Positions 1 to 64,000 of a stretch of 64,000 nucleotides of DNA are shown here, one piece after another. The notes below the pieces were generated by a model, which saw only the letters and a program-made list of their open reading frames with translations, was not told the DNA's origin and did no database searches. The DNA comes from Mariniflexile sp. AS56 (GTDB lineage Bacteria; Bacteroidota; Bacteroidia; Flavobacteriales; Flavobacteriaceae), in the NCBI RefSeq assembly GCF_030552475.1, contig NZ_JAUPED010000008.1:1-64000 (forward strand), in the 5' to 3' direction. How positions within the stretch are numbered: position 1 is the first letter of the stretch; every line of letters starts with the position of its first letter. A program made the translations under genes and the position numbers.

Positions 1-51
1 AATAATATTAAATTAAAAAAAGATAACTTTATAGAAGTTTTGGAAATTTAA
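1..51 (+). CDS. possible 3' end of a plus-strand gene (partial)
   Basis: An open frame enters from the left edge and runs 16 codons to a TAA, ending in FIEVLEI. It is too short to identify, and a frame of this length can occur by chance in AT-rich DNA. The only support is the terminator-like hairpin with a T tract on the plus strand about 35 bp downstream, which implies that a rightward transcript ends here. Neighbouring sequence left of the window would settle it. Confidence 0.3.
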   Translation, partial: NNIKLKKDNFIEVLEI

Positions 52-85
52 ACAGTTCTAACCAGGGGAAGCCTACAAGATAACC

Positions 86-116
86 CCTAAAACAGATTGT
101 TTTTAGGTTTTTTTTC
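86..116 (+). terminator. putative intrinsic terminator, rightward
   Basis: The arms cctaaaac (86-93) and gtttttagg (99-107) can pair around a short loop, and the hairpin is followed directly by eight T residues (108-115). Its position after the partial plus-strand frame at the left edge fits a terminator for that transcript. Confidence 0.5.
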
Positions 117-149
117 TGTTTACTTGAAGGATAGTTCATGTTTTTAAAT

Positions 150-200
150 AATAAAAATAACCACTAATTCCGCCTTAACAGGAGTAAATAGTGGCTATTT
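150..200 (-). terminator. putative terminator of the cupin gene
   Basis: A 12-bp inverted repeat (155-166 with 189-200) forms an AAATAGCCACTA / TAGTGGTTATTT stem on the minus strand with one G-U pair. The next stretch in the direction of transcription is T-rich. It lies about 25 bp after the stop of the leftward cupin gene. Confidence 0.5.
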
Positions 201-222
201 TATATTAATCTACGCTTAGTAA

Positions 223-1047
223 CTAATTATCGTCTTCTACATTATGAGTATTCAACCATTCCTCCCCCTTTTTATCTAAAAAGAAGTCCATCCAAACATA
301 ATACATGATTTTATCTTTTTCTACAGAAACCGAATGACTTGAACCTAGTGGTATGTGCAATACAGAATATTCTGGGAAACCCACTTTAGCATCATCTGCA
401 TAAACAACACAATCATTTTCTGAAAGCCCTAAAAATAATTGTTCAAGCATAGGGTGTTCATGGAAACCTACTTTATCTGGTCCCTTTGTTTGAACTGTTC
501 CCATGGCTATTCTAGGTATGTACTTATTAGGCAGTATAGTCCGACTTACTGTATTGGGGCTTTTAATAGGCTCTGTATATGACTTACAATCTGTGAATTT
601 TGCATAATATACATTTTGTGTGTGTTCTGCAGGGAACTCTTTTAAGTCTAATAGGTCTTGAGTTGTTAACTTACTCGATATTTTTAAGTAATGTAGGGTA
701 TCGTTTTTTGCTGTTTTAATAGTAATTTCTTTAGCTGAATTTGGTAATAAAATAGTTTCTGGGACTATTTCATAAGTGTTATTTGCCGCCATTACATTTC
801 CTTTACCTTTTACAAACAAGTATATTGTTTTATAGCCTTCTTTAGAATAATCTAGTAATGCATGTTCACTTGTAATAGCTACATGGGCAACATGAATTCC
901 TTTAATTTCGTTGTCTAAAATTGATTTGGAATATTGCTGTGTGTTTGTATGTAATTGTGTTTCTAAATTCTCAATAGGAATTTCTTGGCTATACACAGAA
1001 AGTGTCAACGCTAGTAGACACAGGAAAGTTGTTATGTGTTTTTTCAT
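223..1047 (-). CDS. secreted cupin-domain protein
   Basis: This 274-residue protein starts with a clear signal peptide (MKKHITTFLCLLALTLSVYSQ), so it is probably periplasmic. The C-terminal half has a cupin-like pattern: histidines in GFHEHPMLEQLFLG, then a glycine-rich turn and a later histidine in PLGSSHSVSV. These residues resemble the metal-binding set of the cupin-2 family. The N-terminal half is similar in strand pattern but has no clear metal ligands, so a bicupin layout is possible. It stands alone, with a hairpin after it and about 285 bp of unassigned DNA before it. Cupins cover many enzymes and sugar-binding proteins, so no substrate is proposed. Confidence 0.75.
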   Translation of the reverse strand: MKKHITTFLCLLALTLSVYSQEIPIENLETQLHTNTQQYSKSILDNEIKGIHVAHVAITSEHALLDYSKEGYKTIYLFVKGKGNVMAANNTYEIVPETILLPNSAKEITIKTAKNDTLHYLKISSKLTTQDLLDLKEFPAEHTQNVYYAKFTDCKSYTEPIKSPNTVSRTILPNKYIPRIAMGTVQTKGPDKVGFHEHPMLEQLFLGLSENDCVVYADDAKVGFPEYSVLHIPLGSSHSVSVEKDKIMYYVWMDFFLDKKGEEWLNTHNVEDDN

Positions 1048-1332
1048 TTTAATTAATTTTAGATAAGATAATATTTTTTTATAATCAACTTAAGCTAGAG
1101 GTCTCAATTTTATAATTAAATAGACTGGTATTGATAATAATAATAGAGACCTAGATCAAATAACTTTGGCCTTTGCTCAACTCCATACTTTGTAGACACC
1201 TCTAATTCTAATACATTAGGAGCGAATACTGTAATTTCCGGTTTTCTTCTAACACTTTTATATCATCTTATAAACATAAACCTACTAAATAAAGCTCACC
1301 GTTTCTTATATTCATTTAAAGAATAGCTCGTT

Positions 1333-2550
1333 TTATTCCAAAAGTTCGGTATCAAAAATTACTTCGCCTGCAACTGTTTTATGCACTGGACATTTGGAAG
1401 CAATTTCCTTTAAACGTTTTTTTTGTGCGTCATCTAGATTTCCAACAAATTTTAATTTTTTAGAAATATGGTCCAAATACCCAGGCTCTTCAACATCCAA
1501 TTGCAATTCATCACTATGTTTTTTTGCATGAGATATGTAAACAAATACTTCCTGTAAATCCCATTTTTTACGTTCAGCATATAATTTCAAGGTCATAACG
1601 GTACAGCTTGCAATGGCGGCATTAAGATACTCGTAGGGCGATGGACCAAAATCGTCACCACCAACACTCACGGGTTCATCGGCAATAAAACTATGTTTCT
1701 TGGTTTGTAATTGGGTTGTGAAGTTATTCTCGGTTATATCGAGATGCGCAACCAACTGCTCTCCTCCTGTTTGTAACATATCATTATCAGCAGGTTCAAA
1801 ATATCGCTGTACCCAGGTACCAATCATATTACCTGCATAAACACTATCGCGTTCATTACTTAATAGGTGGTCGGCTTGGTCTAAACTCACGAAGCTTTTT
1901 GGGTGGTGGGCTTCGTGGTATAATTTATGTGCGTTTTCAATGCCCACAACCTCGTCAAAAGGCGCATGCATTATTAAAAGAGGTTTGCGTAAATTTTTAG
2001 TGATTTCCGCTAAATCGGTTTTACCAAAATCGTCTACAAATTCTTGGTTTATTTTAAACGGCCGTCCACCAATATGAACTTCAACTTCTCCTTTTTCTTG
2101 AACTTCAGCAACACTGTGTGAAAATAAATGCGTGACATGATTTGAAGTTGCTGGAGCCCCAATAGTAGCTACTGCTTTAATAGTATTCAATTTTGAAGCT
2201 GCGACAATTACAGCGGCACCACCTAAGGAATGCCCCACCAAAAGGCTTGGTGCTTTATAATGTGTCTCTAGATACTTGCTCACATCTAACAAATCATTAA
2301 TATTTGACGAAAAATGACTTTCAGAAAACGCGCCTTCACTCCTGCCTAATCCTGTAAAATCAAACCGAATCACACCAAAACCATGTTTAGTTAAAGCCCT
2401 ACTAATATTCTTCACTGCATTTAAGGTACTATTACACGTAAAACAATGTGCAAATATGGCGTATTGTGAAGGTTTTTGATTAGCGGGTAATTCTAAAAGC
2501 GCATGAAGTTCGTAACCATTTCTATTTTCTATTTTCAGTTTTGTATTCAT
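1333..2550 (-). CDS. alpha/beta hydrolase - OsmC family fusion protein
   Basis: This 405-residue protein has two domains. Residues 1-255 are an alpha/beta hydrolase with the nucleophile elbow GHSLGG (Ser108), an acid in APFDEVVG and a histidine in QADHLL. Residues about 265-405 are an OsmC-type domain with the two conserved redox cysteines, one in AIASCTVMT and one in SKCPVHKT. OsmC proteins reduce organic hydroperoxides with a cysteine pair. The fusion is a recognised bacterial architecture whose substrate is not established. It starts 8 bp after the stop of the MsrA-like gene and is probably the last gene of a redox-repair operon. Confidence 0.88.
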
Positions 2551-2558
2551 AATTAGCT

Positions 2559-3071
2559 TTATTTTATATGTGTCAATGCTTCTATTATAGTTACAGAAGT
2601 AAATTGCTGAATTAACAGTTTCAATTTTGGATTGATGTATGTTTCACAAAACGGTTTCTGTGGATTTTTTAAATAATAATTTTTAATAGCCTCATGAGAC
2701 GCTTTAAAATTTTTGAATGCCAAAGTCTGTGTGATTATCTCATTGTTAAATTTCGATTGTAAACTTCTAATGGTTTCTTTAATAGGTTCTGAATCTTCTG
2801 CATTAAAATAATAAACGGCAGAACGGTATTTTTCACGCATACTATGTTGAGATGTACTCTTATGTGTATATAAATGAATTTCTATTAGAATTTCTAATGA
2901 AATTTCTTCCGCATTATATGTAACAATCACTGCTTCTGAAAACTCTTGAGCTTCACCTTCTGAAGCAATCCACCCTTGCTCTACAACAGAAACACCTTTT
3001 AACATTTGAAAAACAGCTTCGGTACACCAATGGCAGCCACCTCCAAACCCTATTTTTTGTATAGGTTTCAA
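2559..3071 (-). CDS. MsrA-family protein with a CHWC active site
   Basis: This is a divergent member of the peptide methionine-(S)-sulfoxide reductase family, 170 residues. The usual GGCFWG signature is replaced by GGGCHWC, so Cys13 would be the nucleophile and Cys16 an extra cysteine three residues later. Family marks that remain are the following Glu (TEAVF), the YRSA segment and a C-terminal [11 protein letters not shown] segment that supplies a likely resolving cysteine. Its start overlaps the end of the aldo/keto reductase gene by 4 bp (ATGA), so the two are translationally coupled. A canonical MsrA is encoded upstream in the same cluster, so this copy may have a different substrate or reductant. 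Confidence 0.82.
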
Positions 3072-4027
3072 TTCCAGGCTAGTTCTTTACGCTCTTGCCA
3101 GTACGCTTCCGCAGATATACCAAAGGCACTTAATTGCTCCACTTCTGAAGTTGATAGCATAAATGTATCCGCTTTAAGATTTGATGCCATGTGCTCGGAG
3201 TTGTTTGCACCACTTAAAACCGTTGCTCCTAAAAAATAATCCATACAGTAACGTAAGGCTACTGCATCGATACCAACTTGGTGTTTTTCTGCTAAAACCT
3301 TCATAAAACTATATAAATTGGTGTAATTTGAATAGTTATCATTTGGTATTAAGCGTCCATTAGCCAAGGCTTCTTTTATTATAAACGGACCTTCTAATTC
3401 CTGTAATGCTTCTTTTAAAATTGCTACACTTTGATCTAATACATTAAAAGTACATTGATAAGATTGAAATAATTTTTCACCATCAATCTCAATTTTTAAT
3501 GCCTTTTTAAGCACTTCTACTTGATTCGACCCCGTAGTTGTTAAGCCAATAATAAGTCCGTTTTCAATTTTCAACTCATGTAAACGTCGTAAAACGGCCT
3601 CATTCTCTAAAACTCCGGTATCCAAAGTAGCCGAGTGTATTTGGTATATTTTTAAATTAGGTGCTAATTTTTTTGAGAATATCCACTGCTCATTCAACTT
3701 ATTTAAGGAATGCTCTTTAACTTCATGTTGTGTGGCATCAGGATTAAAATTTGCAACATAAGTGTAACCCCATTTTGTTGACACAACTATGGAAGGATCA
3801 TTTTTTTGATGTACCCAATCGACTAGTAACTCTTCTGCAATACCGTAGCCTGGAGAAGTATCAAAAAAACGGATTCCTTTGTTATAGGCGTCTTCAAGTA
3901 CTTCTAAACCATTAGCTTTAAATGCTGGTAGCGAGAATGGCTCTTCTTCCTTATTTTGCTTCAGGTTTATGTAAAGTGGCCTCCCAATGGCTGCTGTTCC
4001 AAACCCTATCTTACTTTTTTCTTTCAT
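3068..4027 (-). CDS. aldo/keto reductase
   Basis: This is a 319-residue TIM-barrel oxidoreductase of the NAD(P)H-dependent aldo/keto reductase superfamily. It opens with the family motif IGFGTAAIG. The catalytic tetrad is visible as Asp56 (RFFDTSPGYG), Tyr61, Lys85 (STKWGY) and His131 (YQIHSA). The overall look is closest to the aldose/galactose dehydrogenase branch, but substrate cannot be read from sequence. It sits between two MsrA-family genes, 15 bp after one and overlapping the other by 4 bp, so a role in clearing reactive carbonyls or in redox repair is a reasonable inference. Confidence 0.88.
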   Translation of the reverse strand: MKEKSKIGFGTAAIGRPLYINLKQNKEEEPFSLPAFKANGLEVLEDAYNKGIRFFDTSPGYGIAEELLVDWVHQKNDPSIVVSTKWGYTYVANFNPDATQHEVKEHSLNKLNEQWIFSKKLAPNLKIYQIHSATLDTGVLENEAVLRRLHELKIENGLIIGLTTTGSNQVEVLKKALKIEIDGEKLFQSYQCTFNVLDQSVAILKEALQELEGPFIIKEALANGRLIPNDNYSNYTNLYSFMKVLAEKHQVGIDAVALRYCMDYFLGATVLSGANNSEHMASNLKADTFMLSTSEVEQLSAFGISAEAYWQERKELAWN

Positions 4028-4042
4028 TTAGACTTTTTATGT

Positions 4043-4549
4043 TCAAGAAGCTGTTTCATTTAAAAAAGTATCGAAACGTTCAAAATGACAGGTGTATCCA
4101 TCTGGTTTTCGAAGTAAGTAATCTTGATGTTCTGGTTCTGCTGCCCAAAAAGTTGTAAAAGGCTCTAACGTTGTTACAATCTTTCCTTCCCATTTATTGG
4201 AATCATCAACAATTTTTATAATTTCTTCTGCAATCGCTTTTTCTTCTTCATTTTGAAAAAATATAGCAGAACGGTAACTAGACCCTAAATCATTTCCTTG
4301 CCTATCTAGCGTTGTTGGATTGTGAATTCTATAGAAATAGTCTAGAATATCTCTAAAATTAGTTTCATTCTCATCATAGGTTAATTCTAGACCTTCAGCA
4401 TGCCCCGGGTGGTTGCGATACGTTGGGTTGTCGTTTTCACCACCAAGATAACCTACTTCTGTATCTTTAATACCTGGTCGTATTCTAAATAAATCTTCCA
4501 TTCCCCAAAAACAGCCACCTGCTATATATACTTTTTTATAATTGCTCAT
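4043..4549 (-). CDS. msrA: peptide methionine-(S)-sulfoxide reductase MsrA
   Basis: A canonical MsrA that repairs oxidised methionine, 168 residues. It has the active-site motif GGCFWGMED, the segments EVGYLGG and HNPTTLDRQGND, and a C-terminal GYTCHFERF cysteine. The frame is open to an ATG at 4594, but ATG 4549 is preferred. MsrA proteins begin a few residues before the GGCFWG motif, and the longer start would lie on top of a promoter-like -7 element (4592-4599). It is the first gene of the msrA - aldo/keto reductase - msrA-like - hydrolase/OsmC cluster. Confidence 0.93.
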   Translation of the reverse strand: MSNYKKVYIAGGCFWGMEDLFRIRPGIKDTEVGYLGGENDNPTYRNHPGHAEGLELTYDENETNFRDILDYFYRIHNPTTLDRQGNDLGSSYRSAIFFQNEEEKAIAEEIIKIVDDSNKWEGKIVTTLEPFTTFWAAEPEHQDYLLRKPDGYTCHFERFDTFLNETAS

Positions 4550-4591
4550 TTTGTATTGTTTTAAAATTATAATTCTATTAAAATTAAGAGT

Positions 4592-4599
4592 CAAAGTTA
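4592..4599 (-). promoter_or_regulatory. putative -7 promoter element of msrA
   Basis: The minus strand reads TAACTTTG, an exact match to the Bacteroidota -7 consensus TAnnTTTG. It is 43 bp before the chosen msrA start. No good -33 TTTG was found at the usual spacing, so support is only partial. Confidence 0.4.
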
Positions 4600-4841
4600 G
4601 GCATTAGTCCATTAATTAATAATAAAAAGCACCTTTGATATGCTCCAATTCATAGAATAAGAACAACATCGTGTTCCAAATAAATTAGAAGTGTAATTAA
4701 ATGAATTGTGACACTAATGTACTCTCTAAATTATAGTCCGTAATTTTAGATTGAACTTACAATGAATCCTTTTGACTTATGTAAATTTAAAGATAAGAGT
4801 TATTTTTTGAGGAATAAAACTAAAAATATGCAGCGAGTAAC

Positions 4842-4979
4842 TTAATACTTACCATCAATCTCTTTAGCCCTTTTTGAGTACCCCACATGCTTACCGAAGA
4901 AATAACCTATTAAAAACATAACAATAGGTACTAATAACATTAAAACTACTTGTGGCATGGCTATAGCAATTGGTGTCAT
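4842..4979 (-). CDS. small single-span membrane protein (45 residues)
   Basis: A complete short frame from ATG (4977-4979) to TAA (4842-4844). The product has one hydrophobic segment at about residues 9-28 (PQVVLMLLVPIVMFLIGYFF), followed by a charged tail, GKHVGYSKRAKEIDGKY. This is the pattern of a small integral membrane protein with a cytoplasmic basic tail. It lies alone in the roughly 700-bp gap between msrA and the response regulator. I do not recognise the family and cannot show conservation, but the combination of a real membrane span and a basic tail is unlike random AT-rich translation. The rest of the gap shows only the terminator near 5100. Confidence 0.5.
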   Translation of the reverse strand: MTPIAIAMPQVVLMLLVPIVMFLIGYFFGKHVGYSKRAKEIDGKY

Positions 4980-5094
4980 GGTTTTTGTTTTTTATAAGCA
5001 CCTACTTCCGTTTAAAGTCCCTTTTCGGTTTGTTCTGACTAAAGAACAAATGTAACCCCACTATCGTTTTAATCTTTACGGTTAACCATAACGA

Positions 5095-5129
5095 CAAAAA
5101 AAAAGAGCACGCTTAAAAAGCGTGCTCTT
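5095..5129 (-). terminator. strong intrinsic terminator of the two-component operon
   Basis: A perfect 10-bp stem, aagagcacgc (5103-5112) with gcgtgctctt (5120-5129), has a 7-base loop. On the minus strand it is followed directly by a run of T. It lies about 115 bp after the response regulator stop. Confidence 0.85.
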
Positions 5130-5242
5130 GAGTTTACCCCCCCAAATTCTTGCTAACATGCAAAAAAGGTATTAATAGCATACCAAAGGTAGACACTATT
5201 GGTTGCTACTTTTTACGGAAATCCGTAATGGTTTAAATTATT

Positions 5243-5908
5243 TTAAATAAGTCCCAAATCTTTTACAATCGCCACTAGGTGAATGGCGTTATTGGCCTTA
5301 AACTGGACACGTAATTTGTTTAGACGTTTTTCAATAGAACTTAAACTATTTGGTGATATGTGCTGTGTTTTTAAATATTTACTAATCTCATCTTGAGATA
5401 AACCTTTTGATAATTGCCTTACTAACTCTATATCGAAATTATCTATTTCCAACTCGTTTTTAGGACTCAAGGCTGCGATAACTTCGGGCGACAAATAGGT
5501 TTCGTTATTAAAAACCGCATGGACGGCATTTGTTAATTCGGTTAAACCTCTTCTACTTTTGCATACATAAGCATCCACATGGTAGTCGTTTATTAAAGTG
5601 CGTACCCTTTGCAGGCGGTCTTCTACAGAATACACAATTACTTTTATATGAGGGTATTCCTTTTTTATGGCTTTTGCCAGATCTTCACCCGACTCGAATT
5701 TCTGCGTGCGATGGTCTTGTTTAAAAGATAAATCGGTAATAAGAAGTTCGTAAGGTGCTGCATCTAACTCTCCTTTCTTAATTTTCAAATAAGCATCATC
5801 GCAGTACTGCGCTTGCTGTATTTCTGATATACCCAAATCTGTTAGTAATGTATAAACGCCTTTATGTATATCGTCCATATCTTCAGAAACCAAAACTTTT
5901 GTAAACAT
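5243..5908 (-). CDS. LuxR-type DNA-binding response regulator
   Basis: This 221-residue protein has an N-terminal receiver domain and a C-terminal LuxR-like helix-turn-helix. The receiver shows the acidic pocket (VSEDMDD), the phospho-acceptor Asp59 (LLITDLSF), a conserved Ser (VIVYSVED) and Lys (YVCKSRRG). The HTH has the GerE-like pattern GLSQDEISKYL ending in NNAIHLVAIVKDLGLI. The frame is open to an ATG at 5974 inside the kinase gene. ATG 5908 is chosen because the receiver begins there and it lies 4 bp after the kinase stop. It is the cognate partner of the upstream histidine kinase; the target genes are unknown. Confidence 0.9.
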   Translation of the reverse strand: MFTKVLVSEDMDDIHKGVYTLLTDLGISEIQQAQYCDDAYLKIKKGELDAAPYELLITDLSFKQDHRTQKFESGEDLAKAIKKEYPHIKVIVYSVEDRLQRVRTLINDYHVDAYVCKSRRGLTELTNAVHAVFNNETYLSPEVIAALSPKNELEIDNFDIELVRQLSKGLSQDEISKYLKTQHISPNSLSSIEKRLNKLRVQFKANNAIHLVAIVKDLGLI

Positions 5909-5912
5909 GCTC

Positions 5913-7571
5913 TTAAATTGTAATTGTTGCTTTAAATCCACTATTGGGTTCAGAATCAAAGATAATTGTTCCATTTATAGATGCCATACGGTTTTCCGTA
6001 TTCAGTAAACCATTGTGCTTTAAAACCTTGCATCCAATACCATTATCTTTATAATCGATTACTATTTTATTCTTAGTTAGACTAAAACTTATAAGTACAA
6101 TAGATGCTTTACTATGCTTTCGCATGTTCGTCATTAATTCTTGCAAAACCCTGTAAATTGTAGCTCTTTTTAAATCGGGAACACCTTGCCAGTTTATAGC
6201 CGATAGATTTTTCGCTATAACTCCCACTTCTTCAGATTTGTAGCTAATTAATAAATCGTAGAGTAAGTCGTTAAAATTCCCCTTCACATTAATAGCACTA
6301 ATCCCTTTGGAAATATCTCTGGTACGTGTATATATTTTTTCCAGATCGTCCAGTAAATCGTCTTTGTTATTTGAATTATTTTGAAGCTTGGTCATGGCAT
6401 GATACACATCGTTAGCCACCTCGTCGTGCACTTTCTTAGAAATTCTAGATTCAGTCGTGTAAACGACTTGAAGTTTATCCTTTCTGTGTTTAGATTTAAG
6501 TATAATCCATAAAAACAGCGCACTTAACAAAACAACAAACATTAAAAACAGATATACCAATTTTAGCTTTCTTTGCTTTTCTTGTTGAAGTTCGCTCTCT
6601 ACTACTAATTTTTCCTTTTCGCCTATATTGTATTTAATTGCTGCAAACTTGTTTTCTTGTAACTGCTTCGTTTTTTCTGATTCTAAACTTAGTTTTAAGT
6701 AATTCTCAATAACAGGATTTTTATCTTGTTTTAATAGCAACTTCATAGCCTCTAATTGGTATATAGGACTATTTAAGGTATTTGCAATAGTTTGAACTTT
6801 TAGTGAATACTCCCGAGATTCAGGTAACATATCACGATCAAAATAGTATAAAGCCATATGCCTGTAACTAGAAAAAAGACCAGGTAGATCTTCTGTTTTC
6901 TTTCTAATATCTAGAGCCAACATCATATTCTTAATAGCCATTGCATTACCAACCTTCGATTGAAAATAGCCTAAATTATCTAAATAAGTTGCCTGAATAT
7001 ATGGGTCTTTTAAATTTAATACTTCCTTATAATATGAATCCAATTCGGTGATAGCACTATCATACTGTTCTTGGTCTGCATAGATGTTGGCCATATTATT
7101 TACAATAGCTACTTTATCAACCAAATGCGCATTTAACACGAGTGCCTGCTTATAATAACGCAAGGCATTATTAAAGTCTTCAATTTTTCTGTAAAGCATC
7201 CCTAATTGGTTTAATAAACGCTGTCTAGGCTCTATGGCTTTGGGGTTGTTTTTTATAGGATCTAAAAGTTTGAACGCCTTAATGGTTGTTGCCTCACTTT
7301 CATAAGGAAACCCCATTTTAAACTGGCCTAAAGCTATAAGTTCAAGATAATAGGCTGCACCAATAGTATCATTCCGTTTCAAGGCTTCTTTTGACTTGTT
7401 CTCAAAAAAACCGAAGGCTTTACTAGTAACCTCCATGTTTTTTATTTCATTTATAGAATTATAATAAATGAGCGTACTATCTTTTATATTTTGAGATACT
7501 ACAGGAACGTTAAACATGCAATGAATAACTATAAAACAAAAAAAGAGTCGCGACTTTTTATTTAACTTCAT
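5913..7571 (-). CDS. TPR-containing sensor histidine kinase
   Basis: This 552-residue sensor kinase begins with a signal peptide, followed by a periplasmic region of TPR-like helical repeats (about residues 60-330, for example the NALRYYKQALVLN repeat). One membrane span follows (about 340-362, VYLFLMFVVLLSALFLWIIL). The cytoplasmic part has a HisKA_3-type dimerisation helix with the phospho-accepting His382 in KKVHDEVAND. An HATPase domain follows with an N-box (LQELMTNMRKHSKAS) and a G1 box (DYKDNGIGCKV). This build is common in Bacteroidota NarL/LuxR-type systems. It is co-transcribed with the response regulator, 4 bp upstream of it. Confidence 0.92.
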   Translation of the reverse strand: MKLNKKSRLFFCFIVIHCMFNVPVVSQNIKDSTLIYYNSINEIKNMEVTSKAFGFFENKSKEALKRNDTIGAAYYLELIALGQFKMGFPYESEATTIKAFKLLDPIKNNPKAIEPRQRLLNQLGMLYRKIEDFNNALRYYKQALVLNAHLVDKVAIVNNMANIYADQEQYDSAITELDSYYKEVLNLKDPYIQATYLDNLGYFQSKVGNAMAIKNMMLALDIRKKTEDLPGLFSSYRHMALYYFDRDMLPESREYSLKVQTIANTLNSPIYQLEAMKLLLKQDKNPVIENYLKLSLESEKTKQLQENKFAAIKYNIGEKEKLVVESELQQEKQRKLKLVYLFLMFVVLLSALFLWIILKSKHRKDKLQVVYTTESRISKKVHDEVANDVYHAMTKLQNNSNNKDDLLDDLEKIYTRTRDISKGISAINVKGNFNDLLYDLLISYKSEEVGVIAKNLSAINWQGVPDLKRATIYRVLQELMTNMRKHSKASIVLISFSLTKNKIVIDYKDNGIGCKVLKHNGLLNTENRMASINGTIIFDSEPNSGFKATITI

Positions 7572-7799
7572 GCCTCCAAAATACTAACTATTTTTTCTAC
7601 AATGAGCCTTGTTATTCCCAATTTTTGGATGGGTATCTTTTCGGAAAAATCAAACTACTAGCATTCAAGTTGATGAGTTGAAACAATTCTCATTATTCAG
7701 AGTCATTTAATGTTCAAAAAACAACATGATACTTTTCTGTTGATATTGGCTGAAAAAATAATTAAATTCGTATACAACAGGTTGAAGCACCAAATACAG

Positions 7800-8399
7800 A
7801 TGAAAAAAGTAAGTTCAGTTGAAGAATACATTGAGGAAAACAACCATTTTAGCGAAGCATTAACTCTTTTGCGAGGTCTTTTTACCAGTACCGAGTTAGA
7901 GGAATCTATTAAATGGAATGCACCCGTTTATGCACTTAACGGAAAAAACGTGATGGGTTTAGGCGCATTCAAACAGCATTTTGGAATTTGGTTTTTTAAT
8001 GGTGTGTTTCTAAAAGATGAAAAAAAACTCCTAGAAAAGGCTCAAGAAAAAACAAAAGCCTTACGACAAATGCGCTTTGAATCTATAGATAATATTGATA
8101 AAAACACAGTGTTGGCTTACATAAAAGAAGCCATTGAAAATCAAAAATTAGGAAAGGAGATAAAACCAAGCAAAACAACTCCAAAGGATATTATAGTGCC
8201 GCCCGAACTTGGAAACTGCTTCAAAGACCATGTAGCATTACGGGATGCCTTTAAGTCACTATCACCTAGTAAACAGCGTGAATATTGCGCCTTTATTACC
8301 GATGCCAAACGAGATGCTACAAAACAAACCCGCTTAGAAAAAATAACACCCATGATTTTACAAGGAGTTGGCTTACACGATAAATATAAAAACTGCTAA
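7800..8399 (+). CDS. DUF1801/YdeI-like protein
   Basis: This 199-residue cytoplasmic protein has two parts. The N-terminal part (to about residue 115) matches the DUF1801 pattern, with an EESIKWNAPVYALNGKNV segment and GIWFFNG. The C-terminal part (about 130-199) resembles the YdeI/OmpD-associated domain, with LSPSKQREYCAFITDAKRDATKQTR. The frame is open to ATG 7710, but the upstream 30 residues are not family-like, so ATG 7800 (MKKVSSVEEYI) is preferred. No enzymatic role is established for the family. It is a single gene ending in a strong hairpin. Confidence 0.82.
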   Translation: MKKVSSVEEYIEENNHFSEALTLLRGLFTSTELEESIKWNAPVYALNGKNVMGLGAFKQHFGIWFFNGVFLKDEKKLLEKAQEKTKALRQMRFESIDNIDKNTVLAYIKEAIENQKLGKEIKPSKTTPKDIIVPPELGNCFKDHVALRDAFKSLSPSKQREYCAFITDAKRDATKQTRLEKITPMILQGVGLHDKYKNC

Positions 8400-8402
8400 A
8401 TA

Positions 8403-8434
8403 AAAAAAAGTTCCGATGTCTCGGAACTTTTTTT
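8403..8434. terminator. bidirectional intrinsic terminator
   Basis: The arms aaaaaagttccga (8404-8416) and tcggaacttttttt (8421-8434) are perfectly complementary around a 4-base loop, with A and T tracts on either side. It serves the two convergent genes that end at 8399 and 8439. Confidence 0.88.
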
Positions 8435-8438
8435 ATGT

Positions 8439-8897
8439 TTAAAACAATCCGACGCGTACATTAGGAGTTGCTACTCTTACACCCGCGCTAACACTGCTAG
8501 AGCGTCTTGGATATCTTTGATTGTAATGTTCATGATAACCATAATAGTAAAAGGATGCATGACCGTAATAACTTGCACTATGGTGACAATGTGAATCACA
8601 ATGGCTATAATGCGATTTGTACGCGTCCTTTTTACCTTTTACATAGGCTTTATGCGCTTTTTTGTCTTGGCGCTTTAAATCCTTCTCATAAGCTTGTTGT
8701 TCTTTCCAAAAGGCCTCCTCTTCTGCTTTAGTCTCTGCAACAAATTGTTGTTCATACTTAGCGTCTTCATAAGCCCGGTTTTGGTAATACGACTGCTTAT
8801 CTACTTTGGTTTCACTTGCTATTTTGGTTTCTTGTGCATATCCTACAGAAACCAAACTAACGGCTACAATTGATACTACTATTTTAAATAATTTCAT
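8439..8897 (-). CDS. secreted Lys/His/Tyr-rich hypothetical protein
   Basis: This 152-residue protein has a signal peptide (MKLFKIVVSIVAVSLVSVGYAQ). The mature part starts with a charged, helix-prone stretch rich in Lys, Glu and Gln (residues about 23-92). A short His/Cys/Tyr-rich segment (about 93-130, containing HYSHCDSHCHHSASYYGHAS) and an Arg/Ser/Val tail follow. No known domain is recognised. The His/Cys cluster could bind metal, but this is inference. It is a stand-alone gene with a strong terminator directly after the stop. Confidence 0.72.
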   Translation of the reverse strand: MKLFKIVVSIVAVSLVSVGYAQETKIASETKVDKQSYYQNRAYEDAKYEQQFVAETKAEEEAFWKEQQAYEKDLKRQDKKAHKAYVKGKKDAYKSHYSHCDSHCHHSASYYGHASFYYYGYHEHYNQRYPRRSSSVSAGVRVATPNVRVGLF

Positions 8898-9017
8898 GAT
8901 GTGTCATTTTTTAAGTTATACTTAATAAGCGCTTTTTAAAGCTCCTTTCATTATTAAGACAACTAAAAACTAAATGACCCTACCACAACATCTAATTATT
9001 TTTAAAATAACAGATAA

Positions 9018-9788
9018 TTATAACGATACTTTTGTACCAACAGCCTTACCATCAATAATATCGATGATAACGTTATCCGTTTTACCGTTAACAATAAAAG
9101 TTGGAATGTTGTTGGCCGCTGCTTCTTGAGCATAGTCTAATTTAGAGCCCATACCGCCTCTTCCTTCTTCTTCTTGCTTATTACTATCCTTTATATATTT
9201 ATCTAAATTTTCTTCAGGATTAATATTAGTAATCAAATCACTGCTTGCTGAATCTGGATGTCCTGTAAAAACACCATCAATATCGGTTAAAATAATAAGC
9301 TTATCGGCACCAATTAATTGTGCTATTAAACTTGCTAGCTCATCATTATCAGAAAACATAGACATGGTAACCGATACGGCATCATCTTCATTTGCAATAG
9401 GAATTACGCCTTCTTGCAATAAACCTTCACAACAATTAATCATGTTTTGTCTGTGTACACCAGGGCTAAAATCACGTTTAGTTGGTAACACTTGGGCACA
9501 TTTCATCCCAAAATCATTAAATATATTGTAATACAAACGCATCATTCTTGGTTGCCCAATAGCTGAATATACTTGTCTACGTTGTGTTTTATTTTTTATT
9601 TTAGACTTACCTAAAACTTCTTTTCCTGCAATTACAGATCCAGACGAAACTAGAACACAAATAATATCGCGTTCATATAATTCGGCTATTTGTTTTACTA
9701 AATTACGTAAAACGGGTCTAACAATTCTATTGTCTTTGTTGGTCATTACATTTGTACCAACCTTAATAACTATTCTTTCTTTATACAT
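9018..9788 (-). CDS. proB: glutamate 5-kinase
   Basis: First enzyme of proline synthesis: it phosphorylates the gamma-carboxyl of glutamate with ATP. The 256-residue protein is an amino-acid kinase with the N-terminal motif VIKVGTNVMT, the VSSGSVIAGKEVLG loop, IANEDDAVS and a nucleotide site in ILTDIDGVFT. It is the short form without the C-terminal PUA domain of the E. coli enzyme, a form that is common in Bacteroidota. It follows proC by 4 bp. The glutamyl-phosphate reductase gene proA is not in the window. Confidence 0.94.
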   Translation of the reverse strand: MYKERIVIKVGTNVMTNKDNRIVRPVLRNLVKQIAELYERDIICVLVSSGSVIAGKEVLGKSKIKNKTQRRQVYSAIGQPRMMRLYYNIFNDFGMKCAQVLPTKRDFSPGVHRQNMINCCEGLLQEGVIPIANEDDAVSVTMSMFSDNDELASLIAQLIGADKLIILTDIDGVFTGHPDSASSDLITNINPEENLDKYIKDSNKQEEEGRGGMGSKLDYAQEAAANNIPTFIVNGKTDNVIIDIIDGKAVGTKVSL

Positions 9789-9792
9789 TATT

Positions 9793-10599
9793 TTAATATT
9801 CTTTTCCTAATTCTACAGCGCGATTAAACGCCGCAAATGCTGCATCTTTTATTAATACGTTTACATTGTTATCTTGCATAGAATCTAACGCTGCGCGCGT
9901 AGTTCCTCCTTTAGAAGCCACTTTTTCCATCCAAGAATTTGGTGATAAATTAGACTGGTTAAAAAGCTCGACAGCTCCTGTAAACGTTTGACTTACCAAA
10001 ACGGTAGAATCATTTTTTGAAAAGCCCATTTGTAAAGCAGCTTCCATCATACTTTGCATAAAGTAGAAAACATAAGCTGGCCCACTTCCTGAAATACCTG
10101 TAGAGGCATCGATAAAATTCTCACTACTTACACGCATCGATTTCCCGGTGGTATCTAATAAGCTTTCTACAGTTAACATTTCTATTCTAGAAACCTCTGG
10201 AGATATAACGTATGATGTTAAGCCTTTTCCTATTTGTGCTGGTAAATTAGGCATCGCTCTAACAATCTTGTTCAATCCTGTTATTTCTTTTATTGAGGCT
10301 ATAGAAACACCTGCCATAATAGAAACTATAATTTGTTGAGGTTGCACCAAAGTTTTAATCGCCTTAAAAACACTTTCTGCATGGTATGGTTTTACGGCTA
10401 TAAATATAATATCTGCTTGTGGAACGCAATCTTTCAACTCGCTAAAAGCATCAAAATGAGATATATCGTTTAATTCTGCAAGTTTTTCTTCAGACTTGTC
10501 TAAAACCATGATGTTTTTCTTCTTCAACAATTTTGATTTCGACATCCCTTCTGCATAAGTAAGCCCCATGTTACCTGCTCCAATTACTAGTACTTTCAT
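9793..10599 (-). CDS. proC: pyrroline-5-carboxylate reductase
   Basis: Last enzyme of proline synthesis: it reduces pyrroline-5-carboxylate with NAD(P)H. The 268-residue protein has the N-terminal Rossmann motif VIGAGNMGLTYAEG, the segment IVSIMAGVSI and the family signature around STGISGSGPAYVFYFMQ, followed by SKGGTTRAALDSM. Length and motifs are standard. It lies directly before proB and probably belongs to one operon with the 63-residue and GNAT genes. Confidence 0.95.
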   Translation of the reverse strand: MKVLVIGAGNMGLTYAEGMSKSKLLKKKNIMVLDKSEEKLAELNDISHFDAFSELKDCVPQADIIFIAVKPYHAESVFKAIKTLVQPQQIIVSIMAGVSIASIKEITGLNKIVRAMPNLPAQIGKGLTSYVISPEVSRIEMLTVESLLDTTGKSMRVSSENFIDASTGISGSGPAYVFYFMQSMMEAALQMGFSKNDSTVLVSQTFTGAVELFNQSNLSPNSWMEKVASKGGTTRAALDSMQDNNVNVLIKDAAFAAFNRAVELGKEY

Positions 10600-10647
10600 T
10601 TGTTTTTGTTTATTGGTATATTTATTGTTTAATTCCTTTTTTTACTA

Positions 10648-10839
10648 CTAAACGAATAACATACAATCACTACAGTCTTTTACTTCTCCATAATAAGTCT
10701 CTCTATATTTATGAAGTGTTTTAACAGGTAAGCCAAACAGATACTTTCTAATATAAGTAACCTTTGTGGTTAACTCGCCCATTTTTATACTGTGCCTTTT
10801 TTCGTATGTTGTTTCTCTTTTTATATATAAAATTTTCAT
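10648..10839 (-). CDS. small basic hypothetical protein (63 residues)
   Basis: A short frame between the GNAT gene and proC, with gaps of about 33 and 48 bp, in the same direction. The product is basic, has no membrane span, and ends in a CSDCMLFV motif with a Cys-x-x-Cys pair. An alternative start is the Met at residue 20. No family is recognised. Its co-directional place inside a proline operon and codon use like the neighbours are the main reasons to accept it. Confidence 0.58.
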   Translation of the reverse strand: MKILYIKRETTYEKRHSIKMGELTTKVTYIRKYLFGLPVKTLHKYRETYYGEVKDCSDCMLFV

Positions 10840-10872
10840 TGTGTTTTGTCTTTAATTTGTTAAAAATATTGG

Positions 10873-11313
10873 TTATTCTCTAACCAATCTCAATTCAATG
10901 TTTCTAGATTTAAACCCTTGCTTTTCAAATAATTTAACCACTGGGTTATCTTTATTTACATGGGTTGAAATATCGCCATTGCAATACGTAATAGTATGCT
11001 TAACTAATGCTTTACCAATTCCTTTTTCTCTAAACTCCTTTTTAACCGCTATATAAACCAATATATTCTCTGGTATGTACTCGTTCATTCCTGTTTTATT
11101 TATTACAACAGCTCCTAAAATGCTATTATTATGCTCCATAACAAACACATACCCACCTAAACCAGGTATCTCTTTTGCTGCGTATAAAATAGATTTTCTT
11201 ATGGCACTTTTAGTATCTCGTGCCTCGGAAGAATTTTCAAATAAAAAATTCGTTATTCGATTGATGTCAATAAATGATGGCTTTGAAAATGCGTCAAAGG
11301 TTTTTATAGTCAT
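10873..11313 (-). CDS. GNAT-family N-acetyltransferase
   Basis: This 146-residue GCN5-related acetyltransferase has the acetyl-CoA binding motif A in KEFREKGIGKALVKHTI and the family's C-terminal pattern NPVVKLFEKQGFKSRNIEL. The central strand GGYVFVMEHNNSILGAVVI also fits. The acceptor substrate cannot be told. It is first in a leftward cluster with the 63-residue protein, proC and proB, behind a putative promoter. Confidence 0.85.
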   Translation of the reverse strand: MTIKTFDAFSKPSFIDINRITNFLFENSSEARDTKSAIRKSILYAAKEIPGLGGYVFVMEHNNSILGAVVINKTGMNEYIPENILVYIAVKKEFREKGIGKALVKHTITYCNGDISTHVNKDNPVVKLFEKQGFKSRNIELRLVRE

Positions 11314-11338
11314 TAAAAAGTATTGTTTTAAAGGACAT

Positions 11339-11372
11339 CAAAATTAAAAGCAATGTCATTTAAAAATTCAAA
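11339..11372 (-). promoter_or_regulatory. putative promoter of the GNAT-proC-proB operon
   Basis: On the minus strand TAATTTTG (11339-11346) matches TAnnTTTG exactly. A TTTG (11369-11372) lies 22 bp upstream, close to the usual 19-21 bp spacing of the Bacteroidota -33/-7 promoter. Transcription would begin about 20 bp before the GNAT start codon. Confidence 0.45.
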
Positions 11373-11642
11373 ATATGCAATTAGAGGAAATAAACACTAT
11401 CGTACATTAGTGCCTTGGTAAAACTGATAATTAGCAAAGAGTTATAGCTGGGTATAAGCTCTTAATAGGAAGTGCTAGGAGGAATAAATTTATCGGATTG
11501 ATTCCTAAAAATTAAAAAGTTAAAGTTAAATATTCTACAGTTCTGCCTTTCATGAAGTCCTTTACTCATGGTGCAAATTTACAAAAACTGACTGCCAATA
11601 GCAAATAACCTACGTTAATAAACTATTAAAAACGCATTAAGT

Positions 11643-11693
11643 GAATTTATATCTTCCAGATCCAGAGATAATTACCCGGCTAAATATAAATTC
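11643..11693. other. inverted repeat after the 157-residue gene
   Basis: Perfect 10-bp arms gaatttatat (11643-11652) and atataaattc (11684-11693) enclose a 31-base loop, 19 bp after the stop of the gene ending at 11712. It may be a weak terminator. The remaining gap (11373-11642) shows no gene or other signal that I can support. Confidence 0.3.
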
Positions 11694-11711
11694 AAAATTT
11701 ATTTATTTCCG

Positions 11712-12185
11712 TTAAGCGGCGCTTAAACCAGATACTCGTTTTGTAGACTCTAAAACACCTTGTTGTGTTAGTAATTTTAAATCGCTGAACTCTTTAAATT
11801 GATTAAATTTTTCAACATCAATATGGTTTTCATTTAAATACATTTCAAAATTTGTAATGAATTCTAAAGTTTTAAGTTTACTTTTTAATTGTGATTTCTC
11901 GATACGCAAATCATGCAAACGCTTTACTTCCAGCATTTTACTATTTTTATTCATGATCGTAAATACATTTTTAACTGAACTGGAAGCACCATTTTTCGTT
12001 TTTTCTATAACCAATTGATTATGAGAGGACCCGTTTTTAACCCACATTTCTGTATATAAACTAAAACACAAATTAATAAAAAAAGCCTTCTGTTGGTAAG
12101 CTAAAAACATTATACTGTTGGTGATTGAAACCACTAAACAAACTAAAAGTAAATCCATAATTGAAAAAATTAAATTAATAAGCAA
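11712..12185 (-). CDS. membrane-anchored hypothetical protein
   Basis: This 157-residue protein has an N-terminal hydrophobic segment (about residues 3-35, LIFSIMDLLLVCLVVSITNS and on). A soluble, helix-prone C-terminal part follows, rich in Lys, Leu and Glu, probably a short coiled coil around EVKRLHDLRIEKSQLKSKLK. A second possible start is the Met at residue 10 (12158). No family is recognised, and it has no operon partner. Confidence 0.6.
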   Translation of the reverse strand: MLINLIFSIMDLLLVCLVVSITNSIMFLAYQQKAFFINLCFSLYTEMWVKNGSSHNQLVIEKTKNGASSSVKNVFTIMNKNSKMLEVKRLHDLRIEKSQLKSKLKTLEFITNFEMYLNENHIDVEKFNQFKEFSDLKLLTQQGVLESTKRVSGLSAA

Positions 12186-12296
12186 TTCAATTATTAGACA
12201 ACCAATTAGTTACTTACCCTACCTTCCTAAATTAATTTATTTTTTAGTTTTAAATAAAATATCCTAAAATATTACAGGCTATTTGAGTTTTAAGCA

Positions 12297-12330
12297 TAAA
12301 AAAAACTTCCAAAATTGGAAGCTTTTTTAA
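12297..12330. terminator. intrinsic terminator after yajC
   Basis: The stem cttccaa (12306-12312) with ttggaag (12315-12321) has A and T tracts on both sides. It lies 19 bp after the yajC stop and can work in both directions. Confidence 0.75.
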
Positions 12331-12348
12331 CATACTTAAAAGTATAAT

Positions 12349-12630
12349 TTATGCTTGTGCGTTAGCTTTAGAGCTCAATTCCATCGAAATGGCAGAACGT
12401 TCGTACTTAACTTTTCCAGACATGGTTTCAATAACACAAGTTTGGTCTTTATCATTAAGTTCTAAAACTTTACCGTGTAAACCACTTTTGGTAATAACTT
12501 TATCACCTTTTGATAATTCTGAATTAAATTTTTTCTCTTTTTTGGCACGTTTCATTTGTGGTGCAATCATAAAGAAATACACAACCACAAACATTAGTAT
12601 AAACGGTAAAAATTGACCGATTCCTTCCAT
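12349..12630 (-). CDS. yajC: preprotein translocase accessory subunit YajC
   Basis: A small inner-membrane partner of SecDF, 93 residues. It has one N-terminal span (about residues 7-25, FLPFILMFVVVYFFMIAPQ) directly followed by the family motif PQMKRAKKEKKF and the soluble KVITKSGLHGKV segment. Start and length are typical. It is third in the nusB - DUF1573 - yajC order common in Flavobacteriaceae, and a terminator follows. Confidence 0.95.
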   Translation of the reverse strand: MEGIGQFLPFILMFVVVYFFMIAPQMKRAKKEKKFNSELSKGDKVITKSGLHGKVLELNDKDQTCVIETMSGKVKYERSAISMELSSKANAQA

Positions 12631-12678
12631 TGTTCTCGTTATTAATTAGTTATTTAGTGTGCTGCTCTTGCAGCGGAA

Positions 12679-13143
12679 TTAATTTGCTATTGGATTAAGT
12701 TCTTGCACAAATGCAGAAATTTTAACTGCCTCAGATCCCTTTTCGGTATTTGCTGTTACTGTAATCGTTTTTGATATTTTATTAGCACCACTACCGTTAT
12801 ACTTCACGGTAAATTTTCCTGTTTTTCCAGGAGCTAAAGGTTCTCTACTCCAATCTTCTGGTACCGTACAACCACATGTACTTTTAATATCAGTAATCAC
12901 AAGCGGAGCATCTCCAGTGTTTTTATAGTTAAATACCGTTTCAACAGATTTACCTTTTTGTATCACACCAAAATCGTGCTCAGATTCTACAAATTCAAGT
13001 ACAGGAAATTTAGTTGACTTCGCATCTCTAAGAGCTGCTGCCGTTACATTAGCTTCTTCAACTTTTTTAGAAGCATCTTCTTTACAAGATGTAAAAGCAA
13101 TTACACTTAGTACACTTAATCCTAATATTAATTTTTTCATCAT
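12679..13143 (-). CDS. DUF1573 lipoprotein
   Basis: This 154-residue protein starts with a lipoprotein signal peptide ending in the lipobox FTSC, with the Cys at about residue 20. The mature part is a DUF1573 immunoglobulin-like domain with the hallmark DFGVIQKGKSVETVF, a VVITDIKSTCGCTVP-type segment and LAPGKTGKFTVKY. The family is widespread in Bacteroidota, is exported and has no fixed function. It sits between nusB and yajC. Confidence 0.9.
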   Translation of the reverse strand: MMKKLILGLSVLSVIAFTSCKEDASKKVEEANVTAAALRDAKSTKFPVLEFVESEHDFGVIQKGKSVETVFNYKNTGDAPLVITDIKSTCGCTVPEDWSREPLAPGKTGKFTVKYNGSGANKISKTITVTANTEKGSEAVKISAFVQELNPIAN

Positions 13144-13221
13144 TAAACTATTTTTTGTTCAAGCGTAAAAATAGGAATTATTTAATCTATTAAAAATTTT
13201 TAGCAGCTTGTTAACACAATT

Positions 13222-14166
13222 TTACATCAATCCGCGACCCACTTTTTTTAGAGTGCCTTCCCCTTCATACTCTTTTACCAATTTATCTAAAATACCGTTT
13301 ATAAAAACACTACTTTTTGGCGTAGAATACTCTTTGGCAATCTCTAAATACTCATTAATGGTTACTTTCACAGGTATGGATGGGAAATGCTTTAACTCGC
13401 TAATAGCTAATTGAAGCAAAACATAATCAACACTTGCAATACGATCTGAATCCCAGTTTTGTGTTTTCTTTCCTATTTCCGCGTTTAAAACACTTCTATT
13501 TAAAAGCGTTTTTCTGAATAAATCGATGGCATACTGCTTATCATCTGCATCTTTATAAAGTTTCGGAGTAAAATAACCTTCAGCCGATGTATTTTTAGCT
13601 TTTCTTAAAAGTTTTAAAATGGTTGTGTTTACCGTTGGCAAATCATCTAACCAAGTTAAGTTTTTGTCTTCTAAATAATCGTAAAGTTTCTCGTTTGGTG
13701 CAATAATATCTTTAAACACATCTACGATAAAATCTTTATCTTCCTTAAAATCAGACACCTTAGTGGTCATATATTCTTTATACAAATCACTAGACGTAAT
13801 GGCTTTAAAAATAACATCTACATATTCGCTATCTAATTCCCAATTCGAAATATTATAAACCTCTAATTGGTTCTTTAATTGGAAATTATCTGAGATAAGT
13901 GCAAGAAGTTGGTTGTTCACAAACTTTTTGTTTGGGTCTTTATCTTCTTTAGTAGCTAAATGTTTGTTTTGCTTTTTTTGTAGATCGTTCTCAGCTCTTT
14001 TTTGAACTTCAATAAGTAACGATAGTATTAATAAGTACAAGTTGTACATATTGTCTATACTAAACAGTAAAAATTTTTGATCTTTACTAAAATCATCACT
14101 TTCTCCCCCTTTAAAGGCATACATGGTTTGCATTACTTTTACACGGATATGTCTTCTGTTTAGCAT
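13222..14166 (-). CDS. nusB: transcription antitermination protein NusB
   Basis: A 314-residue protein whose C-terminal about 130 residues are the RNA-binding NusB domain. It shows WDSDRIASVDYVLLQLAISEL, the PVKVTINEYLEIAKEYSTPKS pattern and FINGILDKL. The N-terminal part, with MLNRRHIRVKVMQTMYA and a long helical insertion, makes it about twice the size of E. coli NusB, which is usual in Bacteroidota. NusB with NusE supports antitermination of rRNA operons. Confidence 0.93.
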   Translation of the reverse strand: MLNRRHIRVKVMQTMYAFKGGESDDFSKDQKFLLFSIDNMYNLYLLILSLLIEVQKRAENDLQKKQNKHLATKEDKDPNKKFVNNQLLALISDNFQLKNQLEVYNISNWELDSEYVDVIFKAITSSDLYKEYMTTKVSDFKEDKDFIVDVFKDIIAPNEKLYDYLEDKNLTWLDDLPTVNTTILKLLRKAKNTSAEGYFTPKLYKDADDKQYAIDLFRKTLLNRSVLNAEIGKKTQNWDSDRIASVDYVLLQLAISELKHFPSIPVKVTINEYLEIAKEYSTPKSSVFINGILDKLVKEYEGEGTLKKVGRGLM

Positions 14167-14219
14167 AATTACAATGAACTTAAAATTTATAAAAACGAAA
14201 ATTTTATTATTTCGTGGTG

Positions 14220-14227
14220 CAAAAATA
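14220..14227 (-). promoter_or_regulatory. possible -7 element of the nusB operon
   Basis: The minus strand reads TATTTTTG, which fits TAnnTTTG, 54 bp before the nusB start. No clear -33 element was found at the proper spacing. Confidence 0.3.
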
Positions 14228-14341
14228 ACACTATTTTAAAAAGTTACTTCATATTTTCTGCTTTTATTATTCACTAAATACTTTATACTATTTTTAACAA
14301 TTACTAAACAGTGAATAAAGCTATTTCTGTTTTTAAAACTT

Positions 14342-14349
14342 TATATTTG
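14342..14349 (+). promoter_or_regulatory. possible -7 element of the ABC exporter gene
   Basis: TATATTTG matches TAnnTTTG exactly, 45 bp before the ATG at 14394. The upstream region has no convincing -33 TTTG at 19-21 bp. Confidence 0.38.
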
Positions 14350-14393
14350 CTAACTAATTTAGTACTATTTCCCCATATAGATTACACCTTTAA

Positions 14394-16157
14394 ATGAAAG
14401 AATTACAGCACTTAAACAAATACTTTTTAAAATATAAAAAACAACTTTTAATAGGTACTGTAATTACGATCATAGCCCGAATGTTTTTATTATTTACACC
14501 GCGTTACGTTCGAGAAATTTTCGTAATTATTGAAAAATATTTAAAAGGAGGTGTTTCAGAACAGGTTGTAAAGGCAGAATTAACCGAAGTAATTATCTAT
14601 ATTATTGGTGCGGCATTAATTGCTGCCCTCTTCACTTTCTTTATGCGCCAGTACATTATTAACGTATCGCGCTATGTAGAATTCGATTTAAAAAATGAAA
14701 TCTACAACCAATACCAAAAACTTTCTTTAAACTTTTATAAGCAAAACAGAACCGGCGATTTAATGAACCGTATAAGTGAAGATGTTGGTAATGTACGTAT
14801 GTATGCGGGTCCTGCCATTATGTACAGCATAAACACCATTACCCTTTTTGTTATTGCGCTTATTTACATGTTTAATGAAGCACCAAAACTCGCGTTATAC
14901 ACCGTGTTGCCCTTACCAATATTATCCTTAGTTATTTATAAATTAAGCAAAGAAATACACCATAGAAGCACCATCGTGCAACAATTTTTATCGAAATTAT
15001 CTACATATACACAAGAATCGTTTAGTGGTATCTCGGTTATTAAAGCCTATGGTATAGAGCCACAAACTTCAGCTAATTTTGAATCGTTGGCTAAAGAAAG
15101 TAAAGAAAAACAGATAAACCTAGCGAAAGTACAAGCATGGTTTTTCCCTATGATGATTTTACTTATTGGTACCAGTAACTTACTTGTTATTTACGTAGGT
15201 GGTATGCAATACATTAATGGTGAAATTGAAAGTTTAGGAACCATTGCCGAGTTTATTATTTACGTAAATATGCTTACATGGCCCGTTGCCACTGTGGGTT
15301 GGGTTACCTCTATTGTACAGCAGGCTGAAGCTTCTCAAAAACGTATCAATGAGTTTTTAAAGTTAGAACCAGAGATTAACAACACCACCGAAGGGCCTAC
15401 CAAAATTACGGGAGATATTGTTTTTAACAATGTGAGATTTACTTATGATGACACCAATATACAAGCATTAAAAGGTGTTAACTTCCATATTAAACAAGGT
15501 GAAACTTTGGCTATTTTAGGAAAAACGGGGTCTGGAAAATCGACTATTTTAGATTTAATTGGGCGTTTGTATGATATTGATGGAGGGGCAATTTTAATAA
15601 ACGGCATTACTATTAAAGATCATAATTTAACCAGTTTAAGAAACAGCATTGGTTACGTACCTCAAGATGCCTTTTTGTTTTCAGATACTATTAAAAACAA
15701 TATAAAATTCGGGAATCAAGAAGCTAGTGATGAAGCGGTTTTTGAAGCTGCTAAGAACGCACAAGTTCATAAAAACATCATCAAATTCAATAATGGTTAT
15801 GATACTGTTTTAGGTGAACGGGGTATCACACTTTCGGGTGGACAAAAACAACGTGTCTCCATTGCACGTGCCATTATAAAAGCACCAGAAATTTTATTAT
15901 TTGATGATTGTTTATCGGCTGTAGATACCGAAACTGAAGAGAAAATATTGAATAATTTAACGAAAATAACCAAAGGAAAAACCTCTATTATAGTGAGCCA
16001 CAGAGTATCATCGGCAAAAAACGCTGATAAAATTATTGTTTTAGAAAATGGTGCAATCGTTCAAGAAGGCACACACGAAACACTTATAAATGTTGATGGA
16101 TATTACCAACACCTTTACTTAAAACAATTAAGCGAAACGGCTTCTAATAAAGACTAA
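14394..16157 (+). CDS. MsbA-like ABC exporter (fused permease and ATPase)
   Basis: A 587-residue half-transporter. Residues 1 to about 310 hold six membrane spans of the type I exporter fold. Residues about 340-587 hold the ATPase with Walker A GKTGSGKST (about 376-384), the signature LSGGQKQR (about 480), Walker B ILLFDDC (about 500) and the H-loop histidine in IVSHRVSSA. It probably works as a homodimer. Lipids, lipid A or drugs are possible substrates for this family, and sequence alone does not decide between them. Confidence 0.92.
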   Translation: MKELQHLNKYFLKYKKQLLIGTVITIIARMFLLFTPRYVREIFVIIEKYLKGGVSEQVVKAELTEVIIYIIGAALIAALFTFFMRQYIINVSRYVEFDLKNEIYNQYQKLSLNFYKQNRTGDLMNRISEDVGNVRMYAGPAIMYSINTITLFVIALIYMFNEAPKLALYTVLPLPILSLVIYKLSKEIHHRSTIVQQFLSKLSTYTQESFSGISVIKAYGIEPQTSANFESLAKESKEKQINLAKVQAWFFPMMILLIGTSNLLVIYVGGMQYINGEIESLGTIAEFIIYVNMLTWPVATVGWVTSIVQQAEASQKRINEFLKLEPEINNTTEGPTKITGDIVFNNVRFTYDDTNIQALKGVNFHIKQGETLAILGKTGSGKSTILDLIGRLYDIDGGAILINGITIKDHNLTSLRNSIGYVPQDAFLFSDTIKNNIKFGNQEASDEAVFEAAKNAQVHKNIIKFNNGYDTVLGERGITLSGGQKQRVSIARAIIKAPEILLFDDCLSAVDTETEEKILNNLTKITKGKTSIIVSHRVSSAKNADKIIVLENGAIVQEGTHETLINVDGYYQHLYLKQLSETASNKD

Positions 16158-16164
16158 ACGCTTT

Positions 16165-16196
16165 GTTTGCAAACGGGTAGCTTGCATTAAATGCAA
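16165..16196. repeat. two adjacent short palindromes
   Basis: A perfect palindrome GTTTGCAAAC (16165-16174) is followed 7 bp later by the inverted repeat TTGCATTAAATGCAA (16182-16196). Both share TTGCA. They lie just after the ABC exporter stop. They could be operator-like sites or a weak 3' structure. Confidence 0.35.
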
Positions 16197-16300
16197 CGAA
16201 TACGGATACTTTAAAAAGAAATATCATAAAATGTTGGTTAGTATCGGTTTTTTTTAGATTTTTGATATAAATTGATAATATAATAAATTTCTATACAAAT

Positions 16301-16690
16301 ATGAACAACAATGACATGATGGAGAAAGAGGAGATTTTTTCTAAAGTATTAAGAGCAGGAAGACGCACATATTTTTTCGATGTAAGATCTACAAAAGCAG
16401 ACGATTATTATCTAACAATTACTGAAAGCAAAAAATTCACCAACGACGATGGTTCGTTTCATTACAAAAAGCATAAAATTTATATCTACAAAGAAGACTT
16501 TAATGAGTTTAAAGATATTTTAGCTGAAATGACAGATTATATTATTAATGAAAAAGGCGATGAAGTAATTAGTGAGCGCCACCAAAAAGATTTCAAAAAA
16601 GAATACGATACTGAAACTATTAGTGAAGGTGATGATGAAACTACAACATCAACCGAAAGTTTTACCGATATCGATTTTGACGATATTTAG
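16301..16690 (+). CDS. PUR-domain nucleic-acid-binding protein (DUF3276)
   Basis: This 129-residue protein of the bacterial PUR-alpha-like family contains one PUR repeat (about residues 9-80: EIFSKVLRAGRRTYFFDVR, DYYLTITESKK, HKIYIYKEDFNEF). An acidic Glu/Asp/Thr-rich tail follows. Relatives bind single-stranded DNA or RNA and act as regulators. The gene is almost universal in Bacteroidota and usually highly expressed. It is a single gene ending in a hairpin. Confidence 0.9.
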   Translation: MNNNDMMEKEEIFSKVLRAGRRTYFFDVRSTKADDYYLTITESKKFTNDDGSFHYKKHKIYIYKEDFNEFKDILAEMTDYIINEKGDEVISERHQKDFKKEYDTETISEGDDETTTSTESFTDIDFDDI

Positions 16691-16715
16691 TAGAACATTC
16701 AAAAAAAACATATAT

Positions 16716-16747
16716 AAAAACCGTTACTTTTAGTAGCGGTTTTTTTT
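16716..16747 (+). terminator. intrinsic terminator after the PUR gene
   Basis: The stem aaaaccgttac (16717-16727) pairs with gtagcggtttt (16733-16743) with one wobble, and T residues follow on the plus strand. It overlaps the stop codon of the convergent csaA gene. Confidence 0.8.
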
Positions 16748-17081
16748 AGTTTACAGCACTGCCATTTTTCACTGGCTGTTCTGGGTTTAGCAACATAACA
16801 TCCTTACCATTCACAGCTCCTAAAACCAAGCACTCACTCATAAATTTCGCTATCTGTTTTCTGGGAAAGTTTAAAACCGCCACGATTTGCCTTTCTAACA
16901 AATCTTCCTTTTTATAAAGCGTGGTAATTTGTGCCGATGTCTTTCTAATACCGAAATCACCAAAGTCAATGGTTAATTGGTAAGCGGGGTTACGTGCTTC
17001 AGGAAAATCGTTTACTTCAATAATAGTTCCAACCCGTAAGTCTACTTTAGAAAAATCTTCAAAAGTTATTGTATCATTCAT
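16746..17081 (-). CDS. csaA: tRNA-binding protein CsaA
   Basis: This 111-residue protein is a single tRNA-binding OB-fold domain of the CsaA type. It has DLRVGTIIEVNDFPEARNPA, KTSAQITTLY and a C-terminal VLGAVNGKDVMLLNPEQPV. Homologues form dimers, bind tRNA and were described as chaperones linked to protein export. Length and motifs are standard. A -7-like TATTTTTG (17086-17093) lies so close to the start codon that the transcript could be nearly leaderless. Confidence 0.93.
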   Translation of the reverse strand: MNDTITFEDFSKVDLRVGTIIEVNDFPEARNPAYQLTIDFGDFGIRKTSAQITTLYKKEDLLERQIVAVLNFPRKQIAKFMSECLVLGAVNGKDVMLLNPEQPVKNGSAVN

Positions 17082-17128
17082 TCTTCAAAAATATAAATAA
17101 TCCCGAACTTTGAATAAAACTTTTCAAT

Positions 17129-17692
17129 ATGGCCAATACGCCTTCCAACATGCTACCTTTAGGTACCACAGCTCCTTATTTTGAATTACCTGATACTATT
17201 AGCGATACGCTGGTAAACTTAGAAACTATAAAAGGTAATACAGCTACGGTTATTATGTTTATTTGCAACCACTGCCCTTTTGTAATTCATGTAAACAAAA
17301 CGCTTACTGACTTAGCGAACACGTATTCAAAAAAAGGAATTGGTTTTGTTGCCATTTCAAGTAATGATGCTGTAAAATACCCGCAAGATGGTCCTGATGA
17401 AATGAAACTACATGGTATAAATGAAAACTATCCTTTCCCTTATTTATATGATGAAAATCAAGATATAGCAAAAGCCTATGATGCGGCATGCACGCCCGAT
17501 TTTTATGTATTTAATGCTGAATTAAAATTAACATATAGAGGCCAATTAGACGATTCTAGGCCAGGAAATAATAAACCTGCTACAGGCAACGACTTGAAGA
17601 ATGCTTTAGACTGCCTTTTAGAAAACACAGCAAACACTGCCATCCAAAAACCAAGTATTGGCTGCAATATTAAATGGAAAACCCCTTCCTAA
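17129..17692 (+). CDS. thioredoxin-like redoxin (CNHC motif)
   Basis: This 187-residue thioredoxin-fold protein has an active-site-like FICNHCPFVIHVN in place of the common WCxxC, then IAISS-type strands and a TPDFYVF cis-proline segment. These features put it in the peroxiredoxin-like AhpC/TSA branch. No signal peptide is present, so it is cytoplasmic. The two cysteines are spaced as in a thiol-disulfide active site; substrate unknown. It stands alone between convergent neighbours. Confidence 0.86.
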   Translation: MANTPSNMLPLGTTAPYFELPDTISDTLVNLETIKGNTATVIMFICNHCPFVIHVNKTLTDLANTYSKKGIGFVAISSNDAVKYPQDGPDEMKLHGINENYPFPYLYDENQDIAKAYDAACTPDFYVFNAELKLTYRGQLDDSRPGNNKPATGNDLKNALDCLLENTANTAIQKPSIGCNIKWKTPS

Positions 17693-17722
17693 ACTCGGCT
17701 TTAAAGCAATCACTTTTTATAA

Positions 17723-18211
17723 TTAAAGGGTAAGTTGCCAGAAGCCTACATCATGCCACTTATCAAATTTAAAACCGACTTCTTTGAAGTGTGCCACTTT
17801 TTCAAATCCAAAATTTTCATGAAGTTTTATACTCGCGTCATTGGGTAATGTTAAACCACCAATAACCACATGGAAATTTCTTTGTTTAAGTTGCTGTAAT
17901 AACTCGGTGTACATTTTTTTCCCCACTTGCTTCCCTAATGCGGTGTGCTTTAAATAAATAGTTAGTTCAACGGTATTTTTATAAGCAGGTTTCGTTCGAA
18001 ATGTATTCGCGTAGGCATAACCCAAAATTTCATTTTCTTCTTCAAAAACTATAAAAGGAAAACAGGCTGAAATAGTGTTTATTTTTTCTTCAAAATCTTC
18101 TTTTGAAAAAGGAACCAAATCTAATGTAACAATAGAATGCATTACATAATAATTATAGATATCTACAAGTTGTTGCGCATCTGCAAGGGTTACAGGTCTA
18201 ATCGAATCCAT
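17723..18211 (-). CDS. GNAT acetyltransferase, phosphinothricin acetyltransferase-like
   Basis: A 162-residue GNAT enzyme of the Pat/Bar-like branch. It has the opening IRPVTLADAQQLVDIYNYYV, an ELTIYLKHTALGKQVGKKM cofactor loop and the C-terminal NDASIKLHENFGFEKVAHFKEVGFKF and YDVGFW-like end (WHDVGFWQL). The family acetylates small amines, but the natural substrate is usually unknown. It begins directly after the DinB gene, with no gap, so the two are likely co-translated. Confidence 0.88.
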   Translation of the reverse strand: MDSIRPVTLADAQQLVDIYNYYVMHSIVTLDLVPFSKEDFEEKINTISACFPFIVFEEENEILGYAYANTFRTKPAYKNTVELTIYLKHTALGKQVGKKMYTELLQQLKQRNFHVVIGGLTLPNDASIKLHENFGFEKVAHFKEVGFKFDKWHDVGFWQLTL

Positions 18212-18757
18212 CTAAATCCAGTTATTACGTTTCATTAAATTTTCTATATGTGCATAATGGTGGTTGCTATGCCATGCATATGTACCCACATTCTTTTTTA
18301 AAACAACCTCACTTTGCGTTTCTGGATGCACAAAACATCTCTCCAGATCATCTTCGGATAAACCTTTTAATAAATAAACAAGTTTAGCGTGAATGGCTTT
18401 TAAATGAAGTAAAGACATATCGATAGCCGTAAATTTACTATCAAATAATTCGGCCCACCTATCTTCATGATACGCTTTAATAACCGGTTTATCTTCGGTT
18501 AAAGCCCATTTAAATCGTGTATAACTATGGTGGTGACTATCGGATAGATGATGAACAACTTGCCTTACCGTCCAACCTTCTGGTCTATAAGGTGTATCTA
18601 ATTGTGCATCAGACAAATTTTTAACAAGGTTTTCTAAACGTAAAGGAAAATGTTCTAATATAGAAATCCAACCTTCTATTTGTTGAGTAGAAATATTATT
18701 TGGGCAATCAAATGGCCCAATTGGGTATTTAAATTTTTGTAATTCTTGCTCTGTCAT
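18212..18757 (-). CDS. DinB/YfiT-like putative metal-dependent hydrolase
   Basis: A 181-residue four-helix-bundle protein of the DinB/YfiT family. The three histidines expected to bind metal are visible in VRQVVHHLSDSHHHSYTRF and in YAWHSNHHYAHI. The opening YPIGPFD and the segment PEGWTVRQ are typical of the YfiT (BstA-like) group annotated as metal-dependent hydrolases or thiol transferases. It runs straight into the GNAT gene. A -7-like TATATTTG (18763-18770) lies a few bases before the ATG. Confidence 0.9.
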   Translation of the reverse strand: MTEQELQKFKYPIGPFDCPNNISTQQIEGWISILEHFPLRLENLVKNLSDAQLDTPYRPEGWTVRQVVHHLSDSHHHSYTRFKWALTEDKPVIKAYHEDRWAELFDSKFTAIDMSLLHLKAIHAKLVYLLKGLSEDDLERCFVHPETQSEVVLKKNVGTYAWHSNHHYAHIENLMKRNNWI

Positions 18758-18776
18758 AAAAGCAAATATAGAATTT

Positions 18777-19199
18777 TTAACCGGTTTCTAGTAAACCGTT
18801 TTTAACCCAATTCATGGCAACATACAAATCGGTAAACCTTTTTATTTTATCCTTAAAAAACAAGTTTTCAATAATGTAATTTAAATCGCCTGATCTATGA
18901 CTTGATACCACATAATAGCTTTTTAAACAGTAATTATTTTTATAATATTTCAACCAATCTGTAGCCAAAACCGAATAGGAATTAATTCTGTTCGAGATAT
19001 AAATTAACTCTTTTCCTGTAGTTCCTAAATACATGGCTATATCCTCAGATATTAATTTACCATATTTACTCCAACTAAAAATGACACCTTCCCCTATTTC
19101 GGAGACAACTATACCTTCAAAAATAAATACATCTCCAAAAGGATAATTAAGTTCCTTTATAACATCGTCGTAAAAAATTGTTTCTTTAATGCTTACCAT
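18777..19199 (-). CDS. conserved-looking hypothetical protein, SpoIIAA/STAS-like pattern
   Basis: This 140-residue soluble protein has alternating strands and helices and a late helix with a tryptophan (DLYVAMNWVKNGLL), reminiscent of SpoIIAA-like STAS folds. The resemblance is weak, so no function is given. It ends 20 bp before the DinB start and could share a transcript with the DinB and GNAT genes. The upstream gap to 19418 holds only the terminator of the isomerase gene. Confidence 0.72.
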   Translation of the reverse strand: MVSIKETIFYDDVIKELNYPFGDVFIFEGIVVSEIGEGVIFSWSKYGKLISEDIAMYLGTTGKELIYISNRINSYSVLATDWLKYYKNNYCLKSYYVVSSHRSGDLNYIIENLFFKDKIKRFTDLYVAMNWVKNGLLETG

Positions 19200-19315
19200 G
19201 TTGTAAAACTAAATATTAATTAATTTCACATTATAAGATTTCGACGAGTTGATAAAAATGCTTCGGCGAAAGGACAGTTTCCTTATATTTCATAGACACC
19301 TACCTTTTAATTAGA

Positions 19316-19361
19316 TAACAAAAAAAAGAGACTATTCTGATAAATCAAAATAGCCTCTTTT
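19316..19361 (-). terminator. intrinsic terminator after the prolyl isomerase gene
   Basis: A 17-bp stem (19324-19340 with 19345-19361) with a 4-base loop pairs well only as a minus-strand transcript, where its mismatches become mostly G-U pairs. A T run follows. It lies about 57 bp after the isomerase stop. Confidence 0.8.
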
Positions 19362-19417
19362 CAAGCTGTATATGTAAAAAGTAATTATTCTTTGTTTAAC
19401 TAAAAACAGAATTTTAA

Positions 19418-20350
19418 TTACTTAACATTCATTAATTCTACATCAAAAATTAAAATAGCATCTGGAGGAATAACACCACCTGCACCGCTACTTCCGTATC
19501 CTAAATGGCTAGGAATTACAAAACGTGCTTTATCACCTACGTTTAATAATTGAATCCCTTCATCCCAACCTGAGATTACTTGACCAACACCTACTGGAAA
19601 ATCGATAGGTTGGTTACGTTTATATGATGAATCGAAAACAGTACCATCAGCCAATTGTCCTTTATAGTGTACCGATACGTTTTTACCTTTTTCGGCTTTA
19701 ACTCCAGTTCCTTTTTGAATAATTTGGTAACGTAAACCACTTTCAGTTTTACTAAAACCGGTCGCTAATTTATCTAATTCTGCTTCGCCTTCCTTTTTTA
19801 CATCTGCCAATCTTTTTTCTCTTGAACCTTCAAAAGTTCTAAAAGCTTCAATTGCATTATAAGCTTCAGCATCTGCACCAACTCTTACAATCTCTAAAGT
19901 ATCAATTTTATCTCCTTGAGAAATAGCGTCAACGATATCTTGACCTTTAACAACTTTACCAAAAACAGTATGTTTATTATCTAACCATGATGTTTCAATG
20001 TGTGTTATAAAAAACTGACTTCCGTTAGTACCAGGACCTGCATTAGCCATAGATAATACACCTGGACCATCATGTTTTAATTCTGGATGAAATTCATCGT
20101 CAAATTTATAACCTGCATCTCCAGTACCTGTTCCTTGTGGGCAACCACCTTGTATCATGAAATCTGGAATTACTCTATGGAATTTTAAACCATCGTAATA
20201 AGGAGTTCCTTGAGGTTTTACTTTATTTTCTAAGTTTCCTTCGGCTAAAGCTACGAAGTTACCAACTGTACCTGGTGTTTTTTTGAATTCTAAAGCAACA
20301 AGAATTTCTCCTTTTGTTGTGTTGAATTTTGCGTATAATCCGTCTTGCAT
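19418..20350 (-). CDS. dual-domain prolyl isomerase: cyclophilin-FKBP fusion
   Basis: A 310-residue peptidyl-prolyl isomerase made of two unrelated catalytic folds. Residues about 1-165 are a cyclophilin with [33 protein letters not shown] and HTVFGKVV. Residues about 205-310 are an FKBP with [33 protein letters not shown] and [23 protein letters not shown]. There is no signal peptide, so it should act in the cytoplasm on nascent or misfolded proteins. Both domains keep their core active-site motifs. A -7-like element precedes the gene, and it is transcribed alone. Confidence 0.93.
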
Positions 20351-20373
20351 TCTATTCTTTTTTAATGAGGATG

Positions 20374-20381
20374 CAAATATA
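20374..20381 (-). promoter_or_regulatory. possible -7 element of the prolyl isomerase gene
   Basis: The minus strand reads TATATTTG, an exact TAnnTTTG match 24 bp before the ATG. The -33 region has no clear TTTG at the right distance. Confidence 0.38.
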
Positions 20382-20432
20382 TGAAATGATTAACAATTGT
20401 TTATTCTAAGAATGACAAAGTTTATAATAAAC

Positions 20433-20478
20433 AAAGTTCCAAAGTTTAATGTAAAAACATTTTAAACTTTGGAACTTT
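20433..20478. repeat. 17-bp perfect inverted repeat between recQ and the isomerase gene
   Basis: The arm aaagttccaaagtttaa (20433-20449) is perfectly complementary to 20462-20478, with a 12-base loop. It starts 32 bp after the recQ stop on the minus strand. It may end recQ transcription, but no long T run follows, which makes it unlike the other terminators here. Confidence 0.6.
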
Positions 20479-20509
20479 AATTCAATCTATTATTTCGCGT
20501 TTTACACCC

Positions 20510-22714
20510 CTAATTAGCGACTTCGCTAATAAACTTTATTCTATATAAACGAAGCTCTTCATCATCATAATCGCCATCAAATTCGTCAATAGCGGTATCA
20601 ATACTATCGGTTTTAGATTCCATAAAGTAGTCATGAATTTCTTCTTGCTGGTCTTCATCTAAAATCTCATCAATCCAATAAGTTATATTCAGTTTAGTTC
20701 CTGAATACACAATGGCTTCCATTTCTTTAATAAACTCTTCCATTGTCATCCCTTTTGATGAAGCAATATCATCTAAAGGTAATTTTCTATCTATATTTTG
20801 AATGATATAAAGCTTATTAGCAGAATTAGTACCCGTAGATTTAACAACTAAATCGTCTGGACGAATAATATCATGCTCTTCAACATAAGATTCAATAAGT
20901 TGAATAAAATCTTTACCGTATTTTTTTGCTTTTCCATCGCCAACACCATGCACATTCGCTAGCTCGACCATGGTTATGGGGTATTTCAATGCCATATCTT
21001 CAAGCGAAGGATCTTGAAAAATAACGAAAGGAGGTACACCTAATTTTTTGGCATTCTTTTTACGTAAGTCTTTTAGAAGGTTCATTAGCAACACATCTGC
21101 AACAGCACCTTCACTTTTAGCAGCTGTTACAATACTACCATCTTCTTGCTCACCATCAAAAATATGATCTTCCGTCATCATAAACGACGTTGGATTTTTT
21201 ATAAATTCTTTACCACCGTCTATTAACTTAATAACACCATAGGTTTCAATATCTTTTTTAAGAAAACCAGATACTAGAACTTGCCTTAATAAGGCCATCC
21301 AATACTTTTTATCTTTGTTTTTTCCTTTTCCAAAGAATGCTTGTTCGTTAGTTTTATGCGAGTTAATTAAGGCATTTTCTTTACCTGTAACCACATTTAC
21401 TAAATCTTTGGATTTGTATTTTTCGTTTGTATTATCAATAGTCTCAAGCAATAATTTAACATCGTCTTGGGCTTCTATTTTCTTTTTAGGATGCCTTACA
21501 TTATCATCCATATCTCCACCTTCTCCCGTTGCATTATCAAATTCTTCACCAAAATAGTGCAGAATAAACTTTCTACGAGACATAGACGTTTCTGCAAACC
21601 CAACAACTTCTTGTAATAAGGCATGCCCTATTTCTTGTTCTGCCACGGGTTTCCCAGACATGAATTTTTCTAATTTTTCAATATCTTTATAGGCATAATA
21701 GGCTAAACAATGGCCTTCGCCACCATCACGACCTGCTCTACCAGTCTCTTGGTAATAACTTTCTATACTTTTAGGAATATCGTGATGAATTACAAAACGC
21801 ACATCAGGTTTATCGATACCCATACCAAAAGCAATGGTTGCCACCACTACATCAACATCTTCCATAAGAAACTGATCTTGGTAATTCGATCTCGATTTCG
21901 CATCTAAACCCGCATGATATGGTACGGCCTTTACACCATTAACCTGTAAAACCTGTGCCAATTCTTCAACGCGCTTTCTACTTAAACAATAAACAATTCC
22001 AGATTTCCCGTCGTTTTGCTTAACAAACCGAATGATATCTGCATCTACATTTTTTGTTTTAGGGCGTACTTCATAATATAAATTAGGTCTATTAAAGGAG
22101 GCTTTAAATGTTTTAGCACCATTTATACCTAAGTTTTTAATAATATCTTCTTGTACTTTAGGTGTCGCCGTAGCGGTTAACCCTATAATGGGAATATTAT
22201 CACCAATACGACCTATAATGTTTTTTAAATTTCTGTATTCTGGTCTAAAATCATGCCCCCACTCACTTATACAGTGCGCCTCATCAATAGCCATAAAAGA
22301 CACTTTTACCGAGCGTAAAAACTCAACATTCTCTTCTTTGGTTAGGGATTCTGGAGCTACGTAAAGTAATTTGGTTACGCCGTTAACGATATCTTCCTTA
22401 ACACGTTTTACTTCCGTTTTGTTTAATGATGAATTTAAAACATGTGCAATGCCTTCTTCATTCGAAATACCACGAATGGCATCTACCTGATTTTTCATTA
22501 AAGCTATTAATGGTGAGACCACTATAGCTGTTCCTTCTTGCATTAAAGCTGGTAATTGATAACAGAGTGATTTACCACCACCTGTTGGCATAATTACAAA
22601 TGTATTATTACCAGATAATAAACTTTGAATAACTCCTTCTTGGAGTCCTTTAAATTTACCAAATCCAAAATGTTTTTTTAGTGCAGAATGCAAGTCGTTT
22701 TTTGCTATTAACAT
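20510..22714 (-). CDS. recQ: ATP-dependent DNA helicase RecQ
   Basis: This 734-residue superfamily 2 helicase acts in recombination and repair. The N-terminal core has motif I MPTGGGKSLCYQ (GGGKS at residues 45-49), the DEAH box (144-147, IDEAHCISEWGHDFRPEY), and motif VI with ESYYQETGRAGRDG. The zinc-binding part after ILHYFGEEFD has no cysteines, whereas E. coli RecQ has four. A winged-helix/RQC region, an HRDC domain (about 560-625, PPFVIFQDPSLEDMA) and a C-terminal extension of about 100 residues with an acidic stretch follow. It is transcribed alone and divergent from kdsD. Confidence 0.94.
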   Translation of the reverse strand: MLIAKNDLHSALKKHFGFGKFKGLQEGVIQSLLSGNNTFVIMPTGGGKSLCYQLPALMQEGTAIVVSPLIALMKNQVDAIRGISNEEGIAHVLNSSLNKTEVKRVKEDIVNGVTKLLYVAPESLTKEENVEFLRSVKVSFMAIDEAHCISEWGHDFRPEYRNLKNIIGRIGDNIPIIGLTATATPKVQEDIIKNLGINGAKTFKASFNRPNLYYEVRPKTKNVDADIIRFVKQNDGKSGIVYCLSRKRVEELAQVLQVNGVKAVPYHAGLDAKSRSNYQDQFLMEDVDVVVATIAFGMGIDKPDVRFVIHHDIPKSIESYYQETGRAGRDGGEGHCLAYYAYKDIEKLEKFMSGKPVAEQEIGHALLQEVVGFAETSMSRRKFILHYFGEEFDNATGEGGDMDDNVRHPKKKIEAQDDVKLLLETIDNTNEKYKSKDLVNVVTGKENALINSHKTNEQAFFGKGKNKDKKYWMALLRQVLVSGFLKKDIETYGVIKLIDGGKEFIKNPTSFMMTEDHIFDGEQEDGSIVTAAKSEGAVADVLLMNLLKDLRKKNAKKLGVPPFVIFQDPSLEDMALKYPITMVELANVHGVGDGKAKKYGKDFIQLIESYVEEHDIIRPDDLVVKSTGTNSANKLYIIQNIDRKLPLDDIASSKGMTMEEFIKEMEAIVYSGTKLNITYWIDEILDEDQQEEIHDYFMESKTDSIDTAIDEFDGDYDDEELRLYRIKFISEVAN

Positions 22715-22916
22715 GAATTATACTAAAATTTATTTAATCATTAAAAAATATAAAAATATCAAAACACTATTTATTATTTTTAAAGTGTATAGAGAGAACC
22801 CTCGTGATTTTTTCGTTAGTTTTGTAACGAAATTCGAAATTACGATAAAATCAATTTGGATTTATATTTAAAGATAACAATTTCTTTAAAAGCATCAACT
22901 AAAAAATTAATAAATT

Positions 22917-23882
22917 TTGAATAGTAAAAGTTCAATTATCAATATCGCAAAGCAAACGATTGAATCTGAAAGTAAAGCCATTTTAAACCTATCTAGTTTA
23001 GTGAATGAGGATTTTGCCGACGCCGTTACTCTCATCTACAATTCTAAAGGACGGGTAATAATTACGGGTATTGGGAAAAGCGCCATTATAGCAAGTAAAA
23101 TAGTTGCGACCCTAAATTCGACGGGAACTCCTTCTGTTTTTATGCACGCTGCAGATGCTATTCATGGCGATTTAGGCCTAATTCTTGACGATGATGTTGT
23201 GATTTGCATTTCAAAAAGTGGTAATACTCCTGAAATAAAAGTGCTTATTCCTCTTATCAAAAGAGCTAAAAACAAAATGATTGCCATTACTGGTAATACA
23301 GAATCCTTTTTAGGAGAACATGCCGATTATATTTTAAACGCATACGTTGAAAAAGAGGTTTGCCCGAACAATTTAGCGCCAACCACAAGCACCACTGCCC
23401 AATTAGTAATTGGAGACGCACTTGCGGTATGTTTATTAGAATTACGTGGTTTTTCTAGTACCGACTTTGCAAAATACCACCCAGGCGGTGCTTTAGGTAA
23501 AAAATTATATTTACGAGTTAACGATATTTCATCAGTAAACCAAAAACCAAGAGTTGATGGTTCAACTAGTATTAGAGATGTTATTATTGAAATAACAGAG
23601 AAAATGCTGGGTGTTGCAGCGGTTGTTGAAAATGATAAAATTATAGGCATCATCACCGATGGCGATTTACGTAGAATGTTAACCAAGGTTGACAACTTTT
23701 CAAAGCTTACCGCCAAAGATATTATGAGCGCCAACCCAAAACGCATTGAAGCAGAAGCTATGGCTATTGATGCTTTAGAAATTATGGAAACTCATGGCAT
23801 TTCTCAACTTTTAGTAGAAGAAAACGGTGCTTACGCAGGGGTTGTACACATTCACGATTTAATTAAAGAAGGCATTATATAA
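22917..23882 (+). CDS. kdsD: KpsF/GutQ-type arabinose-5-phosphate isomerase
   Basis: This 321-residue sugar-phosphate isomerase makes D-arabinose 5-phosphate, the first precursor of Kdo. It has a SIS domain (about residues 30-165: VIITGIGKSAIIASK, SKSGNTPEI) and the conserved FAKYHPGGALGKKL. Two CBS domains follow (about 200-320: IIGIITDGDLRRML, HGISQLLVEENGAYAGVVHIHDLI). The start is a TTG. There is a stop codon two codons upstream and no ATG until about residue 76, so a non-ATG start is needed. It overlaps tatC by one base. Confidence 0.93.
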   Translation: MNSKSSIINIAKQTIESESKAILNLSSLVNEDFADAVTLIYNSKGRVIITGIGKSAIIASKIVATLNSTGTPSVFMHAADAIHGDLGLILDDDVVICISKSGNTPEIKVLIPLIKRAKNKMIAITGNTESFLGEHADYILNAYVEKEVCPNNLAPTTSTTAQLVIGDALAVCLLELRGFSSTDFAKYHPGGALGKKLYLRVNDISSVNQKPRVDGSTSIRDVIIEITEKMLGVAAVVENDKIIGIITDGDLRRMLTKVDNFSKLTAKDIMSANPKRIEAEAMAIDALEIMETHGISQLLVEENGAYAGVVHIHDLIKEGII

Positions 23883-24715
23883 TGGCGAAAAAGAATATAA
23901 ACGAGATGTCTTTTTTAGACCATCTTGAAGACTTACGTTGGCATTTAATTAAAATAGTATTAGCAATCACGATTGTGGGTACTTTGGCATTTATTTTTAG
24001 CCGATTCATTTTTGATGACATCATTTTCGCGCCCTTAGACATGAATTTCCCAACCTATGAATGGTTGTGCAAAATGGCAACATACATGAGTCTAGACACT
24101 AGTTTCTGTAATGATAAAATTCCGCTTATTTTGCAAAACAGAACCATGGCTGGACAATTTTCCGCTGATATTTGGACTGCTATTTTAGCCGGATTCATTA
24201 TTTCATTTCCGTATATTATTTACCAATTATGGAAATTTATTAGTCCTGGTTTACATGAAAATGAACGTAAACATTCTCGTGGTTTCATAATTATTTCGTC
24301 GTTACTATTCTTTACAGGTGCCTTATTTGGTTACTACATTATCACGCCACTATCTATTAACTTTTTAGCAAACTACAGCATCTCAACACGCGTAGACAAT
24401 CAAATAGATATCAGTTCGTTTATAGGCTTAGTGCGTTCATCGGTATTGGCATCGGGTATTATTTTCGAGTTACCTATTATCATTTATTTCTTAACTAAAA
24501 TAGGCTTAGTAACCCCTGAATTTTTAAGAAAATACAGAAAATATGCCTTAATACTTGTATTGGTTTTATCGGCTATTATAACGCCTCCAGATATTGCAAG
24601 CCAAGTTATTGTAGCTATTCCTATTTTAATTTTATATGAAGTAAGTATTTTTATTTCTAAAATTGTAATACGGAACCAAAATAGAAAACTAAAAAAACAG
24701 GTTCGAAATAAATAG
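23882..24715 (+). CDS. tatC: twin-arginine translocase subunit TatC
   Basis: The polytopic membrane core of the Tat system, which exports folded proteins, 277 residues. It opens with the family motif MSFLDHLEDLRWHL and has six hydrophobic segments and the PGLHENERKHSRGF region. There is a rather long extracytoplasmic loop containing two cysteines (EWLCKMAT and SFCNDK). The ATG overlaps the kdsD stop by one base (TAATG), showing translational coupling. TatA/B genes are not visible here. Confidence 0.94.
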   Translation: MAKKNINEMSFLDHLEDLRWHLIKIVLAITIVGTLAFIFSRFIFDDIIFAPLDMNFPTYEWLCKMATYMSLDTSFCNDKIPLILQNRTMAGQFSADIWTAILAGFIISFPYIIYQLWKFISPGLHENERKHSRGFIIISSLLFFTGALFGYYIITPLSINFLANYSISTRVDNQIDISSFIGLVRSSVLASGIIFELPIIIYFLTKIGLVTPEFLRKYRKYALILVLVLSAIITPPDIASQVIVAIPILILYEVSIFISKIVIRNQNRKLKKQVRNK

Positions 24716-24779
24716 GTATTACGTTTTGGAATACTTAAAAAAAGACCTGCGTTAAACAAAATATAAATTAAAACATCTG

Positions 24780-24811
24780 TTGCGATAGTGTATATGATTT
24801 CACTATTTTTG
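24780..24811 (+). promoter_or_regulatory. putative Bacteroidota-type promoter of lptB
   Basis: TATTTTTG (24804-24811) matches TAnnTTTG, and a TTG (24780-24782) lies 21 bp upstream, which fits the -33/-7 arrangement. It is 19 bp before the lptB ATG, in the gap after tatC. Confidence 0.5.
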
Positions 24812-24829
24812 ACGTTCAGTATATAAGAT

Positions 24830-25570
24830 ATGATTTTAAGAGCTCAAAATTTAATGAAGTCCTATGGTGGACGAAAAGTGGTTAAAGATGTTTCTTTACA
24901 AGTGGAGCAAGGCGAAATTGTTGGACTTTTAGGTCCTAATGGTGCTGGTAAAACTACTTCTTTCTACATGACGGTTGGGTTAATTAAACCTAATAGCGGT
25001 CATATTTTTTTAGATAATACTGAAATTACACAATACCCTATGTACAAACGTGCACAAAACGGTATTGGTTATTTGGCTCAAGAAGCATCCGTTTTTAGAA
25101 AATTAAGTATTGAAGATAATATTTTAAGTGTATTGCAACTTACCAAACTTAGCAAAAAAGAACAAGTACATAAAATGGAATCGCTTATCGAAGAATTTGG
25201 TTTAGGGCATATTCGTAAAAGTAGAGGTGATTTATTATCGGGTGGTGAACGTAGACGTACTGAAATAGCTCGTGCCCTAGCAACCGATCCAAGTTTCATT
25301 TTATTAGATGAGCCTTTTGCAGGAGTTGACCCTGTTGCTGTTGAAGATATTCAACGTATTGTAGCACAACTTACCAAAAAGAATATAGGTATTTTAATTA
25401 CAGACCACAACGTACAGGAAACATTGGCCATTACTGATAGAACCTACTTAATGTTTGAAGGTAGCATTCTTAAAGCGGGTGAACCGGAAGAATTAGCCAA
25501 CGACGAAATGGTACGTAAAGTATATTTAGGTCAGAATTTTGAATTGCGTAAAAAGAAAATTAGAGAGTAA
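24830..25570 (+). CDS. lptB: LPS export ABC transporter ATPase LptB
   Basis: This 246-residue cytoplasmic ATPase powers lipopolysaccharide transport with LptF/G. It shows Walker A GPNGAGKTTSFYM, the Q-loop YLAQEASVFRKLS, the signature LSGGERRR, Walker B FILLDEPFAGVDP and an H-loop in ITDHNVQETL. The QEASVFRKL segment is a hallmark of LptB among ABC ATPases. It probably has its own promoter after tatC. LptF and LptG genes are not in the window. Confidence 0.95.
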   Translation: MILRAQNLMKSYGGRKVVKDVSLQVEQGEIVGLLGPNGAGKTTSFYMTVGLIKPNSGHIFLDNTEITQYPMYKRAQNGIGYLAQEASVFRKLSIEDNILSVLQLTKLSKKEQVHKMESLIEEFGLGHIRKSRGDLLSGGERRRTEIARALATDPSFILLDEPFAGVDPVAVEDIQRIVAQLTKKNIGILITDHNVQETLAITDRTYLMFEGSILKAGEPEELANDEMVRKVYLGQNFELRKKKIRE

Positions 25571-25648
25571 TTCTCGGCCTCAGTAAATTGACTAAATTTT
25601 ATTCATAATTGAACTGCATTCAGATACTTTCATTCTGATTGAATCGTC

Positions 25649-26524
25649 TTATTTTTTAAAACTTTCAAAAATCTTACTGAAAACTTTAACAACTATAAGC
25701 GCCAAAAGCCCCACCAGAAGTCCTACAATCGCATCTTTTATAAAAGCAGGCATAGATTCCATCAAGTGATGAAAAAACTCAATATTATGAGTAAAAATAC
25801 CTCCTGCAACCAAAATAAGAGCAACGGTTCCTATTACAGACAAACTTTTAATAACTAAAGGAAGCGCTTTTACTAAAACCGTTCCAATGCCAAAAAATAG
25901 CCCTTTTTCAGAATTGCTCTTTTTTATAAGTCGGTAACCTAAATCATCCATCCTAACAATCAACGCAACAATACCATAAACGCCAATAGTTGCAATGATA
26001 GCCACAATAGAAACCACCAACACTTGAAACAAAATAGGGCGACCTAAAACGGTTCCTAAAGCAATTATAACTATTTCAATAGACAAGATAAAATCAGTAA
26101 AAACAGCCGATTTAATCTTCTTTTTTTCTAGCAACAACACCTCTTCTTCTGAAAGACTAGCTTCTTTAATCGTTGCAACATCGTGTTTATGAGGCACAAA
26201 AAACTCTACTATTTTCTCAACACCTTCATAGGCTAAATAAACCCCACCTAAAATCAAAATTAAGGTAACAGCCCAAGGTAAAAAGGAACTCAGTAAAAAA
26301 GCAACGGGTAAAATTATCACCTTATTTAAAAATGACCCTTTTGTTATAGCCCATAGAACAGGTAATTCTCTGGATGACACAAAACCAGTGGCTTTTTCAG
26401 CATTCACCGCTAAATCATCACCTAAAATACCTGCTGTTTTCTTAGTGGTTATTTTACTCATTACCACTACATCGTCCATAAGTGCAGCAATATCATCTAA
26501 TAATGCAAAAAATCCTGAAGCCAT
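25649..26524 (-). CDS. DUF808 (YedI-like) membrane protein
   Basis: This 291-residue polytopic membrane protein has about six hydrophobic segments. It opens with the family mark MASGFFALLDDIAALMDDVVVMSKITTKKTAGILGDDLAVNA, a stretch nearly identical across DUF808 proteins. Later DFILSIEIVIIALGTV and the glycine-rich last span also fit. The function of the family is unknown. It lies 12 bp after pssA in the same direction, so the two may be co-transcribed. Confidence 0.9.
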   Translation of the reverse strand: MASGFFALLDDIAALMDDVVVMSKITTKKTAGILGDDLAVNAEKATGFVSSRELPVLWAITKGSFLNKVIILPVAFLLSSFLPWAVTLILILGGVYLAYEGVEKIVEFFVPHKHDVATIKEASLSEEEVLLLEKKKIKSAVFTDFILSIEIVIIALGTVLGRPILFQVLVVSIVAIIATIGVYGIVALIVRMDDLGYRLIKKSNSEKGLFFGIGTVLVKALPLVIKSLSVIGTVALILVAGGIFTHNIEFFHHLMESMPAFIKDAIVGLLVGLLALIVVKVFSKIFESFKK

Positions 26525-26536
26525 TCTATCTGTAAA

Positions 26537-27280
26537 TTATTTTAATTTGGAAGAAACATTGTCTAAAACAGACATGCCTATGTAAAGTAGTATAATAACG
26601 GGTATTGCTGCAAATTGAAGTACAATTAAAAGTACCACACAAAGCATGATAAAAATATATCTAGTAGCATTGGCTTTAAAACCCCAATCTTTAAACTTGA
26701 GAGCGAATAACTTAATACCCGCGTTTAGCAAGTAGCAACTTAATGCTGTTAAACCTATTAAAAACCATTTATTAATAATAATGGAATTTATTACATCACT
26801 ATTTTGAAACTCTAAAATTAACGGTAATGAAACAATTAAAAGTGTATTCGCCGGCGTTGGCAAGCCTTTAAAATAGGTTTGTTGATCTTCGTCTATATTG
26901 AATTTCGCTAATCTATATGCTGATGCCAGTGTAACACATAAACCAACTAAGGGTAGTAGCGGCAAATCGAATCCAAAGCTTGATGTTCCCCAACTATCTG
27001 ATGTCTCTGGAGCATCAACGGTCAAACTAAGCAGTTTATACATAATAAGTCCTGGTACGAGGCCACTCGTTACCATATCTGCCAAAGAATCTAATTGAAC
27101 CCCCAATTCACTTTGTACATTCAGTTTTCTGGCAGCAAACCCATCAAAAAAGTCAAAAAATATACCCAAAAACACAAATAAGGCTGCAGCAATAAAATTG
27201 TTATTAACTGCAAAAATCACAGCAATGCAACCACAGAAAAGGTTTAATAAGGTTAAGGCGTTAGGTATATAGTGTTTCAT
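26537..27280 (-). CDS. pssA: CDP-diacylglycerol-serine O-phosphatidyltransferase
   Basis: An integral membrane enzyme of 247 residues that makes phosphatidylserine, the precursor of phosphatidylethanolamine. The CDP-alcohol phosphotransferase signature is complete: DG-x2-AR-x8-G-x3-D-x3-D, read from FFDGFAARKLNVQSEL onward. Six or more hydrophobic segments follow. The opening MKHYIPNALTLLNLFCGCIA is typical of PssA rather than PgsA. It is upstream of the DUF808 gene. Confidence 0.92.
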   Translation of the reverse strand: MKHYIPNALTLLNLFCGCIAVIFAVNNNFIAAALFVFLGIFFDFFDGFAARKLNVQSELGVQLDSLADMVTSGLVPGLIMYKLLSLTVDAPETSDSWGTSSFGFDLPLLPLVGLCVTLASAYRLAKFNIDEDQQTYFKGLPTPANTLLIVSLPLILEFQNSDVINSIIINKWFLIGLTALSCYLLNAGIKLFALKFKDWGFKANATRYIFIMLCVVLLIVLQFAAIPVIILLYIGMSVLDNVSSKLK

Positions 27281-27367
27281 AGTATTTTTTTAATGTTGTA
27301 AAAATAGCAAACAATTTTCGTCTAAAGCAATATCTATTATAAATTCAAGTTTATAGGTTTATAAATT

Positions 27368-28465
27368 ATGTGCATCTTTGTAAAAAAATTGCGATTGAGA
27401 TCTTATTTTACTGCTTTGCTTTGCGTTATAACCGCATCTGTATTTAGCCAAACCGTTCGAAAATATTCCAACGAGTTCATGAATATTGGTGTTGACGCTG
27501 CAGCTTTGGGTATGAGTAGTGCTGTTACGGCAAACACATCCGATGTCAATTCTGGGTATTGGAACCCCGCTGGTTTATTAAAACTAGAAGACAATCAATT
27601 AGCTTTAATGCATTCCAGCTATTTCGCTAGTATTGCAAATTACGATTATATAGCATTCGCAAAACCTTTAGATGATAGAAGTAGTATTGGTGTTTCATTA
27701 ATTCGATTTGCGGTAGACGACATACTAAACACCACCCAACTTATTGATGAACAAGGCAATATAAATTACGATAGAATTAGTTTATTCTCTACTGCCGATT
27801 ATGGATTAACCATTTCCTATGCACGCGCATTGCCTATTGAAGGATTAAATTATGGTGTAAATGCCAAAATAATACGCCGAGTTATAGGTGATTTTGCCTC
27901 CTCTTGGGGATTTGGATTTGATGCTGGTGTTCAATTTGAAACTGATAACGACTGGAAAATTGGTATCATGGCACGTGATATCACAACCACGTTTAATGCT
28001 TGGGCAATTAATAAAGAAGCGTTTAAAAAAGTACAAGATGCTGTTGAAGGACAAAATCAAGAACTACCCGAAACTACTGAAATTACCATCCCGAAACTAC
28101 AAATTGGCGTTTCTAAATTATTCGATTTTCATTATGATTACAGCCTTTTAGCCGCCGCCAATTTAAATGTAAGGTTTGAAGAGAATAATGATGTGTTTTC
28201 ATCATCAGTCGCAAGTATCAATCCTGCTCTAGGCTTTGAATTTGGGTATATTGATATGGTATATTTACGAGCTGGCCTTGGTAATTTTCAAAATGAAACA
28301 CAAATTGATAATTCACAACAACTTAGTTTTCAACCTAGTTTTGGTGTAGGTTTTAAGTACAATGGTATTCAAATTGACTATGCTTTCACTGATATTGGCG
28401 ACCAAAGTGTGGCTTTATATTCAAATGTGTTTTCATTAAAACTTGATTTCAGCTATTTTAGATAA
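27368..28465 (+). CDS. PorV/PorQ-family outer membrane protein
   Basis: This 365-residue exported beta-barrel protein has a signal peptide ending near FSQ (about residue 28). The mature part starts with the family pattern SNEFMNIGVDAAALGMSSAVTA and NSGYWNPAGL. Repeated amphipathic strands follow, ending in the C-terminal aromatic residue typical of outer-membrane barrels (SYFR). Members such as PorV act in type IX secretion by shuttling cargo from the translocon. Other family members have no known role, so this assignment is to family only. The next gene starts 10 bp later. Confidence 0.85.
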   Translation: MCIFVKKLRLRSYFTALLCVITASVFSQTVRKYSNEFMNIGVDAAALGMSSAVTANTSDVNSGYWNPAGLLKLEDNQLALMHSSYFASIANYDYIAFAKPLDDRSSIGVSLIRFAVDDILNTTQLIDEQGNINYDRISLFSTADYGLTISYARALPIEGLNYGVNAKIIRRVIGDFASSWGFGFDAGVQFETDNDWKIGIMARDITTTFNAWAINKEAFKKVQDAVEGQNQELPETTEITIPKLQIGVSKLFDFHYDYSLLAAANLNVRFEENNDVFSSSVASINPALGFEFGYIDMVYLRAGLGNFQNETQIDNSQQLSFQPSFGVGFKYNGIQIDYAFTDIGDQSVALYSNVFSLKLDFSYFR

Positions 28466-28475
28466 TCTGAATTTT

Positions 28476-29651
28476 ATGCAAAAAAAACTACTCTTTTTAT
28501 GTCTCTTTTTATTTGTTGAAATAATACAAGGCCAACAAAACATACTTTCTGAACAAGCCGAAATTAGCGTTCTAACCATTGGCGCTGGTACTTCGTTGAA
28601 TGATGCCTTTGGACATAGCGCTTTTCGAGTAAAAGACCCCGTTAAAGGTGCTGATTTGGTTTTTAACTATGGCGTGTACGACTTTGAAACCCCTAATTTC
28701 TATTTGAAATTTGCACAAGGGAAACTAAATTATTTAATTGGTTTCAATTATTATGAAGACTTTTTTGAAGCTTATATTTCACAAAACAGAACCATTCAAG
28801 AACAGGTTTTAAACCTTTCTTCAGTTGAAAAACAAAAATTATTCGACTATTTATTAAACAATATAAAACCAGAAAACCGAGGTTATTTATATGATTTCTT
28901 TTATGATAACTGTGCAACTAAAATAAAAGATGTTACTAATATTCCTTTAAACAACGCAATTGTTTTCAAAGAACCCAAAGATTTTAAAGAGCAAACATTT
29001 AGAACGTTGATTCAAAATAATTTAAATAATAACTCTTGGGGAAGTTTTGGAATTGATATCGCATTAGGGTCTGTAATAGATAGAAAAGCAAAAACGGAAG
29101 ACCATATGTTTTTACCAGAAAACATTTATAAATTCTTTGAAGTCGCAACTATAAAAGGTAATAACGAATCGTTGGTTAAAAAAAGCAACGTACTTTATAA
29201 AAAAATGGAAATCCCCACTCCCACTCAATTTTTAGGGAGCCCAATATTTGTGTTTGGTATTTTTGGTCTATTCATTCTTTATATAACCTACAACGACTTT
29301 AAAAAGCAAAAACAGACTATTTGGTTGGATGTTACTTTATTTAGTATTACCGGGCTTATAGGGGTTCTTATTCTGTTACTTTGGTTTGCTACAGACCATA
29401 AAGGGACACACCAAAATTATAACTTACTTTGGGCATTTGCACTGAATATTTTAGTAATAGGGCAATTATTTAAACAAAAACCAAGTAGATGGTTTGTTAA
29501 ATACTTAAAGCTTCTAGTAATTCTTTTATGCTTACTAACCCTTCATTGGTTTATGGGTGTACAAGTATTTGCAATAGGTTTAATTCCTTTATTAATAGCA
29601 CTTTTTGTTCGGTATATTTATTTGATTAAAATTCACTCTCAAAGACTGTAA
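28476..29651 (+). CDS. DUF4105/Lnb-type membrane protein
   Basis: This 391-residue protein has an N-terminal signal-anchor (MQKKLLFLCLFLFVEIIQG). A periplasmic DUF4105 domain follows (about 25-225) with a conserved His (DAFGHSAFRVKD) and Cys (FFYDNCATKIKD), then five C-terminal membrane spans. DUF4105 proteins have been linked to lipoprotein N-acylation (Lnb) in Bacteroides, and the His/Cys pair fits an acyl-transfer active site. ATG 28476 is preferred over 28443, which would place eleven non-hydrophobic residues before the signal. It follows the PorV/PorQ-family gene by 10 bp. Confidence 0.85.
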   Translation: MQKKLLFLCLFLFVEIIQGQQNILSEQAEISVLTIGAGTSLNDAFGHSAFRVKDPVKGADLVFNYGVYDFETPNFYLKFAQGKLNYLIGFNYYEDFFEAYISQNRTIQEQVLNLSSVEKQKLFDYLLNNIKPENRGYLYDFFYDNCATKIKDVTNIPLNNAIVFKEPKDFKEQTFRTLIQNNLNNNSWGSFGIDIALGSVIDRKAKTEDHMFLPENIYKFFEVATIKGNNESLVKKSNVLYKKMEIPTPTQFLGSPIFVFGIFGLFILYITYNDFKKQKQTIWLDVTLFSITGLIGVLILLLWFATDHKGTHQNYNLLWAFALNILVIGQLFKQKPSRWFVKYLKLLVILLCLLTLHWFMGVQVFAIGLIPLLIALFVRYIYLIKIHSQRL

Positions 29652-29725
29652 ACTCCAATTTATCAATTAATTATCATCTTTAAAACCGAATACACGACGA
29701 CTGTTCTAAGGTGTTTAGCACTAAA

Positions 29726-31117
29726 TTATTGCCCTCTATAGAATATCATTGTACTCAAGGTTTTAATAAGAATATTGGCATCCAACAAAAAACTTCGATG
29801 TTTAATATAATATAGATCATATTGTAGTTTTAATAAACTATCATCAACCGATGATCCATAGCGTGTTTTTACTTGTGCCCAACCGGTTAGCCCTGGTTTT
29901 ATAATGTGCCTGGTTTCATAAAAAGGAAGGATTTGGGATAGCTGTCTTACAAAATGTGGTCTTTCTGGTCTAGGGCCAATCAAACTCATATCACCTTTTA
30001 AAATATTAAGGAATTGAGGAAACTCATCCAATCTAGAATTTCTAAGAAACTTACCGAATGGCGTTATTCTGGAGTCATTCTTTTTCGCCCAAACAGCTCC
30101 CGATACTTCAGCATTTTTAACCATGGTTCTAAACTTAACTATACTAAAAATATTCCCATTGCATCCTATGCGTTCTTGTACATAAAAAAGGGATCCCCGA
30201 TTCCCTATAAGGTTTCCTAATAAAACGAAGGGTAAGAACAGAAACCCTATAAAAATCCCTAAAATTGAAACAAGGATATCGAACAAACGCTGGAAAAATA
30301 AATAAAGTTTATTATGGTTACTTCTACTGAAGGGAAAATATTTATAAAAATCTTTACCTACAAATTGAACAGGTACACGTTGCATCATATCTTCATAAAC
30401 CTGAGTATATTCCTTAATAGGAAAACCGCCTTCTAAAAGAGTGATAAGATCCCTATAGATTTCTGCTGTGATGGATTGTGAATTGTAACTTGCAATTACA
30501 ATTTCAGATATATTCTCATCTTTAATTACTTGATAAATTTGCTTCGGACTGTATTCAATAATACCTTTAAACTTAATTTTATCTGATTTCTTCTTTTCAC
30601 AATTAATAAACCCTACAATTTTATAATTAGGATCGGCATGTTTAAATGCCTCTGTAATACTTTGGATATTCGCTGTTTCTCCTACAAGAAGCACCTTTTT
30701 GTAAAAACGAGGCGACACAATAAACGTTAAATAAGCAATTCGCCATACAAATAAAGCGAACAAGATTGCGAAGTAGAAATAAAGAATTTGCAACCTATTG
30801 TCGGGCAAAACAGGTGTAAAAAAGGGTGTTAAAAAATAAAACAAAACAGTGATAGACACTGTAAAAACAATGCTTGTCGCTATTTTTTCAATTTTACTGG
30901 ATTTTTGTAAATCGTATAGTTCGAAAATAGTTCCAAATACTGAAATGTACACAAAAAGCACAAAGGCCCAACGCCAATTTTCCTTGGTAATGGTGAAATA
31001 ATCAAATTCAAACGTATTACTTACAAAGTATAAAACAACAAAAATAGAAACGACATCGAAAATTCGTAATAAAATTTTACGTTCTGAAATTTCGAAATGA
31101 ATCCCTTTTTTTGACAT
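29726..31117 (-). CDS. polyprenyl-phosphate glycosyl-1-phosphate transferase (initiating sugar transferase)
   Basis: A 463-residue WbaP/WcaJ-like enzyme that would load the first sugar-1-phosphate of the repeat unit onto undecaprenyl phosphate. The N-terminal part has about four spans, followed by a nucleotide-fold region (residues about 135-235, KKVLLVGE). The C-terminal catalytic domain has FYVQERIGCNGNIFSIVKFRTM, LRNSRLDEFPQFLNILKGDMSLIGPRPERP and KPGLTGWAQV. It is the last gene of the polysaccharide locus in the direction of transcription, convergent with the Lnb-type gene. Confidence 0.95.
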   Translation of the reverse strand: MSKKGIHFEISERKILLRIFDVVSIFVVLYFVSNTFEFDYFTITKENWRWAFVLFVYISVFGTIFELYDLQKSSKIEKIATSIVFTVSITVLFYFLTPFFTPVLPDNRLQILYFYFAILFALFVWRIAYLTFIVSPRFYKKVLLVGETANIQSITEAFKHADPNYKIVGFINCEKKKSDKIKFKGIIEYSPKQIYQVIKDENISEIVIASYNSQSITAEIYRDLITLLEGGFPIKEYTQVYEDMMQRVPVQFVGKDFYKYFPFSRSNHNKLYLFFQRLFDILVSILGIFIGFLFLPFVLLGNLIGNRGSLFYVQERIGCNGNIFSIVKFRTMVKNAEVSGAVWAKKNDSRITPFGKFLRNSRLDEFPQFLNILKGDMSLIGPRPERPHFVRQLSQILPFYETRHIIKPGLTGWAQVKTRYGSSVDDSLLKLQYDLYYIKHRSFLLDANILIKTLSTMIFYRGQ

Positions 31118-31174
31118 GAATAATTTTGATTTGAGAGATGATAAAGATAGTAAGTAAATTAACTAAACTACTAT

Positions 31175-32185
31175 TTATTCCAAGACACTAATCCATAAGT
31201 TTTTAACAATCTCCCAATCGTAACTTTCTACTTTTTTTCTAGCTTTCACGGCTAATTGATCTGTTTTAATGGGGTCTAATTGAAAGTTTTTAATGGCTGA
31301 TACAAATTCCTTTTGGCTATTGGGGTTTACTAAAATACCGTCTTGATTATGGTCAATTAAAAATGGCATACCACCTACATTTGTAGAAATAACGGGCAAG
31401 CCTAAGGCCATCGCTTCTATGACACTGACTGGCATATTATCAAAATTAGTGGTGTTAATAAAAACGTTACAATCTTTAGAAAGTTCTATCCATTCCAACT
31501 TAGACAATTTCCCTGTAAAATTAACAGGTACATTTAATTTTTTAGCATATTTTTCAGTTTTTAAAAGTGAACCATCATTATCTGGCCCAACCATACAAAG
31601 CGATGCTTGAATGCCTTCATCTAAAAGTGATTTTAAAATTTCTACTGCTAAAATCGGATTATAAATATCTGAGAATGAACGCACCCAAAGCAATTTAACA
31701 GATTCATATTTACGCTTCTTAACAGAGTATTTTTCAATATTAATTGAATTAGGAATATGCACTAAATTGGAATATCCGTGGGTTTCAAATTCAGATTTAA
31801 TATATAGAGAAGGTGCCACATTTATATGTGCATACCGAAATATAGATTTACATAATTTTGTATTTGTTTTTAATCGATTTGGTAAGTTCCCACCATGTAA
31901 AATCGGTATATATTTTAGGTTTAAAATTCGACATAATTGACTGCACAAATACCCGTAATAAAAATTTGATGTGCTATAAGTATCTATTAAAACGTAATCT
32001 ACTTTTGTAGCATATTTTAGAATAGCCAAAAGCATATCAATAAGGCGTAACAGCTTATTATTTTGGTTTGAATAAGCAAAAACCGTATACCCTTCTAAGT
32101 TTAAGTTTTTGCTCAAAGTTTCAATAGTGGTTTCTGTTTTACCACTATTCGACAATTTATTCCCTATGTATAGGAGGTTTTTCAT
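31175..32185 (-). CDS. GT4-family glycosyltransferase
   Basis: This 336-residue GT-B glycosyltransferase ends in the GT4 donor-binding pattern NMPVSVIEAMALGLPVISTNVGG, with the two glutamate/acid positions of the EX7E-like site. The N-terminal acceptor domain starts MKNLLYIGNKLSNSGKTETT. It lies between the O-antigen ligase-like gene (20 bp upstream) and the initiating transferase. The donor sugar is not predictable. The protein is soluble and probably peripheral at the inner membrane. Confidence 0.88.
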   Translation of the reverse strand: MKNLLYIGNKLSNSGKTETTIETLSKNLNLEGYTVFAYSNQNNKLLRLIDMLLAILKYATKVDYVLIDTYSTSNFYYGYLCSQLCRILNLKYIPILHGGNLPNRLKTNTKLCKSIFRYAHINVAPSLYIKSEFETHGYSNLVHIPNSINIEKYSVKKRKYESVKLLWVRSFSDIYNPILAVEILKSLLDEGIQASLCMVGPDNDGSLLKTEKYAKKLNVPVNFTGKLSKLEWIELSKDCNVFINTTNFDNMPVSVIEAMALGLPVISTNVGGMPFLIDHNQDGILVNPNSQKEFVSAIKNFQLDPIKTDQLAVKARKKVESYDWEIVKNLWISVLE

Positions 32186-32204
32186 CAGCTTTTATTTAAA
32201 CCTT

Positions 32205-33587
32205 TTAATTGTTAGACCTCACTTCTTTTGAATTTCCATTTTTATCCTTAATATTTTTAGGTTTACCCGTTTCATAAGTTATACTTAATAAGCAAAGTCC
32301 GTACAAAAAAGCAGGCGCTGCAATACGCATTGAAGAGTGATTAATGGTGAGCAACCAAAACAAATAACATGAATAAAAAAACATGTTACTCCTATTTCGT
32401 AAACGTAATATTAGGGGTGTTAAAAGCATTATTGACAAAGCAAAGACACCAAGTAAACCATGTTCTGATAAAATACGACTCATTTCATTATGAGAAGCCG
32501 CCAAAACACCTTCCTTTTTTTCTCGTAACTCTTTTATTTTACCTACCCCGATACCTACAAATGGATTGTTTAAAAATTCGTTTAATTCAAAAGAAACCAA
32601 ATCGGTACGTCCCGTAGTAATATCTTCTTTCTCTCGTCCCAATGCATCCTGGTTCGCATAACGCTTGTCGATAAAACCACTGGTTTGTAGCGACGAATAT
32701 AACCAAATGGAAAAAATAACCCCAACGAAAATTAGTAACATTCTACTAATTCTTAATTTATTAAAAACATTAACCTTTCTAAAGTAAAAAAAAACAAACG
32801 CTGCAATCATAAACAAGGCCGTTATAACACCTCCACGACTAAAGGTTATAATCGCCCTATAACTCATAATAAAGAAAAAACCTACATTTATAGCTTTAAA
32901 AAACATGGAAGGTGATTGCGAAAAAAAACGCACGGTAAAAACAAACATTCCCAAGCCTAAAACAGTAGCCACTTGGTTTGGTCCAAAACCACCAGAAGCT
33001 GCAAAATTAGAGCCTGTACCTGTAATGGTATCACGAATACTCGGATTAAATAAAAACAAATAAGTTGTGGTTGCAATTAATGGTAGAGCCATTGTGAAAA
33101 ACACTTTTTGAATGTTATTATAACTCACTTTCAACTTATAACAAAAAATTGCAACAATACCCAAACAAACAGGACCACTTAGATTAAAAGTAATTGCCGT
33201 TCGTAACGTCGTACTTTCAGTCACATTAAACGCTGCAACAAATATGCCTGGAATAAGCAGTAAAAGATAGATTATATATACAATTGGTTGACTACGCTGC
33301 CTTATAGTAAACAACCCTATAAAACAAAACACGATTACAGCGTACTTAGATGCTTCATATAAAAAACTACCGCCTGTCATTCGCACTAAAACCTCTGCCC
33401 CTACGACATAAGCACAAGCCATTAAAACCTTTAATGCTCGATTTGATGGCTTAGTTTTAAATATCTGGTTTGTGAAATAAACCAAAATACCTAGAAAGTA
33501 AATTTTTGATAAAGAAGTAGAGGCATAAATAATAATTCCTATTAAAATATGTAACCCTATAGCTTTTATGTAATTACTGTTCTTCAA
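32205..33587 (-). CDS. O-antigen ligase/polymerase-like membrane protein
   Basis: This 460-residue polytopic protein has about twelve hydrophobic segments and a large extracytoplasmic loop (about residues 300-365). The loop contains RTDLVSFELNEFLNNPFVGIGVGKI and SHNEMSRILSEHGLLG, the H-x-x-hydrophobic-x-E pattern of the WaaL/Wzy superfamily. It would join repeat units or ligate the finished chain in the periplasm. Polymerase and ligase cannot be told apart by sequence. It is the only protein of this type in the window and lies 1 bp from the next GT gene. Confidence 0.87.
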   Translation of the reverse strand: MKNSNYIKAIGLHILIGIIIYASTSLSKIYFLGILVYFTNQIFKTKPSNRALKVLMACAYVVGAEVLVRMTGGSFLYEASKYAVIVFCFIGLFTIRQRSQPIVYIIYLLLLIPGIFVAAFNVTESTTLRTAITFNLSGPVCLGIVAIFCYKLKVSYNNIQKVFFTMALPLIATTTYLFLFNPSIRDTITGTGSNFAASGGFGPNQVATVLGLGMFVFTVRFFSQSPSMFFKAINVGFFFIMSYRAIITFSRGGVITALFMIAAFVFFYFRKVNVFNKLRISRMLLIFVGVIFSIWLYSSLQTSGFIDKRYANQDALGREKEDITTGRTDLVSFELNEFLNNPFVGIGVGKIKELREKKEGVLAASHNEMSRILSEHGLLGVFALSIMLLTPLILRLRNRSNMFFYSCYLFWLLTINHSSMRIAAPAFLYGLCLLSITYETGKPKNIKDKNGNSKEVRSNN

Positions 33588-33588
33588 A

Positions 33589-34665
33589 TTAATTGCAAAT
33601 GGTATTGTAAACGTTTAAAATGGTCTTTATTTGTGATGCTTCGGAATAATTGTTTTGTATGTGTTGGTTATATTTTTTAGCAAAAGCATCTCTTAATTCC
33701 TTATTTTCAATATACAGAATTAATGCTTTTGAAAGTGCTTCGAAATCTCCTGGTTCAACTAATAATCCATTAAAATCATTCGTAATAACTTCTGAACATT
33801 CTCCAACAGAAGTTGTAACAACTGCAAGTCTAGCTAGCCCATACTCTAACAAGCTTAAAGGTAAACCTTCAGATTTTGATGCTAACACCCCTATGTCGCA
33901 TTGAGATAATATATGAAACGTATCAGATTTGCTTCCGTATATAAAAACATTATTTTCTAGTGTATTATTTAACGCAAATGACTTTATGGCTTCCGAATAA
34001 TCATCACCAAAATGTTTACCAACTACATGCAAACTCCAATCACTGTGCTTTTCTAAAATTACTTTAAATGCTTTCAATAAAGTAAGATGATCTTTTTGTG
34101 CGCGTAAATTAGCCAAACAAATTATACGTTTTCCTTTTTCACCATATAATGTTGTTTCAGAAAATTCATTGTTAATGACAGCAACATTTGGTAAGTAACT
34201 AACATCTTTAGATTTAAGATTTGATATTGCCCACTTCTCTAATCGCCTGTTAACACTGAACACATGTGCAAAACATGAAGAACATACTCTTAAAATTTTA
34301 AACTTTCTATTTTCTAAAAACTCACTGTTTCCATAGTGATCGTGCCAAACAACCTGTACACTACTATGAAACATTTTAATAATAGTCGCTAAAAAAAACG
34401 ATGATGAATGTGCGTGGATAATGTCTATTTTTTCCGCTTTTACATAATTACTAAACGTCAAAATAGATTTTAAATCGATTGTAGATTTTTTACCTAAAAA
34501 CAAAAAATTCACACTTTCATTTATACTGTCTTTTAATAATCCTTCAGCCCGAGTTACACATAAATAAGAACCTTCAATTTTTGTCGACAATGCATTGGCC
34601 ATATTTACTGCCACACGCTCTGCCCCACCAACTTCCAAAGAATCTATTAATTGTAAAACCTTCAT
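33589..34665 (-). CDS. GT4-family glycosyltransferase
   Basis: A 358-residue GT-B enzyme. It opens with MKVLQLIDSLEVGGAERVAVN, the glycine-rich acceptor-domain motif of GT4 enzymes. The nucleotide-sugar site is at LASKSEGLPLSLLEYGLARLA. The core region RIICLANLRAQKDHLTLLKAF is the usual linker to the C-terminal domain. It overlaps the upstream GT gene by 4 bp (ATGA), so translation is coupled. Specificity unknown. Confidence 0.9.
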   Translation of the reverse strand: MKVLQLIDSLEVGGAERVAVNMANALSTKIEGSYLCVTRAEGLLKDSINESVNFLFLGKKSTIDLKSILTFSNYVKAEKIDIIHAHSSSFFLATIIKMFHSSVQVVWHDHYGNSEFLENRKFKILRVCSSCFAHVFSVNRRLEKWAISNLKSKDVSYLPNVAVINNEFSETTLYGEKGKRIICLANLRAQKDHLTLLKAFKVILEKHSDWSLHVVGKHFGDDYSEAIKSFALNNTLENNVFIYGSKSDTFHILSQCDIGVLASKSEGLPLSLLEYGLARLAVVTTSVGECSEVITNDFNGLLVEPGDFEALSKALILYIENKELRDAFAKKYNQHIQNNYSEASQIKTILNVYNTICN

Positions 34666-35777
34666 ATTTTATGTAACAACTTAGAAATTTCGGCATCAAA
34701 AACTTCTAATGTGTATTGTTGAGACCAATTTGATGCTAAATTACTCATCCTTTTTAAAGATGCTACATTATTAATAGCTTTATTGATATCAATTAAAGCC
34801 GCGGTTAATTCAGGTTTAACTAGAATCCCTCTGTCTACTTCATTTAACATAAAAGGAATGCATGAAACAGAGGTTGTTATAGGTATCGTTCCAAAAAACA
34901 TAGCTTCAGCAACGGCTTTTGGCCAACCTTCAGATTTTGAAAGTAATATTAAAAAATGACTACCTTTTAAAGCTTCTTTTATTATTGATTTTTCCTGATT
35001 ACCATGTAATGATATAAAATCATCTAAATGATTATTGCTAATATATTCCTGAAGTACTTCTTTTAGAACACCTTCTCCATACAAGTCTAACCGCACTTGT
35101 TTACCCTCTTTTTGCAAGGTTTCAACTATGTGAATGGCTAATAAAGGTCTTTTTCCTTCTACCAATGTGCCTACAAAAACAAACTTCAACTCATTAGAAT
35201 AATCTTTAAGTGATGACACTTCAATTTCAGAATTAGCATAAGAAGCTGTAAAAAAAGGTTTTATATTTTTAGATTGATTTTGCCAGTCTCCATAAACAAG
35301 AACCTGCATGTTTTTCGTTAAAAAGGTATTACTTAAAATCCATTTTTGAAGTTTATAACTGAAAGGCTGTTTGGCATTGGGATCCCAATTACCAGCATAC
35401 TTCGCTGTTTTTGGCTTTTTAGGAAATAAAATTTGAACAAAACACCCTAACAACCCAATATTTCCTGGACAACGTAAATGAATATGATCGGCCTTTTTAC
35501 ATGCTTTGAAAATAGCCCAAACAATTATTGGAATTTTTATTATAGATGAAAAAACACTTTTTAATGAAGTAAAAGCTATTGATGGAATAGAAATAACCGT
35601 TGGTTGCTTTTTAAACGTCTGCAATAATAACCTGTGATGGTATGTTGTAGGCGATACTATCACTACATCATCAACATACTTGAACCAAATATCCATTTCT
35701 TTCACATAGGGTGCGTAGGCAGCATACAGATGATTCTGTTGTAAAGTTGGAGCATTCGTTATTACTAAAAACCTCAT
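34662..35777 (-). CDS. GT4-like glycosyltransferase
   Basis: A 371-residue GT-B protein. The C-terminal half has KFVFVGTLVEGKRPLLAIHIVETL and the donor site LLSKSEGWPKAVAEAMFFGTIP, both typical of GT4. The N-terminal half (MRFLVITNAPTLQQNH) is less conserved and has a hydrophobic patch near residues 85-105 that may dip into the membrane. Its ATG overlaps the stop of the acetyltransferase gene by one base. Specificity unknown. Confidence 0.86.
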   Translation of the reverse strand: MRFLVITNAPTLQQNHLYAAYAPYVKEMDIWFKYVDDVVIVSPTTYHHRLLLQTFKKQPTVISIPSIAFTSLKSVFSSIIKIPIIVWAIFKACKKADHIHLRCPGNIGLLGCFVQILFPKKPKTAKYAGNWDPNAKQPFSYKLQKWILSNTFLTKNMQVLVYGDWQNQSKNIKPFFTASYANSEIEVSSLKDYSNELKFVFVGTLVEGKRPLLAIHIVETLQKEGKQVRLDLYGEGVLKEVLQEYISNNHLDDFISLHGNQEKSIIKEALKGSHFLILLSKSEGWPKAVAEAMFFGTIPITTSVSCIPFMLNEVDRGILVKPELTAALIDINKAINNVASLKRMSNLASNWSQQYTLEVFDAEISKLLHKI

Positions 35778-36328
35778 TAAATATAGTCTTTAGATGTATT
35801 ATTATTAATTACAATGGCGGGTACGCCCATAACGGTTGCGTTTGGTTCAACAGAGCTAACAACCAATGAATTCGCTGCAACAACGCAGTTATCTCCTAAA
35901 ACGATCTTCCCTACAATTACAGCATTAGCCCCTATATAAACGTTATCACCAATTACTGGAACGCCACGTTTTTCGCCTCTTCCACTTACACCGATAGTGA
36001 CACCTTGTGAAATATTACAATTATCGCCTATAATGGCCGATGCGTTGATAATAATACCACCAAAATGCCCTATATAAAAACCAGAACCAATTTGAGCTGT
36101 ATAAGAAATAGAAATACCAGTAAGAATTTCTATTATTTTTTGCCAAATAACGGCAAATACTAAAAGTAGCTGCTTTATAAAACGGGGTGTTCTACTATTA
36201 TAAATACTATTAGATATACGATAAACACATAAAGCCCAAAGCCCTTGATGAGATAGTACTAAAACAATAGCTAGTTTGTTGCCACTATATTTTTTATACT
36301 TTTTTATATCAGAATAAAACTTTCCCAT
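35777..36328 (-). CDS. serine-acetyltransferase-like hexapeptide acyltransferase
   Basis: A 183-residue left-handed beta-helix acyltransferase. The N-terminal helical part has GLWALCVYRISNSIYNSR. The C-terminal part holds hexapeptide repeats (about residues 80-170: IGSGFYIGHFGGIIINASAIIG, ISQGVTIGV, VIGDNVYIGANAVIVGKIVLG). The catalytic His is probably in GHFGG. This CysE-like group in polysaccharide loci usually O-acetylates a sugar. It lies directly after the upstream GT2 gene with no gap. Confidence 0.88.
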   Translation of the reverse strand: MGKFYSDIKKYKKYSGNKLAIVLVLSHQGLWALCVYRISNSIYNSRTPRFIKQLLLVFAVIWQKIIEILTGISISYTAQIGSGFYIGHFGGIIINASAIIGDNCNISQGVTIGVSGRGEKRGVPVIGDNVYIGANAVIVGKIVLGDNCVVAANSLVVSSVEPNATVMGVPAIVINNNTSKDYI

Positions 36329-37336
36329 CTAATTTTCAATCCTAGGTTTATTAAAAATTAAAGATAACCATCCTACAACTCTCCCCAAACTTTCAGTTAA
36401 GGCTTCTTTCCTTTTTGTTGTATTTAGAATATTTGTAAAACGAATAAGTGTTAATAATATAACTGTAGCATTCCATTTTAGAATGGCTTTCATTTCTGGA
36501 TTTGGATATTTAACACGCCATACATACCAACCATTTCTAACCACCATTTTACCATACTTATATTGATTTGGTCTACCTAATGGTTCGTGATAATGAAATA
36601 ATTTAGCGTTTGTTGCTATCACATTTTTTCCGAATTTTAAAGCACGAATACTAAAATCTGCGTCTTCATATAAACCATATCCCTCAAAATAAGTTGAAAA
36701 TTTTATATTCTTAAAAACAATTCTTTTAAAACTAAATGACATGCCTACCAACAAATCAACTTCATGATTTTTTCCAGTTAATGGGTAACTATAGGTTCTA
36801 CCATGTGAAAAAGAAGGCATAACACTAGGGTTAGCATATGACTGTAAATTAAAATAATTCCTTACTATATTCCGTAAACTTTCCTTAATAACATAATTCT
36901 CAAATTTGTAATACTTGCTTTTTGGATAAGTAACTTTTTTATCCATTAACTTCCATCTATTTTCATTAATAGCGACACCTCCTACTCCCACAACATCAGG
37001 ATTACTATTAAAAGCAGCTATTACCGCTTCAAAATAGTCTGTTTCTAAAACCGTGTCATCATCCAAAAAACAAACAATCTCCGTTTCATTTTGAATCAAA
37101 TTAACACCGTAATTACGCTGCTTTGTTAATCCTCTATTTTCATCATCAACTTTAAAATATTTTAAATTTTTAAATGAATTTTCTTTTAAAATAATGTTTG
37201 TTTCGTTATTGGTAGACCCATCAATAATTAAAATTTCATTAGGATAAACAGATTGGTTTAGAACTGATTCCAGTAACTTAATGAGGGACTTAGGCCGCAT
37301 ATAAGTACAGATGATAAGTGAAAATATTTTATCCAT
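36329..37336 (-). CDS. GT2-family glycosyltransferase
   Basis: A 335-residue GT-A enzyme with the opening FSLIICTYMRPKSLIKLL and the catalytic FLDDDTVLE (Asp92-94). A later acidic site GYGLYEDADFSIRALKFGKN gives the ED base motif. A C-terminal hydrophobic stretch (about 285-305) may hold it to the membrane. One base separates it from the exostosin-like gene. Donor and acceptor unknown. Confidence 0.9.
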   Translation of the reverse strand: MDKIFSLIICTYMRPKSLIKLLESVLNQSVYPNEILIIDGSTNNETNIILKENSFKNLKYFKVDDENRGLTKQRNYGVNLIQNETEIVCFLDDDTVLETDYFEAVIAAFNSNPDVVGVGGVAINENRWKLMDKKVTYPKSKYYKFENYVIKESLRNIVRNYFNLQSYANPSVMPSFSHGRTYSYPLTGKNHEVDLLVGMSFSFKRIVFKNIKFSTYFEGYGLYEDADFSIRALKFGKNVIATNAKLFHYHEPLGRPNQYKYGKMVVRNGWYVWRVKYPNPEMKAILKWNATVILLTLIRFTNILNTTKRKEALTESLGRVVGWLSLIFNKPRIEN

Positions 37337-37337
37337 G

Positions 37338-38363
37338 TTAATTCATCTTTTTTAGAAACGTATCGTGTATTTCAATAAAATAAGACGGACGCCTAAAATA
37401 AGACTCCCAAAGTTTTCTATTGCTTATTTGAAGTTCTTGAAACCCTTCATGGTTATATAAATTATGAAACGTTAGTATTTGTTGTTCTAAAGATTCCTTT
37501 TTTCTATCGTCTAAAACTACAATATGTTTTGACCAATCGATACTATCTTCTAAAGGTAACCTACAGTCGGTGTTCAACAAAACAGGAATACGCCCCACTG
37601 CCAAGGTTTCATAAAATCGCACTGAAAAATTGCCAACGCCTCGACTACAAAATGTATAGGCATTATTAAATATATTGTTGTAAAACTCTTGAGTAGATTT
37701 TTGCTTATCTGCTTCAGTGTGTGCACCAGCTCTATAATTATTCCGCAAAATAAAATTGGTTTTTAAAACTTCAGATCGCTTTAATTTATTTATATACCGT
37801 CCTCGTTTTATACTAGACGGATAGAATGGTTGCACGTCTGCCAAAATGAAACCCACACTTCTTTTAACTTTATATTTCAAATGGTTAAAAAACTCTTTCA
37901 TGTAATTTAAAAACCCAGATTTTGCATGCCCTACAAAACCTATACTTGGTTCCTTTTTTAAAGCAGAAAACCCATTAGGCAAATAACTCAAATAAGGGTC
38001 GTTTACAAAAGAAGGCATTGTTAAGGTCGAATTGGTTAACGTACTATTAAAACCCCCTAACCTAAACGTATAACTGTTTTTTATATAGGTTGTAAAACCG
38101 TAATCGCCAGCAGTGTAAATCCAAATAGGTTTATCATGCTTTTTTGCTAATTCAAGTAAGTTTTTAAAAGGTTTTGCGTGCTTTATAAACTGAGAATAAT
38201 CAATAGGTAATACAACAATCTCACATTCTACAACCTCATCAACTAACTTATAATATTTTAATAACTCCGCGTTTTTTAAAAAGTGTAAATCGAATAATAA
38301 CGGAAATACGCTTTTGCGGAATTCTTCAGTTAAAAAATTAGTATCGGTGTAAATTTTCAGCAT
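37338..38363 (-). CDS. exostosin-like (GT47-type) glycosyltransferase
   Basis: This 341-residue protein has a C-terminal half that matches the exostosin/GT47 pattern: NNAYTFCSRGVGNFSVRFYE, LAVGRIPVLLNTDCRLPL and then DSIDWSKHIVVLDD. The middle holds SIGFVGHAKSG, the start of the nucleotide-binding half. In animals and plants this fold builds heparan sulfate, xyloglucan and similar chains; bacterial members occur in capsule loci. No signal anchor is present, so it should be cytoplasmic. It lies between two GT2 genes. Confidence 0.82.
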   Translation of the reverse strand: MLKIYTDTNFLTEEFRKSVFPLLFDLHFLKNAELLKYYKLVDEVVECEIVVLPIDYSQFIKHAKPFKNLLELAKKHDKPIWIYTAGDYGFTTYIKNSYTFRLGGFNSTLTNSTLTMPSFVNDPYLSYLPNGFSALKKEPSIGFVGHAKSGFLNYMKEFFNHLKYKVKRSVGFILADVQPFYPSSIKRGRYINKLKRSEVLKTNFILRNNYRAGAHTEADKQKSTQEFYNNIFNNAYTFCSRGVGNFSVRFYETLAVGRIPVLLNTDCRLPLEDSIDWSKHIVVLDDRKKESLEQQILTFHNLYNHEGFQELQISNRKLWESYFRRPSYFIEIHDTFLKKMN

Positions 38364-39164
38364 TTAGTGTGTCTTAATTTTTCTACCGTTTTCATATGAA
38401 ATCAACCCTCTTTTGCTGTTACTATAAAAAGCCCATTCAAAATACAACCTAAAAGCTCTAGCTAATTTGATTATAGATTTATTAACTTTCACTTTTGAAT
38501 TCGATGTTTGAAATTCATTAACCAAAATAGACTGACTACCTTCTATAGTTGAAGCAAAAGAAGTATTGGTAATCGCTATTTTAGCCTTGGAATTACAAAT
38601 TCTGATACTATACTCGGTTTCACCATAACGTCCCGATGTACCTTCAAGATAATAACCAAACTCGTTATAAAACTGCCTTTTTGTTATAAACGGATGGTCG
38701 CTATATCTATAATAATTTTGCTTAAAATTCTTAAACGAGAACCTTGGAATTAAGGAAACAGCTTCCGTTAACTTAATAAGCTTATTAAATTTGAAATTTG
38801 ACGTAAACCTTACTATATCAACCAGTTTAGCATTAAGCAACTCGATACATTCAGGTAAAACCGTATTAATTTGGAGATTCAGCTTAAAATCTTCCTGACA
38901 ATAAATAACATATTCTCCCTTACAAGCTTTAAGACCTTTATTAATATTTGATGCCAAACCCTTATTTACATCTGATAAAACCAAGGTATCAATTCCATAA
39001 GATTGAATTAACTTCACCGTATCCATTTCACTGCCATCATCACTTACTACAATTTCTACATTTTCAAAATGGGCGTCACGAATGGCCTGAATACACTGCA
39101 ACAAATCTATTGGCCTGTTGTAATGGGTAATTAAGATACTTATTAGTGGCCTGCGTTCTTCCAT
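38364..39164 (-). CDS. GT2-family glycosyltransferase
   Basis: A 266-residue GT-A enzyme. It shows LISILITHYNRPIDLLQ, the SDDGSEMDTV turn and an acidic YCQEDFKL (Glu91-Asp92) in place of a classical DxD. A later GTSGRYGETEYSIRICN would provide the base. It is shorter than most of its neighbours. The gene abuts the exostosin-like gene with no gap. Specificity unknown. Confidence 0.87.
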   Translation of the reverse strand: MEERRPLISILITHYNRPIDLLQCIQAIRDAHFENVEIVVSDDGSEMDTVKLIQSYGIDTLVLSDVNKGLASNINKGLKACKGEYVIYCQEDFKLNLQINTVLPECIELLNAKLVDIVRFTSNFKFNKLIKLTEAVSLIPRFSFKNFKQNYYRYSDHPFITKRQFYNEFGYYLEGTSGRYGETEYSIRICNSKAKIAITNTSFASTIEGSQSILVNEFQTSNSKVKVNKSIIKLARAFRLYFEWAFYSNSKRGLISYENGRKIKTH

Positions 39165-39167
39165 AAA

Positions 39168-40694
39168 CTATAACTTTTTAGCCCAATAAAGGCTTGCACT
39201 CCACTTAATTTTGAATGCTTTTACAAAACTCCAATAATTAAAGATAGATTCCTTTTTAATTAACCTTAAAAACAAAACTAACTTATAATTTAAAAGCTGC
39301 TTTTTGGTATAATGTTTCAAGAAAGCATACATTACTGTTGGTGACGGTTTAGGCTGAATTACCTCATCATCCCACAACTGCTTTAATTTGGTTCTAAACC
39401 CACCAAATGGCGCTTTAAGGTGTGTAATTCTAATATCTGGACAGTAAACAACATCAACCCCTTTATTACGTAATGCCATACCAAAATCGAAATCTTCGCC
39501 ATAGCCAAATTCTAAGGCTAAATTAAAGCTTACTTGATTTAAAAATTCGGTTTTCACAAAACTACTTCCAGAACCAAAAATTCCTGTTTGATGAACCTGA
39601 CTCAAAGTAGGTTCTTCCCCCACCTGAAGACATGCGGTTGTAACAGCAACAATACCAAACTGATTGGCTTTATCAAATACAGATTCTATTAAATTTTCGA
39701 CAAACCTATTATCATCATCATTAAGAAAAACCCATTCACTTTCCACTTGTTTTTGCGCGATGTTCCTAGCATTACAAACGCCCGTTTTATGCGTAAAAGT
39801 ATGCTTGATATTAAAAGGCCAGCTTTCCGTAGTTAAAAAATCTAATTCTGTAACACTTTCAGGTAACGGGTTTTGTTCAACAATAATTACGTTTTTTGGA
39901 AGTACGGTTTGATTTGATAAATCTTTTAAAACATCATATAAATATTTCTTTCTTCCAATGGTAGGGATAATAATATCCATCTCTTTTTTAGAAACAACTT
40001 TATTTGTTGATTGAATAGTAGCTTCCTTTAATTTTAAAATGATTCTTTTATAAAAAATTGATTTTAGCAACGGCAACAAAATCACTTTTCTTTCAAAAAT
40101 AGCATAACATAAAAAAAGCATCCATACCCAAACCCATTTATAATGTTGCTTTACAAATTTGAATAATTCATGTTTTGAAATCTCTTGAACCTCCACTAAA
40201 ACAGAAGGTTTTTCTATCAACAATTTAGGTTCCGAATAACAAAACACGCCTTCGGACATTGTTAATTTCGCCATGGAAGTTAGAAAATAATCAAAATTTT
40301 CAAATTTGATTACCTCTTTAGTAATTGAATTTAAAAATTGAGCAGAAACGCCACCAACATCACTACTCATCAACCAAGTTGGATAACATACCTCCTTATT
40401 CACATTAACAAAAACGGACTGGTCGATATATCCAATATCATCCGAAATATAATATTTTCCACTTACTGAAAAGGATGCCAAAATCTGTTTATGATGAAAA
40501 ATAACATCTAAATCAACTTTATTTATATACGACACATAGGCTTCATGGCACCAAAGAATTAATTCTTCAGGATGCTTTATAGCGAGCTCGAATAAAGTAA
40601 TTGATATAGATGCCTTTATTTCAAAAGCAACCTCCTTAAACTCACTGTTAAGGACTTTTAATATTGTATTATCTCTGTGTATTAAATAAATCAT
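39168..40694 (-). CDS. two-part GT2 glycosyltransferase with an extra N-terminal domain
   Basis: A 508-residue protein. Residues about 238-508 form a full GT2 domain (MDIIIPTIGRKKYLYDVLKD, WVFLNDDDNRF, GYGEDFDFGMALRNKG). Residues 1 to about 215 form a separate domain with no clear motif, and a hydrophobic helix (VWVWMLFLCYAIF) and basic linker join the two. The N-terminal domain contains CHEAY, VFCYSEPKL and similar segments that hint at a degenerate glycosyltransferase, but this is inference. It overlaps the upstream GT4 gene by 4 bp. Confidence 0.87.
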   Translation of the reverse strand: MIYLIHRDNTILKVLNSEFKEVAFEIKASISITLFELAIKHPEELILWCHEAYVSYINKVDLDVIFHHKQILASFSVSGKYYISDDIGYIDQSVFVNVNKEVCYPTWLMSSDVGGVSAQFLNSITKEVIKFENFDYFLTSMAKLTMSEGVFCYSEPKLLIEKPSVLVEVQEISKHELFKFVKQHYKWVWVWMLFLCYAIFERKVILLPLLKSIFYKRIILKLKEATIQSTNKVVSKKEMDIIIPTIGRKKYLYDVLKDLSNQTVLPKNVIIVEQNPLPESVTELDFLTTESWPFNIKHTFTHKTGVCNARNIAQKQVESEWVFLNDDDNRFVENLIESVFDKANQFGIVAVTTACLQVGEEPTLSQVHQTGIFGSGSSFVKTEFLNQVSFNLALEFGYGEDFDFGMALRNKGVDVVYCPDIRITHLKAPFGGFRTKLKQLWDDEVIQPKPSPTVMYAFLKHYTKKQLLNYKLVLFLRLIKKESIFNYWSFVKAFKIKWSASLYWAKKL

Positions 40695-41836
40695 TCTATT
40701 ATAGATTTATAATAATCAATATTAATGTCTGCAATTTTATTGATATCAAACAAGGCTTCTACTTTTTCTCTTGCTCCACTACCTAGTTTCTCTGTCAACA
40801 ATGTATCATTTAATACTTCTAAAATACGTTGTGCATATAATTCTATATTGGATGGATTTACTAAAAAGCCATTCACGCCATCATCAATTAATTCTTGCGC
40901 CCAACCAATACTCGTATTCACCACTGGTTTTTGCATAGCCATCGATTCGATTGTAACCATTCCTAAAGTTTCAGCAAAACTAGGAAACACACACACATGT
41001 GCATTTTTAATATGATTTTTGACTTCGGAATAAGGCACTTTTCCTAAATAATTGACTTGCTTTCTAGCTTCATTGGAAAACAAATTTTCTACCAAGGCAT
41101 AGGTTGATGATGATCCGGTTTTTAAATCTGGGGCATCATTTCCTATTAATATTAATTGTGCATCAGGATTTGATGCTATTACTTTATTGAATATTGCAAC
41201 CAGTTCTAAAACGCCTTTTTTTCGTATAATAGTCCCTATATAAAGTATGGTGTTTCTGTTGTAAATCGAAGGGGTTTCGTTTTCAAAGTCTTTTAACTGC
41301 AAACCATAGTGAATGGTTTTAATTTTCTTTTTGTTTAAACCGAAAATTCTCTGTGTTTCGATACCCGCGTATGTTGTGGGTGCTATATAAGCCGAAGCAC
41401 CTTTTAATGCCAACTTCTCAAATAGAAAGTTTTTAAATTTTTGTTTGCGCTTATCGAGTTTACAAAAATAGGCGTCACTACCATGAAACCGTATTACTAA
41501 TGGTACTTTAAAACGCATGAATGCAGTGATACCTGTCCAATCTGGAGCTTCTAATAAATCAATACCTTCTTCTTTTACGACACTATTTACATACCAATTA
41601 AGCTGTTTTCTGTAATGGTACCAAGTAAATAGTTTGTATCTTTTTTTTGAAATTAAATGAATAGTAACTCCTTCATCTATAACAATCACATCTTCTTCTT
41701 GATGGTATACAAACACTATAACCTGAACGCCCTTTTCGACTAAAGCAATGGCCAAGTTTTTAATGCTTGTGCCAATACCCGCCGCATGGGATATCTTAGG
41801 ATGTGGGTATTCGGAAGTAATAAAACCTAGCTTCAT
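40691..41836 (-). CDS. GT4-family glycosyltransferase
   Basis: A 381-residue GT-B enzyme. It opens MKLGFITSEYPHPKISHAAG with GIGTSIKNLAIALVEKG. RNTILYIGTIIRKKGVLELV and FPSFAETLGMVTIESMAMQK follow, the latter giving the GT4 donor-site glutamates. Length and domain order are typical of this family in O-antigen and capsule clusters. It follows the SGNH gene by one base. Specificity unknown. Confidence 0.92.
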   Translation of the reverse strand: MKLGFITSEYPHPKISHAAGIGTSIKNLAIALVEKGVQVIVFVYHQEEDVIVIDEGVTIHLISKKRYKLFTWYHYRKQLNWYVNSVVKEEGIDLLEAPDWTGITAFMRFKVPLVIRFHGSDAYFCKLDKRKQKFKNFLFEKLALKGASAYIAPTTYAGIETQRIFGLNKKKIKTIHYGLQLKDFENETPSIYNRNTILYIGTIIRKKGVLELVAIFNKVIASNPDAQLILIGNDAPDLKTGSSSTYALVENLFSNEARKQVNYLGKVPYSEVKNHIKNAHVCVFPSFAETLGMVTIESMAMQKPVVNTSIGWAQELIDDGVNGFLVNPSNIELYAQRILEVLNDTLLTEKLGSGAREKVEALFDINKIADINIDYYKSIIE

Positions 41837-41837
41837 T

Positions 41838-42812
41838 TTAATGATTTACATTTAATAAAAAATACTTCATAATATAATCTCCCATTTTTTCAGAAAAAGC
41901 CATTGATCCTTTTAAATTCAAATGAGATTTGTCATAAAAATTAGTTTTATCAAAAGACAGGCTATCTCTTAAAAAGTTAACGTAATAAATATTATTTTTA
42001 ATTGCTATTTCTGAAACAATACTATCTACAAATTTTCTTTGCTCTTTTTTATAATTATCCATTTCATAATATTGAGGAGACCAAACTAAACAAACTTCTA
42101 TTTTATTTAGTTTACAAAAGTGAATAATTTCATTTAATTCATCAATCCCTTTAAAATAAGCTATCGAATATGCTTTTTCAACTGCATTATCGGCAAGGAT
42201 ACGTTTTCTGAATATATTCCAATTATTTTCATCCCATGGCTTATCTTGTGGTTTATATCCATTATAAGAGTTCTTACAATTCGATTCACCTGCAATTAGT
42301 TTAATTTTTTTAATAATCTGCATTTCATAACCACGGTATTTATACATGGGTATTAATTTTTCATGATAAAAATCCTTATCAACTTCTTTTGCTACTTCTT
42401 GATATTCATGCTTATTTGAATAAGGTAAATATTGAAATTTTTCAAATAGATTTTTTGAAGTTCCTAAAACACTTTTATCTATATCAATTACTAATAACTT
42501 TGGTAATTTATTTCTATTAACATAAGCTTGCCATCTTATTTTTAAAATGTTTAGAGGCGTTCCACTTAATCCTAAATTATAAACTGAGTGCTTCGTTTTA
42601 TTTTCAATAATTATCGGGCTATAGTGTGCTTCGGCTCTTGAATTCCCTAAAATAACAATGTCTGATTTTATCTTTCCATTAAATACTTTATTCCAAGTAT
42701 TATCACATACACTTTCATTATCTAAAACCCTGTCCAAAACCAATTGAATTATAAATAATACGGAGTAAAACAATAAAAAGCCAACCACTATTTTAACAAG
42801 AAAATCTCTCAA
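41838..42812 (-). CDS. SGNH/AlgJ-like protein, partner of the MBOAT acyltransferase
   Basis: This 324-residue protein has one N-terminal membrane span (about residues 5-26, IVVGFLLFYSVLFIIQLVL) and a large domain outside the cytoplasm. The SGNH-type pattern is seen as VILGNSRAEAHYSP (Ser nucleophile candidate) and the C-terminal YDKSHLNLKGSMAFSEK (Asp-x-x-His). Such proteins pass an acyl group from an MBOAT channel protein to a polysaccharide, as AlgJ/AlgX do with AlgI. It overlaps the MBOAT gene by 4 bp. The DNA here is very AT-rich. Confidence 0.82.
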   Translation of the reverse strand: MRDFLVKIVVGFLLFYSVLFIIQLVLDRVLDNESVCDNTWNKVFNGKIKSDIVILGNSRAEAHYSPIIIENKTKHSVYNLGLSGTPLNILKIRWQAYVNRNKLPKLLVIDIDKSVLGTSKNLFEKFQYLPYSNKHEYQEVAKEVDKDFYHEKLIPMYKYRGYEMQIIKKIKLIAGESNCKNSYNGYKPQDKPWDENNWNIFRKRILADNAVEKAYSIAYFKGIDELNEIIHFCKLNKIEVCLVWSPQYYEMDNYKKEQRKFVDSIVSEIAIKNNIYYVNFLRDSLSFDKTNFYDKSHLNLKGSMAFSEKMGDYIMKYFLLNVNH

Positions 42813-44269
42813 AATTGAAAATAAATAAACGAATTAGCATTATTATTAGTTGATAAAATTATAGCTAGAATTCCAATTAGATAAATAAATGGTTTAAATA
42901 TTCTATCATGTAAAAAGTTATTATTATCCACAAAAACATGCGATTTATTTCTATAAATCCAATCAATAATAACAAAAAATATAAGATAAAAAAACAACAC
43001 TTTAATGCTATGACCACTTAATTGTAGATGACCTAAATCAAAAAAATTAGATTTTTTAAAGATATTATTAATATATATAAAAGCCATGGATATATTGTCT
43101 GACCTAAAAAACACCCAAGCAAAAACAGTTAGCGAAAAGGTTATAAGTATACCTAAAAAATCTAGCAGTCTGCTAAAAAATGAATTTTTAAATAAAACAA
43201 TTTTATTTAATTCCAAAGATTTAATAAAAAATGAAGGTAAATAATAAACTCCATTTAGTGCTCCCCAAAAAACAAAAGTCCAATTAGCACCATGCCAAAA
43301 CCCACTAACGATAAAAACAACAAAGATATTTCTAATTACAATAATTGTTTTTTTTCTTGAACCACCTAATGGCAAATATAGATAATCTCTAAACCAAGTT
43401 GATAACGATATATGCCATCGTCTCCAAAATTCAGGAATATTCTTGGAGAAATAGGGTGTTCTAAAATTAGTCATTAAATCAATACCAAAAAATTTAGAAA
43501 CACCTATTGCCATATCTGAATACCCAGAAAAATCTCCATAAATCTGAAAGGCAAAAAGAACTGCTCCAATTATTAAAACACTTCCCGAGCTATTTGAATA
43601 GTTAGCAAAAATGTCATTAACAAAAGGTGCACAAGAATCTGCTATAACAATTTTTTTAAACAGACCCCACAAAATAAGTTGAACACCTTCAATACCTTTA
43701 TTATATTCAAATTTCCGCTTTTTATAAAACTGAGGCAACAATTTTGTTGCTCGCTCAATTGGTCCAGCTACCAACTGAGGAAAAAAAGAAACAAATACTG
43801 AAAAAGCTATAAAATTCTTTACAGGTTCCAGTTTTTTTCTATAAACATCGATAGTATAACTCAATGTTTGAAACGTATAAAAACTAATTCCAACGGGTAA
43901 TATAATATGAAGCGAACTAGAACTAATTGGATGTCCGAAAAATGAAAATACCGTTATAAAATTATCTATAAAGAAATTGTAATATTTAAAGAAACCTAAT
44001 AATCCTAAATTAACAAATACACTTATTAGCAATAAAGCATTCCTTTTTCTTAAATGGGACTCTTTTGATAAGTAAATTCCAATAAAAAAATCGACAACAG
44101 TGCTAAACGATATTAAAAACAAAAATCGCCAATCCCACCAACCATAAAACACATAACTTGCTAGTAGCAATACAAGGTTTTGATGATTACAACTTTTTTT
44201 GGCAACAAACCAGTGAAGTATAAATACTATTGGTAAAAAAATCGCAAAATCAAGGGAATTAAAAAGCAT
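42809..44269 (-). CDS. MBOAT-family O-acyltransferase (AlgI-like)
   Basis: A 486-residue polytopic membrane acyltransferase. The MBOAT core is visible in FPQLVAGPIERATKLLPQF, the conserved PEFWRRWHISLSTWFRDYLYLPLGG and the catalytic-histidine segment VSGFWHGANWTFVFWG. AlgI-type proteins move acyl groups, usually acetyl, across the membrane for O-acylation of exopolysaccharide. The following SGNH gene would finish the transfer. It is more AT-rich than most neighbours, a possible sign of separate origin. Confidence 0.93.
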   Translation of the reverse strand: MLFNSLDFAIFLPIVFILHWFVAKKSCNHQNLVLLLASYVFYGWWDWRFLFLISFSTVVDFFIGIYLSKESHLRKRNALLLISVFVNLGLLGFFKYYNFFIDNFITVFSFFGHPISSSSLHIILPVGISFYTFQTLSYTIDVYRKKLEPVKNFIAFSVFVSFFPQLVAGPIERATKLLPQFYKKRKFEYNKGIEGVQLILWGLFKKIVIADSCAPFVNDIFANYSNSSGSVLIIGAVLFAFQIYGDFSGYSDMAIGVSKFFGIDLMTNFRTPYFSKNIPEFWRRWHISLSTWFRDYLYLPLGGSRKKTIIVIRNIFVVFIVSGFWHGANWTFVFWGALNGVYYLPSFFIKSLELNKIVLFKNSFFSRLLDFLGILITFSLTVFAWVFFRSDNISMAFIYINNIFKKSNFFDLGHLQLSGHSIKVLFFYLIFFVIIDWIYRNKSHVFVDNNNFLHDRIFKPFIYLIGILAIILSTNNNANSFIYFQF

Positions 44270-44299
44270 TCAGTATATTATTAATCTTAAAAAAATAAT

Positions 44300-45694
44300 T
44301 TAGTTTAAAATTTTATTTAAAGATTCCCAAATATTTCCTGAAGCTTTTGTTGGTGTTTTACCAGCCACAACTTCAAACCACTTTAACCCTTCTTTTACAT
44401 TGGATAATTTAGCATCTAGAATTTGTTTTACTAAATTTTCTAAGTCATTTTTATCTGTACAAAAAACAGCGGCTTTATCACTTGGCATACTTCTAAAATG
44501 GACATATTTATAATTCTGACCAATATCCCGGATGCCTTTTTGTAACTGAGGTTGTTCATAATTATAATATATACAGGCCTTATTATGTGCTACAAAATCA
44601 AATACGGTAGATGAGCAAACATTAGTAACAAACTCACTATGTTCACACACATTATACAACATTCTAAAATCCTCCTTTGCTGGCAATACCTCGTTCCACA
44701 TGGTACCAACTTGTTTCCAAATAGGGTCTAAAACTTCAATAATGTCTTTGTTTGCCTCAATAACTGCATTGTACCTTTTCGTAAAATCTACTGGACATTT
44801 CCTATAAATGACACCTAAATTATATCCTTTAGAGTTTAAGCCTCGAACTGCATTTGTTAAGTCTTCTAAATAATATTGATCTAATGGTGAGGTTGTTTCA
44901 TCATCACCAGAATAACAGATATATTTTTTATTAATATCAAGTCCATACTGTTTAAAGAAAGCTTCTCTACTATCCTTTAAACTAGTATCAAAATGAGGTT
45001 CAAACTGGGGCGTACCTGTAACAAAAACTTGTTCAGCTTTCACAAATGGGTAATATTGTAGCACTTGTTGTTTCATTAAATCGCTCCAAACAAAATAATA
45101 ATCGGTTTCTACTACTTGCATCGCTTTTGGGACATTATCCCACGAATAAACAAAGGCTACCGTTGGTATTCCCAAATCTTTTGCTGCCAACAAAGCACTT
45201 ATAGATTGTGTTGAACGTTGCGTCGTGCAAAACACCAAATCTGGTTTATGCTCCAATAACTGCGCTTTACAATAGTTGTATTTAGATGTTGAACGCTCTA
45301 AATCATTTATCTTTTTTCGAATACGTTCAATGCCTTTTTCAGAATTATTTAAACCTATTAAAACTTTGGTAAAAACACTTTTGAATGTGTTTTTCAGTCC
45401 GTTGTAATTAAACGGAAACTTGTAAGTTGGATATACTTCATCATTAAACTTCTTTTCAGACACGTTTAATTCAATGCGCTTTCGAGCTCTAGAATATAAA
45501 GGCGTTAATGGATGAATTTTATGATTTTCAATTTTAACTTCATTAAAACCCAAATTATCTTTAAGTGAAAAAACAGTATTATTCCAATAATGGATGTCAT
45601 ACCCCATGTTTTCACCAATCTGTTTAAAATCTGTAAATGCAAAGTTTCTTAAACCAACACCATCAGGAAAAAAAACGAATACTTTCTTTTTCAT
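44300..45694 (-). CDS. unassigned GT-B-like protein beside the nonulosonic-acid genes
   Basis: A 464-residue soluble protein. The middle reads like the first half of a GT-B enzyme (KPDLVFCTTQRSTQSISALL, TVAFVYSWDNVPKAM, VFVTGTPQFEPHF). The C-terminal part has FVTNVCSSTVFDFVAHNKAC, similar in style to CDP-glycerol glycerophosphotransferase and capsule transferase donor sites. No named family fits with confidence. Its place two genes after the CMP-nonulosonate synthase, next to the pyruvyltransferase-family gene, makes a CMP-sugar-using transferase one possibility. This is inference only. Confidence 0.75.
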   Translation of the reverse strand: MKKKVFVFFPDGVGLRNFAFTDFKQIGENMGYDIHYWNNTVFSLKDNLGFNEVKIENHKIHPLTPLYSRARKRIELNVSEKKFNDEVYPTYKFPFNYNGLKNTFKSVFTKVLIGLNNSEKGIERIRKKINDLERSTSKYNYCKAQLLEHKPDLVFCTTQRSTQSISALLAAKDLGIPTVAFVYSWDNVPKAMQVVETDYYFVWSDLMKQQVLQYYPFVKAEQVFVTGTPQFEPHFDTSLKDSREAFFKQYGLDINKKYICYSGDDETTSPLDQYYLEDLTNAVRGLNSKGYNLGVIYRKCPVDFTKRYNAVIEANKDIIEVLDPIWKQVGTMWNEVLPAKEDFRMLYNVCEHSEFVTNVCSSTVFDFVAHNKACIYYNYEQPQLQKGIRDIGQNYKYVHFRSMPSDKAAVFCTDKNDLENLVKQILDAKLSNVKEGLKWFEVVAGKTPTKASGNIWESLNKILN

Positions 45695-45700
45695 ATTTTA

Positions 45701-46522
45701 TTAGGCTTTAAATGGACAAACCGACATTAAGTTAGAACACAATGATTCTATTTTACCACTTTTAGGAATGGATTCTACGCCAGTAAAAAGGCCAAGTAAC
45801 TCCTCTATATTCATTTTCTCTTCTTTCATTTCTAACTTATAATTAGGAATTTCAACCGATTCAAAATAATCTTGGTATTTTATATCGTCACCAAAAACAT
45901 CATTAGAAAATTTTTGCCAAACAGCAGGAACGCCATAAGCATGTGCCACAATAACACCATGTAATGATGATGATACGATTTTCTCACATCTCAAAAATTC
46001 ATTGGTGGTTTTTTCAACATCATTCGTCATTAAATCTATCAATAAAATAGATCGTTCATCCTTATAAAATGCTTCCACTTTTTTAAAATCTCTGTAATGC
46101 GGAATCACACCTATTTTAAATTCTTTATCTATTTCTGGATTGTAATACTTTGGCAATAACAAGGCTGGATCACCATACACCTCAGGAACGTTGTACCCTT
46201 GGTTTAATAAATGTTGCCGTGTTTGCGGGCCTCGAACTGCTAAAAACGTTGCGTTATTAACGGTGTATTCTTTTGATATAATCCCACTTCCCCAAACTAT
46301 ACATTTGCTATTTACGTGGGCTAAAATACTACCAATGGTTACATAAATGGGGGATAACAAATTGTGAATTGAAAACGTTGCGGGTTTCGCCCAAACCACT
46401 TTTTTTTGAGATATTTTTTCAACCAGATACCTCCCTAAAAGATCACCATAATTTTCTTTAGATTTTTTTTGGATTTTTATCTCATTCCACCAAAACAATC
46501 TAATTCTATTTGAAAATAACAT
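45701..46522 (-). CDS. polysaccharide pyruvyltransferase-family protein
   Basis: A 273-residue protein of the CsaB/WcaK family, which adds ketal-linked pyruvate to sugars or, in some members, acts as a glycosyltransferase. It has WGSGIISKEY, LAVRGPQTRQHLLNQGYN, VYGDPALLLPKYY, IGVIPHYRD and KIVSSSLHGVIVAHAYGVPAVW. The HG in SSLHG and the GDPA motif are the family marks. It is 2 bp from the NeuB-family gene, so modification of the nonulosonic acid or its neighbour is possible. Confidence 0.88.
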   Translation of the reverse strand: MLFSNRIRLFWWNEIKIQKKSKENYGDLLGRYLVEKISQKKVVWAKPATFSIHNLLSPIYVTIGSILAHVNSKCIVWGSGIISKEYTVNNATFLAVRGPQTRQHLLNQGYNVPEVYGDPALLLPKYYNPEIDKEFKIGVIPHYRDFKKVEAFYKDERSILLIDLMTNDVEKTTNEFLRCEKIVSSSLHGVIVAHAYGVPAVWQKFSNDVFGDDIKYQDYFESVEIPNYKLEMKEEKMNIEELLGLFTGVESIPKSGKIESLCSNLMSVCPFKA

Positions 46523-46524
46523 GC

Positions 46525-47400
46525 CTAGCCTTTTTGATTTTTTAATTTATCCCGTTGCACTTGTTCAATAGGTAAAATGTCTTGCGCTTTGTAGCTAAGC
46601 GCTTTATAAACCGCATTTAAATCTCTTGACAATTTACGTAACCCCATAGGCTCTAAAGAGGCTGCGTGATCGGTTCCTTTCCAAGTTCTATCAATTGTAT
46701 AATGACGTTCTATAATGTTTGCCCCTAGAGTATAGGCAGCAATATCAACAGCAATCCCCAAGTGATGGCCAGAAAAACCAATATGCTTTACCTCATCTTG
46801 ATATTTATCAATCAATAAATTAATATCTAAAAGGCACACATCTTCAAACGGTACTGGATACCCTGATGTGCAATTGTATAATACTAAATCTTTATTTCTG
46901 TTGAATTTTTTAAAAAACTGCACCAAATCTTCAATTTCATTTTTGGTAGTCATACCGGTTGAAATATGAAGCTCTCCTTGGTAATTTTCACACAACCACT
47001 CCAGCATTTTCATATTGTTATTACATGCAGAAGGAATTTTAATAAACTCAGGATTTAAAGACGCTATTTCTTTAGCCGAAGTAACATCCCAAACGGATGT
47101 AGAATAGGTAATTCCTATTTCTTCACAATATGATTTCAATTCTTGATGTTGATCTACATCAAACTCTAAATACTCGCGATGCTCCCCATAGGTGTCGCCA
47201 TAAGAATTAGCGGGATTCGGGTGCGGTTGGTTGTATTGTTCTTCAGTTAATAATTCTTTATTATTTCGCTTCTGAAACTTGACGGCATCAGCATTACAAA
47301 ATATTTTTGCTACTTTAATAAGTTCTTTAGCTATTTCCATATCACCTTTATGGTTGCAGCCAATTTCAGCAATGATGTAGGGTTTTTTATAAGTGTTCAT
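46525..47400 (-). CDS. neuB: NeuB-family nonulosonic acid synthase lacking the SAF domain
   Basis: A 291-residue TIM-barrel enzyme that condenses phosphoenolpyruvate with a hexosamine (or its 6-phosphate) to a sialic-acid-like sugar. Visible core motifs are IIAEIGCNHKGD, AVKFQKRN (Lys41), FIKIPSACNNN, LHISTGM, LYNCTSGYPVP, GFSGHHLG and IIERHYTIDRTWKGTDHAASLEP. It stops after the barrel, whereas the usual enzyme has about 60 more residues with a C-terminal antifreeze-like SAF domain that completes the partner's active site. The stop is clean and the next gene follows in 2 bp. Confidence 0.9.
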   Translation of the reverse strand: MNTYKKPYIIAEIGCNHKGDMEIAKELIKVAKIFCNADAVKFQKRNNKELLTEEQYNQPHPNPANSYGDTYGEHREYLEFDVDQHQELKSYCEEIGITYSTSVWDVTSAKEIASLNPEFIKIPSACNNNMKMLEWLCENYQGELHISTGMTTKNEIEDLVQFFKKFNRNKDLVLYNCTSGYPVPFEDVCLLDINLLIDKYQDEVKHIGFSGHHLGIAVDIAAYTLGANIIERHYTIDRTWKGTDHAASLEPMGLRKLSRDLNAVYKALSYKAQDILPIEQVQRDKLKNQKG

Positions 47401-47415
47401 GACTATTGGAGGCTA

Positions 47416-48570
47416 TTAAAACCGTTTATTATAATTAAAAATGAACTGACAAGCTTCACGAATAGCACCTGCTCCCGAATTTTTAGAAAGCACAATATCC
47501 GCATGCTGTTTCACAACATCAGTCGCATTATTTGGGGTTAATGACCATCCCACACTACAAATATTGGTTAAATCGTTAACATCATCACCTAAATAGGCTA
47601 CGTTGTTAAGTGATATATTTTGGTCCTTTAAAACATGCTGTAATAAACTATATTTATCTTTAACTCCTAAAAACACATGATTAATTTTTAGTTTCTGCAT
47701 ACGTTTTGCTACCAATTCAGACTGCTCCGACGTCATGATCATCACCTCAATATTAAATTGACGGAGTATTTCTAGTCCCATACCATCACGCATATCGAAA
47801 CCTTTCGTATGCTCGCCGTCTTTGGTATATGTAATAGTTCCATCGGTAAAAACACCGTCTACATCAAGAACAATATGAGTGATTTTCTTAGACTCTTTAG
47901 CTCGTTTTTGGCGTTCAATTAGTAACGTTTCAACAGCCATCCAATCGTTTTCCGAGTCAATTTCTAATAAAGTATCTTCTGGCATTTTAACTACCGCCAC
48001 TTTATCTCCTATTCTGTTTTTATGTTTCTGTAAAGCTTCCTTTGTTGTAGTATAAACGGCTCCATTTTCAACCAACAACCCCTCAAAATCTTGACGTCTA
48101 GGTCGTTCATGTGGATTATAATTAATAGCCGTTCCGTTTTCATTCCATAAGAAACGATGTGTATTTACGACCGTTAATGCCGAATCGAACCCCGTGTCAA
48201 GTTTCTCTAAACAGGTATTTATATCCTCTTTTTTAGTAAAAGGTGATGTGGCTTGAAGTAAACAAAACACATCAAAATCATAATTTATTTTATCACAGAA
48301 TTCGAGCATGGCGAATTCCGTTGAAGCCGTATCGGTAGCGCTTTCGTCACTACGTAAAACAGCTTTTACTTTAGGCGTCCAATAGTATTCTTTATTTATA
48401 AAATCAATAATATCAGAATCATCTGTATAAACAAACACGGTATCTAAATTTGAAAAAATAGCTTCCGCTAAAACCCAAGTAAACAAGGGTCTACCAACCA
48501 TTTTTCGTTTATTTTTATTAGGGATTCCTTTGGAATTTTTTCTAAGTGGTATAAAACCTATTTTTTTCAT
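47416..48570 (-). CDS. neuA: CMP-nonulosonate synthetase fused to a KdsC-like phosphatase
   Basis: A 384-residue bifunctional protein. Residues 1 to about 220 are an acylneuraminate cytidylyltransferase (IPLRKNSKGIPNKNKRKMVG, VFVYTDDSDII, RSDESATDTASTEFAML, LLQATSPFTKKEDI). Residues about 228-384 are a HAD phosphatase of the KdsC class, with the nucleophile motif LDVDGVFTDG, MTSEQSE and GDDVNDL, so the phosphatase looks intact. The fusion suggests that the synthase makes a 9-phosphate that is dephosphorylated and activated with CTP by one protein. The synthase gene follows after 15 bp. Confidence 0.92.
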   Translation of the reverse strand: MKKIGFIPLRKNSKGIPNKNKRKMVGRPLFTWVLAEAIFSNLDTVFVYTDDSDIIDFINKEYYWTPKVKAVLRSDESATDTASTEFAMLEFCDKINYDFDVFCLLQATSPFTKKEDINTCLEKLDTGFDSALTVVNTHRFLWNENGTAINYNPHERPRRQDFEGLLVENGAVYTTTKEALQKHKNRIGDKVAVVKMPEDTLLEIDSENDWMAVETLLIERQKRAKESKKITHIVLDVDGVFTDGTITYTKDGEHTKGFDMRDGMGLEILRQFNIEVMIMTSEQSELVAKRMQKLKINHVFLGVKDKYSLLQHVLKDQNISLNNVAYLGDDVNDLTNICSVGWSLTPNNATDVVKQHADIVLSKNSGAGAIREACQFIFNYNKRF

Positions 48571-48593
48571 CTATTCTAATATCATTTAGCTGG

Positions 48594-48623
48594 TTAAAAG
48601 CATGTGCTAAAATACACTTTTTG
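48594..48623. repeat. 30-bp direct repeat, copy 1 (between fcl and neuA)
   Basis: The sequence ttaaaagcatgtgctaaaat continuing to cactttttg occurs in the 98-bp gap between fcl and the neuA fusion gene. It matches a copy at 50923-50952 at 29 of 30 positions in the same orientation. On the minus strand it holds TATTTTAG, one base off the -7 promoter consensus, 37 bp before the neuA start. Confidence 0.85.
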
Positions 48624-48668
48624 AAAAGAAAGGTTAAGAAATAAAACTGAAATGTAAAACAGAATTTA

Positions 48669-49715
48669 TTATTTATTTTGTAAATACCAATCATACAACC
48701 TTTTTACACCATCTTGTAAATTTACAGTATGCTTCCAACCTAGAGTATTAATTTTAGAACAATCCGTTAACTTTCTAAAGGTGCCATCAGGTTTAGATAA
48801 ATTAAAAGTAAAATTGCCTTTATAACCAATAACACTCTTAATTAATTGTGCCATATTTTCTATAGAGATATCTTCACCTGTGCCAATATTGATATGAGTA
48901 TTCCTAATATCTTTAGAATTTGAAACACAAGCTTTGAAGTTCACCTCTTTCATAACAAACACACATGCTGCTGCCATATCTTCAGACCATAAAAACTCTC
49001 GCATTGGTTTGCCACTCCCCCAAATTTCAACACTTGTTTTAGTAATGCCATAGTTCGATAAAACACTATGAATTTCGTCAATATCAGGAATTCTCAAATC
49101 TGCAATCAACCCGTTAAAATTAGATTCCTGATATAACTTAGCCAAATGAATCTTCCTGATTAATGCAGGAAGCACATGTGATCTTTCTAAATCAAAATTA
49201 TCATTTGGACCATACAGATTTGTTGGCATAACTGATAAGAAATTAGTATCATACTGTATATTATAACTTTCGCATAGTTTTATACCTGCAATTTTAGCGA
49301 TTGCATAAGGTTCATTAGTATACTCCAATGGCCCTGTTAATAAATACTCTTCCTTAATGGGCTGTTGGCAGTCTTTAGGATAAATACAGGTACTTCCTAA
49401 AAAAAGTAGTTTCTTAACTTTGTGAATATGACTTAGATGAATTACATGATTTTGAATCATTAAATTTTCATAAATAAAAGCCCCCCTTCTAATATTGTTA
49501 TCTAAAATACCTCCAACTTTTGCAGCTGCCAAAAACACAAATTCTGGTTGTTCCTTTTCAAAAAAATCAGCAACAGCATTGTAATCCATTAAATTTAAGT
49601 CCGCCCTATTTCTTACAACAATATTTAAATAACCTTCTCTATTCAAAGTCTTTAAAATAGCACTTCCAACCAAACCATTATGACCGGCCACAAATATTTT
49701 GGCATTTAAGTCCAT
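48669..49715 (-). CDS. fcl: GDP-L-fucose synthase
   Basis: This 348-residue short-chain epimerase/reductase turns GDP-4-keto-6-deoxymannose into GDP-L-fucose. It has the Rossmann motif IFVAGHNGLVGSAIL, the segment LFLGSTCIYPKDCQQPIKEE with the catalytic Ser, and the YAIAKIAG (Tyr-x3-Lys) pair. GPNDNFDLERSHVLPALI and GSGKPMREFLWSEDMA also fit the family. It follows gmd by 3 bp. The pair lies between the two 30-bp repeats. Confidence 0.95.
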   Translation of the reverse strand: MDLNAKIFVAGHNGLVGSAILKTLNREGYLNIVVRNRADLNLMDYNAVADFFEKEQPEFVFLAAAKVGGILDNNIRRGAFIYENLMIQNHVIHLSHIHKVKKLLFLGSTCIYPKDCQQPIKEEYLLTGPLEYTNEPYAIAKIAGIKLCESYNIQYDTNFLSVMPTNLYGPNDNFDLERSHVLPALIRKIHLAKLYQESNFNGLIADLRIPDIDEIHSVLSNYGITKTSVEIWGSGKPMREFLWSEDMAAACVFVMKEVNFKACVSNSKDIRNTHINIGTGEDISIENMAQLIKSVIGYKGNFTFNLSKPDGTFRKLTDCSKINTLGWKHTVNLQDGVKRLYDWYLQNK

Positions 49716-49718
49716 AAA

Positions 49719-50777
49719 CTAAGCTTTATTTAATACGTGTTTTAAGTCGTGATTCATCATAATCTTAACCAACTCCTTAAACGATGTTTTTCGTGGATTC
49801 CAGCCTAAATTGGTTTTTGCCTTTGTTGGGTCTCCCAAAAGCGTTTCTACTTCCGCCAAGCGGTAATAATTTGAATCTATTTCAATCAATGTTTTACCCG
49901 TTTTATTACATAAGCCTTTTTCATCTGCCCCTTGGCCTTGCCACTCTATAATAATATCAGCTTCCTTAAAAGCGAGTTCACAAAACGTCCTTACCGAATG
50001 TTGCTCTCCTGTACCTATAACATAATCTTCAGGAATGTCTTGTTGCAGCATCAACCACATACACTCAACATAATCTTTGGCATATCCCCAATCTCTTTTA
50101 GCATCCAAGTTTCCTAAATATAATTTATCTTGAATACCATGAGCTATTCTTGCTGCTGCTAATGTGATTTTTCTGGTAACAAAAGTTTCACCTCTGCGCT
50201 CTGACTCATGATTAAACAAAATACCATTAACAGCATACATCCCGTAAGATTCTCTATAGTTTTTAGTAATCCAGAAAGCGTATAATTTGGCAACTCCGTA
50301 AGGAGAACGCGGATAAAATGGTGTCGTTTCCGTTTGAGGTGTCTCTTGAACTTTACCGAATAATTCGGATGTTGATGCTTGATATATTCTTGTTTTATGT
50401 GTTAAACCACAAATCCGAATAGCTTCTAAAATTTTTAAAGTGCCAACACCATCAGTTTCTGCCGTATATTCTGGCATATCAAAAGAAACTTTGACATGCG
50501 ATTGAGCAGCAAGATTATATATCTCGTCTGGTTGTATTTCTTGAACTAAGCGAATAAGATTCGAACCATCTGTCATATCTCCATAATGCAATTTTATATT
50601 TTGCTTTTTATGAATATCCTTAAGAACTTTATCTATATATAAATGTTCAATTCGCTCGGTATTAAACGTAGAACTTCGTCTAATAATACCATGCACTATA
50701 TACCCCTTATCAAGTAAAAATTCTGCTAAATATGAACCATCTTGTCCATTTACACCTGTAATTAAGGCTATTTTCAT
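49719..50777 (-). CDS. gmd: GDP-mannose 4,6-dehydratase
   Basis: First step from GDP-mannose to GDP-L-fucose, a 352-residue short-chain dehydratase. It has the motif [19 protein letters not shown], the GIIRRSS segment and [20 protein letters not shown] with the active-site residues. The [12 protein letters not shown] (Tyr-x3-Lys) and [16 protein letters not shown] stretches are nearly invariant in the family. About 200 bp of non-coding DNA lies upstream, including one 30-bp repeat, so it may have its own promoter. Confidence 0.96.
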
Positions 50778-50922
50778 TGAAACATTTTAGTAATTAATCT
50801 ATATAAATACCTTTTAAAACTGAATACAATTATATATGACCCTTATTTCAAATTATATTTACGCATTATAAAAAAATTAAGGACTAATTTATAACAGCTA
50901 CAAATCAGTTAAGTTTAACAGT

Positions 50923-50952
50923 TTAAAAGCATATGCTAAAATACACTTTTTG
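50923..50952. repeat. 30-bp direct repeat, copy 2 (upstream of gmd)
   Basis: This copy reads ttaaaagcatatgctaaaat continuing to cactttttg and differs from copy 1 at one base. It sits 28 bp after the stop of the upstream GT4 gene and about 145 bp before the gmd ATG. The rest of this gap (50778-50922) holds no gene or hairpin that I can support. Confidence 0.85.
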
Positions 50953-50980
50953 TATTTGAAACCTTGAAAAATTTGTCAAA

Positions 50981-52132
50981 TCAACTTTTTAAAACTTCAT
51001 TATAAGCATTCAAAACTTGAGTTTTAATACGTGTTATTTCAAAGCGAGGCTTGATATTGTTTTGATTCTTTATAAAAGCCTTTTCTATTAAACCTGAATT
51101 TGAAACCACTTTAACAATTAATTCCTTGATCGCTTCTGAATCATTACAGTCTTCAATTAAAAATCCATTTTCACCATGTTTAATAACTTCTGATGATGCG
51201 CCTCCAGGATTAGACTGAATGGGAAATGCACCTTGTGCAATCGCCTCTAAAAGAGTGTTAGGCATACCATCGGAATTACTATTTCCAATATAAACCAATG
51301 CCTCTCCCATAAGTTTTAAAATAGCAGCATGAGTTAAAAAATTACTTCTAGGAAGTACCTTAACAGCCACTTTCTGCGAAATGCCATGCTCCGTAATATA
51401 ATTTTCAACCTCTTTATCGGCTCCAAATACTATAATTTGATATAGTTCTAATTCAATTTTAATTAATTCCAAAGCCTTGATAACCTCAATAGCTCGACCA
51501 GAACGTCCTTGATACCCTTTTACAAGAATTGTAGTTCGTTCCGTAATTGGTTTTATATACGCATCCGTTTCATTATAATCAAATCCGCCGCCGCCAGGAA
51601 AGGTCCCCAAAACTTGCCCTTTGAAACCTAACTCTCGTGCTATCGAAATATCACGTTTACAATCTGTAATTAAATAATTTACTCTTGGCAAAACCCTTAA
51701 AATATCCTCTTTATATGAAGGGATGTTTTTAAAATAATACAAATCACTTCCCCATGAAGAATATATCCAAGGTAAATGACTGTGTTTCTGCATAACGTTT
51801 AAAATAGGAGTGCATGAAATATACATGACCACACTATGAACCACATCCGGTTTAATGTCTTGTAATACCTTTTCAAACACTTTCTCTGTATTGTTTTCGA
51901 ATAAAAAACTTAATTTTTTATATAAAAAAGGCACCCTTTTTTTCAAAAAATAGCGGCCTTTAAAACTGGGATACTTTTGTTTCCATCCTGTAATTTGATG
52001 CACCCAAGGCAAACCTTCTGCCCTACCACCATCTAGAATATCGAACCAAAACACCTCATGACCAGAATCCTTTAATTGTTCTGTCCACCTTACAAAGTGA
52101 ATCGAATTCATAGAAACCATTAATATCTTCAT
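50981..52132 (-). CDS. GT4-family glycosyltransferase
   Basis: A 383-residue GT-B enzyme. It opens MKILMVSMNSIHFVRWTEQL, with PWIYSSWGSDLYYFK in the acceptor half. In the donor half it has TILVKGYQGRSGRAIEVIKAL and IGNSNSDGMPNTLLEAIAQG, with the family's glutamate. It overlaps the upstream GT2 gene by 4 bp. It is the last gene before the gmd-fcl cassette. Specificity unknown. Confidence 0.9.
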   Translation of the reverse strand: MKILMVSMNSIHFVRWTEQLKDSGHEVFWFDILDGGRAEGLPWVHQITGWKQKYPSFKGRYFLKKRVPFLYKKLSFLFENNTEKVFEKVLQDIKPDVVHSVVMYISCTPILNVMQKHSHLPWIYSSWGSDLYYFKNIPSYKEDILRVLPRVNYLITDCKRDISIARELGFKGQVLGTFPGGGGFDYNETDAYIKPITERTTILVKGYQGRSGRAIEVIKALELIKIELELYQIIVFGADKEVENYITEHGISQKVAVKVLPRSNFLTHAAILKLMGEALVYIGNSNSDGMPNTLLEAIAQGAFPIQSNPGGASSEVIKHGENGFLIEDCNDSEAIKELIVKVVSNSGLIEKAFIKNQNNIKPRFEITRIKTQVLNAYNEVLKS

Positions 52133-53196
52133 AACTTAATGGTAAAATGAATGGTTTGATTATTGGAGTTATACTGCAATATATAGGCATTAGTCCTCAA
52201 ATTATTCACAATACATTCTAAAAGTATATTGTTTATAATTTGCATAGTTAAAAACGACACCGTTTTTTTACCTAGTAATTTCTTTGTTTTTTGTTTAATG
52301 GAATTGTAGTTTACATCATGCGTTATGGCAACTGTTAGTACTTTACCTGTGAGAGTTAATAAAACATTACTTATAAACGCTTTTATTTCTGCCTCCTTAT
52401 TTGTGAGTTTAAAATTTAAATCAACCGATTTTAAAGCTAAATAATCGAGTTCTCTATATACTCCCCAATTAAAATTCTCATTAGCTTTTACTCTCTTCGT
52501 TTCCTTAGATAATTCTAAATATTGATGATTTATTTGCTCTAATGATGAGTGAAACGGTGTTAAATCATTCACTTCTCTATAATGTTTTGGATGCCATTGA
52601 TGCAACATTAAAATAGAATCCGTGTAAAAAGAAACGTTATAACCTGCATTATTTAATCTCATATGCACATCGGTATCTTCAGCTCCCCAACCATGATAAA
52701 ATTCATCATAGCCATTTATGGACTTTAAAATTTTAGTATTAAACAAAGTCATACCAGTTGCTTCTGCATTCGATTTAAAGCTCAGCTTATAAGCATCAAA
52801 TTCTTTGCTTATTCTTGATTCTTCTTCACCTAAAAAGCCCACTTGAAAATATACAACTTCTTTACTTTGCTTTAAACTATCGAGAGTTTCAATAAAATTG
52901 GGATGATAAATCATATCAACATCACCCACAAAAAAATATGGGGTATCCGTTTGTTTTAAAACCATATTTATAGCCTTCGATTTACACCAAAGTTGCTGCT
53001 CGGTTTCGAACCTTAGCAACTTAACAAAGTTATAGGATTGGACCAATGTATTAAGTTGGACTTTATATCTATTTTGACTACCATAATCCACAAAAACAAC
53101 CTCAAACCCGCTATTAGTTTGTGCTTTTAAAGAATTCAAACAAGTTTCAACACTATTTAAATCTCTATTTCTATAAGTTAATACGATGGTTATCAT
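52129..53196 (-). CDS. GT2 glycosyltransferase with a GT7-like galactosyltransferase motif
   Basis: A 355-residue GT-A enzyme. The N-terminal half has ITIVLTYRNRDLNSVETCLN and FFVGDVDMIYHP (Asp92 and Asp94 of a DxD). The second half has NGYDEFYHGWGAEDTDVHMRL, the W-G-x-E-D motif that GT7-type and chondroitin-polymerase-like enzymes use. About 100 C-terminal residues show no known domain. It overlaps both neighbours by 4 bp, so it is tightly coupled. Specificity unknown. Confidence 0.9.
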   Translation of the reverse strand: MITIVLTYRNRDLNSVETCLNSLKAQTNSGFEVVFVDYGSQNRYKVQLNTLVQSYNFVKLLRFETEQQLWCKSKAINMVLKQTDTPYFFVGDVDMIYHPNFIETLDSLKQSKEVVYFQVGFLGEEESRISKEFDAYKLSFKSNAEATGMTLFNTKILKSINGYDEFYHGWGAEDTDVHMRLNNAGYNVSFYTDSILMLHQWHPKHYREVNDLTPFHSSLEQINHQYLELSKETKRVKANENFNWGVYRELDYLALKSVDLNFKLTNKEAEIKAFISNVLLTLTGKVLTVAITHDVNYNSIKQKTKKLLGKKTVSFLTMQIINNILLECIVNNLRTNAYILQYNSNNQTIHFTIKL

Positions 53197-54107
53197 GCAA
53201 CACTTTTGTAGATTGAATACAAATATAGCTTTGTTAATTTAAAGTTTAGCGTCTCATGCTTTAGATTGAATATATATTGCCTCAGTGCTTTTAGATATTT
53301 TTTTTCTCTGTTATAGCTGGTCATTAGCCCTAATTCATGTTTTTGGATGGCTTTTAGCACGATGCTTTTTTTGTGATAAAAATCAGGATCCTTCCAAATA
53401 CTTTTTAATACACCTAAATTCACCAATAAGGTATTACTGCCTGATTTCCTGACTTTAGCTGAAACCCCAATTTGCATTCTATAAACCGCTGTTACGTCAT
53501 TAATAAAATGAATTTTACTTCCATCTTTTAGAGTCCATAAATAGGTAGGCCAATCACCATACGGAAAATTTAAAATCCAAGACGGTAGATCTCCACTATT
53601 TTGTTTATTTCTGAATAAAGCTGTTACTGATGGAATAACATTTTCAAAAATTAAATCATCGAAACCATTGGATAGCCTAGAATGTTTTGCAACAGACTCT
53701 CTAAATGTACCATCAGGAAAAAGTTTTTGTAGTTTGGAATAAACTATAGAATAATCTGAGTTTTCCTCTAAAAAATCGACTTGTTTTTGTAGTTTATCCT
53801 CATCAATCCAATAATCATCACCATCACAAATAGCGATATACTTACCATCGCATGCTTTAATGGTTCGCATATAATTAGCAATTAACCCGATGTTCTTTTC
53901 TAACGCAGGTAATAATTTAATCTTGTTTGAATGCTTATTAGCGTAAGTTTCGCATATGGCTCTCGTGCTATCTGTACTGCAATCTTCACCTATTACAATT
54001 TGGAAATTGAAGTTTGTTTTTTGCATCAATATACTCTCTATAGTTTGTGCTATAAAGTGTTCTTGATTATAGGTGAGCAAAAAGATGCTGACAGTAATTT
54101 GATTCAT
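53193..54107 (-). CDS. GT2-family glycosyltransferase
   Basis: A 304-residue GT-A enzyme: VSIFLLTYNQEHFIAQTIES, IVIGEDCSTDSTRAI, and the DxD site IAICDGDDYWIDEDKLQ (Asp95-98). This is the compact form with the acceptor region built from NFPYGDWPTYLWTL. A frequent bacterial type in O-antigen loci. It overlaps the next gene by 4 bp and follows the WbsX-like gene by 14 bp. Confidence 0.91.
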   Translation of the reverse strand: MNQITVSIFLLTYNQEHFIAQTIESILMQKTNFNFQIVIGEDCSTDSTRAICETYANKHSNKIKLLPALEKNIGLIANYMRTIKACDGKYIAICDGDDYWIDEDKLQKQVDFLEENSDYSIVYSKLQKLFPDGTFRESVAKHSRLSNGFDDLIFENVIPSVTALFRNKQNSGDLPSWILNFPYGDWPTYLWTLKDGSKIHFINDVTAVYRMQIGVSAKVRKSGSNTLLVNLGVLKSIWKDPDFYHKKSIVLKAIQKHELGLMTSYNREKKYLKALRQYIFNLKHETLNFKLTKLYLYSIYKSVA

Positions 54108-54121
54108 TTAAAACAAATATG

Positions 54122-55210
54122 CTATTTAGAAAGTATTTCTTTAGTGGCATCTAAATAGGCAGTCCCCCATTTTTGACAAGGCTCTATATGATTCCCTTCG
54201 GCCCACTCGTTCCAAGCATTTATAAACAAAAAAGGCTCGGGCATTTCCTCCCAAGGGTAATTTTCTTTTATATGCTTTAACCAATGTTTATATTTATCTG
54301 GCGTTGAATTATGAAGGATAAAATAATTTACTTTTCTTCTAGAGGAATTGTCCCACATTGGGGTAATTGTTGGATAACAATTGGCTTTAAACCCCCTGTT
54401 AATTTGTAGATTAGAAAATGCTTCATAATCATAAACCAATTCATATTTATTTTTTACGGTTGCTTTTATTTTTCTTAAGAACTCATTGAAATAACGTCTT
54501 AACAGCGTATTTTTAATAGATTCAGGTCTGTTGCTAAAACTTGGCTGAAATTCAAATGCAAAATCAAAACCCGATTCATTTAACAAATTTTCATAATCTG
54601 TAGTTTTTGTACAACCAATATACAAATCAGGGAAACCCGCTTTTTTAACTTCAGCCCTCCAAAGCGCAATGGTGCTTCTAATATCAGGAAACAAATTAGG
54701 ACGATATATTATAAACATGGGTTTACCATTTACTTTAATATATCGTGAATCTTTAAAATGCTTTATAAGTTCTTGAATATGAGTATAATCATCTTCTGCT
54801 GAATACTCTTGTTTTAGCAATACATCAGATTCACCACCATTCCAAATACGTGTCCAGTTTTCATTTGCCCAACACATCATAAATGGTAAATCTTCCTTAG
54901 GGTTATTTAGCTTTCGTTTTAGAGGTTCTTCCAGAACACGTTTACCATTAAACCAATAATGATAATAACAAAAACCATGTATTCCTTTGGATTTTGCAAG
55001 TTCTTCTTGTGCTAACCTCGCTTCTTCTAAACGTAAATCATAAAAACCTAAATCTGCTGGCAAATGAGGTTGGTAATGGTCTTTAAAAAGTGGCTTCGCT
55101 TTCGTTACATTGGTCCATTCGGTAAAGCCTTTTCCCCACCATTCATCATTTTCCGGTATGGGATGAAATTGAGGAAGGTATATTGCAATGGGTTTAATTT
55201 GTTTTGACAT
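54122..55210 (-). CDS. WbsX-like protein (GH99-like domain)
   Basis: A 362-residue protein of the WbsX family, a glycoside-hydrolase-99-like TIM barrel found in O-antigen clusters. Family marks are AIYLPQFHPIPENDEWWGKG, the GIHGFCYYHYWFNG segment, FMMCWANENWTRIWNG and the C-terminal LFINAWNEWAEGNHIEP. ATG 55210 (MSKQIKP) is chosen over 55228 because the domain begins there. It overlaps the upstream GT2 gene by 17 bp. The role is unproven: processing of a glycan or acting as a transferase are both open. Confidence 0.9.
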   Translation of the reverse strand: MSKQIKPIAIYLPQFHPIPENDEWWGKGFTEWTNVTKAKPLFKDHYQPHLPADLGFYDLRLEEARLAQEELAKSKGIHGFCYYHYWFNGKRVLEEPLKRKLNNPKEDLPFMMCWANENWTRIWNGGESDVLLKQEYSAEDDYTHIQELIKHFKDSRYIKVNGKPMFIIYRPNLFPDIRSTIALWRAEVKKAGFPDLYIGCTKTTDYENLLNESGFDFAFEFQPSFSNRPESIKNTLLRRYFNEFLRKIKATVKNKYELVYDYEAFSNLQINRGFKANCYPTITPMWDNSSRRKVNYFILHNSTPDKYKHWLKHIKENYPWEEMPEPFLFINAWNEWAEGNHIEPCQKWGTAYLDATKEILSK

Positions 55211-56054
55211 ATTTGTAAAAATAAGCAAGTTTAGAATAAATTTTAGATTTTATTTTTTCTTGAATTGAGGTTCTGTTTTTATTATAAACTTCTTTATGTT
55301 TTTCTCTAGTGAGCCTAAGTAACTCCTGTTGTTTTTCTACTTTAAAAAAAGCTTCCAAGTTTTTAGCTGCTTTTAAAAATCCAGATTTCATTAATTTAAA
55401 ATCTACACTCATGGCATTTGTTCTTATTCTATAAAGCGCCAATACTTCCTTTCTGTTTTTAATCCCCTTTGAATAATAAAACAGTTTAACCCAAAACACC
55501 CAATCTTCATGGTTTGGTAAATCTTCATCAAATCTAAGACGATGTGTGTCTATTAACTGCTTTTCAAATAATACTGCATGGCAGGGAATTGACTTTCGAT
55601 ACTCCCAGTCTAAAATGACTTCCTTTTTAAAATCAATTTCAGAAAGAAAAGGTGATAAATATCTGTGTTTCGCCGGTTGTTCTTTATTACCGTCTATAAA
55701 AGAAAAATAGTTTGAAATTGATATTTGAGCCTTCTGCAAATCTTGTAATTGCAATTCAAACTTAGTAGGTTTAATTAAATCGTCTGCATCTAATAATTGG
55801 ATATAATGACCTGTAGCAACATTTAACCCCGAATTTCTAGCACTACTTAAACCTCCATTAACTTTATAAACATATACAAAACGTTGATCTTGATTTATCC
55901 ACTCTTTTGCGATTACTTCTGTATTGTCTGTACTTCCATCGTTTATAATTATACATTCCCAATTAGGATAAGTTTGATTTAAAACCGATTGCAGTGTTTC
56001 ATCTAAATACGGCCCTTGGTTAAAACAAGGTATAATTACGGATATTTTTTTCAT
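55194..56054 (-). CDS. GT2-family glycosyltransferase
   Basis: A 286-residue GT-A enzyme: ISVIIPCFNQGPYLDETLQS, IIINDGSTDNTEVIA, GGLSSARNSG and the DxD site LLDADDLI (Asp89-92), then an acceptor loop with LPNHEDWVFWVKL. The first 100 residues closely resemble the product of the gene at 57978, so the two are paralogues. Its upstream gap (56055-56132) holds no clear signal. Confidence 0.92.
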   Translation of the reverse strand: MKKISVIIPCFNQGPYLDETLQSVLNQTYPNWECIIINDGSTDNTEVIAKEWINQDQRFVYVYKVNGGLSSARNSGLNVATGHYIQLLDADDLIKPTKFELQLQDLQKAQISISNYFSFIDGNKEQPAKHRYLSPFLSEIDFKKEVILDWEYRKSIPCHAVLFEKQLIDTHRLRFDEDLPNHEDWVFWVKLFYYSKGIKNRKEVLALYRIRTNAMSVDFKLMKSGFLKAAKNLEAFFKVEKQQELLRLTREKHKEVYNKNRTSIQEKIKSKIYSKLAYFYKYVKTN

Positions 56055-56132
56055 TAACTAATCATTTTAAATAGTCATTAAAAGTTCACAGGTTAAGTAA
56101 CCATAGTTAGTTTACCCATTTAAGGTGCACTT

Positions 56133-57176
56133 CTATTTTTTAAACGATAGGTTAAATAGCTTTTTATTTTTATACACTAATGCTTTCTTTTCTATTAAAT
56201 GCCATGATAAAAAACCACATATTATCGAAATAAGTAGCGAATAAATCATTAATTGGTACGTGTTTAATTTGAAAAAATACACTAAAGTTTGCTGAACTGG
56301 AAAACTGTAGATATAAATACCATAAGACATATCACCAATTTTGCCAAAAGTACTAAAAAATGGTAATGCATTAAAACCTATAAGTAAAACAATAACAGGG
56401 AACGGGATATGCTTTATGGCATTGAAAAAGTTAAAGTAAATTGCCAGTATAAAAACGGCTATTGCAATAATTAGATGAAATTTACTAATTATTTTTTCAA
56501 AGCTGAAAGACGCAAATAAACTACCGCAAATAAAAAATGTACCCAAGTTTAAAATATGATACCCCTGCATTCCTAAAATAGACGATCCAGCAAATCTGTC
56601 AATAAAAAAATTATAGGTAACAAATAATATTATAAAAACAAGTGAAAGAAGAAGTCTAACGACTTTAATGTTTTTTCTGAAAATATATAAAAAACCAATA
56701 GCTATATATAAGGAAAATTCATAACGGATCGTCCACAAGGAGCCATTTATAGCATGATAAAAATTTGAATCAAAAACACCTTTAATTCCAGACTGAAACC
56801 CGTACAGTACTATATTTCTAGGTAAATATGTATATACTTCGGTATTGTAGAAATAAGACACATTTCCATGATAGACAAAGGGAGTTAATAAGACAGTTAG
56901 TAGTAAAACAAAAAATAAAGCTGGAAACAATCTTAAAAAGCGCTTTTTAAAATAACTCAAAACACTTTTACTACGCTGTAAACTTTGAAATATGAAATAA
57001 CCACTAATAACGAAAAAGCCACTTAAGCCTAATTGAGCCCATACTATTTGCCCGTTTGAAACTTGGTAAACCCATTGTGAACCTTCATCTACGCCAGATA
57101 ATGGGTAAGCATGTGATATAACAACAAATACCGCGAATAGAAATCTTAAAAAGTCGAAATTATTATTTTTATGCAT
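56133..57176 (-). CDS. acyltransferase-3 family membrane O-acyltransferase
   Basis: A 347-residue polytopic membrane protein of the OafA/NodX family with about ten spans. It has the N-terminal catalytic pattern FLRFLFAVFVVISHAYPLSG (His in SHAYP). SGFFVISGYFIFQSLQRS, FKKRFLRLFPALFFVLL and NGSLWTIRYEF are all classic positions of the family. It uses acetyl-CoA or another acyl donor to O-acylate a surface sugar. With the MBOAT pair and the hexapeptide enzyme, the locus encodes three separate acylation systems. Confidence 0.92.
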   Translation of the reverse strand: MHKNNNFDFLRFLFAVFVVISHAYPLSGVDEGSQWVYQVSNGQIVWAQLGLSGFFVISGYFIFQSLQRSKSVLSYFKKRFLRLFPALFFVLLLTVLLTPFVYHGNVSYFYNTEVYTYLPRNIVLYGFQSGIKGVFDSNFYHAINGSLWTIRYEFSLYIAIGFLYIFRKNIKVVRLLLSLVFIILFVTYNFFIDRFAGSSILGMQGYHILNLGTFFICGSLFASFSFEKIISKFHLIIAIAVFILAIYFNFFNAIKHIPFPVIVLLIGFNALPFFSTFGKIGDMSYGIYIYSFPVQQTLVYFFKLNTYQLMIYSLLISIICGFLSWHLIEKKALVYKNKKLFNLSFKK

Positions 57177-57191
57177 GCTTATAATTCGCTA

Positions 57192-57971
57192 TTAAAACTT
57201 TTTGGGTTTGTTGAAAACAAACTTTATAAGATAAAAATACCTTAATAAAGCATATTTCAAATCAGACAAAAAGGTTTTAACCGCGCTTAAAATGGCTCCA
57301 AAAATGGCTCTGGTTGCACTATATAAATTAACATCTTGGTGCCATAACTGGTAATTACCAACCACATCATTCTTAAACCTAAAAAAAAGTTGCTTCTTGG
57401 TTCTCCTAATTTGATAACAAAAAATAGATGGCACAAACTCAATATCAAACCCTGCTTTTAAAACCCTTACAGTCCATTCTTTATCTTCAAAAGTAGCCAC
57501 ATCCTCTTTGAAGGGGTATTTTCCCCATACTTTTTTACTGAAAGCGGAGCCTGAAAAAATTAATCCTGATTTATTGGGATCTACCGTCGCTGGGACTTTA
57601 TTAATATAATTTCTATAGTCGTTCGTACTATGTAAACATCTTAAGCCTGCTAGATTTGAATTCTTTTTAAACTTTTCAACTATCAATTTAAAAAAATCGT
57701 GACTTACGGGATAGGAATGCGCACTAAAGATAACCACAATATTGTTTTTAGCTTCTTTAGCACAAATATTTGCACTACCGCCAAAACTGAAATTTTCTAT
57801 GGTTACAAAACGAGCTCCAAATTGTTTAGTAATAGCTTCACTAGCATCAGAAGACAGGTTGTCAACTACTATAATTTCATCTATATCATCACTATAACGT
57901 TCGGTTAAGTTTTTCAACGAGAACGACAACGCTTCTGCTTGGTTTTTATTTCTGATGACAACTGAAATCAT
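57192..57971 (-). CDS. GT2 glycosyltransferase, rhamnosyltransferase-like
   Basis: A 259-residue GT-A protein with ISVVIRNKNQAEALSFSLKN and IVVDNLSSDASEAIT. The expected DxD position reads VVIFSAHSYPVS, so both acids are absent, as in some rhamnosyltransferase-like enzymes. A later FEDKEWTVRVLKAG supplies the ED base motif. A weakly hydrophobic C-terminal helix follows. It lies 6 bp after the next GT2 gene. Donor unknown. Confidence 0.88.
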   Translation of the reverse strand: MISVVIRNKNQAEALSFSLKNLTERYSDDIDEIIVVDNLSSDASEAITKQFGARFVTIENFSFGGSANICAKEAKNNIVVIFSAHSYPVSHDFFKLIVEKFKKNSNLAGLRCLHSTNDYRNYINKVPATVDPNKSGLIFSGSAFSKKVWGKYPFKEDVATFEDKEWTVRVLKAGFDIEFVPSIFCYQIRRTKKQLFFRFKNDVVGNYQLWHQDVNLYSATRAIFGAILSAVKTFLSDLKYALLRYFYLIKFVFNKPKKF

Positions 57972-57977
57972 TTTAAT

Positions 57978-58823
57978 CTATTTTAATAAATTATTAAACA
58001 ACCTAAACGGTTTAGTTAGTAACCTTCCTATTTTATATTCAAACGAATTTTTAATAGTCATTTCACTTGTGCGGTGTTTCTTTATAATATGAAAAAGATA
58101 ATCTAATGTGGTGTCATATTGAGCTATATAAACTTCTTTATGTTTTTTATACATATAACTCATATTAGCTTCTAAATGACTTTTCAAAGTATCCGTAAGC
58201 ATTGATTTTTTAGATTTTCTGTAGTAAAACAAAAACTCTTCAACAAACTTAAACTCCCAACCATGTTTTGTTATGGCAAGCCAAAACTCCCAATCTTCAA
58301 AACCACTTTTCATATTTTCATCGTAGCCTCCAACAGTTTCCCAACACGACTTCCGATATAAAGAGGTGGCCATCATGATATTTTCATATAATAATGCGTG
58401 GTATGTTGTACCTACTGGTTTCTGTTTATGAATAACATTCTCAATGGTATCTGTAAAAAAATTGCTGTAGCAAGATACAATCGCCAAATTTTTATTCTGA
58501 TTTAAAACAGGTACTAACTTTTCTAAAAAGGTTTCATGAATAATATCGTCTGCATCTAAGGGTAGTATAAATTCACCATTGCTTCCTTCTACACCTGCAT
58601 TTCTCGCGCTAGACAAACCACCGTTTTCCTTTTCTACATAAGTGAATCTTTTGTCTTTGGTACACCAACTTTTGGCTACTTCCTGGGTATTGTCTGGACT
58701 TCCGTCATTCACAATAATACACTCCCAATTTGTATAGGTTTGGTTTAGTACAGACTTTAAAGCTTCGCTCAAGAAATGAGCTTGGTTGTAACAGGGAACT
58801 ATTATGGAAACTAGTTTATTCAT
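57978..58823 (-). CDS. GT2-family glycosyltransferase
   Basis: A 281-residue GT-A enzyme: VSIIVPCYNQAHFLSEALKS, IIVNDGSPDNTQEVA, GGLSSARNAG, and LPLDADDIIH (Asp90, 92, 93). An acceptor loop with VGGYDENMKSGFEDWEFWLA and the tail KKHKEVYIAQYDTTL follow. The last two segments recur in the product of the next upstream gene, so the two arose by duplication. Specificity unknown. Confidence 0.92.
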   Translation of the reverse strand: MNKLVSIIVPCYNQAHFLSEALKSVLNQTYTNWECIIVNDGSPDNTQEVAKSWCTKDKRFTYVEKENGGLSSARNAGVEGSNGEFILPLDADDIIHETFLEKLVPVLNQNKNLAIVSCYSNFFTDTIENVIHKQKPVGTTYHALLYENIMMATSLYRKSCWETVGGYDENMKSGFEDWEFWLAITKHGWEFKFVEEFLFYYRKSKKSMLTDTLKSHLEANMSYMYKKHKEVYIAQYDTTLDYLFHIIKKHRTSEMTIKNSFEYKIGRLLTKPFRLFNNLLK

Positions 58824-58851
58824 TCAAAAGGAAAATCCTAATCTTACTATT

Positions 58852-59706
58852 TTACTTATTAAAAATACCTAAATGTTTTTTCAAAAACCTTAGTGGCGCT
58901 AAAATAGCACTTCCTAATTTGTAATTTAATGAGTTTATTACTTTTAGTTTGTTTTTTCTTAATTCGTGGTTCGTATATAACAATTGACTTGAAAATGATT
59001 CAAAATTATCCAAATATACTTGCTTGTGCTTATTGAGTATATAATTTCTTAATTCACTGTCATGATTTTCAAGTGCTTTGCTGTCTCGCGATATGGTTTT
59101 TACTCTGTAAATAAATAGAGGTTCCTTAATGATATGCATATACCAACCATTTTTCAAAATAGAAATCCAAAAATCCCAATCTTCATAGCCATTAGACATA
59201 TTTTCATCATAACCAGAAACCTGCTCCCAACATTTTTTTCTAAACAGAGAGCAATTCATCGCATTGTTTTTTACCAGGAAATCAGCAATAGAACCTCCTA
59301 ATGGTTTTATAATTTCGTTACTAATTTTAGTGCCTTTTAATTTTTTATAATAACACCCAACGATGGCTATATCCAAATTACCATTTAATACCTCAACAGC
59401 CTTTTCAATAAAGCTAGGTTCAAAATAATCATCGGCGTCAAGATTTAAAATAAAATCTGTTTTTGCCAAACCAATGCCAAAATTTCTGGCCATACAAACT
59501 CCATTATTTTCTTGAAAAACAACATCTACATTTTCATGTTGAATGGTTTCTAGAATTTTTCTTGTTTCGGCTTTAGAGCCATCATCAATAATAATAACCC
59601 TTTCAGGTTTTAAAGTTTGATTTAAAACGGAATGTAACGCACTAATAACGTATGCTCCATCATTGTAACAAGGAATTACTACGGTAACATTGCTAGGCGT
59701 ATTCAT
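58852..59706 (-). CDS. GT2-family glycosyltransferase
   Basis: A 284-residue GT-A enzyme: VTVVIPCYNDGAYVISALHS, VIIIDDGSKAETRKI, NNGVCMARNFGIG and LNLDADDYFEP (Asp90, 92, 93). VSGYDENMSNGYEDWDFWIS and NKHKQVYLDNFESFS mirror the downstream paralogue at 57978. The gap between the two genes is 28 bp. Specificity unknown. Confidence 0.92.
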   Translation of the reverse strand: MNTPSNVTVVIPCYNDGAYVISALHSVLNQTLKPERVIIIDDGSKAETRKILETIQHENVDVVFQENNGVCMARNFGIGLAKTDFILNLDADDYFEPSFIEKAVEVLNGNLDIAIVGCYYKKLKGTKISNEIIKPLGGSIADFLVKNNAMNCSLFRKKCWEQVSGYDENMSNGYEDWDFWISILKNGWYMHIIKEPLFIYRVKTISRDSKALENHDSELRNYILNKHKQVYLDNFESFSSQLLYTNHELRKNKLKVINSLNYKLGSAILAPLRFLKKHLGIFNK

Positions 59707-59719
59707 ATAATTAATTAAC

Positions 59720-60670
59720 TTATTGTTTGTATAAAAATGGAAAAAGTTTCTTTCTAAGCCTAATTACCGGGAAGTATTTTATGCTTAGTACCGAAAATAA
59801 TAGTTTAGGATAAGGAAAAAAATGTCTTGCCCAATAGCCAATATCAGTATAAAGTTTGTTCTGCTCTTTATGTTTTAGAATCCAAACCCACTTTAATAAA
59901 TCATCAACTCTATATGAGGGAACTTGGTTTTCTGAGCTCCAAATAACCATAGACTGATACATTTTTATAGTATATTTTCTATATAGATCTACGTTTTCAA
60001 AAACATTATCTTCATGAACTCCTCTAATAGCCAAAGGCCTATCAATAACTCCAGTATGTAAACGGCATTTCAAAGCCAATTTCCAAAAAATATCTGTATC
60101 CTCAGCCACTACCAACGCTTCATTAAAATACCCTGTAGCCTCGAATACAGACTTTTTAACCGTTAGCCCATTTATATGAAAATGACCATGTTTACCATAA
60201 AGTAATGATTCAAAAAGCTGTTCTGGTTTTATTTCTTGAGTAACGGTATACAATTTATACTTCTCTTGCTCTGCAATTGTTGAATTCCTGTAAAAGTGAA
60301 AGCCTACGGCATTGTATATGCCGTCGCATTCTGAATTATTAAGAAATATACTTTGATCATTCTTAAACCTTTCAGGTAAATAAAAATCATCAGCGTCTAA
60401 AAAAGCAATATAATCCATTGTCACATTTTCTATCCCTAAGTTTCTGCTGGCAGAGCGACCTTTATTAGAATAGTTACTATGTGAATACACTTTAATTATG
60501 GGGTATTGTGCTTGTAATTTCTCAAGAATCTGAGCTGTTTTATCCACACTTCCATCATTAACAACCACTATTTCATGTACTTCCGGCTGATCCAATACTG
60601 AAGTAATGGCTTTTTCAATAAACTGTTCGCAATTATATACTGGAATTACAACTGATACAAAAAAACTCAT
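59720..60670 (-). CDS. GT2-family glycosyltransferase
   Basis: A 316-residue GT-A enzyme: VSVVIPVYNCEQFIEKAITS, IVVVNDGSVDKTAQI, GRSASRNLGI and LDADDFYLPERF (Asp92-95). A later acceptor region has LVVAEDTDIFWKLAL, giving the ED site. Its C-terminus is basic and could rest on the membrane. It lies between two other GT2 genes, with gaps of 13 and 7 bp. Specificity unknown. Confidence 0.91.
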   Translation of the reverse strand: MSFFVSVVIPVYNCEQFIEKAITSVLDQPEVHEIVVVNDGSVDKTAQILEKLQAQYPIIKVYSHSNYSNKGRSASRNLGIENVTMDYIAFLDADDFYLPERFKNDQSIFLNNSECDGIYNAVGFHFYRNSTIAEQEKYKLYTVTQEIKPEQLFESLLYGKHGHFHINGLTVKKSVFEATGYFNEALVVAEDTDIFWKLALKCRLHTGVIDRPLAIRGVHEDNVFENVDLYRKYTIKMYQSMVIWSSENQVPSYRVDDLLKWVWILKHKEQNKLYTDIGYWARHFFPYPKLLFSVLSIKYFPVIRLRKKLFPFLYKQ

Positions 60671-60677
60671 AATTGTG

Positions 60678-61454
60678 TTAAAATTTATCTAAAAGCCCTA
60701 GCCTAATTAGCAAATTAATTTTTTTAGATTTTCTTAAATTTCTAATCACTCTTTTTAATTTATAAATAGTTTTTAAGTCATTCATAAATATGGGAAATTC
60801 GGAATTTAAAACCTTTTCTCGTTCTGACTGGATTAGATGTTGATTTTCTTCAAGAGAACTAACACCGTCGTTATAAAAGGTTGAAAAAACGTCGTTGACA
60901 TGCAAATAGCTTGCATTATGTTTCAATAAAGCTAAAATTAACCATTTCCAATCTGCTACAATTTTCAAACCTTCATCATAACTCCCTATGCGGTCAAACG
61001 CTTTTTTCTGTATAAAAGTACATTGATGACATGGCAAGTTATTGTACAGATACTCAAATGACATGGTTTTTGGATTCTCTAAAATTTGAGAAACTCCATT
61101 ATTAACAATATTGATATTAAAGTATATAACTTCAAATTGCTTTAGATGCTTTTGAATTGCATTTAACGAATCTTCATCGTTGAAATGATCTCCACTGTTT
61201 AAAAAAAACAAATAATCTCCAGACGCTTCCCATATTCCTTTATTCATGGCACTATAAATACCATTATCTGGTTCGCTTACCCAGTATTTTATTTTTTCAT
61301 CTTGACTTTCTAGATATTCTTTACTTCCATCAGTTGAGCCACCATCTATTACAATAAACTCAAACTCTTGCCACGATTGATTTAAAACACTTTCACCTGT
61401 ACGAATTAAGCCAGAAAGATTATTATAATTAACCGTTATGATTGATATTAACAT
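60678..61454 (-). CDS. GT2 glycosyltransferase, WcaE-like
   Basis: A 258-residue GT-A enzyme: LISIITVNYNNLSGLIRTGE, FIVIDGGSTDGSKEYL, ISEPDNG-like VSEPDNGIYSAMNKG and FFLNSGDHF. The short length, the DGGSTDGS turn and the SGD in place of DxD match the WcaE-type transferases of colanic-acid-like clusters. HQCTFIQKKAFDRIGSYDEGLKIVADW is the usual acceptor segment. It overlaps the upstream GT4 gene by 7 bp. Confidence 0.91.
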   Translation of the reverse strand: MLISIITVNYNNLSGLIRTGESVLNQSWQEFEFIVIDGGSTDGSKEYLESQDEKIKYWVSEPDNGIYSAMNKGIWEASGDYLFFLNSGDHFNDEDSLNAIQKHLKQFEVIYFNINIVNNGVSQILENPKTMSFEYLYNNLPCHQCTFIQKKAFDRIGSYDEGLKIVADWKWLILALLKHNASYLHVNDVFSTFYNDGVSSLEENQHLIQSEREKVLNSEFPIFMNDLKTIYKLKRVIRNLRKSKKINLLIRLGLLDKF

Positions 61455-62662
61455 TTACTACTAATCTTATTATTTAATAATTCACGAAGTTTATTTAATT
61501 GATTTTCAGATGTATATTTCATCAAAAACAAATTCCTTGATGCTATATTCATTTTTTCTTTTAAATCAGAATCAGTTAATAACAGATTAATAAAACCAAT
61601 TACATCATTATCATTTTCTGCAATAAAACCAGTTTCGTGATGGCTAACTAACTCTGGTAAAGCAGAATTATTATAAACTATTACTGGGGTTGAACATGCA
61701 TAAGATTCAATTATTGTTTGACCAAAAGTTTCTTCATAGGATGCAGAAAAAGTAACATCGGAAGCCGAAAATAATTTACTTTTAAACTCAGGATCCCATG
61801 TTTCAAAACAGAAAAAATTATCTTTATTTATAAAAGAATCAGTAATAAGCTTACCTAACCCAATAAATTTAATATTTGGATGGTTTTTAAATTTATTAAA
61901 AATTTTCATTATTCTGTCAAATCCTTTTAATTCAGACTCCAAATTATGGGAACATATTAAAATTAAAAAATCATGTTTTTCAAACCCCAAATGTTTTTTC
62001 GCCAATTTCTTTTCCATAGATTTAAGTTCATCTACAGGCAATCCGAGTTGAACTTTAAATATAGATTCTTTTGAAAAAAAATTTGACTGAATTAAAATTT
62101 TTTCGGTAAAACTACTATTAGCTATAATTTTTAAGTTATTTAATTGATTATAATATCCTTTTTTTTTTGACTGATAATAGTTTTCTATTTTTTCAAGTGA
62201 TGTTCCCCTAATCTTTTCCCTATCAAATAACGTGTGTAATTTACCTTGTATAGTATTAAAATCATGTACATAGATAAAAACTTTCGAATCTTTATCTATT
62301 TTACTAAAAAATGACTTGTAATCCAAAAAACCTGCTACCCAGTGTAGGATAATTATATCATTTTTTTTACAGAATTTATCCATTCTATAGAGAGTTCTGA
62401 TATTAGAGTGATACTCAAAACTAAATCGATTATACTTAGCATTTATAATATTAGCTAATTTATTAAACAAGTAATTTAAACTTCTAGAAATAATACCTTT
62501 AGGTCTAGTTATTTTAACTTGAAAACAAGATTGATTTGGATTGTTATAACTTTGAGAATATAGAACACTATCTAAATTATTTTTTAACATTGTAGCATGT
62601 AGTCTATAGGCTGCTAAACCAGCACCTCCAGAAACAAATGTTGATATATGAACAATTCTCAT
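61448..62662 (-). CDS. GT4-family glycosyltransferase with an A10 tract
   Basis: A 404-residue GT-B enzyme. It opens MRIVHISTFVSGGAGLAAYR, followed by the family's HWVAGFLDYKSF, FIYVHDFNTIQG and SNFFSKESIFKVQLGLPVDE. The donor site is SASYEETFGQTIIESYACST. The coding strand carries ten consecutive A residues (62159-62168) encoding Lys-Lys-Lys, a possible slippage site. This stretch is very AT-rich. One base overlaps the upstream gene. Specificity unknown. Confidence 0.9.
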   Translation of the reverse strand: MRIVHISTFVSGGAGLAAYRLHATMLKNNLDSVLYSQSYNNPNQSCFQVKITRPKGIISRSLNYLFNKLANIINAKYNRFSFEYHSNIRTLYRMDKFCKKNDIIILHWVAGFLDYKSFFSKIDKDSKVFIYVHDFNTIQGKLHTLFDREKIRGTSLEKIENYYQSKKKGYYNQLNNLKIIANSSFTEKILIQSNFFSKESIFKVQLGLPVDELKSMEKKLAKKHLGFEKHDFLILICSHNLESELKGFDRIMKIFNKFKNHPNIKFIGLGKLITDSFINKDNFFCFETWDPEFKSKLFSASDVTFSASYEETFGQTIIESYACSTPVIVYNNSALPELVSHHETGFIAENDNDVIGFINLLLTDSDLKEKMNIASRNLFLMKYTSENQLNKLRELLNNKISSKC

Positions 62663-63582
62663 TATTTAAATTGTTTTTTTAAAGTTCTATATAAAAACTT
62701 ATACAACTTAAAGTTCCTACCATATTCTGAGAATAATTTTAAATGTAAACGAGATCTCTTTTTTTCTAAAATTTTTACATTTCCCGTAAATGGCTTTATT
62801 TTATCACTTATTTTAAGATCATAAAAGTTGTCCTTTCCGCAATTCTCACCTGAACCATCTAAGCCAATATTTTGAACATAACTTTTTTTACTTGTCAAAC
62901 ATAAACCATTATTAAAAAAAATAGTACAGTTCCATAATATAGCCCAAGTTTTTATCTTTTTATTAATGTTCGCTGCTAATTGCTCATGACCATTCATTCG
63001 AGTTCCGTAGTTAAACTTTCGTAATAAATTCTCATCACTAATTAGGTTATCATAATGCTTTTTATAATCTTTATCTAACTTTACCCATCTATCTTTCCAA
63101 GTTCCCCAGCCCCAACAAAACATAAAATTAAGCATATAGTAATCGTCAAGAACAAATTGTAAATTAGATTGGTTATTAAATCCATTTATATGAAAAATTC
63201 TTTTTTCAATTTCATAATAATTTAAACTATTATTCATGTATTTCAAAAAATATTTAGATGTAACCATATCATCTTCAAGTACAATGATTTTACCATGTTT
63301 ATCTATAATTTCTGTTACACCGTTTATAATAGATTTAGCTAATCCAAAATTATCTTGTTGTTCAATTATAATGATTTCTTTACACCATTTTTTAGATTTT
63401 ATAATACTCCTAACCTCCTGAATGTTTTTTATATCATCAGTTAAAGCAGTTTCCTTTGCACCATCAGCATATATGTAGAGTATACTTTTATCTGAGTACT
63501 CATTGGACTTTAAAGCCTCTAAAGTCTCAAGAGTATGCTTTGGTCTATTATAAACAAATAAAACGATAGGTGCTAAATCCAT
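62662..63582 (-). CDS. GT2/GNT-I-like glycosyltransferase
   Basis: A 306-residue GT-A protein. It opens MDLAPIVLFVYNRPKHTLET, then has IIIIEQQDNFGLAKSIINGV, the acidic site IIVLEDDMVTSKYFL and FMFCWGWGTWKDRW, where GWGTW is typical of this bacterial sugar-transferase group. The EDD replaces DxD. The frame is open to 63618, but ATG 63582 is chosen: it starts at the first strand of the fold and lies 4 bp after the stop of the upstream gene. Confidence 0.87.
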   Translation of the reverse strand: MDLAPIVLFVYNRPKHTLETLEALKSNEYSDKSILYIYADGAKETALTDDIKNIQEVRSIIKSKKWCKEIIIIEQQDNFGLAKSIINGVTEIIDKHGKIIVLEDDMVTSKYFLKYMNNSLNYYEIEKRIFHINGFNNQSNLQFVLDDYYMLNFMFCWGWGTWKDRWVKLDKDYKKHYDNLISDENLLRKFNYGTRMNGHEQLAANINKKIKTWAILWNCTIFFNNGLCLTSKKSYVQNIGLDGSGENCGKDNFYDLKISDKIKPFTGNVKILEKKRSRLHLKLFSEYGRNFKLYKFLYRTLKKQFK

Positions 63583-63586
63583 TAAC

Positions 63587-64000
63587 TTATTTTTTAGTAA
63601 GGTTTTGTAATATTTCATTTAAAACCCTAATGTGTCTAGACATAGTAAAATTAGCTAATATGTTTTGCCTTGCCTTATTTCCCATGTCATCGGCTAGGTT
63701 TTTACTTGATAATAACTTAAACATTGCATTTGCCATACCTTCAACATCCTTTTCTTTAACTAAAAGTCCTGTTAAATCGTTTTCTACTACATCTTGTATC
63801 CCTGCGTGATATGTTGATATCACAGGTATAGATGCCGCTTGCGCCTCAAGTATAGCCACTGGCGTACCTTCCATATCTCCTTCTGCACTTGTAATACTAT
63901 GCTGCACAAAAGCCCTGCATTTACTTAACAACTCCCTAAAGTGATCCGGAGTAACACTACCTGGAAAAGAAACTGAATTTTCTATTCCTAGATATTCAAC
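63587..64000 (-). CDS. GT4-family glycosyltransferase (C-terminal part, runs off the right edge)
   Basis: The reading frame stays open to the last base, so only the last 137 residues are visible. They hold the donor domain of a GT4 enzyme: SVSFPGSVTPDHFRELLSKC, then AFVQHSITSAEGDMEGTPVA and ILEAQAASIPVISTYHAG, with the two site glutamates. A TTG at 63931 could be read as a start, but it lies inside the conserved domain and the frame continues upstream in good protein sequence. The rest of the gene is beyond the window. Confidence 0.9.
   Translation of the reverse strand, partial: VEYLGIENSVSFPGSVTPDHFRELLSKCRAFVQHSITSAEGDMEGTPVAILEAQAASIPVISTYHAGIQDVVENDLTGLLVKEKDVEGMANAMFKLLSSKNLADDMGNKARQNILANFTMSRHIRVLNEILQNLTKK

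Follow-up and report, generated by a model that had tools for sequence, protein, structure and literature searches.

Gene content of the locus

The window, that is, the whole 64,000-nucleotide stretch of Mariniflexile sp. AS56 DNA analyzed here (contig NZ_JAUPED010000008.1, positions 1 to 64,000), contains a long minus-strand polysaccharide cluster, in which a gene encoding a cytidylyltransferase fused to a KdsC-like HAD phosphatase is followed by a gene for a NeuB-family synthase (Table 1). The gap between the fusion gene and the synthase gene is 15 bp, and that between the synthase gene and the next one is 2 bp; Gmd/Fcl-like genes are located upstream, and glycosyltransferase-like genes are found on both sides. 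The individual parts are of known kinds, and their combination is new. No description of a SAF-less, phosphatase-linked NeuB subfamily was found in the open-licence literature, which was covered by titles and the starts of abstracts, with subscription papers mostly outside.

Table 1. Features of the proposed CMP-Kdn locus and positions in the window.
Feature	Position	Strand	Basis
Protein with a GT-B fold, candidate for transferring the CMP-activated product	44300..45694	-	linkage, fold
Polysaccharide pyruvyl transferase-like gene, between the NeuB and GT-B genes	45701..46522	-	PF04230, 5.7e-18
SAF-less NeuB-family synthase, proposed Kdn-9-phosphate synthase, 291 aa	46525..47400	-	Pfam NeuB, 7.4e-69
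Lys44-Arg45 codons, marking the phosphatase-linked branch of NeuB	47266..47271	-	comparison across NeuB loci
Fusion gene, 384 aa, cytidylyltransferase and KdsC-like HAD phosphatase	47416..48570	-	CTP_transf_3 at 5-175, HAD at about 226-381
KdsC-like HAD phosphatase domain (residues 220-384), proposed Kdn-9-phosphate phosphatase	47416..47913	-	TIGR01670
Codons of Asp236-Val237-Asp238, HAD nucleophile motif	47857..47865	-	alignment
NeuA-type cytidylyltransferase domain (residues 1-219), proposed CMP-Kdn synthetase	47914..48570	-	PDB match 9t4z
GDP-L-fucose synthase-like gene (Fcl)	48669..49715	-	NF047922, 1.2e-129, 432 bits, under the cut-off of 500
GDP-mannose 4,6-dehydratase-like gene (Gmd)	49719..50777	-	sequence read by eye

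A NeuB synthase that ends after the barrel

In the initial annotation, the synthase was described as stopping after the TIM barrel at 291 residues. This description is borne out: the ORF coordinates are right, and the protein matches Pfam NeuB (PF03102) at residues 27-271 with 232.3 bits against a cut-off of 22.1, whereas the Pfam scan returned no SAF domain, so that the SAF with Arg314 expected of an N-acetylneuraminate synthase is absent. The score with the corresponding equivalog model, TIGR03569, is 205.6 bits, below the cut-off of 399.65. The AlphaFold2 model is a barrel with a mean pLDDT of 95.1 and a C-terminal helix at 277-290, towards the end of which certainty falls. Its closest solved folds are NeuB of Leptospira borgpetersenii (6ncs, Z 34.7) and the TIM barrel of Neisseria meningitidis NeuB (1xuu, 2wqp; Z 34.1). 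The solved 290-aa chain of 6ncs, 31% identical to the window synthase, also stops soon after the barrel and, judged from that chain, is apparently another NeuB without SAF.

Claimed to be intact, the core residues are so for the most part. Among the 13 ligand residues listed for N. meningitidis NeuB (PMC6795526, in excerpt), which shares 26% identity with the window synthase and uses unphosphorylated ManNAc, eight are identical (E25, Q55, N74, K129, Y186, S213, H215 and E234) and three differ (T110S, F112W and N184S), whereas F288 falls beyond the alignment and R314 is gone along with SAF. In addition, H236 and D247 are retained, and E134 is replaced by Cys. The three changed ligand residues and the Glu134-to-Cys replacement could reflect a different substrate or mechanism. 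A synthase that is no longer catalytic, as the lost SAF and the replaced Glu134 might be taken to indicate, is very improbable, given that 11 ligand positions are uniform in 135/135 family members (one position in 134), 10 of the 11 holding the N. meningitidis residue, and that NeuBs from genomes of different genera are up to 92% identical.

The absence of SAF is a property of the family

Among 299 genomes of the same bacterial family, 47 (own included) encode this NeuB at 65-100% identity, with the next match at 42%; because the form is shared in this way, chance or assembly error is excluded, and the missing SAF is real. Of the 46 same-family relatives, 44 contributed genomic regions. At least 575 further relatives turned up in GTDB contigs, from which the best 80, with identities of 64-92% and in many cases from MAGs, were used; these best 80 of at least 575 belong, by name, to Bacteroidota, Bacillota, Spirochaetes, Verrucomicrobia, Planctomycetota, Bdellovibrionota and Proteobacteria, and a complete NeuB ORF is present in 78 of the 80 loci and missing from the other two.

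The C-terminal end lies within 3 residues of that of the window protein in 52/52 whole-genome members (window included) and within 11 residues in 78/78 complete GTDB members (from the best 80 of at least 575), so that the stopping point differs by no more than 11 residues among all 130 compared members, the window protein and 129 relatives. When the 400 bases after NeuB were translated in three frames and read by eye, no SAF-like stretch was seen, the next gene being the sole in-frame content, in agreement with the initial remark that the gap of at most 3 bp leaves no room for a frameshift hiding SAF. The search for a free-standing SAF protein that had been proposed along with that remark returned only two matches in the organism's own genome, both located N-terminally in proteins of 550-553 aa that resemble altronate dehydratases, as judged by reading their sequences. 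Taken together with the uniform C-terminal ends, these results leave a SAF domain that is hidden by an assembly error or provided by another protein with hardly any probability. The SAF function had been suggested to be either replaced or not needed; as no free SAF protein was found in the genome, the second option fits better.

A NeuA-phosphatase fusion with intact catalytic residues linked to NeuB

The partner gene had been read as a cytidylyltransferase fused to a KdsC-like HAD phosphatase with an intact DxD, and the analysis of the fusion protein agrees: the CTP_transf_3 domain is followed by a HAD domain in which D236-V-D238, T280, the motif lysine and GDD near 328 are all intact, and which scores 137.3 bits with the KdsC/YrbI subfamily model TIGR01670, above the cut-off of 106.95. 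Vertebrate CMAS likewise joins a cytidylyltransferase to a KdsC-like HAD domain, which is not known to have phosphatase activity. The window fusion has the CMAS-like layout in one chain, with the KdsC-like HAD domain second, and matches both 1qwj and 3ewi; the nucleophile Asp is retained in 109/109 fusions adjoining a SAF-less NeuB, as scored by alignment.

In the whole-genome set, NeuA is encoded within four ORFs of NeuB in 52/52 loci, a phosphatase in 49/52 and the NeuA-phosphatase fusion in 48/52; of the remainder, one locus has NeuA and phosphatase as separate genes, and three have NeuA alone in range, in one of which (L125) the phosphatase is five ORFs away. Among the 78 complete loci of the GTDB set (best 80 of at least 575), a phosphatase is in range in 68, with the fusion in 61, both genes separately in 6 and the phosphatase only in 1; NeuA only is found in 2 and neither in 8, and six of these 10 loci without phosphatase are near a contig end, with few ORFs on one side. 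In viral contigs, the linkage is looser and the pathway is often incomplete near NeuB, with NeuA and phosphatase both in range for 12/80 SAF-less rows. The fusion gene comes first in the window's clade, and NeuB comes first in most other clades. Gene order thus varies between clades, and the link between NeuB and its partner is therefore more than one inherited operon. The phosphatase counts in genomes and GTDB support the route through a 9-phosphate intermediate that the initial annotation had put forward.

A Lys-Arg signature and a lost SAF arginine

Lys44-Arg45 of the window synthase occupy the position of Thr56-His57 in N. meningitidis NeuB, which adjoin the listed ligand residue Gln55, and of Ala-Tyr in 6ncs. 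The signature, Lys-Arg after the conserved Gln (or Thr), was defined here and not taken from the literature, and the window protein carries it as K44 and R45. It was assessed in NeuB-like ORFs from loci not picked by motif, after removal of ORFs gapped at the motif; the KFQKR peptide pattern had been used in part to collect the viral and GTDB sets, which biases the Lys-Arg counts there, and the association with phosphatases rests on the other loci. Outside the SAF-less family, a KdsC-like phosphatase is encoded within four ORFs of a Lys-Arg NeuB in 18/18 cases (14/14 once four loci fetched for their phosphatase are removed), compared with 4/35 for NeuBs without Lys-Arg (Fisher p 1e-10, against 18/18). 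The four exceptions are 554-559-aa NeuB-related proteins, each beside a Lys-Arg synthase. Tyr71, Gly72, His74, Arg75, Leu78, Lys241, Thr243, Gly253 and Arg259 split likewise, in a set found partly with KFQKR. From these comparisons, we infer that Lys44-Arg45 may serve the sugar phosphate.

The same signature is found in SAF-bearing synthases adjoining BT1713-like phosphatases, which adds to the case for the 9-phosphate route. The Kdn pathway of Bacteroides thetaiotaomicron, with the synthase BT1714, a Kdn-9-P phosphatase and a CMP-Kdn synthetase (Q8A712, Q8A711, Q8A710), proceeds from mannose-6-phosphate through the 9-phosphate (PMC6200933, in excerpt), as is proposed for the window. Unlike the window synthase, the synthases found beside BT1713-like phosphatases, in which the motif reads KLTKR, are 344-354 aa long and 33-38% identical to it, have SAF (by Pfam for L107 and L110, by length for the rest) and are accompanied by a phosphatase encoded as a separate gene.

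In N. meningitidis NeuB, Arg314 is the sole SAF residue that directly reaches the active site and helps to position the N-acetyl group of ManNAc; the R314K variant (4ipj) is active, and R314A (4ipi) is inactive (PMC6795526, in excerpt). The position was confirmed in the N. meningitidis sequence (KRPGNG). According to counts made by eye from a listing in which some viral rows are near-copies, Ser-Pro occupies this position in 20/20 SAF-bearing enzymes with Lys-Arg, whereas those without Lys-Arg have Arg/Lys-Pro in 39/44 and Ser-Pro in 0/44. With Ser at this site in 20/20, the contribution of SAF was seemingly abandoned before the domain was lost: in the phosphate branch, the residue that reads the acetyl group apparently went first. 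The cap itself was probably lost because it reads an acetyl group that the proposed substrate of the SAF-less subfamily lacks. No Arg-to-Ser rule for this position was found in the open-licence literature, with subscription papers mostly outside.

A tree was built from 144 of 275 sequences by a quick method with SH-aLRT supports, no bootstrap and a midpoint root, and has several long branches; the 554-559-aa paralogues, sequences with more than 60 gaps and sequences sharing 80% identity or more with one already retained were left out. Enzymes without Lys-Arg form one side of a branch with an SH-aLRT of 88. The absence of SAF maps as two changes, one in the window's clade (75 rows, support 99), the sister of which comprises three SAF-bearing viral sequences, and one in a clade of viral contigs plus the locus L075 (21 rows, support 99); a single loss instead of two is possible, given the starred branches. 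SAF-bearing enzymes exist in the same Lys-Arg branch, and the loss of SAF is therefore not required for this chemistry.

Kdn is favoured as the product

Between the two sugar acids that such a route could yield, Kdn is favoured over Neu5Ac, judging from sequence comparisons: Ser occupies the SAF-arginine site in those enzymes of the branch that have SAF, the NeuA domain is nearest to a presumed CMP-Kdn synthetase, and the phosphatases of some relatives exceed the cut-off of the Kdn-9-P phosphatase model. The best PDB match of the NeuA domain, and thus its nearest solved relative, is 9t4z "PpNeuA" (2.6e-45, 158 bits), followed by the CMP-Neu5Ac synthetases 1qwj (1.5e-26, 97 bits) and 1eyr (41 bits). 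By name and length, 9t4z is taken as the CMP-Kdn synthetase of Prymnesium parvum, its 251 aa fitting the 233-residue tagged construct of PMC6200933 (in excerpt). According to the same excerpt, this synthetase did not use Neu5Ac, and Man-6-P was the sole substrate of the P. parvum synthase among seven sugars, so that both enzymes are strict, for Kdn over Neu5Ac and for Man-6-P, respectively; unlike the window fusion, they are separate eukaryotic proteins.

For the HAD domain, NF058599 (Kdn-9-P phosphatase) gives the best E-value, yet its 142.6 bits are below the cut-off of 180. The cut-off is passed in relatives with 66-67% NeuB identity, namely by the fusions of G383 (192.7) and G364 (182) and by the separate gene of G479 (185.2), and it is missed in the same NeuB family by G502 (177) and G465 (176.2). 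The G383 protein, identical with L071, scored 190.4 bits in a second scan, and its nearest solved chain is 3e81, which we take to be BT1713. The BT1713 residues Glu56 and Arg64 were considered as proof of Kdn specificity and set aside: they are present in 116/116 phosphatases beside the SAF-less family, yet Glu56 is not diagnostic, as Glu or Asp occurs at position 56 in 29/30 of the best NF058599 loci of Bacteroidota, including 17/18 of the weakest (L089-L106). The genome's own KdsC-like protein has Gly at this position and is thereby distinguished from these phosphatases.

The principal alternative keeps the phosphorylated route and leads from ManNAc-6-phosphate to CMP-Neu5Ac, as in vertebrates, which employ NANS, a 9-phosphate-type synthase with a SAF-like domain, a phosphatase and CMAS. 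Its chemistry and partner types are alike, the NeuA-HAD fusion has the vertebrate CMAS layout with matches to both 1qwj and 3ewi, and the CMP-N-acetylneuraminate synthetase 1qwj is the second-best solved relative of the NeuA domain. We nevertheless regard this alternative as unlikely, since the SAF arginine is missing here and is Ser in SAF-bearing enzymes of the branch, and since the NeuA domain is nearer to a presumed synthetase that rejects Neu5Ac. The supply of substrate argues in the same direction. No NeuC had been noticed nearby, and none was found in the entire genome, in which the sole Epimerase_2 protein is WecB (489 bits, cut-off 210; 93 bits with the NeuC model, cut-off 236); NanE gave no match at E 0.001 either, which is in line with the 9-phosphate route from mannose-6-phosphate and leaves no evident source of ManNAc-6-P among the epimerases searched for. 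A search of the genome for PfkB-type kinases gave seven matches, the profile being too general to be of use. Mannose-6-phosphate should be available, as a supply for the Gmd/Fcl route.

No NeuC-type gene lies within five ORFs in any of 131 SAF-less rows (genomes and the best 80 of at least 575 GTDB relatives), L114 being the sole case among them with a WecB-type gene in this range, and a NeuC-type gene was found in 11/31 rows (10 loci) of the non-Lys-Arg branch. These counts are based on direct BLAST to the genome's WecB, which distant epimerases may escape. An earlier profile-based count, with matches in 26/52 whole-genome rows, was discarded, as the profile seemingly pulled in glycosyltransferases.

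The route might also run through the 9-phosphate of another nonulosonic acid, made from a modified hexose-6-phosphate, with Kdn a mere side product. The altered ligand residues (T110S, F112W, N184S, E134C) would fit, as would the Gfo/Idh-type and SDR-type oxidoreductase genes seen by eye between or beside NeuA and phosphatase in L074, L125 and L075. This is still less probable than the Neu5Ac route, as the window and most of its own clade have the NeuA-phosphatase gene adjoining NeuB, with no such genes between.

A candidate Kdn transferase

Kdn being the favoured product, the cluster offers a candidate for its transfer. The GT-B gene (Table 1) is located within four ORFs of NeuB in 57/72 loci with at least 74% NeuB identity and in 2/63 loci at 60-74%; the pyruvyl transferase-like gene is in this range in 25 of the same 72 loci. 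The model of the GT-B protein (mean pLDDT 86.6) has the GT-B fold, with UDP-GlcNAc 2-epimerases as top fold matches (Z 24.9, rmsd 3.5, 330 aligned), followed by glycosyltransferases. A hidden NeuC was considered and rejected: NeuC is among the fold matches (Z about 24, 10-15% identity), but a shared fold shows no function. A comparison of profiles between the protein and the genome's WecB yielded a probability of 0.6%, from a low-diversity alignment; the sole NCBIfam match, under its cut-off, is the glycosyltransferase domain model NF046086, and no PDB sequence match was found up to E 1. A glycosyltransferase is the best reading of this protein, and its linkage to NeuB makes it the leading candidate for transferring Kdn.

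Proposed pathway and implications

We consider it likely, with a probability of roughly three in four, that the gene pair supplies CMP-Kdn for a glycan of the cell surface and that the synthase works without SAF. Judging from the observed gene structure, conservation, linkage, residue signatures and phylogeny, NeuB would form Kdn-9-phosphate by condensing mannose-6-phosphate and phosphoenolpyruvate, the HAD part of the fusion protein would strip the 9-phosphate, and the NeuA domain would convert Kdn and CTP to CMP-Kdn. Kdn would then be transferred from CMP-Kdn by a glycosyltransferase encoded in the cluster, most likely the GT-B protein. In the synthase, Lys44-Arg45, with Tyr71, His74, Arg75 and Lys241, would serve the phosphate, and SAF would be dispensable, the N-acetyl group of ManNAc that Arg314 holds having no counterpart in mannose-6-phosphate.

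More tentatively, and with the odds somewhat against all parts holding jointly, these Kdn-9-phosphate synthases, spread across phyla and large viral contigs, may show that SAF is a reader of the N-acyl group, whose Arg turned to Ser in the phosphate branch before the domain was dropped at least twice; their constant partner, an active NeuA-phosphatase fusion, may be the living counterpart of vertebrate CMAS, whose HAD domain would be left over from this bifunctional state, and the GT-B protein may be a new kind of Kdn transferase. If the proposed pathway is right, Kdn, which few bacteria have been reported to make so far, would be a common surface sugar of Bacteroidota with a presence in several further phyla, and Lys44-Arg45 together with one SAF position (Arg/Lys or Ser) would suffice to tell which branch of the pathway is at hand. 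The role of SAF, the antifreeze-like domain, would then be directly testable with natural enzymes that have or lack it and substrates with or without the N-acetyl group.

Variation around NeuB in the compared loci

In three of the NeuB loci compared with the window (L074, L125 and L075), genes resembling the Gfo/Idh and short-chain dehydrogenase families flank, or separate, NeuA and the phosphatase, and the sugar acid may be the target of their modification. The cytidylyltransferase-phosphatase fusion of L075 carries Gly in place of the nucleophilic Asp of its HAD domain, so that its phosphatase is probably inactive. The single ORF of L076, subjected to a domain scan, combines a cytidylyltransferase, NeuB and SAF. 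The NeuB-related proteins of L108, L110, L316 and L319 have an extended C-terminal part of ~290 aa. The window's pair of an MBOAT acyltransferase and its SGNH/DUF1574-like partner recurs in a number of relatives, on one or the other side of the NeuA/NeuB genes.

Coordinates of NeuB-associated features (within the window or the respective locus)
Feature	Coordinates	Remark
MBOAT acyltransferase and SGNH/DUF1574-like partner	window 41838-44269	
Single ORFs, 581-597 aa	L076:6870-8615, L111:6847-8640	adjoin BT1713-like phosphatase
NeuB-related proteins, 554-559 aa	L108:8804-10483, L110:4341-6017, L316:2025, L319:9256	neighbours are SAF-bearing Lys-Arg synthases
Gfo/Idh-like and short-chain-dehydrogenase-like genes	L074:5369-7144, L125:9122-10913, L075:5273-7121	named by eye
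Fusion with Asp to Gly replacement	L075:7115-8338	

NeuB on viral contigs

Most of the viral loci L254-L305 represent a second clade of SAF-less NeuB with the Lys-Arg signature (~273-285 aa, 37-42% identical); Thr-Tyr-type NeuB with SAF is also present in some of them. SAF-less NeuB of 49-55% identity is encoded on seven large viral contigs of 113-548 kb (L234, L235, L236, L239, L240, L244 and L265), with NeuA-like and/or KdsC-like HAD proteins encoded close by as separate genes. This is the same type of pathway as that of the window, carried by viruses.
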